IMG/VR virus record: IMGVR_UViG_3300010334_000319
Coordinates: 1-21,999 of that record
Direction: 5' to 3' (one strand)
Source: a virus
Length of the DNA stretch: 21,999 nt
Shown: piece after piece, positions 1-21,999 of the stretch
Layout of the letters: the number at the start of each line of letters is the position of its first letter
How positions within the stretch are numbered: position 1 is the first letter of the stretch
Translations under genes and position numbers: made by a program
Notes under the pieces: generated by a model
Told to the model about the DNA's origin: nothing
Seen by the model: the letters and a program-made list of their open reading frames with translations, nothing else
Database searches by the model: none

Positions 1-780
1 CGCAACATCGACGCTAGGCAAGTTGAAGGTACTGACAAGAATGTGTATGAGCAGATTATTGAAGAATATGGGGCTGATTCGTACCAAGCCAACGTTGAGG
101 TGTATGGACAGTTTCCATCAGAAGGTGACGATCAGTTTATACCAGTCAGTCTAGTAGATGAAGCGATGAAACGCCCCAAACATAAGGATGACTCAGCGCC
201 GATTACCATTGGTGTAGACCCTGCAAGGTTTGGCTCGGACTCGACAGTTATTGCTGTCAGACAAGGGCGTGACATCGTGGAGATTAAACGGTACAAGGGC
301 GACGATACCATGACGGTAGTTGGTTATGTGATTGAAGCCATCGAGCAGTATCAACCAGCGATGGTCTGCGTGGATGAAGGTGGACTCGGTGCTGGCGTGG
401 TCGACCGTCTGAAAGAACAACGGTACAAGATTAAGGGTGTAAACTTTGGCAATAAAGCAAAAAATCCGATGATGTACGGCAACAAGCGTGCTGAGATGTG
501 GGGCAACATGAAGGAATGGCTCAAAACGGCAAGCATACCGAGCGACAAGTATCTGAAAAGTGACCTGATTAGCCCGCTGATGAAGCCGGATAGCAAGGGT
601 AGTATTTTCTTGGAGAGTAAGAAAGACATGAAAGCTAGAGGATTAGCGTCGCCGGATGCTGCCGATGCTATCTGTCTGACATTTGCATTTCCTGTTGCAC
701 ACCGCGAAAATAAAAGTATAATCAAACGAAATAGTTATCAATCACAAAGTTCAGCAATCAACTCATGGATGGGGTCATAA
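1..780 (+). CDS. Terminase large subunit, C-terminal nuclease part (5' truncated)
   Basis: The reading frame is open from base 1 to the TAA at 778-780, giving 259 residues of a gene that begins outside the window; the first GTG at 43 is only an internal codon. This is the RNase H-like nuclease domain of the phage packaging motor, which cuts concatemeric DNA at the prohead. Visible in the fragment are an acidic GVDPARFGSD motif (Asp at fragment residue 73), a VCVDEGG motif (Asp 125) and a SPDAADA motif (Asp 219/222), the usual three acidic clusters that bind catalytic metal. The ATPase domain with its Walker motifs must lie upstream. The stop overlaps the next start (TAATG). The gene order terminase then portal supports the call. 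The family assignment is secure; the exact packaging type (headful versus other) cannot be read from this fragment. Confidence 0.93.
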   Translation, partial: RNIDARQVEGTDKNVYEQIIEEYGADSYQANVEVYGQFPSEGDDQFIPVSLVDEAMKRPKHKDDSAPITIGVDPARFGSDSTVIAVRQGRDIVEIKRYKGDDTMTVVGYVIEAIEQYQPAMVCVDEGGLGAGVVDRLKEQRYKIKGVNFGNKAKNPMMYGNKRAEMWGNMKEWLKTASIPSDKYLKSDLISPLMKPDSKGSIFLESKKDMKARGLASPDAADAICLTFAFPVAHRENKSIIKRNSYQSQSSAINSWMGS

Positions 781-1058
781 TGGCAACGAAAAAACACGAC
801 AAACCGATTGCGCACAAAACAACCGGCAAAGGGAAAACATACAACCCTACCGAAAAAGGTGCAGGCATGACCGCCAAGGGCCGCGCCGAGTACAACGCAA
901 AAAATGGCAGTAATCTCAAGGCACCCGCTCCCAACCCTAAGACGAAAGCCGATGCAGGTCGTAAAGCATCGTTCTGCGCTCGGATGGAAGGCGTTGTTAA
1001 ACACGCTAAAGGCGACGCACCACGCGCCAAAGCATCACTTAAGAATTGGAACTGTTAA
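780..1058 (+). CDS. Small basic phage protein, Cys near C-terminus (unknown)
   Basis: This encodes 92 residues from the ATG at 780, which overlaps the terminase stop; an in-frame ATG at 765 is less likely because it would lie inside the terminase gene. It is rich in Lys and Ala, with a GMTAKGRAEYNAKNGSNLKA stretch, a KASFCARMEGV motif and a KNWNC C-terminus. That pattern is one I recall from small proteins in environmental tailed phages (possibly the family named DUF6321; from memory only). The net positive charge would suit binding to DNA or to an acidic protein surface, but no function can be assigned. It is the first of three tiny basic genes between terminase and the co-chaperonin. Confidence 0.8.
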   Translation: MATKKHDKPIAHKTTGKGKTYNPTEKGAGMTAKGRAEYNAKNGSNLKAPAPNPKTKADAGRKASFCARMEGVVKHAKGDAPRAKASLKNWNC

Positions 1059-1214
1059 ATGGCAACTAAACCAGGACTTTATGCCAATATTCATAAAAAA
1101 CAGGCTAGGATAGCTGCGGGTAGCGGCGAAAAAATGAACAAAGTAGGTTCAAAAAACGCACCGACAGCAAAAGATTTTAAAGATTCAGCAAAAACTGCAA
1201 AAAAGAGGAAATAA
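1059..1214 (+). CDS. 51-residue Lys-rich phage protein (unknown)
   Basis: The ATG follows directly after the previous stop, and the frame closes with TAA at 1212-1214. The product begins MATKPGLYANIHKKQARIAA, continues with GSGEKM and GSKNAPTAKDFKDSAK, and ends KTAKKRK. It is strongly basic and probably helical at its C-terminus. The MATKPGLYANI..KQ.RI..GSGEKM pattern is one I recall from small phage proteins found near terminase and portal genes; I know no assigned role. The ribosome site is weak (TTGGA), so translation may be coupled to the preceding gene. Confidence 0.75.
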   Translation: MATKPGLYANIHKKQARIAAGSGEKMNKVGSKNAPTAKDFKDSAKTAKKRK

Positions 1215-1216
1215 TC

Positions 1217-1363
1217 ATGCCTTTAAAGAAATCAGCAAGCAAAGAAGCCTTCAGATCCAATGTGAAAGCAGAAATAAATTCAGGCAAGCCAGTTAAACAA
1301 AGCGTAGCGATTGCGTATTCAGTAAAAAGAGCTGCAACGTCTAAAGGGAAGATGAAGAAATAA
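1217..1363 (+). CDS. 48-residue basic phage protein (unknown)
   Basis: The ATG at 1217 has GAGGA about seven bases upstream, and the TAA at 1361-1363 shares its last base with the ATG of the co-chaperonin gene. The product begins MPLKKSASKEAFRSNVKAEI and includes GKPVKQSVAIAYSVKR, a motif recurrent in tiny phage proteins, before a basic KGKMKK end. One amphipathic helix is likely. No function is known to me. Its position in an unbroken chain of overlapping start and stop codons supports it as a real, co-translated gene. Confidence 0.75.
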   Translation: MPLKKSASKEAFRSNVKAEINSGKPVKQSVAIAYSVKRAATSKGKMKK

Positions 1364-1638
1364 TGCGACCACTCAGTAATTGTGTATTAATCCGTCAAGA
1401 TGACGAAAAATTATCAAGCACCATCATTATTCCTACCACAACTAAATTATTTAGTGGTATAGTTGTCGCTATTGGTGAAGGCAAGAGATTACCCAAGGGT
1501 GGTATCGAGCCAATGAATGTGGAAGTTGGGCAACACGTTTTGTTCGGCGAGTTCAGCGGGCAGAAGGTAACTTTAGACGGCGAGGATTTGCTCGTTATGA
1601 GAGAACCAGACATTATTGGGATATTAGATGGCAGTTGA
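1363..1638 (+). CDS. GroES-like co-chaperonin (Cpn10 family)
   Basis: At 91 residues it is close to the length of bacterial GroES (97). It begins MRPLSNCVLIRQDD, matching the RPL..RV.V start of the Cpn10 fold, and has a shortened mobile loop (residues 15-28) carrying a hydrophobic III-P segment (21-24) where GroES has its GroEL-binding IVL. It then shows SGIVVAIGEG (31-40), VEVGQHVLFGEFSG (53-66), and DGEDLLVMREPDIIGIL (72-88), matching the GroES pattern ending in D..DI.AI. It would cap host GroEL to help fold a phage protein; coat is the likely client, because P22 coat folding variants are known to need GroEL/ES. It overlaps the portal start by 11 bases. Its sequence is divergent from host GroES, so it looks like a phage lineage gene rather than a recent host capture. 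Confidence 0.85.
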   Translation: MRPLSNCVLIRQDDEKLSSTIIIPTTTKLFSGIVVAIGEGKRLPKGGIEPMNVEVGQHVLFGEFSGQKVTLDGEDLLVMREPDIIGILDGS

Positions 1639-3895
1639 TCCTTCCTCAATGGAAATTGTTGGCCGAGTAGCCAACGGTGCGAAATCAGAAGATGATCCAC
1701 GCGATGTCTTAGCGACGATGCGTCATCGCTTTCAGCAGGCAATGTCTGCTTATTCCGAATCAAGAGAAGATGAACTAGATGACCTACGCTTTTATGCTGG
1801 GTCGCCTGATAATGGGTGGCAATGGCCTGCCGATGTACTAGCAACTAGAGGATCAGTCCAAGGACAAACAATTAACGCTAGACCTTGTCTGACCATCAAC
1901 AAGTTGCCACAGCACGTCAAGCAAATTACCAACGAACAACGACAAAACCGACCCTCTGGCAAGGTAATCCCTGCCGATGATAAGGGCGATGTCGAAGTAG
2001 CAGAAATTTTTGAAGGTATGGTACGCCATATCGAGTATATGTCAGACGCCGATGTCGTCTATGACACCGCTTGTGAGAACCAAGTTGTTTACGGCGAAGG
2101 TTACTTCCGTATTTTGACGGAATACTGCAACGATGAGTCGTTTAACCAAGATTTAAAACTGTGCCGTATTCGTAACGCGTTTAGCGTCTACATGGATCCG
2201 TTGATTCAAGACCCAGCCGGTTCTGATGCAAGATGGTGCTTCATTACTGAAGATATGGAGAAGTCTGAGTTTGAAAGACTATTTCCTAACGCTTCTCCTA
2301 TTACTTCTATTATGTCGCAAGGTGTTGGCGATGACTCTCTAAGCCAATGGATTAACGAAAACACCATTCGTATCGTAGAATATTTCTACTACGTGCATGA
2401 ACCAAAGAAATTAAACCTTTACCCTGGCAATCAATCGTTTTTTGATGGTAGCCGTGAAGATAAACAGATGAAAGAGATGGGCTTAAAGCCTGTTAAATCT
2501 CGAATTGTTGATGTTAAAGTTGTCAAATGGATGAAAACCAATGGGTTTGAAATCCTTGAAGAACAAGATTGGGCAGGTAAATATATTCCTGTTATTCGCG
2601 TAGTTGGTAATGAATTTGAAGTCGATGGTCGCATTTATGTGTCTGGTTTAGTCAGAAATGCTAAAGATGCCCAAAGAATGTATAACTATTGGGTCAGTCA
2701 AGAAGCTGAGATGTTGGCTTTGGCACCCAAAGCACCATTTATTGGGTACGGTGGTCAATTTGAAGGCTATGAAAACCAATGGAAAACGGCTAATACGACC
2801 AACTGGCCGTATTTAGAAGTAAATCCTGATGTAACTGATGGTATGGGCGCAACATTACCACTACCACAACGCGCAGCACCTCCACTCGCACAAACTGGCT
2901 TGATTCAAGCCAAAATGGGTGCTAGTGACGATATTAAGTCAACCACAGGGCAATATGACTCAAGCCTTGGTGCAACAAGTAATGAGCGTTCTGGTAAAGC
3001 CATCCTTGCAAGAGAAAAACAAGGGGATGTCGGTACTTACCACTATGGTGACAATCTCACAAAAGCGATTCGATTTGCTACACGTCAATTAATTGACCTT
3101 ATCCCTAAGATTTACGACACCGAACGGATTGCTAGGATTATTGGTGTTGATGGTGAAGTGTCAATGGCAAAGATTAACCCAGAACAAGCCGAGCCGGTCA
3201 AAAAGATTGTTGACCAACAAGGCGTTGTGATTGAAAAAATCTACAACCCTACCGTTGGTACTTACGATGTGGTCGCTACGACTGGTGCAGGCTACATGAC
3301 TAAGCGTCAAGAAGCAATGGATGCGATGGCACAGATTCTGCAAGGCAATCCTCAGTTATGGACTGTCGCAGGCGATTTGTTCGTAAAGAATATGGATTGG
3401 CCAGGCGCACAAGAGATGGCTAAACGCCTACAAAAGACAATTGATCCGAAGTTGCTATCCGATTCTGATGAAGACCCTGCATTGCAAGCTGCGCAGCAAC
3501 AAATGCAAGGCATGGCACAAGAAATGGAACAGATGCACACCATGCTTCAGAATGTTAGCAAGTCAATGGAGATGCAAGAGATTGAGCGTAAGAACTACGA
3601 AGCGCAGATTAAGATGTTCGATGCTGAAACCAAACGAATTAGCGCCGTTCAAGCATCCATGACGCCCGATCAGATTCACGACATTGTGATGGGTACGATT
3701 CACGCTGCGATTGATACAGGCGATTTAATCTCTGGGTCACAACAAGATATGAGAATGAATATGCAAGAAGATGAACAACAAGGTCAGATGTCGCAAGCAC
3801 AGCCAATGCAACCAATGCAACCACCGATGCAAGGTGAGATGCCCCAAGAACAACCGATGATGCCACAGCAAGGGATGCCAAATGAAAGCATGTGA
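1628..3895 (+). CDS. Portal protein, P22 gp1-like
   Basis: At 755 residues it compares with 725 for P22 portal. The dodecameric portal forms the vertex through which DNA enters and leaves, and docks terminase and then the tail adaptor. The N-terminal region has RFQQAMSAYSESREDELDDL and the RPCLTINKLPQHVKQITNEQ motif typical of P22-type portals, followed by NRPSGKVIPAD. The C-terminal part (about 618-677) is a Gln/Met-rich helix consistent with the long barrel of this portal class. The last 40 residues are low-complexity Gln-Pro-Met repeats. The start at 1628 lies within the end of the GroES-like gene with only a weak ribosome site, so translation is probably coupled; an ATG at 1649 is an alternative. 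The 3' end overlaps the next gene by 14 bases. Confidence 0.93.
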   Translation: MAVDPSSMEIVGRVANGAKSEDDPRDVLATMRHRFQQAMSAYSESREDELDDLRFYAGSPDNGWQWPADVLATRGSVQGQTINARPCLTINKLPQHVKQITNEQRQNRPSGKVIPADDKGDVEVAEIFEGMVRHIEYMSDADVVYDTACENQVVYGEGYFRILTEYCNDESFNQDLKLCRIRNAFSVYMDPLIQDPAGSDARWCFITEDMEKSEFERLFPNASPITSIMSQGVGDDSLSQWINENTIRIVEYFYYVHEPKKLNLYPGNQSFFDGSREDKQMKEMGLKPVKSRIVDVKVVKWMKTNGFEILEEQDWAGKYIPVIRVVGNEFEVDGRIYVSGLVRNAKDAQRMYNYWVSQEAEMLALAPKAPFIGYGGQFEGYENQWKTANTTNWPYLEVNPDVTDGMGATLPLPQRAAPPLAQTGLIQAKMGASDDIKSTTGQYDSSLGATSNERSGKAILAREKQGDVGTYHYGDNLTKAIRFATRQLIDLIPKIYDTERIARIIGVDGEVSMAKINPEQAEPVKKIVDQQGVVIEKIYNPTVGTYDVVATTGAGYMTKRQEAMDAMAQILQGNPQLWTVAGDLFVKNMDWPGAQEMAKRLQKTIDPKLLSDSDEDPALQAAQQQMQGMAQEMEQMHTMLQNVSKSMEMQEIERKNYEAQIKMFDAETKRISAVQASMTPDQIHDIVMGTIHAAIDTGDLISGSQQDMRMNMQEDEQQGQMSQAQPMQPMQPPMQGEMPQEQPMMPQQGMPNESM

Positions 3896-4244
3896 TTTTG
3901 TAGGAATGTTATTTTTGGCTAGAGATGTGGTGCATAGTGTGCATCTGAATACCCGCAGTTATGCCAAACATAAGGCGTTGCAGAAGTTTTATGAAAATAT
4001 TATTGATGTGGCTGACGATTTTGCCGAAACCTATCAAGGCAGGTATGGATTAATTGGGCCAATTAGCCTAATGTCCGCAAAGAAAACAACCAATGTCATT
4101 GAGTTTTTAGAAGGACAACTTGCTGAAATAGAAGAAGCAAGATATGATATCTGTGATAAGACAGACACACCGCTTCAGCAGTTAATCGACAATATTGTTG
4201 AATTATATTTAAGAACGCTGTATAAATTACGCTTTTTAGCATAA
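3882..4244 (+). CDS. Mini Dps/ferritin-like four-helix protein
   Basis: This encodes 120 residues, mostly helical. I see His18, His30, Asp45 and Glu49 with spacings of 12, 15 and 4, the same spacing as the ferroxidase residues of Dps (E. coli H51, H63, D78, E82). The local sequence HLNTRSYAKHKAL resembles the Dps HWN..G..F...H.ml segment. After Glu49 come a glycine turn (QGRYGLIGP), a third helix (TTNVIEFLEGQLAEIEEARY) and a fourth (PLQQLIDNIVELYLRTLYKL), so the four-helix order is kept. Asp67 of E. coli Dps is replaced by Gln34, and the N-terminal DNA-binding tail and the short BC helix are absent. Related small proteins occur in other phages (possibly DUF5856; from memory). Iron oxidation or DNA protection is an inference; it could instead be a structural protein on a ferritin-like fold. 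Confidence 0.6.
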   Translation: MKACDFVGMLFLARDVVHSVHLNTRSYAKHKALQKFYENIIDVADDFAETYQGRYGLIGPISLMSAKKTTNVIEFLEGQLAEIEEARYDICDKTDTPLQQLIDNIVELYLRTLYKLRFLA

Positions 4245-4253
4245 GGAACAAAC

Positions 4254-4559
4254 ATGGAATTTCTTAGACCTCTAGCCGACACTGAATACGCTGCCGGTTC
4301 AGCATCTACAAGCGGTACGGCTGCGACAGTAGCCACTTGGAAGCCTGGACCGCAAGGCGTATTAGTATGGGGAACACAGGATATGTATGTGGCTGTCGGC
4401 GTTGGGGTAACTGCTACCTCCGCAAGCACACCAGTACCTGCTTACACTCCGATTCCATTTTTTGCACCGCAAACAGGATCAGGTGAGCCTTGGCGTGTGA
4501 GTGTTCTGCAAATCTCTACTGCCGGTGTAGCTTACGCTAAACCGATTAATATTCGATGA
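4254..4559 (+). CDS. 101-residue virion-associated protein (unknown)
   Basis: The start at 4254 has a clear AAGGA at 4243-4247, and the stop overlaps the following start (ATGA). The sequence is rich in Ala, Thr, Val and Gly and predicted beta-rich: it begins MEFLRPLADTEYAAGSAS, continues through VLVWGTQDMYVAVGVGV and ends in a short strand with AYAKPINIR. It has the look of a small beta-sandwich decoration or fibre-base protein, but I do not recognise a family. Its coupling to the lectin-like fibre gene suggests a shared job in that structure. Confidence 0.75.
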   Translation: MEFLRPLADTEYAAGSASTSGTAATVATWKPGPQGVLVWGTQDMYVAVGVGVTATSASTPVPAYTPIPFFAPQTGSGEPWRVSVLQISTAGVAYAKPINIR

Positions 4560-5824
4560 GTTGGGGCATTGGCGACCGTGTTGGTGTAGCCGTTGGAATC
4601 GGCAACATCAGTAGTTTTTTGTCTAAATCTATCCAATCACGCGGCCCACAACCATCTTTAACCCTCGACTTTGCGGGAACAGGCACACTTGATTCTCGTA
4701 TTACCTTCACTCGAAGCACAACAGGCACTTATTACAACTCTAGTGGTGTGCTATCTACCGCAGCAATTAATGAAGCCCGATTTGACTATAATCCATCCAC
4801 CTTAGCACCACTAGGTTTGTTGATTGAACAATCAAGTACAAATTTAGTGACTTATAGTCAAGATTTTAGTAATGTAATTTGGGTTAAAGATGGGGCTACA
4901 ATTACTAGTGCAGCTAATACTGCACCTGATGGAACGACAACAGGTAATTTAATTACAAATACAACTGCTAATGCTCAACATAGGATATATTGGGTATTTG
5001 GTGGTGGTGGCTTTGTTACTGGTGTTAGATCAATTTATGCAAAAGCCAATACAGCTAATTTTATTGGTTTAAGTGGCTCTGGTACAGATGGAGCTGTATT
5101 TAATTTATCATCGGGGGCGATAGTAAATACTTACTCAGGCGCAACCGCAACTATTACACCTGTTGGTAATGGGTGGTATAGATGCACAATTTATCCAGCA
5201 GCAGGATATTTATATTTAATAGTAACAATTGGCGAAACTGCTGCACAAGCAATACCAAATACAAGTTATGTTGGCACAGAAAAGTCTGCGTACATTTGGG
5301 GCGCACAACTAGAAGCCCTCACATTCCCTACATCCTATATCCCCACAACAATTGCTCAAGTAACTCGGGCTGCGGATAATGCTTCGATGACGGGTACAAA
5401 TTTCTCTAGTTGGTATAACGCTACACAGGGGACTTATTTTTTTAGTGGAAATTCTCAACAAACTTCAGGTGTTGTCCAAAGTTTTATACAAGACCAAAAC
5501 ATTTTTCTAGGGACTGCTGGACAAGGCACTTGTAAATTATATAATCCTACTGGCGCAGGATTAGTTTCAGGGTACATAATCAATGCAAGTAGCGCTTTAA
5601 TTGCATATAGCTATCAAATCCCAAGTTTATCTTCTTTGTTTACTGTTAATGGACAAGCAACGCAATCTTTTACAAATCCTAATTTGTCAGCTTCTACTTT
5701 AGCCATAGGAACTGGACTTTTTGGTTCTGCATATGGTTTCCGTGGAATTAATGGATACATTAAGAAAATAGTTTACTACCCAACTGCGTTAACTTCCCCT
5801 CAACTAATAGCCCTCACGACATAA
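4556..5824 (+). CDS. Lectin-like phage fibre/spike protein
   Basis: This 422-residue protein is probably part of an adsorption structure that binds surface carbohydrate. Residues 36-104 carry the widespread phage module LDFAG....DSRITFTRSTT.TYYNSSGVL, ending in GLLIEQSSTNLVTYSQDF. A jelly-roll-like module follows (about 105-270), closing with WGAQLEALTFPTSYIPTT and TRAADNASMTG, a typical carbohydrate-binding beta-sandwich ending. The C-terminal third (about 280-422) resembles a laminin-G/concanavalin domain and ends GYIKKIVYYPTALTSPQLIA. The first 35 residues (MSWGIGDRVGVAVGIGNISS onward) are a distinct leader, possibly the virion attachment. The start overlaps the preceding stop. The family type is clear; the sugar target is unknown. 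Confidence 0.8.
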   Translation: MSWGIGDRVGVAVGIGNISSFLSKSIQSRGPQPSLTLDFAGTGTLDSRITFTRSTTGTYYNSSGVLSTAAINEARFDYNPSTLAPLGLLIEQSSTNLVTYSQDFSNVIWVKDGATITSAANTAPDGTTTGNLITNTTANAQHRIYWVFGGGGFVTGVRSIYAKANTANFIGLSGSGTDGAVFNLSSGAIVNTYSGATATITPVGNGWYRCTIYPAAGYLYLIVTIGETAAQAIPNTSYVGTEKSAYIWGAQLEALTFPTSYIPTTIAQVTRAADNASMTGTNFSSWYNATQGTYFFSGNSQQTSGVVQSFIQDQNIFLGTAGQGTCKLYNPTGAGLVSGYIINASSALIAYSYQIPSLSSLFTVNGQATQSFTNPNLSASTLAIGTGLFGSAYGFRGINGYIKKIVYYPTALTSPQLIALTT

Positions 5825-5826
5825 TT

Positions 5827-6156
5827 ATGCAAGACATCTACTTAGCCTTTACAGACGAAGCCGAATCTTTACCGATTCTTTATACCATCGTGCCTACTGA
5901 GTATGTGCTAGGTAAAACTGGCAAACCGACTAAAACAGTTAAAACCGAGTCGTATATGACTCCAAATTATCAAAATATTAGTGTAATTGGTACTGTTTAT
6001 CAGCGACCACCAGAGCCAATTCCTGAAGATTATGTTCCAATTCCTTATCCACCACCTAATTATGGTGTAAATATTCGTTTGTTAGATGATGAGAATATTG
6101 AACCATTAAAACCTTATCTTGTTACTCCAACTAATCCAATCAGAGTGTGGGCATAA
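5827..6156 (+). CDS. Small fibre-associated protein (unknown)
   Basis: This encodes 109 residues with a Pro-rich centre (RPPEPIPEDYVPIPYPPP) and a C-terminal segment GVNIRLLDDENIEPLKPYLV ending TPTNPIRVWA. I recall that N.R....E.P..L.PY.VTP..P.R.WA ending from small proteins lying next to tail-fibre genes in many phages; their function is unsettled, with fibre assembly or attachment as candidates. There is no good ribosome site before the ATG, so translation probably depends on the fibre gene ending three bases upstream. It sits exactly between two receptor-binding proteins. Confidence 0.75.
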   Translation: MQDIYLAFTDEAESLPILYTIVPTEYVLGKTGKPTKTVKTESYMTPNYQNISVIGTVYQRPPEPIPEDYVPIPYPPPNYGVNIRLLDDENIEPLKPYLVTPTNPIRVWA

Positions 6157-6158
6157 TT

Positions 6159-8048
6159 ATGGCTGTTAATCTTTCTCCTGTGGGCGGTGTTGCTGCGCAA
6201 TTTTTAGACAATAGTGGCAACGTATTAACCGGCGGTAAGCTTTATACTTATTTAGCTGGCACAACTACGCCAGCCGTCACTTACACTAGCAACTCAGGTT
6301 TTGTTGCTAACTCTAACCCAATTATTCTTAACGCTGCGGGACGCGTCGCTGATAGTGGTGAAATATGGTTAACCGATGGTATTAGCTATAAATTTGTTTT
6401 AAAAGATAGCAACGATGTTCAAATTGCTACTTGGGATAACATTATTGGTATTAACTCCAATTTTATTAATTACTCACTCCAAGAACAAACATTTACTGCA
6501 ACGCAAGGGCAAACAGTCTTTACTTTGACGGGCGGTAAACAGTACACTCCTGCGACCAATAATTTAGCTATTTATGTCAATGGATCAAAACAAGTTGCAG
6601 GCACAAACTACCTTGAAACTTCGACAACAGTATTTACATTCCTAACAGGCTTAAACGTAGGCGATGTAGTAGACGCAATTACCGCAATTTCTGTTGCTAC
6701 CAACGTCATTAACTCTGTTAACGTGTCTTACAACCAAGGCGGTACAGGCGCAGTAACAACCAACGTGCAAGCTAAACTTCGTGAATCTGTAAGCGTAAAA
6801 GACTTTGGTGCAATAGGTGATGGAACTACAAATGACACAACTGCCATACAAAATGCAATTAATTATGCTGGAACAGTAAATGGAGCAACAGTTTATTTTC
6901 CTACAGGAACTTACAAAGTAACATCAACATTAACAATGCGTGATTATGTTACTTTAAAAGGTGATTCTGGATTGTATCCAGGCTCATCAAAAATAGTATC
7001 AACTGCATCTAATATTTTTTATGGTATTGGTAATGGTTCTGGAACAGGTTATTCCATATTTAATTTATTAAACATGTCAATACAAGGTTCAAGAAATGGA
7101 ACTCAAAATTTTTTAAGTAGAACAGGAACTACAAGTTGGGCATTTAGTTTAGTTGAAAGTTGTTATTTAGTTAATATTCCATTATTTGATTTATTGTTAA
7201 CAGGTGTTCATTTTTCAAACAATAATTTTCAAAATCAAGTAAAAATTACATTAAGAGGTGCAGATTGTAATTTTGATTCTAATTATTTTGGATATGACAA
7301 TGCAGATACAACTGCGCTAACAACCGATCCTTTTGTTGATGTAGTTTCTAGTGGTGCATTTGTTTTTACAGGTAATTACATATCATCTTATTCACCATCT
7401 AGAGGTGTTGCACCAATACCACTACAGATTGAAGGTGCTTTAGATTGTTTCTTATCTCAAAATAGAATTGATGGTGGAACAACTCGATCACTTTCTTTTG
7501 TAAGTGGTTCTCAAAGAATTATAATGATGTCAAATCGTATTACTTCTATAACTTCTGGAATACCAATTTATTTTTCAAATGTTACGCAAATCACATTTAG
7601 CAACAATATTATTGAGGGTTTAACAGCAAGTCAAGCATTTGCAACTTGTAACTCTACTGAAGTAGATATTATATTAAGGGATAACCAAACTAATAGTAGA
7701 ACAGATTCAACTACGCATGATTTTGTTGATAATTCAGCAGGAACAAGTTTTATTACTTTAACATCACCTGATTTAACATCTTTAAACATTACATCTAATC
7801 TTAATTTTAGTTCAGCTTACTTTGGTAGAGTTATAACCAATACAGGTGGAACAGGCGTTCAATATATTTATATTCAATCATCTAACTTTTTACCAACTAA
7901 TACTTTTTATTTTAAAAATACAGGTGCAAGATTAATTGTTTATGATTCAACTACTTCAGCAGCAATTTATGATTCATTAACATCTGGCTATACAACAGGA
8001 AAAGTAGTTTGTTATGTTTCTGGCACAGTAGTTGCTAGTTCAGTTTAA
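6159..8048 (+). CDS. Tailspike 1: P22-like head-binding domain plus beta-helix
   Basis: The ATG at 6159 (MAVNLSPVGG) is chosen over an in-frame GTG at 6147, which would overlap the previous gene; it yields 629 residues. Residues 10-97 (VLTGGKLYTYLAGTTTPAVT, then PIILNAAGRVADSGEIW) resemble the P22 tailspike head-binding domain, including its PLIINAAGKI strand. Residues 105-180 (QTFTATQGQTVFTLTGG) form a stem-type beta module. From residue 211, SVKDFGAIGDGTTNDTTAIQ marks a Pectate_lyase_3-type right-handed beta-helix running almost to the end. Such trimers bind or cut host O-antigen or capsule. The beta-helix part is visibly more AT-rich than the N-terminal part, suggesting exchange of the receptor-binding half. 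Catalytic residues cannot be assigned by eye. Confidence 0.87.
   Translation: MAVNLSPVGGVAAQFLDNSGNVLTGGKLYTYLAGTTTPAVTYTSNSGFVANSNPIILNAAGRVADSGEIWLTDGISYKFVLKDSNDVQIATWDNIIGINSNFINYSLQEQTFTATQGQTVFTLTGGKQYTPATNNLAIYVNGSKQVAGTNYLETSTTVFTFLTGLNVGDVVDAITAISVATNVINSVNVSYNQGGTGAVTTNVQAKLRESVSVKDFGAIGDGTTNDTTAIQNAINYAGTVNGATVYFPTGTYKVTSTLTMRDYVTLKGDSGLYPGSSKIVSTASNIFYGIGNGSGTGYSIFNLLNMSIQGSRNGTQNFLSRTGTTSWAFSLVESCYLVNIPLFDLLLTGVHFSNNNFQNQVKITLRGADCNFDSNYFGYDNADTTALTTDPFVDVVSSGAFVFTGNYISSYSPSRGVAPIPLQIEGALDCFLSQNRIDGGTTRSLSFVSGSQRIIMMSNRITSITSGIPIYFSNVTQITFSNNIIEGLTASQAFATCNSTEVDIILRDNQTNSRTDSTTHDFVDNSAGTSFITLTSPDLTSLNITSNLNFSSAYFGRVITNTGGTGVQYIYIQSSNFLPTNTFYFKNTGARLIVYDSTTSAAIYDSLTSGYTTGKVVCYVSGTVVASSV
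6788..6837 (+). repeat. 50-bp diverged direct repeat, copy A (tailspike 1)
   Basis: These 50 bases match 8153-8202 in the second tailspike gene at 44 of 50 positions by hand alignment, with no gaps. They encode the SVKDFGA.GDGTT.D junction at the entrance to the beta-helix. The shared block lies where DNA composition changes in tailspike 1, so it is a plausible site for homologous exchange of spike bodies. Confidence 0.7.
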
Positions 8049-8057
8049 GGATAAAAA

Positions 8058-9467
8058 ATGACAACACTAATACCTAAATTTGATTTAATGAACGGTGGCT
8101 CTACACCAACAGGAGCAGTTAATCGACCTATTAATGAGAAGTTGGCAGAAGTTGTAAGCGTTAAAGATTTTGGTGCGGTAGGTGATGGAACAACAGATGA
8201 CAGTGTAGCTTTTGCTAATGCCGTAGCTACTGGAAAATCTATTTTTGTACCTAAAGGAACTTATAAGTGTGGATTTAGTTTAGCTACAGGTCAACGTATT
8301 TATGGAGAAGGTGCTAGGGGAGAAACCACACTAACACCAACAGGTAATAATGCTACTGTTATCATTATTTCTGCAACATCTGTTGCTAAACAACATTGCA
8401 CGATTGAAAATTTAGGTATTTTAAATCCCAATAGCTTTACAGGCTGTACAGGAATTTGGTTTCAAGGAACAAATGTAAGCACAATTAACGACAATCATTT
8501 TGTTGAAAATGTTTATGTTAGTGGAGTTCAACTTGGTGTTTATGTTACTGGCAGATTAATTTTATCTACATTTATCAATGTAGAAATTACTACTTGTTCA
8601 ACTGCATTGTATGTAAATACCGACGCAACTACCGCCGCTTTTAACGCTAATTGTTTTATAACTTGTAGATTTGTAAATTCTATTCAAAATGGATTTTATT
8701 TTACTGGTTGGAATTTATCTAACACATTTCTAAATTGCGATTTTGAAAGTAATAATACTGCAAATGCTAATAGTTATGGCGGTGTATATATAACTGGAAA
8801 AACAGAAGAATTATCTTTTTTAGGTTGTTATTGGGAAAGTAATGGTTCGTCTGTTGCCATTGATACAGGAACTATTGGCAACAATAGTTATGGTTTGTAT
8901 ATTACAGGAACTGATGCGTACAATGTATTAATTCAAAATTGTTACATGGTTACATCGGGAATTATGATTCATATGGATGTTAGTTCTGGTGTAATTGGAG
9001 GGCTTGTTACCGGATGCCGTTTTGCGCCGTTAACTAATGGTTGGGACATATATCAAAATTCACAATTAGGTGGGGCATATCAACCTTTTGTTATTGATGG
9101 AAACAATTACTTCAGTGGAAAAATGGAAATTACCGAAACTGGCGCGGCTGAAACACCAGCGTGCATACGTCAGTTAACAGGTTTGCGTTATATTACAGGA
9201 ACTCCGTCTGGTGTAAATAATATTGATTTGCGTAGAACACAGAATGTATTTTGTCAAACTTCAGGAACAATTACATTTAATAATACCAATACTCTTTATT
9301 TTGTTGCTGGGGAAAAATTTGCTGTAGTTAATAATGGTTCAGGTTCTACTGTAATAGACGCAACCATTATGGCGAGTGGATCATCCGTAACTTTAACTTC
9401 AGGTCAAACCGCTACTTTTATCGTTGCTAATTCTATTGGTAGTAAGAAATTTATTAGACTTAGCTAA
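8058..9467 (+). CDS. Tailspike 2: beta-helix without head-binding domain
   Basis: This 469-residue protein has a good ribosome site (AAGGA, eight or so bases before the ATG). A leader of only about 33 residues (MTTLIPKFDLMNGGSTPTGA and following) precedes SVKDFGAVGDGTTDDSVAF, the Pectate_lyase_3 signature. A long right-handed beta-helix follows, with many regularly spaced Gly, Asn and aromatic turns (GIWFQGTN, GVYVTGRL, GVYITGKT, GLYITGTD). The end (from about residue 370) changes character: QNVFCQTSGTITFNNTNT and later GSSVTLTSGQTATFIVANS look like a C-terminal trimer or capping domain. No head-binding domain is present, so it must attach through its short leader, perhaps to tailspike 1 as in branched spike systems. 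This is inference from architecture. Confidence 0.85.
   Translation: MTTLIPKFDLMNGGSTPTGAVNRPINEKLAEVVSVKDFGAVGDGTTDDSVAFANAVATGKSIFVPKGTYKCGFSLATGQRIYGEGARGETTLTPTGNNATVIIISATSVAKQHCTIENLGILNPNSFTGCTGIWFQGTNVSTINDNHFVENVYVSGVQLGVYVTGRLILSTFINVEITTCSTALYVNTDATTAAFNANCFITCRFVNSIQNGFYFTGWNLSNTFLNCDFESNNTANANSYGGVYITGKTEELSFLGCYWESNGSSVAIDTGTIGNNSYGLYITGTDAYNVLIQNCYMVTSGIMIHMDVSSGVIGGLVTGCRFAPLTNGWDIYQNSQLGGAYQPFVIDGNNYFSGKMEITETGAAETPACIRQLTGLRYITGTPSGVNNIDLRRTQNVFCQTSGTITFNNTNTLYFVAGEKFAVVNNGSGSTVIDATIMASGSSVTLTSGQTATFIVANSIGSKKFIRLS
8153..8202 (+). repeat. 50-bp diverged direct repeat, copy B (tailspike 2)
   Basis: Second copy of the beta-helix entry block, matching 6788-6837 at 44 of 50 positions. 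The copies are 1365 bases apart. Recombination between them would delete the tailspike 1 beta-helix and fuse its head-binding domain to the tailspike 2 body in frame, because the spacing and reading frame agree. Confidence 0.7.
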
Positions 9468-9471
9468 ACGC

Positions 9472-9500
9472 TTGACAAGTCATAATTTAAGGAATATATT
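9472..9500 (+). promoter_or_regulatory. Sigma70-type promoter upstream of scaffold and coat
   Basis: TTGACA at 9472-9477 (perfect -35 consensus), exactly 17 bases of spacer, then TATATT at 9495-9500 (5 of 6 match to TATAAT). A start near 9507 is predicted. It lies in the longest non-coding gap among the head genes (9468-9552), directly before scaffold. A host-type promoter here would give extra transcription of scaffold and coat, the proteins needed in most copies. Confidence 0.75.
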
Positions 9501-9514
9501 TTGTAGTAATTGTA

Positions 9515-9531
9515 CCGATGCAATACATCGG
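9515..9531 (+). promoter_or_regulatory. Stem-loop at predicted 5' end of scaffold/coat transcript
   Basis: CCGATG, loop CAATA, CATCGG: a perfect 6-bp stem placed about 8 bases after the predicted transcription start. It is followed by GGTTTCTAAGGA, which has only a broken T-run and leads straight into the scaffold ribosome site (TAAGGA, 9538-9543). A 5' stem-loop can protect mRNA from RNase E-type decay; weak termination of upstream read-through is the alternative. Confidence 0.5.
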
Positions 9532-9552
9532 GGTTTCTAAGGAAACAATGAA

Positions 9553-10335
9553 ATGTCTGATGAACAAATAGTAGAAGCGGTCGTACCCGCGCCAGAACAG
9601 GAAGTAACGGCTACACCTGATACTGAAGTAATAGCGCCGGAAGTAGAAACGCCAGTAACAGAATCTAAGACCTTTACACAAGAAGAATTAGATGCTGCAA
9701 TTGGTAAACGACTTGCTAGAGAACAACGTAAATGGGAAAGAGAACAGGCAGCAAGGGTACAAGAGTCACAAGCCCGAAAAGCCCTAGTAGAAATCCCGCC
9801 GATTGAGAATTTCAATTCACCAGACGAATATGCTGAAGTCTTAGCAGAACGGAAGGCAGAAGAACTACTCGCTAGGCGTGAACAAGCTAGGCAGCAGTCT
9901 GAGATTATTGAGTCTTTCCACGAACGTGAAGAAGAAGCTAGGTCTAAGTATGATGACTTTGAACAAGTCGCCTACAACCCCAAACTACCAATCACCGACG
10001 CGATGGCTCAAACGATTCAAGCATCAGAAGTTGGTCCCGACATGGCTTATTACCTAGGGTCTAATCCGAAAGAAGCTGATCGTATTTCACGTTTATCGCC
10101 ACTCCAACAAGCCAAAGAATTAGGGAAGATTGAAGCAAAATTAAGCGACAATCCACCTGTAAAAAAGACATCGAACGCGCCTGCACCTATCGCACCGATT
10201 ACGGCTAGATCCTCTGGATCACCGGCATTAGATACAACTGACCCTCGTTCATTAAAAACAATGAGTACGTCAGAATGGATTGAAGCCGAACGCCAACGTC
10301 AAGTGCGAAAGTGGGAAGCGCAACGAAAACGCTAA
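9553..10335 (+). CDS. Scaffolding protein
   Basis: The product has 260 residues with very high charge and many helices. Residues 1-40 are acidic and Pro-rich, 41-75 (FTQEELDAAIGKRLAREQRK) begin a long helix, 85-135 are Glu/Arg-rich coiled coil with an F.SPDEYAEVLAERKAEELL segment, and 203-225 are a Pro/Ala linker. The last 20 residues form a basic helix (SEWIEAERQRQVRKWEAQRK). A basic C-terminal helix is the coat-binding element of P22 scaffold, and the position immediately before coat is classic. It directs procapsid assembly and leaves when DNA is packaged. The ATG at 9553 has TAAGGA nine bases upstream. The length compares with 303 residues in P22. Confidence 0.88.
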   Translation: MSDEQIVEAVVPAPEQEVTATPDTEVIAPEVETPVTESKTFTQEELDAAIGKRLAREQRKWEREQAARVQESQARKALVEIPPIENFNSPDEYAEVLAERKAEELLARREQARQQSEIIESFHEREEEARSKYDDFEQVAYNPKLPITDAMAQTIQASEVGPDMAYYLGSNPKEADRISRLSPLQQAKELGKIEAKLSDNPPVKKTSNAPAPIAPITARSSGSPALDTTDPRSLKTMSTSEWIEAERQRQVRKWEAQRKR

Positions 10336-10359
10336 CTATTATTTTTTAAAGGATTTATC

Positions 10360-11568
10360 ATGGCAAATAGCATTTTAACGATTGATATGATCACAAGAAA
10401 ATCTCTTGAGATCCTAGAAAACAATCTCGTATTAACTCGTAACGTAAATCGTCAATATGACGATAGTTTCGCTGTCGAAGGCGCAAAAATTGGTTCAACA
10501 CTCCGTATCCGTCTACCGGACAGAGCGTTAGTAACTGATGGCGCTGCTCTCCAAGTTCAAGATGACAACGAACAGTACACAACTTTGACTGTATCTAGCC
10601 AAAAGCACATTGGTGTTAACTTCACCTCTGCTGAATTGACAATGCAGTTAGATGACTTTGCTGAACGTGTTCTCAAGCCACGTATTTCACAATTGGCTTC
10701 ATCTGTTGATGCTGACGTAGCAAACAGCTACAAAGCAATTTATCAGTCAGTCGGTACACCAGGCACAACTCCTTCTACTTCTTTAGTGTTGCTACAAGCA
10801 CAACAGAAGTTAAACGAAGCAGCCGCTGTAATGTCACCACGCTACGCAACTGTTAACCCAGCCGCTAACGCTGGTTTAGTTGAAGGTATGAAAGGTTTGT
10901 TCAATCCAACAGACACAATCAGCCGTCAATTTAAGAACGGTATGATGGGTGAAGGCGTACTCGGCTTTGATGAAATCAACATGAGCCAGTCAATTGTTCA
11001 GCACACAACTGGTACAACTCCAACTGCACCAATCGTTGCAACTACAGTAACTACTCAAGGCGCAACTACTTTAGCAATCAGCTTTACAAGCGGTTCACCA
11101 ACATTCAACGTCGGTGACGTGTTTACTATCTCTGGTGTTTATGCGGTTAACCCACAGACTCGTCAGTCAACAGGTTCATTGCAACAGTTTGTAGTAACAA
11201 TTCCTGTAACTGTTTCTTCTACTACTACTGCTACATTGACTGTATCTCCTGCGATGTACACATCAACTAACGCTTTAGCAACAATTGATTCATTCCCTGC
11301 ATCAAGCGCTACATTAACTTTCTTAGGTGGTTCTGCTACTCAGTACGCACAAAACTTAATCTATCACAAAGATGCGATTACTTTTGCTTCTGCTGACTTG
11401 TTATTGCCACAAGGTGTTGATATGGCTTCACGTCAAGTGCATAACGGTATTTCTATGCGTATCGTGCGTCAGTACGATATTAATAACGATCGTCTACCAT
11501 GCCGTGTTGATATTCTTTATGGATATTCAGCAATTCGTCCAGCAATGGGTGTACGTATGTGGGGTTAA
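10360..11568 (+). CDS. Major coat protein, P22 gp5-like with inserted domain
   Basis: This 402-residue protein (P22 coat: 430) begins MANSILTIDMITRKSLEILE, with the N-terminal arm and helix of P22-type HK97-fold coats. It continues with DGAALQVQDD, QKHIGVNFTSAELTMQLDDF (residues 81-100), LKPRISQLASSVDAD (106-120) and a P-loop-like region around GMKGLFNPTDTISRQFKNGM. Residues about 214-326 are Thr/Ser/Val-rich beta sequence with FNVGDVFTISGVYAVNPQTR and probably form the I-domain that stabilises P22 coat. The C-terminus is LYGYSAIRPAMGVRMWG. The gene follows AAAGGA and ends at a strong terminator. Codon choice is visibly even and optimised compared with the tailspikes, consistent with very high expression. 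Confidence 0.92.
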   Translation: MANSILTIDMITRKSLEILENNLVLTRNVNRQYDDSFAVEGAKIGSTLRIRLPDRALVTDGAALQVQDDNEQYTTLTVSSQKHIGVNFTSAELTMQLDDFAERVLKPRISQLASSVDADVANSYKAIYQSVGTPGTTPSTSLVLLQAQQKLNEAAAVMSPRYATVNPAANAGLVEGMKGLFNPTDTISRQFKNGMMGEGVLGFDEINMSQSIVQHTTGTTPTAPIVATTVTTQGATTLAISFTSGSPTFNVGDVFTISGVYAVNPQTRQSTGSLQQFVVTIPVTVSSTTTATLTVSPAMYTSTNALATIDSFPASSATLTFLGGSATQYAQNLIYHKDAITFASADLLLPQGVDMASRQVHNGISMRIVRQYDINNDRLPCRVDILYGYSAIRPAMGVRMWG

Positions 11569-11576
11569 ACCTAATT

Positions 11577-11601
11577 GCCCTTGCTAACGCAAGGGCTTTT
11601 T
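11577..11601 (+). terminator. Strong intrinsic terminator after coat gene
   Basis: GCCCTTGC, loop TAAC, GCAAGGGC: a perfect 8-bp GC-rich stem followed at once by TTTTT and a further AT-rich stretch. It starts nine bases after the coat stop codon, so scaffold-coat transcripts should mostly end here. Downstream genes must rely on read-through or antitermination. Confidence 0.93.
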
Positions 11602-11629
11602 AATTTATTTTTTATAAGGAATTTATATC

Positions 11630-12025
11630 ATGGCATTTCCAAATGGAGCAGGTGGGTATCAAGTAGGTGATGGTAATTTAGCTGAAGTTACATTAATGAC
11701 GCAATCAGCACCAATCGCTAAGACAGCAGCAGCAACATTAACTCCCGCTGAGTTAGCAAACGGCATTATCACTTACACAGGCGCAGCAGCTAACTTAACT
11801 TTACCTTTAGGTACAGATATCGACACAGCGTTTTCAAGCATGAAGGTTAATAGTGCGTTTGAATTTAGCATTATTAACATTGGTGGCACGAACGCAGCAA
11901 CTGTTACTGCTAACACAGGTTGTACAATTGTTGGGGTTGCAGCAGTTTCTGCTAACTCTGCTTGTACTTTCCGTGTTCGCAAATCAGGCGACGCAACTTA
12001 CGTATTTAACCGTATTTCTGGTTAA
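11630..12025 (+). CDS. Candidate head decoration protein 1
   Basis: The product has 131 residues and is all-beta in character. It begins MAFPNGAGGYQVGDGNLAEV, continues through TAAATLTPAELANGIITYTG, FEFSIINIGGTNAATVTANT and GCTIVGVAAVSANSACTFRV, and ends TYVFNRISG. Small proteins with this MAFPNG.GGYQVG start and FSIIN.G....V centre are familiar to me from just downstream of coat genes in environmental phages, where a decoration role is suspected but not proven. AAGGA lies nine bases before the ATG. Flanking by two intrinsic terminators gives it its own short transcription tier. The product may be abundant in virions; this is inference from position and codon quality. Confidence 0.78.
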   Translation: MAFPNGAGGYQVGDGNLAEVTLMTQSAPIAKTAAATLTPAELANGIITYTGAAANLTLPLGTDIDTAFSSMKVNSAFEFSIINIGGTNAATVTANTGCTIVGVAAVSANSACTFRVRKSGDATYVFNRISG

Positions 12026-12033
12026 TATTAACG

Positions 12034-12054
12034 CCCCACTTCGGTGGGGTTTTT
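12034..12054 (+). terminator. Intrinsic terminator with UUCG tetraloop
   Basis: CCCCAC, loop TTCG, GTGGGG, then TTTTT: a perfect 6-bp stem closed by the very stable cUUCGg-type loop and a five-T tract. It lies nine bases after the preceding stop codon and ends 13 bases before the next ATG. Confidence 0.92.
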
Positions 12055-12067
12055 AAAAGGAAAAATT

Positions 12068-12484
12068 ATGCCTAATACTCAAGCAGTTGGCGTTGCGTAT
12101 AGTGATCCCGAATTTACGACTTGTTACGCAAGTCAAGAAATTGGGTACTCTACCGCCGCTCAAGGTACTGTAACTCAGTTAACCGATAAATCTACTGGCG
12201 TGACCTTAAACAAGTCTGCTGGTCGTATCACAATGAACAACGCTGCCTTAGCAGGTGCAACAGCGGTTTCATTTGTATTAACCAATAACTTAATTTCTGC
12301 CAATGACACGATGATTGTTTGCGTGGGCAGTAACACTACTGGTAGTGCTGCTGGGGCTTACACCATTTATGTTTCATATTTGGCGGCAGGTTCTGCATTA
12401 ATTACGTTACGTAACTTAACTGCTTCAACTTCATATTCTGAAGCAGTTGTTATTAACTACGCAATTATTCACGGCGCATCGTAA
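12068..12484 (+). CDS. Candidate head decoration or minor capsid protein 2
   Basis: The ATG at 12068 (MPNTQAVGVAYSDPEF) is chosen because AAGGA lies about six bases upstream; an in-frame GTG at 12044 lies inside the terminator stem and is rejected. The 138 residues are beta-rich with DKSTGVTLNKSAGRITMNNA (about 43-62), AVSFVLTNNLISANDTMIVC and a C-terminal SEAVVINYAIIHGAS. This arrangement (TGVTLNK..G.ITM....A......F.LTN..I...D.....) resembles small phage proteins found near coat genes and sometimes annotated as structural. No enzyme motif is present. A role on the capsid surface or vertex is likely but unproven. Confidence 0.75.
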   Translation: MPNTQAVGVAYSDPEFTTCYASQEIGYSTAAQGTVTQLTDKSTGVTLNKSAGRITMNNAALAGATAVSFVLTNNLISANDTMIVCVGSNTTGSAAGAYTIYVSYLAAGSALITLRNLTASTSYSEAVVINYAIIHGAS

Positions 12485-12490
12485 TAAACA

Positions 12491-12509
12491 AGGGGGCTAA
12501 ACACCCCCT
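12491..12509 (+). other. G/C hairpin without U-tract
   Basis: AGGGGG, seven-base loop CTAAACA, CCCCCT. It lies in the 43-base gap after the second candidate decoration gene. There is no T-run, so it is not a standard intrinsic terminator; it could be an mRNA 3'-end barrier after processing, or a pause site. It is the third GC hairpin in a row following a head gene. Confidence 0.55.
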
Positions 12510-12527
12510 CACTAACAAAGGTAATAC

Positions 12528-12713
12528 ATGGCAATCACCTATTTAAGACATCCCCAACACGGCACAAAAGTCGCGTCAATGGAAGCCGAAGTAGAGCATG
12601 ATTATAAGCATGGTTGGGAAGAATACGACCCAAATGAAACACAAGTTATTGAAGAAGCACCTGTAGTAGAAAATGCTTTAGCACCAAGAAGCCGACGCAA
12701 AACAGTTCAATAA
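12528..12713 (+). CDS. 61-residue conserved phage protein (unknown)
   Basis: The product begins MAITYLRHPQHGTKVASMEA, has an acidic middle (HGWEEYDPNE) and a basic tail ending RSRRKTVQ. The MAITYLRHP.HGTKVA....E...D..HGWE.Y pattern is familiar from small genes between coat and head-tail adaptor in tailed phages; the function is not known to me. AAAGG lies six bases before the ATG. It sits between the capsid block and the neck genes, which fits a minor head-completion role, but this is context only. Confidence 0.78.
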   Translation: MAITYLRHPQHGTKVASMEAEVEHDYKHGWEEYDPNETQVIEEAPVVENALAPRSRRKTVQ

Positions 12714-12723
12714 AGGATGAGAT

Positions 12724-13434
12724 ATGGCAACTGCCAACGACCAGATTAATGGGGCGTTACGTTTATTAGGCATATTAGCTGAAGGCGAAACACCCTCTGC
12801 TGCAACATCTCAAGATGCTTTAACTGCGTTAAATCAGATGATTGATTCGTGGAATACCGAACGATTAATGATTTACAACACGATTGACCAAGTATTTTCA
12901 TGGGCGCCAGGTGTTATTACTCAACGACTTGGGCCTACTGGTACGCTTGTTGGGGTTCGCCCTGTAGCAATTGACGATTCAACTTACTTTCGAGATCCTG
13001 CTAGTAATATTTCGTATGGCATTAAAATTATTAACCAACAACAATACGATGGTATTGCAGTTAAAACAGTAACTTCTACTTATCCACAAGTAATGTGGGT
13101 CAACATGGAGTTTCCAAACATTACCATGACTGTCTATCCGGTGCCAACTAAGGTACTTGAATGGCATATCATTTCTGTTCAAGAAATGGATCAGCCTGCA
13201 TCTTTATCAACTGTTATTTATATGCCACCAGGCTATTTAAGAGCTTTTAGATATAACTTAGCGTGTGAAATTGCACCTGAGTTTGGGGTTGAGCCACCAC
13301 CGACTGTCGCACGCATTGCAATGACATCGAAGCGTGACTTAAAACGTCAAAACAATCCTGACGATATTATGGCGTTACCATACAGTATTGTTGGCACACG
13401 TCAACGGTTTAATATCTTTGCTGGTAACTATTAA
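12724..13434 (+). CDS. Head-tail adaptor, P22 gp4-like (packaged DNA stabilisation)
   Basis: This 236-residue protein begins with a helical domain (ANDQINGALRLLGILAEGET, then SQDALTALNQMIDSWNTERL) typical of gp4-like tail accessory factors, which bind the portal after packaging and seal the head. A beta-containing middle (RLGPTGTLVGVRPVAIDDST; INQQQYDGIAVK) and a C-terminal helical part (YMPPGYLRAFRYNLACEIAP ... MTSKRDLKRQN) follow. It is longer than P22 gp4 (166). The assignment rests on the N-terminal pattern and on the gp10-like gene immediately after, sharing a TAATG junction. AAGGATGAG precedes the ATG. Confidence 0.87.
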   Translation: MATANDQINGALRLLGILAEGETPSAATSQDALTALNQMIDSWNTERLMIYNTIDQVFSWAPGVITQRLGPTGTLVGVRPVAIDDSTYFRDPASNISYGIKIINQQQYDGIAVKTVTSTYPQVMWVNMEFPNITMTVYPVPTKVLEWHIISVQEMDQPASLSTVIYMPPGYLRAFRYNLACEIAPEFGVEPPPTVARIAMTSKRDLKRQNNPDDIMALPYSIVGTRQRFNIFAGNY

Positions 13435-14867
13435 TGCTTACGCCCATATTAGGACAATCCTACGTCGCGCGATCAGTTAATGCTGCCGACAGTAGGATGG
13501 TCAACTTATTCCCAGAAGCCGTGCCGGAAGGTGGACTAACAGGTGGATTTCTTAACCGAACACCTGGGCTTCTTAACTTAGCCACGATTGGTACAGGCCC
13601 TATTCGTGGGCTATGGACTCATCAAACTAATGGCAATGATGCGTATGTTGCATCTGGTAGCGAGTTCTATAAGATTTTGCCAGATTACACGGCTACTAAG
13701 TTAGGCAACATTACAGGCACAGGCCCTGTTTCGATTGCCGATAATGGCACGCAAATCGCCATCGCTTGTGACCCCGACTTGTTTATCTATAACGAAACAG
13801 CTAACACTTTTGTTCAGGCTACTACACCAGCAGGCGCAAGCACCATTTCTTACATTGATGGGTACTTTGTTTACAATCAACCCAACTCGCAAATCCTTTG
13901 GGTTACCAATATTTTTGATGGCATGATTACCGACCCATTAGCGTTTGCCGCTGCCGAAAGTTCACCAGACAATGTGGTAGCAGTTGTAACTAATAACCGT
14001 GAAACATGGGTGTTTGGCACAGGCACTATTGAGGTTTGGTATGACGCTGCAACTGTACCATTTCCATTAGCACCGATTCAAGGTGCGTATAACGAGATTG
14101 GTTGTATTGCTAAGTCATCTATTTGCAAGTTAGACAATAGTTTGTTTTGGCTCGGTGCTGATCCAAGGGGTTATGGAATCATTTATCGTAATCAAGGCTA
14201 CACAGGCAAACGCATTTCAACCCACGCCGTAGAATATGCTATTCAAGGCTACGGCGACGTTTCTGATGCAAGGGCGTACACTTACCAACAAGAAGGTCAT
14301 GCGTTTTATGTAATATCATTCCCAACTGCGGGTAAGACATGGGTTTACGATGTATCGACAGGCGCATGGCATGAACGTGCAGGATGGTCAAATGGAGACT
14401 TTACACGTCACAGATCACAATGCCAGATGACCTTCAACAATAAAATTATTGTAGGCGATTATGAAAACGGCAACATTTACGCATTGGATTTAGATACTTA
14501 TCAAGATAATGGCGATATACAAAAATGGTTACGCTCATGGCGCCCCATCCCTGAGAATACAAATACGCTAGTTCGTACCGCACAACATGGATTACAGTTA
14601 CTTTGTGAGTCTGGTGCTGGGCTTAACGCGGGGCAAGGTAGTGATCCTCAAGTCATGTTGCGTTGGTCAGATGATGGTGGGCATACGTGGTCTAGCGAAC
14701 ATTGGACACAGATGGGTAAAATTGGTCAATATGGCTATCGAGCATTTTGGCGTCGGCTTGGCATGACACTCAAGTTACGCGATCGTGTCTATGAAATATC
14801 TGGCACAGACCCAATAAAGCTAGTTATTACGGGCGCCAATTTATTAGTGAGTGCAACAGGTAAATAA
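13434..14867 (+). CDS. Tail hub / packaged DNA stabilisation protein, P22 gp10-like
   Basis: At 477 residues it matches P22 gp10 (472), the hub that joins the gp4 adaptor to needle and tailspikes. The start MLTPILGQSYVARSVNAADS with MVNLFPEAVPEGG, LNRTPGLL and GPIRGLW is typical of this family. The middle consists of repeated beta segments consistent with a propeller-like fold (GLWTHQTNGNDAYVASGSEF; PVSIADNGTQIAIACDPDLF; RETWVFGTGTIEVWYDAA; SLFWLGADPRGYGIIYRNQG). The end contains DPQVMLRWSDDGGHTWSSEH and KIGQYGYRAFWRRLGM, common in phage hub proteins. Both ends share overlapping start/stop codons with neighbours. Confidence 0.9.
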   Translation: MLTPILGQSYVARSVNAADSRMVNLFPEAVPEGGLTGGFLNRTPGLLNLATIGTGPIRGLWTHQTNGNDAYVASGSEFYKILPDYTATKLGNITGTGPVSIADNGTQIAIACDPDLFIYNETANTFVQATTPAGASTISYIDGYFVYNQPNSQILWVTNIFDGMITDPLAFAAAESSPDNVVAVVTNNRETWVFGTGTIEVWYDAATVPFPLAPIQGAYNEIGCIAKSSICKLDNSLFWLGADPRGYGIIYRNQGYTGKRISTHAVEYAIQGYGDVSDARAYTYQQEGHAFYVISFPTAGKTWVYDVSTGAWHERAGWSNGDFTRHRSQCQMTFNNKIIVGDYENGNIYALDLDTYQDNGDIQKWLRSWRPIPENTNTLVRTAQHGLQLLCESGAGLNAGQGSDPQVMLRWSDDGGHTWSSEHWTQMGKIGQYGYRAFWRRLGMTLKLRDRVYEISGTDPIKLVITGANLLVSATGK

Positions 14868-15568
14868 TGGCTAATCCCGACATCACCAAAATCCCCGCGC
14901 CTAGGACACCATTCCTAGACAAAGAATCTGGCGATATTACGCCTGCTTGGTATCGGTTTTTATATAATCTATTTACGACAACTGGCAGCGGTACTGGCGC
15001 TGGAATTAGCACGGCTAACGGTGGTACAGGCCAAACAAGTTACACCGATGGTCAACTGCTGATTGGCAATAGCACCGATAATAGTTTAAATAAAAACACT
15101 TTAGGTACCGGCACCGGAATTAGTGTAACTAATGGGCATGGCACCATTCAGATTAATAACACCGGCGTTACTTCGGCGGTAGCAGGTTCTGGCATAGCTG
15201 TTAGTGGTGGTACTGGCGCAGTAACAATTACCAATAACGGTGTTATATCTATTATTGCTGGCACAGGAATTACTAAATCAGGCACTACCAATGTAACTGT
15301 TAATAACGATGGTGTACTAACCTTTAGTGGTGGCACAACAGGGTTAACGCCAAACACGCCTACTAAAGGTGCTATCGTACTAGCTGGCACACTTGCGGTA
15401 GCCAACGGCGGTACAGGTGCAACAGACGCAGCAACCGCAAGAACTAATTTAGGATTAGGTAGTGGGCTTTCAGTAACAATTAACACCGCTAAATTAACTT
15501 CTTTAGGCGCCAACGGTAGCATGACATTTACCAATGGCATTTTAACCGCACAAACACAGGCGACATAA
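14867..15568 (+). CDS. Gly-rich beta-repeat fibre in tail-needle position
   Basis: This 233-residue protein sits immediately after the gp10-like hub, where P22 places its needle gp26 (also 233 residues). The N-terminus (ITKIPAPRTPFLDKESGDIT, then PAWYRFLYNLF) is an adaptor pattern seen at the start of short phage fibre proteins. The rest is Gly/Thr/Asn-rich: an ISTANGGTGQTSYTDGQLLI segment, three 25-residue repeats (residues 82-155), and a VANGGTGATDAATARTNLGL segment. No long heptad coiled coil is visible, unlike gp26. It could be a beta-built needle or tip, or a short fibre. It overlaps the hub stop codon. Confidence 0.72.
   Translation: MANPDITKIPAPRTPFLDKESGDITPAWYRFLYNLFTTTGSGTGAGISTANGGTGQTSYTDGQLLIGNSTDNSLNKNTLGTGTGISVTNGHGTIQINNTGVTSAVAGSGIAVSGGTGAVTITNNGVISIIAGTGITKSGTTNVTVNNDGVLTFSGGTTGLTPNTPTKGAIVLAGTLAVANGGTGATDAATARTNLGLGSGLSVTINTAKLTSLGANGSMTFTNGILTAQTQAT
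15110..15331 (+). repeat. Three 25-residue beta repeats
   Basis: Residues 82-106, 107-131 and 132-155 align as G[TS]GI..., a Gly/Asn turn, a short hydrophobic strand (IQIN, VTIT, VTVN), N[TND][TDG]GV and a second strand. Unit lengths are 25, 25 and 24. Each unit gives two strands and fits a triple-stranded beta-fibre rung. DNA of the units has diverged, so it is not a recent tandem duplication. Confidence 0.7.
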
Positions 15569-15569
15569 T

Positions 15570-15767
15570 ATGATTAATACTTTACTTCAGCTTTTAAAAT
15601 CTCGCACAGTCTTATTTGCTTTACTGTTAGCGGTCTTATCAATTTTGCAAGGCTATGTTTTTCTATTGCATATTTCACCAGTACAACAAATGTTTGTTGG
15701 TATTGGTCTTAGTGTAATCGTGACCATCTTGCGTATTATCACCACACAACCTATTTCATCAAAATAG
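15570..15767 (+). CDS. Small two-TM membrane protein (unknown)
   Basis: This 65-residue protein starts with an amphipathic stretch (MINTLLQLLKSR), followed by two hydrophobic segments at about 12-34 (TVLFALLLAVLSILQGYVFL) and 38-58 (FVGIGLSVIVTILRI), and a short polar tail ending ISSK. The hairpin topology fits a small holin-like or inner-membrane protein. It lies far from the lysis cassette at 20777-21839, inside the tail genes, so a role in DNA entry or membrane remodelling is also possible. The ATG follows the previous stop by one base with an AGG upstream. Confidence 0.72.
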   Translation: MINTLLQLLKSRTVLFALLLAVLSILQGYVFLLHISPVQQMFVGIGLSVIVTILRIITTQPISSK

Positions 15768-15768
15768 T

Positions 15769-16233
15769 ATGAATATAACCATGACATTCGGCAAAGGGTT
15801 GTTGCCTAATGTACCCTTACGTCAAAGGGTAGAAAACTTGCAACATGAGATTTCTAAGCTACCACAATATGAACCTAAGACTACCCATACGTTCCATGCA
15901 GGGATGTATTGCCGTGAAGTATGGCGACCAGCAGGTGTTTTAGTGGTTGGTAAAGTTCACAAAAAAGAACATTTTTATTTAATCGTATCAGGTACAGTAG
16001 CAATTACTACAGATGATGGGGTACAATTAGTTACTGGCCCACATTTGTTGTGTAGTACGCCTGGTACAAAACGTGCTGTGTATGCAGAAACAGACGCTTT
16101 ATGTATGACTTTTCATGTTGTAGATGCTAAAACAATTGAAGATGCTGAAGCTGAATTAGTTGAAACAGATGCAAACGATATGTACACTATTGGTAATACT
16201 ATTAAAGATCAACAGATAGAGGTAACACTATGA
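15769..16233 (+). CDS. Cupin-like small protein in tail gene cluster
   Basis: The product has 154 residues. GKVHKKEHFYLIVSGTVAIT (61-80) resembles cupin motif 1, with His64, Glu67 and His68 as candidate metal ligands and the conserved Gly after the strand. PHLLCSTPGTKRAVYAETDA (91-110) followed by CMTFHVVDA (His116) fits cupin motif 2 (P-G...R/H...). The N-terminal 40 residues (LRQRVENLQHEISK) are helical, and the tail (120-154) is acidic. Such small cupins appear in tailed-phage structural regions without a known reaction; a beta-barrel structural role without catalysis is equally possible. The ATG at 15769 follows the previous stop by one base; an alternative ATG is at 15781. The 3' end overlaps the next gene (ATGA). 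Confidence 0.72.
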   Translation: MNITMTFGKGLLPNVPLRQRVENLQHEISKLPQYEPKTTHTFHAGMYCREVWRPAGVLVVGKVHKKEHFYLIVSGTVAITTDDGVQLVTGPHLLCSTPGTKRAVYAETDALCMTFHVVDAKTIEDAEAELVETDANDMYTIGNTIKDQQIEVTL

Positions 16234-16985
16234 CTTTTTGGGTAGCAGGAGCCGTTGTAGGCAGCGCCGTAATCGGTGGGTTAGCGTCTAACAAGGCGGC
16301 TAGTACCCAAGCACAAGCAGCGCAACAAGCAACGCAAGTTCAACAAGACGCATTAGGTCGTCAGATTGAATTAAACAAACCATTCTATGACGTTGGTGTA
16401 AACGCTACCAATAAATTGGCTAGTCAAACACCTTACACACCTGATGCGTTTAATTACTCTGCCGACCCAGGCTATGCGTTTCGATTTAACGAAGGCATGA
16501 AAGGCTTGAACGCGTCAGCCGCAGCTAGAGGTGGTTTAATCTCTGGCAACGCATTACGTGCTGCAACCAACTATGGTCAAGAAGCAGGATCACAAGAATA
16601 TCAAAACGCATACAATCGTTATTTAACTGGTAACGCGCAAAAGTTACAAGCATACAACACTAATACTGGTGTGTTACAAAACCTAGCAAGTATGGGGCAA
16701 GGATCAGCAAATAACCAAGCCGCAGCTGCTGGGGCTTTTGGTAACTCAGCTGCCGGAAATATTATCGGTGCAGGTAATGCAAATGCTGCCGGTACAGTAG
16801 GTGGCGCTAACGCAATAACAAGCGGGTTAGGAACTTATTTAAACTACAATCAAAATCAGAATATGTTAAATGCGTTTAACAATCGAAATATGTCTTCATA
16901 CGCTAATCAATACGGCAACAGTAATATATATGGCGGCGGTGGTGGCGGGGTTATTCCTTCAACTGTTGACCCTTTCATAGGATAA
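16230..16985 (+). CDS. DNA ejection/transfer protein, P22 gp7-like by position
   Basis: The product has 251 residues (P22 gp7: 229). The N-terminus is hydrophobic and Gly/Ala-rich (WVAGAVVGSAVIGGLASNKA), followed by an Ala/Gln helix (STQAQAAQQATQVQQDALGR). The central motif YSADPGYAFRFNEGMKGLNA and AAARGGLISGNALRAATNYG is shared by a large group of phage DNA-transfer proteins. The C-terminal third is low-complexity Gly/Ala/Asn with a poly-Gly run near the end. Proteins of this kind ride inside the head and leave with DNA to form a conduit across the envelope. GAGGT lies six bases before the ATG. The family is recognised from these motifs, with exact equivalence to gp7 inferred from order. Confidence 0.82.
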   Translation: MTFWVAGAVVGSAVIGGLASNKAASTQAQAAQQATQVQQDALGRQIELNKPFYDVGVNATNKLASQTPYTPDAFNYSADPGYAFRFNEGMKGLNASAAARGGLISGNALRAATNYGQEAGSQEYQNAYNRYLTGNAQKLQAYNTNTGVLQNLASMGQGSANNQAAAAGAFGNSAAGNIIGAGNANAAGTVGGANAITSGLGTYLNYNQNQNMLNAFNNRNMSSYANQYGNSNIYGGGGGGVIPSTVDPFIG

Positions 16986-16987
16986 AC

Positions 16988-18250
16988 ATGGCAAATATTG
17001 ACACCAACATTGCATTAGGAGTTAAACCACTCCAAGTAGAAAATCCAATGAATCAGTATGCGGCGTTGTCGCAGATTCAAAACGCGCAGAATCAAAATAT
17101 GGCTGCGCAGAATCAAAACGCATTGGCGCAATATCAATTGTCGGCGGCTAAACGTGGGGATGAAAAAGTAAATTTTCTTAACCAATCTTTTGCAAAAAAT
17201 ACTGACCCAACAACAGGTAAGATTAATTACGCAGGTGTGTATAGCGACGCGGCAAAAGGTGGTTTTGGTTCTGACCTTCCTAATTTAGTAAAAGCACAAC
17301 AAGAAGAACAAAAACAAGCTGGGGCAATTGAAAAGCAAAATATTGAAGTAGAAGGGCTTAAATTTGAGCAAAAAATAAAAAAAATGAACAAAGCCGTTAC
17401 TGACATTATTAATTTAAATACCCCGCAAGAAGCAATTGCGGGGGTTGAAAGACATTTAGCTAATGGTGACATTGATCAAGTAAAAGCAGACCAACTTAAA
17501 CAATCTATTGCGCGAGAACCTGATTTTAGAAAATGGCAAAAAAATACCGCAATGAATATTTTAGATGTAAAAGATAGATTTGAAGTTGATCATAAAAATA
17601 GAATAGCGGCAACTGGCGAAAAGAACGCTACTACTAGCGCTGGGCAATTAGTATTAGCGCGAGATAAATATAACTTTGAAACTAACCCAGAAGCACAAGC
17701 TAACATGGCTAAAGTTAAAAAAGGTGGTGAATTAGCGGCTACTGAAGAAGTATCAAGAGTTAAAGATATTCAAGGCGCTAGAAAAGTTCTTGAAACTATT
17801 GGTTTTAATCCTATAAGTGGTGAAGATAAAGTTAGAAACTTAATTAAAAAATCTACTGGTAGTTACGGCGGCGCTTCAGTTGACTTTTTAGGTAGGGTAA
17901 TTGGTGAATCTACAGAAGGTGCAGATGCTATTGGTCAATTAAAAACTTTTGAAACTAAAATAGCAACTGATTTACTTGGTGGTAAATTAGGCGCGGGTAT
18001 TTCCAATGATGATCGTAAATTTATTATGGCGGGGTTAGGTGAAATTTCAGATAATACTCTACCTAGAGATACACGCGAACTAGCATGGAGTCAAGTTGTT
18101 GATCGCATGCGTAAAGTTGGGTTGATGGACTTACCTTCAGACGCAAAACCAACGCCAACACCAACACCAACAAATCCTACTGCGCCTGCACCTTCAGGTA
18201 CAAAAAAACCATCACTTGATGATATATTTAAACCAAAACCTAAGCCATAA
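16988..18250 (+). CDS. Ejection-type internal protein, P22 gp20 position
   Basis: This 420-residue protein (P22 gp20: 471) is mostly helical. It begins MANIDTNIALGVKPLQVENP, followed by an Asn/Gln/Ala stretch (about 27-55), then long charged helices. A later globular part contains RKVLETIGFNPISGEDKVRN and FETKIATDLLGGKLGAGISN, with DDRKFIMAGLGEISDNTLPR. The C-terminus is a Pro/Thr linker (TPTPTPTNPTAPAPSG) and a basic KPSLDDIFKPKPKP end. The MAN...A.GVKP.Q..NP..QY start is common to internal proteins of related phages. The stop overlaps the next ATG (TAATG), keeping three ejection genes in one coupled unit. The functional label rests mainly on order and composition. Confidence 0.75.
   Translation: MANIDTNIALGVKPLQVENPMNQYAALSQIQNAQNQNMAAQNQNALAQYQLSAAKRGDEKVNFLNQSFAKNTDPTTGKINYAGVYSDAAKGGFGSDLPNLVKAQQEEQKQAGAIEKQNIEVEGLKFEQKIKKMNKAVTDIINLNTPQEAIAGVERHLANGDIDQVKADQLKQSIAREPDFRKWQKNTAMNILDVKDRFEVDHKNRIAATGEKNATTSAGQLVLARDKYNFETNPEAQANMAKVKKGGELAATEEVSRVKDIQGARKVLETIGFNPISGEDKVRNLIKKSTGSYGGASVDFLGRVIGESTEGADAIGQLKTFETKIATDLLGGKLGAGISNDDRKFIMAGLGEISDNTLPRDTRELAWSQVVDRMRKVGLMDLPSDAKPTPTPTPTNPTAPAPSGTKKPSLDDIFKPKPKP
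17084..17125 (+). repeat. Two 21-bp near-tandem units in ejection-type gene
   Basis: The 14-base core GCGCAGAATCAAAA occurs at 17084-17097 and 17105-17118, a period of 21 bases (7 codons). It encodes the AQNQN repeats of the N-terminal low-complexity helix. Being in frame, copy-number change would leave the gene open. Confidence 0.65.
18149..18172 (+). repeat. Four 6-bp units encoding a Pro-Thr linker
   Basis: CCAACG followed by three CCAACA units encode the Pro-Thr repeat linker before the basic C-terminal tail of the gp20-position protein. The short perfect units are prone to slippage in multiples of two codons, which would change linker length without a frameshift. Confidence 0.75.
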
Positions 18251-20775
18251 TGACTACTATTCAAGAACAAATTGCACAAGCAAGATCTGCGGGGTATGAT
18301 GATGCGGCTATTACTAAGCATCTTGGTACGTTGCCAGATTACAGTTCAAAAGTAAAAACGGCTTTAGATAATGGGTATAAGCCTACAGATATATTGTCTT
18401 ATTTAGAAACACCCCCTAAACGTCAAAACGTAGGCGCTGAAAAAGGCAATATGTTTACGCAAGGCGTTGAGGATATGCAGTACGATCCAATGTCCGGTTT
18501 GCCGTTAAACACCGCAGGATATGATTCAGCACCAACAGGTGCTACAGGCGTTGCTGCTAAAGCGTTAACAACAATGGCAGGCGTACCTATTAACTATGCA
18601 ATGGGCGCAGCATCAATACCTTTAAACGTAGCCAATTTAGCTAGTAAAGTAACAGGTGTGGGTCAACCCGCAACAACAATGTCTAGCATGATAACTGGTC
18701 AAAAACCACTATCTATGACTGAACAAGCGTTACAAGCTAAAAATCAGATTGTGCAAGGTGTTAATCAACAAAGTTATGCACCAGTAACTAAAACGGCTGC
18801 GTTTGCTGGCGAGGTATTTAACCCAGTAACGATGGCGGTACCCGGTGCGTTAGGCAGCGCGGTAACTAAAATTAGTTCTGTAAACCCTGCATTGGCTAAA
18901 TTTGCTGCGCCAATTGCCGAATCATTAGCGTCAAGTGGCTTTAAAACAGGAATTGTACCAACTAACGCGTTACAAAAAATATTAAATTTAAGTGTGCAAG
19001 GTGCAGGCGGCGCCGGTACAAGCGTAGTTACAAATATGTTAATTAGTCCTGAGCAATCTAATACTACAGCAGGCGCTATAGGTGCTGCCGTGCCTATTGC
19101 AGTTCCACCGGTTGCAAAAGGTATTGCTATTGCCGCAGGTAAAGTTTGGGATTTAGCTACTAATCAAGCTGCTAAAGTTGAAGCAGGTAAAATTGCTCGT
19201 AAAATGGCTGGTGATACGATTAATGAGATTCGTGCAGCCAATGGCATAGCACCAATGGATATAGACGCGGCACAAGCAGCGTATGGTATTCAAAATGACG
19301 TATGGCAAGCGTTTCTTGATGTTGTTAAAGGTAAAGATACTAAAGCAGTATTTAGCACTTTAAAAACTAAACAAGCGCAAGATCAGTTTAATATGATAGC
19401 AAATATGGCTAGAGGTGCTACCGAAGCAGAAGCAAAAACTAGCCGTGAAGTAGCAAATAAAACATTAAATAATTTAACTACACGTGGTCGTGAAGAAAAT
19501 ATGTTAAACGCTAATCTTGGTAAGGAAATTATGGTTCCTTTACAACAAGAAGCCGATTTAGCTAGACAAGCCGCAGCTGCTAATGTAGAAAAAGTGCGCC
19601 GGTTAAGTAACCCACAAGTAACAATAGAACCCCTTAATATTACACCTAAGCTAATAGATAACGCAGGTGTTAATGCGCCGGGCGTACAAGCAAGAGCAAT
19701 TAACCCTGCGCCAACTAATTTGGCTACTGACGCTAATTTAACTAATTTAGCTAATAGAGCAGATGAAGTGGCTAATAAAGCCGCCGCAGAATCATTAACG
19801 CAAGGCGAAATTGCAAGAAATGCTGAAGCTAAATTAGCTGATTTAACTGCTAAAGGAATACAACCTTTAGATGTTAGTGTTATTACTAAAAAATTAAGTG
19901 AGTTTGCAAATCAAGTAGGCACAAGGGCAGACCCAATACAAGTAAGTGTATTAAATAATCTTAACCAACATATTAAAAATGTGGCTAAGACTGGTGGTGG
20001 AATTATGGATGTTAACGATCTATACCAAATTCGTAAAACTGGTCTTAACGACGCTATTGAAAAAGAATTAAGATCTAATGGGCTTGATCCTAGTACGCAA
20101 AGTAAACGCATAGCAGATATGCTAACGCAAATTCGCCCTCTAATTGATGATGCTATTGAAAAAGCTGGAGGTAAAACATGGCGTGATTATTTAGCTACCC
20201 ATTCAGCCGGATTAAAGCAAATTGAACAAATGGAAATGGCTGATAAGTTAAGAAACTTATACACGACAGATAAGAATACTTTTGTTAAATTGGTTGAAGG
20301 TAATGACACAAAAGCAGTTCAAGACATATTTGGACCAGGCAATTACGATATTGCGGTGCAAATGTCTGAAAAAATAAAACCTTTACTAAAAATTAAAGAT
20401 GAAATTGTACGCGATGCAAAAATTAAAGAACAGATTAATACTGCTCGCCGTGCATTAGGTTTTAAAGAAAATAGTTGGGCAGAAAAAATTCCTGGTTTCG
20501 TAGGGTTAGAAACTGCCGTTGCTAAAAAATTAATTCAAACTATTGAAGGTAAAATTAACGACAAAGCAATGCAAGTGTTAATTAAAGGTGCGGAGTCAGG
20601 TAAAAGTATGAATGAAATATTAAATACTTTACCTGCATCTGAAAGGACTAAATTTTTAAATGTGTTAAACGACAGTAAAGAATGGTCACCTTTAGTTGGT
20701 ACTGCCATAAATCGCGCAACAAACAGAAACAAATTAGCACCAGAACAACTTAATCAAAATGCCCTTGCGAGATAA
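18250..20775 (+). CDS. Large ejection-type internal protein, P22 gp16 position
   Basis: At 841 residues it is well above P22 gp16 (609). The first 55 residues contain two short helix-turn repeats (AGYDDAAITKHLGTLPDY; NGYKPTDILSYL). Hydrophobic helices follow at about 97-130 and 275-300 (GAIGAAVPIAVPPVAKGIAI), which could insert in the host membrane. The centre (350-580) is Ala/Asn/Lys-rich and helical. A conserved-looking block at about 587-690 reads VNDLYQIRKTGLNDAIEKEL, RDYLATHSAGLKQIEQME and FGPGNYD, known to me from large internal proteins of related phages. I see no lytic transglycosylase or peptidase motif. The role in DNA delivery is inferred from place and architecture. The 3' end has no spare sequence before the lysis cassette. 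Confidence 0.78.
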   Translation: MTTIQEQIAQARSAGYDDAAITKHLGTLPDYSSKVKTALDNGYKPTDILSYLETPPKRQNVGAEKGNMFTQGVEDMQYDPMSGLPLNTAGYDSAPTGATGVAAKALTTMAGVPINYAMGAASIPLNVANLASKVTGVGQPATTMSSMITGQKPLSMTEQALQAKNQIVQGVNQQSYAPVTKTAAFAGEVFNPVTMAVPGALGSAVTKISSVNPALAKFAAPIAESLASSGFKTGIVPTNALQKILNLSVQGAGGAGTSVVTNMLISPEQSNTTAGAIGAAVPIAVPPVAKGIAIAAGKVWDLATNQAAKVEAGKIARKMAGDTINEIRAANGIAPMDIDAAQAAYGIQNDVWQAFLDVVKGKDTKAVFSTLKTKQAQDQFNMIANMARGATEAEAKTSREVANKTLNNLTTRGREENMLNANLGKEIMVPLQQEADLARQAAAANVEKVRRLSNPQVTIEPLNITPKLIDNAGVNAPGVQARAINPAPTNLATDANLTNLANRADEVANKAAAESLTQGEIARNAEAKLADLTAKGIQPLDVSVITKKLSEFANQVGTRADPIQVSVLNNLNQHIKNVAKTGGGIMDVNDLYQIRKTGLNDAIEKELRSNGLDPSTQSKRIADMLTQIRPLIDDAIEKAGGKTWRDYLATHSAGLKQIEQMEMADKLRNLYTTDKNTFVKLVEGNDTKAVQDIFGPGNYDIAVQMSEKIKPLLKIKDEIVRDAKIKEQINTARRALGFKENSWAEKIPGFVGLETAVAKKLIQTIEGKINDKAMQVLIKGAESGKSMNEILNTLPASERTKFLNVLNDSKEWSPLVGTAINRATNRNKLAPEQLNQNALAR

Positions 20776-20776
20776 T

Positions 20777-21010
20777 ATGGAAAATCAGTCATTATTTAAT
20801 ATTGTAGTTGTTGCAGTTTTAGCTTGTGCCGGATGGTTTGCTAGACAATTATGGGATGCTATTCAGCAATTAAAAAATGACCTTAAAGAAATTGAAGTGG
20901 ATTTACCCACACAATATGTTCGCAAAGTAGATATTGAATCAAGATTTGACAAATTAGAATCCATCTTAGAAAAGATTTTTGATCGCTTAGACCGAAAGGC
21001 TGACAAATGA
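20777..21010 (+). CDS. Single-TM coiled-coil protein of lysis cassette
   Basis: The ATG at 20777 is preferred to the in-frame ATG at 20759, which lacks a ribosome site and lies inside the previous gene. The product has 77 residues: a TM segment at about 6-22 (LFNIVVVAVLACAGWFA), then a charged helix (QLWDAIQQLKNDLKEIEVDL) and a second one (ESRFDKLESILEKIFDRLDR). This topology resembles small holin-partner or inner-membrane spanin-like proteins, but no spanin-specific feature such as a partner lipoprotein gene is seen. It overlaps the holin start (ATGA), so the two are probably made together. Confidence 0.75.
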   Translation: MENQSLFNIVVVAVLACAGWFARQLWDAIQQLKNDLKEIEVDLPTQYVRKVDIESRFDKLESILEKIFDRLDRKADK

Positions 21011-21414
21011 GTTTAGATCCTATTAGCGCGGCGCTCGACCTTGGCAACACGCTCATCACACGTATCTTCCCCGACCCAGCACAAGCATCCCAAGCAAAAC
21101 TTGAACTTCTAAAGTTACAACAGTCTGGTGAACTTGCTTCTATGACTGCGCAGACTGACATCAATAAAGCAGAAGCTACTAATTCCTCTCTATTCGTGTC
21201 AGGCTGGCGCCCAGCGTGCGGTTGGGTATGCGCTTTGGCGTTAGCATATCAATACTTATTAAGGCCGTTAGCAGGCACGATTGCCGGTATATTTGGGGTT
21301 GTAATTCCACCATTGCCAGGGCTTGATGATAACCTTTGGCAACTGCTCATGGGGATGTTGGGTATGGGTGGTCTAAGAACATTTGAGAAACTTCAAGGGG
21401 TAGCCGCTAAATGA
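21007..21414 (+). CDS. Holin, three-segment phage/GTA type
   Basis: This 135-residue protein begins with an amphipathic N-terminus (DPISAALDLGNTLITRIFPD), a KLELLKLQQSGELASMTAQT helix and the conserved junction SLFVSGWRPACGWVCALALA, the hallmark of the 3TM holin family described for phages and gene transfer agents (PF11351). Hydrophobic segments lie at about 62-86, 88-104 and 108-124, the last within LWQLLMGMLGMGGLRTFEKL. Holins open the inner membrane at a set time so the endolysin reaches the wall. AAAGG precedes the ATG; the stop overlaps the endolysin start. Confidence 0.88.
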   Translation: MSLDPISAALDLGNTLITRIFPDPAQASQAKLELLKLQQSGELASMTAQTDINKAEATNSSLFVSGWRPACGWVCALALAYQYLLRPLAGTIAGIFGVVIPPLPGLDDNLWQLLMGMLGMGGLRTFEKLQGVAAK

Positions 21415-21839
21415 ACCTAACTGAACACTTTACACTAGAAGAACTCACGCATACCGACCACCGTGAGTTTGACAACACTCCTAATGATGCAGAGATTGCT
21501 AACCTACAACGATTAGCTGAATTTCTTGAAAAAGTAAAAATGGTACTGCGTGGCAAACCGATTATGATTAACTCAGCATTTCGGTCTAAGCAAGTGAATG
21601 ATGCCGTAGGTTCTAAAGACACTAGCCAACATCGTGTAGGGTGCGCGGCTGACATCCGTGTGCCTGGCATGAAACCAGATGAGGTAGTGCAAGCGCTCAT
21701 GGCGTCTGGGCTTGAATATGATCAACTTATCCGTGAGTTTGACAGTTGGTGCCATATTTCTATCCCTAACCATCCTACTGATAAGCCACGCAAGCAAGCG
21801 CTAATTATTGATCGCAGCGGCACTAGACTTTACGCGTGA
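21411..21839 (+). CDS. Endolysin, M15-family peptidase (Peptidase_M15_3 type)
   Basis: The product has 142 residues. It carries FTLEELTHTDHREFDNTPND at the start, NSAFRSKQVND (Arg58), the zinc motif SQHRVGCAADI (His74, Asp81) and a C-terminal SWCHIS (His115), with Glu109 as a possible general base just upstream. These are the ligands of the D-Ala-D-Ala carboxypeptidase-like M15 group, used by many Gram-negative phages to cut peptidoglycan peptides. It has no signal peptide, as expected when a holin releases it. AAGGGG lies upstream of the ATG, which overlaps the holin stop. Its last 39 bases overlap a minus-strand gene. Confidence 0.92.
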   Translation: MNLTEHFTLEELTHTDHREFDNTPNDAEIANLQRLAEFLEKVKMVLRGKPIMINSAFRSKQVNDAVGSKDTSQHRVGCAADIRVPGMKPDEVVQALMASGLEYDQLIREFDSWCHISIPNHPTDKPRKQALIIDRSGTRLYA

Positions 21840-21950
21840 TTGACTTGGCGCGTGCCAACCTATTCTTTTAAAACTTTCAAGAATGTTGGTGTGTCTTGCT
21901 GGAACATAAAACCAATTGGGGTTTTTCCATCCGGGTTTATAGTTGTTCAT
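21801..21950 (-). CDS. 49-residue minus-strand phage protein (unknown)
   Basis: The minus-strand ATG at 21950-21948 is preceded by AAGGA seven or eight bases upstream, and the frame ends at TAG (21803-21801). The product begins MNNYKPGWKNPNWFYVPARH, continues TNILESFKRIGWHAPSQSRV and ends in a short Ser/Ala tail. The pattern N.FYVPA..TN....F.R.GW..PS is like small proteins I have seen in phage early regions; the role is unknown. The clear ribosome site and protein-like sequence argue against a chance frame, though it overlaps the endolysin 3' end by 39 bases. It is the first gene on the opposite strand and meets the late operon head-on. Confidence 0.6.
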   Translation of the reverse strand: MNNYKPGWKNPNWFYVPARHTNILESFKRIGWHAPSQSRVKSSAAAINN

Positions 21951-21999
21951 TAGTTGTCCTTGTGTTGATGTGTCGGTAGGCTTTAATCGCCGCCTTCAA
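21937..21999 (-). CDS. 3' end of a minus-strand gene (partial)
   Basis: On the minus strand the frame is open from the window edge to TAA at 21939-21937, giving 20 residues (LKAAIKAYRHINTRTTNEQL). Its stop overlaps the start region of the 49-residue gene by 14 bases, the usual spacing of coupled phage genes. The segment is too short to recognise and could be chance, so confidence is limited. Confidence 0.4.
   Translation of the reverse strand: MKAAIKAYRHINTRTTNEQL

Follow-up and report, generated by a model that had tools for sequence, protein, structure and literature searches.

A phage protein encoded in overlap with the portal gene is a predicted Dps-like ferroxidase

Introduction

Dps is a bacterial protein that defuses iron and peroxide. 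In a 21,999-nt stretch of viral DNA (IMG/VR record IMGVR_UViG_3300010334_000319, positions 1 to 21,999; hereafter “the window”), a small gene adjoining the portal gene had been predicted, from the spacing of a few residues, to encode a Dps/ferritin-type protein. Here we ask whether this protein is related to Dps, whether it keeps the residues of the Dps metal site, and what such a protein might do for a phage.

Results and Discussion

A conserved gene overlapping the portal gene

The gene in question (3882-4244, + strand, ATG start, 120 aa) is a real and conserved open reading frame. In comparisons with close relatives (75 gap-free pairs, dS being saturated in 54), dN/dS was 0.025-0.093 for the pairs with dS <1.5, and the gene is thus under strong purifying selection. 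The residues first noticed in its product, H18, H30, D45, and E49 at 12-15-4 spacing, are present as claimed; among the 77 window ORFs with 50 aa or more, this is the single one with the pattern, which arises in 0.02% of shuffled versions of the protein.

Upstream lies the gene for the portal protein, its operon partner (1628-3895, + strand; phrog_156, E 1.2e-120), the end of which overlaps the start of the small gene by 14 nt (3882-3895, + strand). This overlap formed part of the original prediction and is kept in related viruses: of the 80 closest viral loci, 79 gave a portal match, and in nearly all of these the portal overlaps the homologous gene, usually by 4 nt. A scan of positions 3500-4700 returned no + strand promoter and no terminator, and Rfam and tRNA scans were empty. 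The gene overlap and the lack of a + strand promoter between the two genes support co-expression with the portal, in line with the earlier suggestion that the protein is made with virion proteins, and translational coupling through the 14-nt overlap is likely. Further downstream, two genes encode pectate-lyase-like proteins of tail-spike type (6147-8045 and 8058-9464).

Other genes of the window were noted in passing. A phage GroES co-chaperonin (Cpn10, E 1.8e-19) is encoded at 1363-1635, directly 5' of the portal gene, and lies near the homologous small gene in many relatives. Directly 3' of the small gene, at 4254-4556, is the gene for a 101-aa protein without a Pfam or PHROG match, homologues of which occur near the gene in 26 of the 80 close loci. 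A 154-aa protein with weak cupin or cyclic-nucleotide-binding likeness (15769-16230) is flanked by membrane-protein and DNA-ejection genes.

Membership in a widespread phage family

The protein matches the whole of the DUF5856 profile (PF19174; E 1.1e-21, 78.2 bits against a gathering cut-off of 34.6, profile positions 1-94 of 94) as well as PHROG 858 (E 1e-24). The Pfam scan gave no match to the Dps family itself (PF00210), a trace of which was seen in just one scanned DUF5856 member (7t3, E 0.034, below cut-off). A match to PF16527 (CpxA) was below cut-off and was set aside.

A minimal Dps that rides in the virion or protects DNA late in infection was originally called unusual; the protein itself is not rare. 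DUF5856 was matched in 1,420 of 50,697 phage records (~2.8%), with at least 80% of the query covered in 1,385. Carriers include T4 and other Tevenvirinae (as rI.-1), Ackermannviridae, RB43-type phages, phiR1-37, Caulobacter phages, and huge phages. By comparison, 84,980 genomes of bacteria and archaea, scanned with one motif, yielded just 11 loci, all in metagenome bins and several with phage head genes; DUF5856 is therefore essentially a phage family. Its gene neighbors in other phages are mixed and include RusA resolvase, HNH or ParB-like genes, tail-fiber genes, endolysins, and the T4 rI operon, so that virion association cannot be assumed for every member. The family, present in roughly 3% of sequenced phages including T4, has no agreed function, and a literature search by name found no paper on DUF5856.

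The protein resembles the other members of DUF5856/PHROG 858, including T4 rI.-1, in its full-length match, its predicted fold, and its invariant residues. It is ~30% identical to T4 rI.-1, from which it differs in having no N-terminal extension and in its coupling to a P22-type portal gene.

Fold and homology to Dps

The AlphaFold2 model of the protein (mean pLDDT 95.4) is a bundle of four helices (residues 3-21, 27-55, 72-90, and 96-118), in agreement with the four-helix order that had been proposed. When it was compared with solved structures by VIA-align, the top nine rows were all Dps, led by MsDps2 (Z 14.1, rmsd 2.3 over 118 residues) and including E. coli Dps (Z 13.0, 2.5 over 117); bacterioferritins and YciF-type proteins scored slightly lower, and the best neighbors had 117-119 residues aligned. 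Unrelated helical bundles may also attain a Z of ~13, so that this ranking is indecisive by itself; it becomes decisive together with the profile match. A Foldseek search of the model against the PDB gave no hit with E <0.001 (best 0.06), and the fold assignment is therefore based on the VIA-align ranking together with profile homology. Weak Foldseek E-values are usual for helical bundles.

The profile evidence is consistent. A profile of 66 DUF5856 members found HP-NAP (E 2.8e-4) and Deinococcus Dps2 (E 1.1e-3) among solved chains in one and the same register, and hhalign against a profile of eight Dps proteins aligned residues 2-119 with a probability of 96% (E 1.2e-9). A model of a T4-like rI.-1 (pLDDT 92.4) has the same fold, and its nearest neighbor is again MsDps2 (Z 13.7). 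Taken together, profiles and models show that the protein is homologous to Dps and predict, at high confidence, a four-helix bundle of ferritin fold; the Dps/ferritin-type fold of the original prediction is borne out.

Among other phage proteins, gp34 of Streptomyces phage Karimac (L236:2956-3354) is a 133-aa Dps (PF00210) in which the B-C region is shortened; it also matches DUF5856 weakly (E 0.084), and it is possible that it represents a Dps/DUF5856 intermediate.

A corrected set of metal ligands

The original prediction had equated H18, H30, D45, and E49 with the ferroxidase residues H51, H63, D78, and E82 of E. coli Dps. Three sequence alignments confirm His30 (codon 3969-3971, + strand), Asp45 (4014-4016, + strand), and Glu49 (4026-4028, + strand) as the equivalents of His63, Asp78, and Glu82, but place His21 (3942-3944, + strand), and not His18 (3933-3935, + strand), on His51, the His of the HW motif. 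Compared with Dps, the A-B loop has lost three residues, which brings His21 to this position; the identical 12-15-4 spacing obtained by counting from His18 is thus a coincidence. His18 is a near-invariant extra residue, one helical turn before His21. It is kept in 49 of 51 non-redundant members and is the one residue of the set that varies (8 of the 35 divergent members have R or Q in its place), and it was ruled out as the His51 equivalent.

The conservation of the corrected set is strict. H21, H30, D45, and E49 are constant in 206/206 DUF5856 sequences, a set in which the search pattern had fixed H30 in 91 and also H21 in 80. The 15 homologues found by BLAST are free of this bias (median identity 30%), and their sole invariant columns are H18, H21, H30, D45, E49, and L116. 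The position of Dps Asp67 (E. coli numbering) is occupied by Gln34, as had been pointed out; the most common residue there is Gly, which 29 of the 51 non-redundant members have.

In a helical-wheel projection, the ligands of helix B (three residues) are offset by 122 degrees from the core face of the helix, against 126 in Dps; this single offset is the sole independent evidence from the wheel, as the angles among the three follow from the identical 15-4 spacing. Since Asp45 and Glu49, as in Dps, point away from the core of their own bundle, the metal site is probably shared between subunits. Neither of the outcomes named beforehand as refuting the prediction was observed: the residues are conserved in the family, and they map, indirectly, onto the inter-subunit site of Dps.

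Parts of Dps that are missing

The protein shares with Dps (PF00210) the four-helix fold, the equivalents of His51, His63, Asp78, and Glu82, and a ligand face directed outward from the core of the bundle, and it differs in several parts outside this set. In Dps, a BC helix lies between helices B and C, at the dimer interface. In the model, residues 56-71 have no helix, so that the B-C loop (~16 residues) contains no BC helix. Asp67 and the terminal tails are also missing, whereas His18 is additional. With both Asp67 and the interface BC helix gone, the dimer or dodecameric cage of Dps may take a different form here or may not form at all. Because a PF00210 match, Asp67, and the BC helix are all lacking, the protein is to be filed under DUF5856; if the ferroxidase assignment holds, it works like Dps. 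We call it a mini-Dps.

Relatives in purified virions

Members of the family were recognized here in two published virion proteomes, neither of which describes the proteins as DUF5856. In the Kuttervirus Sajous1, gp217, named “ferritin” on the basis of Phyre2, gave 10 spectra in CsCl-purified virions, and its authors caution that low spectral counts do not rule out debris (PMC10892097). We matched gp217 to DUF5856; it thus belongs to the same family as the mini-Dps, but its gene lies in the tail-completion operon of a 157-kb myovirus and not after the portal. The second case concerns two T4-like Klebsiella phages, ValerieMcCarty03 and ValerieMcCarty04, in whose CsCl-purified virions gp108 and gp100, respectively, gave 26 and 27 PSMs, above the authors' virion cut-off of 15, under the name “starvation-inducible transcriptional regulator” (PMC13119998). 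Both match DUF5856. A further member, g280 of phiR1-37, is called a “phage structural protein” in the note of its database record.

Proposed function and alternatives

We consider it probable, with room for doubt, that the gene encodes a phage mini-Dps, a predicted ferroxidase that is co-expressed with the portal and plausibly associated with the virion. Two subunits would form a dimer with two metal sites, each made up of His21 and His30 from one subunit and Asp45 and Glu49 from its partner, in which His18 may serve as an extra or second-shell ligand replacing the lost Asp67. Such a site would bind Fe(II) and oxidize it with peroxide or oxygen, which would remove the reactants by which phage DNA would be broken late in infection and during packaging. 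As it is translated with the portal, has no DNA-binding tail, and has relatives in purified virions, the mini-Dps probably acts at or in the particle, and not as a free DNA-coating protein.

The most serious alternative, which we regard as unlikely but worth keeping in mind, is a ferritin-fold virion assembly or decoration protein in which a metal (Zn, Fe, or Mn) purely stabilizes an interface, with no ferroxidase activity. Virion association of relatives and portal coupling would fit such a protein, as would the missing BC helix, the missing Asp67, and the presence of Dps domains in prohead proteases (below). However, the four ligands are strictly identical at 15-30% overall identity, as in a catalytic site, and the mixed gene contexts of the family are a poor fit to a dedicated structural part.

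The T4 homologue has suggested a quite different role, that of a lysis-timing accessory acting via the holin/antiholin system, which appears improbable for the gene in the window. T4-type members do lie in the rI operon and some others near endolysins, and over-expressed rI.-1 slightly delays the collapse of lysis inhibition; the effect, as given in a review, is small and concerns over-expression only (PMC6832632). Moreover, phage RaK2 carries the gene without T, RI, or RIII (PMC3622015), and the gene of the window is coupled to the portal rather than to lysis genes.

A DNA-binding or transcription-regulating protein is what the name of PHROG 858, “starvation-inducible transcriptional regulator,” would imply. 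We took this name to be an annotation transferred from Dps. The helical core of the model runs from residue 3 to residue 118 and leaves no basic tail, in line with the earlier remark that the DNA-binding tail is missing, and such a role is similarly improbable. Least likely of all is that particles carry iron as bait for host iron-uptake receptors (the “Ferrojan horse”), as put forward by the Sajous1 authors for gp217, since they saw no dependence on the iron-uptake pathway in the host tested (PMC10892097), the mini-Dps gene belongs to a head/portal operon, and a tail-tip location is only hypothetical.

The DUF5856 family and the ferritin likeness of one member had been described before. New here are the corrected ligand register, invariant throughout the family, the connection with T4 rI.-1, the portal coupling, the cross-matching of independent virion proteomes to DUF5856, and the Dps-prohead protease fusions described below. 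That a Dps has been reduced in this way with its ligand set intact points to an activity that can be tested directly in T4, where the gene has been known only as an accessory to lysis inhibition. If virions carry the mini-Dps, phages would bring along an enzyme of their own against oxidative damage to DNA, which would bear on phage persistence in sunlit or oxidizing water.

Dps domains fused to prohead proteases

A structure search against viral models revealed Dps-like domains inside proteins named prohead protease, and a DNA-motif scan of viral contigs yielded at least 120 Dps ORFs, of which at least 11 exceed 350 aa. Single ORFs combining, in one frame, Dps (PF00210) with the prohead protease Peptidase_S78 were found at L340:2617-4869, where the gene order is terminase, portal, fusion, and capsid gene; at L261:306-2567, where it is terminase, portal, and fusion; and at L332:3034-4656, where a capsid gene is next. 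Two of these fusions also carry a weak HAD/polynucleotide-kinase-like match. The four Dps ligands are kept in every fusion that was aligned.

A 405-aa protein with a C-terminal Dps domain (L243:812-2026, - strand) is encoded after portal and head-morphogenesis genes. Its N-terminal part looks protease-like by eye, and PHROG matches it to a portal/protease profile. A portal-Dps fusion, as the PHROG label would have it, was ruled out, given a separate portal upstream (phrog_776) and the resemblance of the N-terminal part to a capsid protease.

With this protein and the Peptidase_S78 fusions, it is clear that head-assembly operons have received Dps-type domains more than once. The fusions, which stem from uncultured phages, resemble the mini-Dps in placing a Dps-type domain in a head-assembly operon adjoining the portal; they differ in being true Dps (PF00210), in one chain with Peptidase_S78, and not DUF5856. 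A literature search found no paper on ferritin-like prohead proteases. Judging from the fusions, a Dps-type domain may be naturally suited to capsids. More tentatively, and as a possibility to which we give less than even credence, packaging a ferroxidase of Dps type, inside the virion or on it, may be a recurring phage strategy, reached at least twice (the DUF5856 mini-Dps and the Dps-prohead protease fusions), that would shield packaged or freshly ejected DNA from iron and peroxide.

Phage Dps domains were also seen in another setting, N-terminal in long proteins with DUF5824 (PF19141; L238:664-2892, L303:5977-8154, L326:676-2232, and L315:2140-3465).
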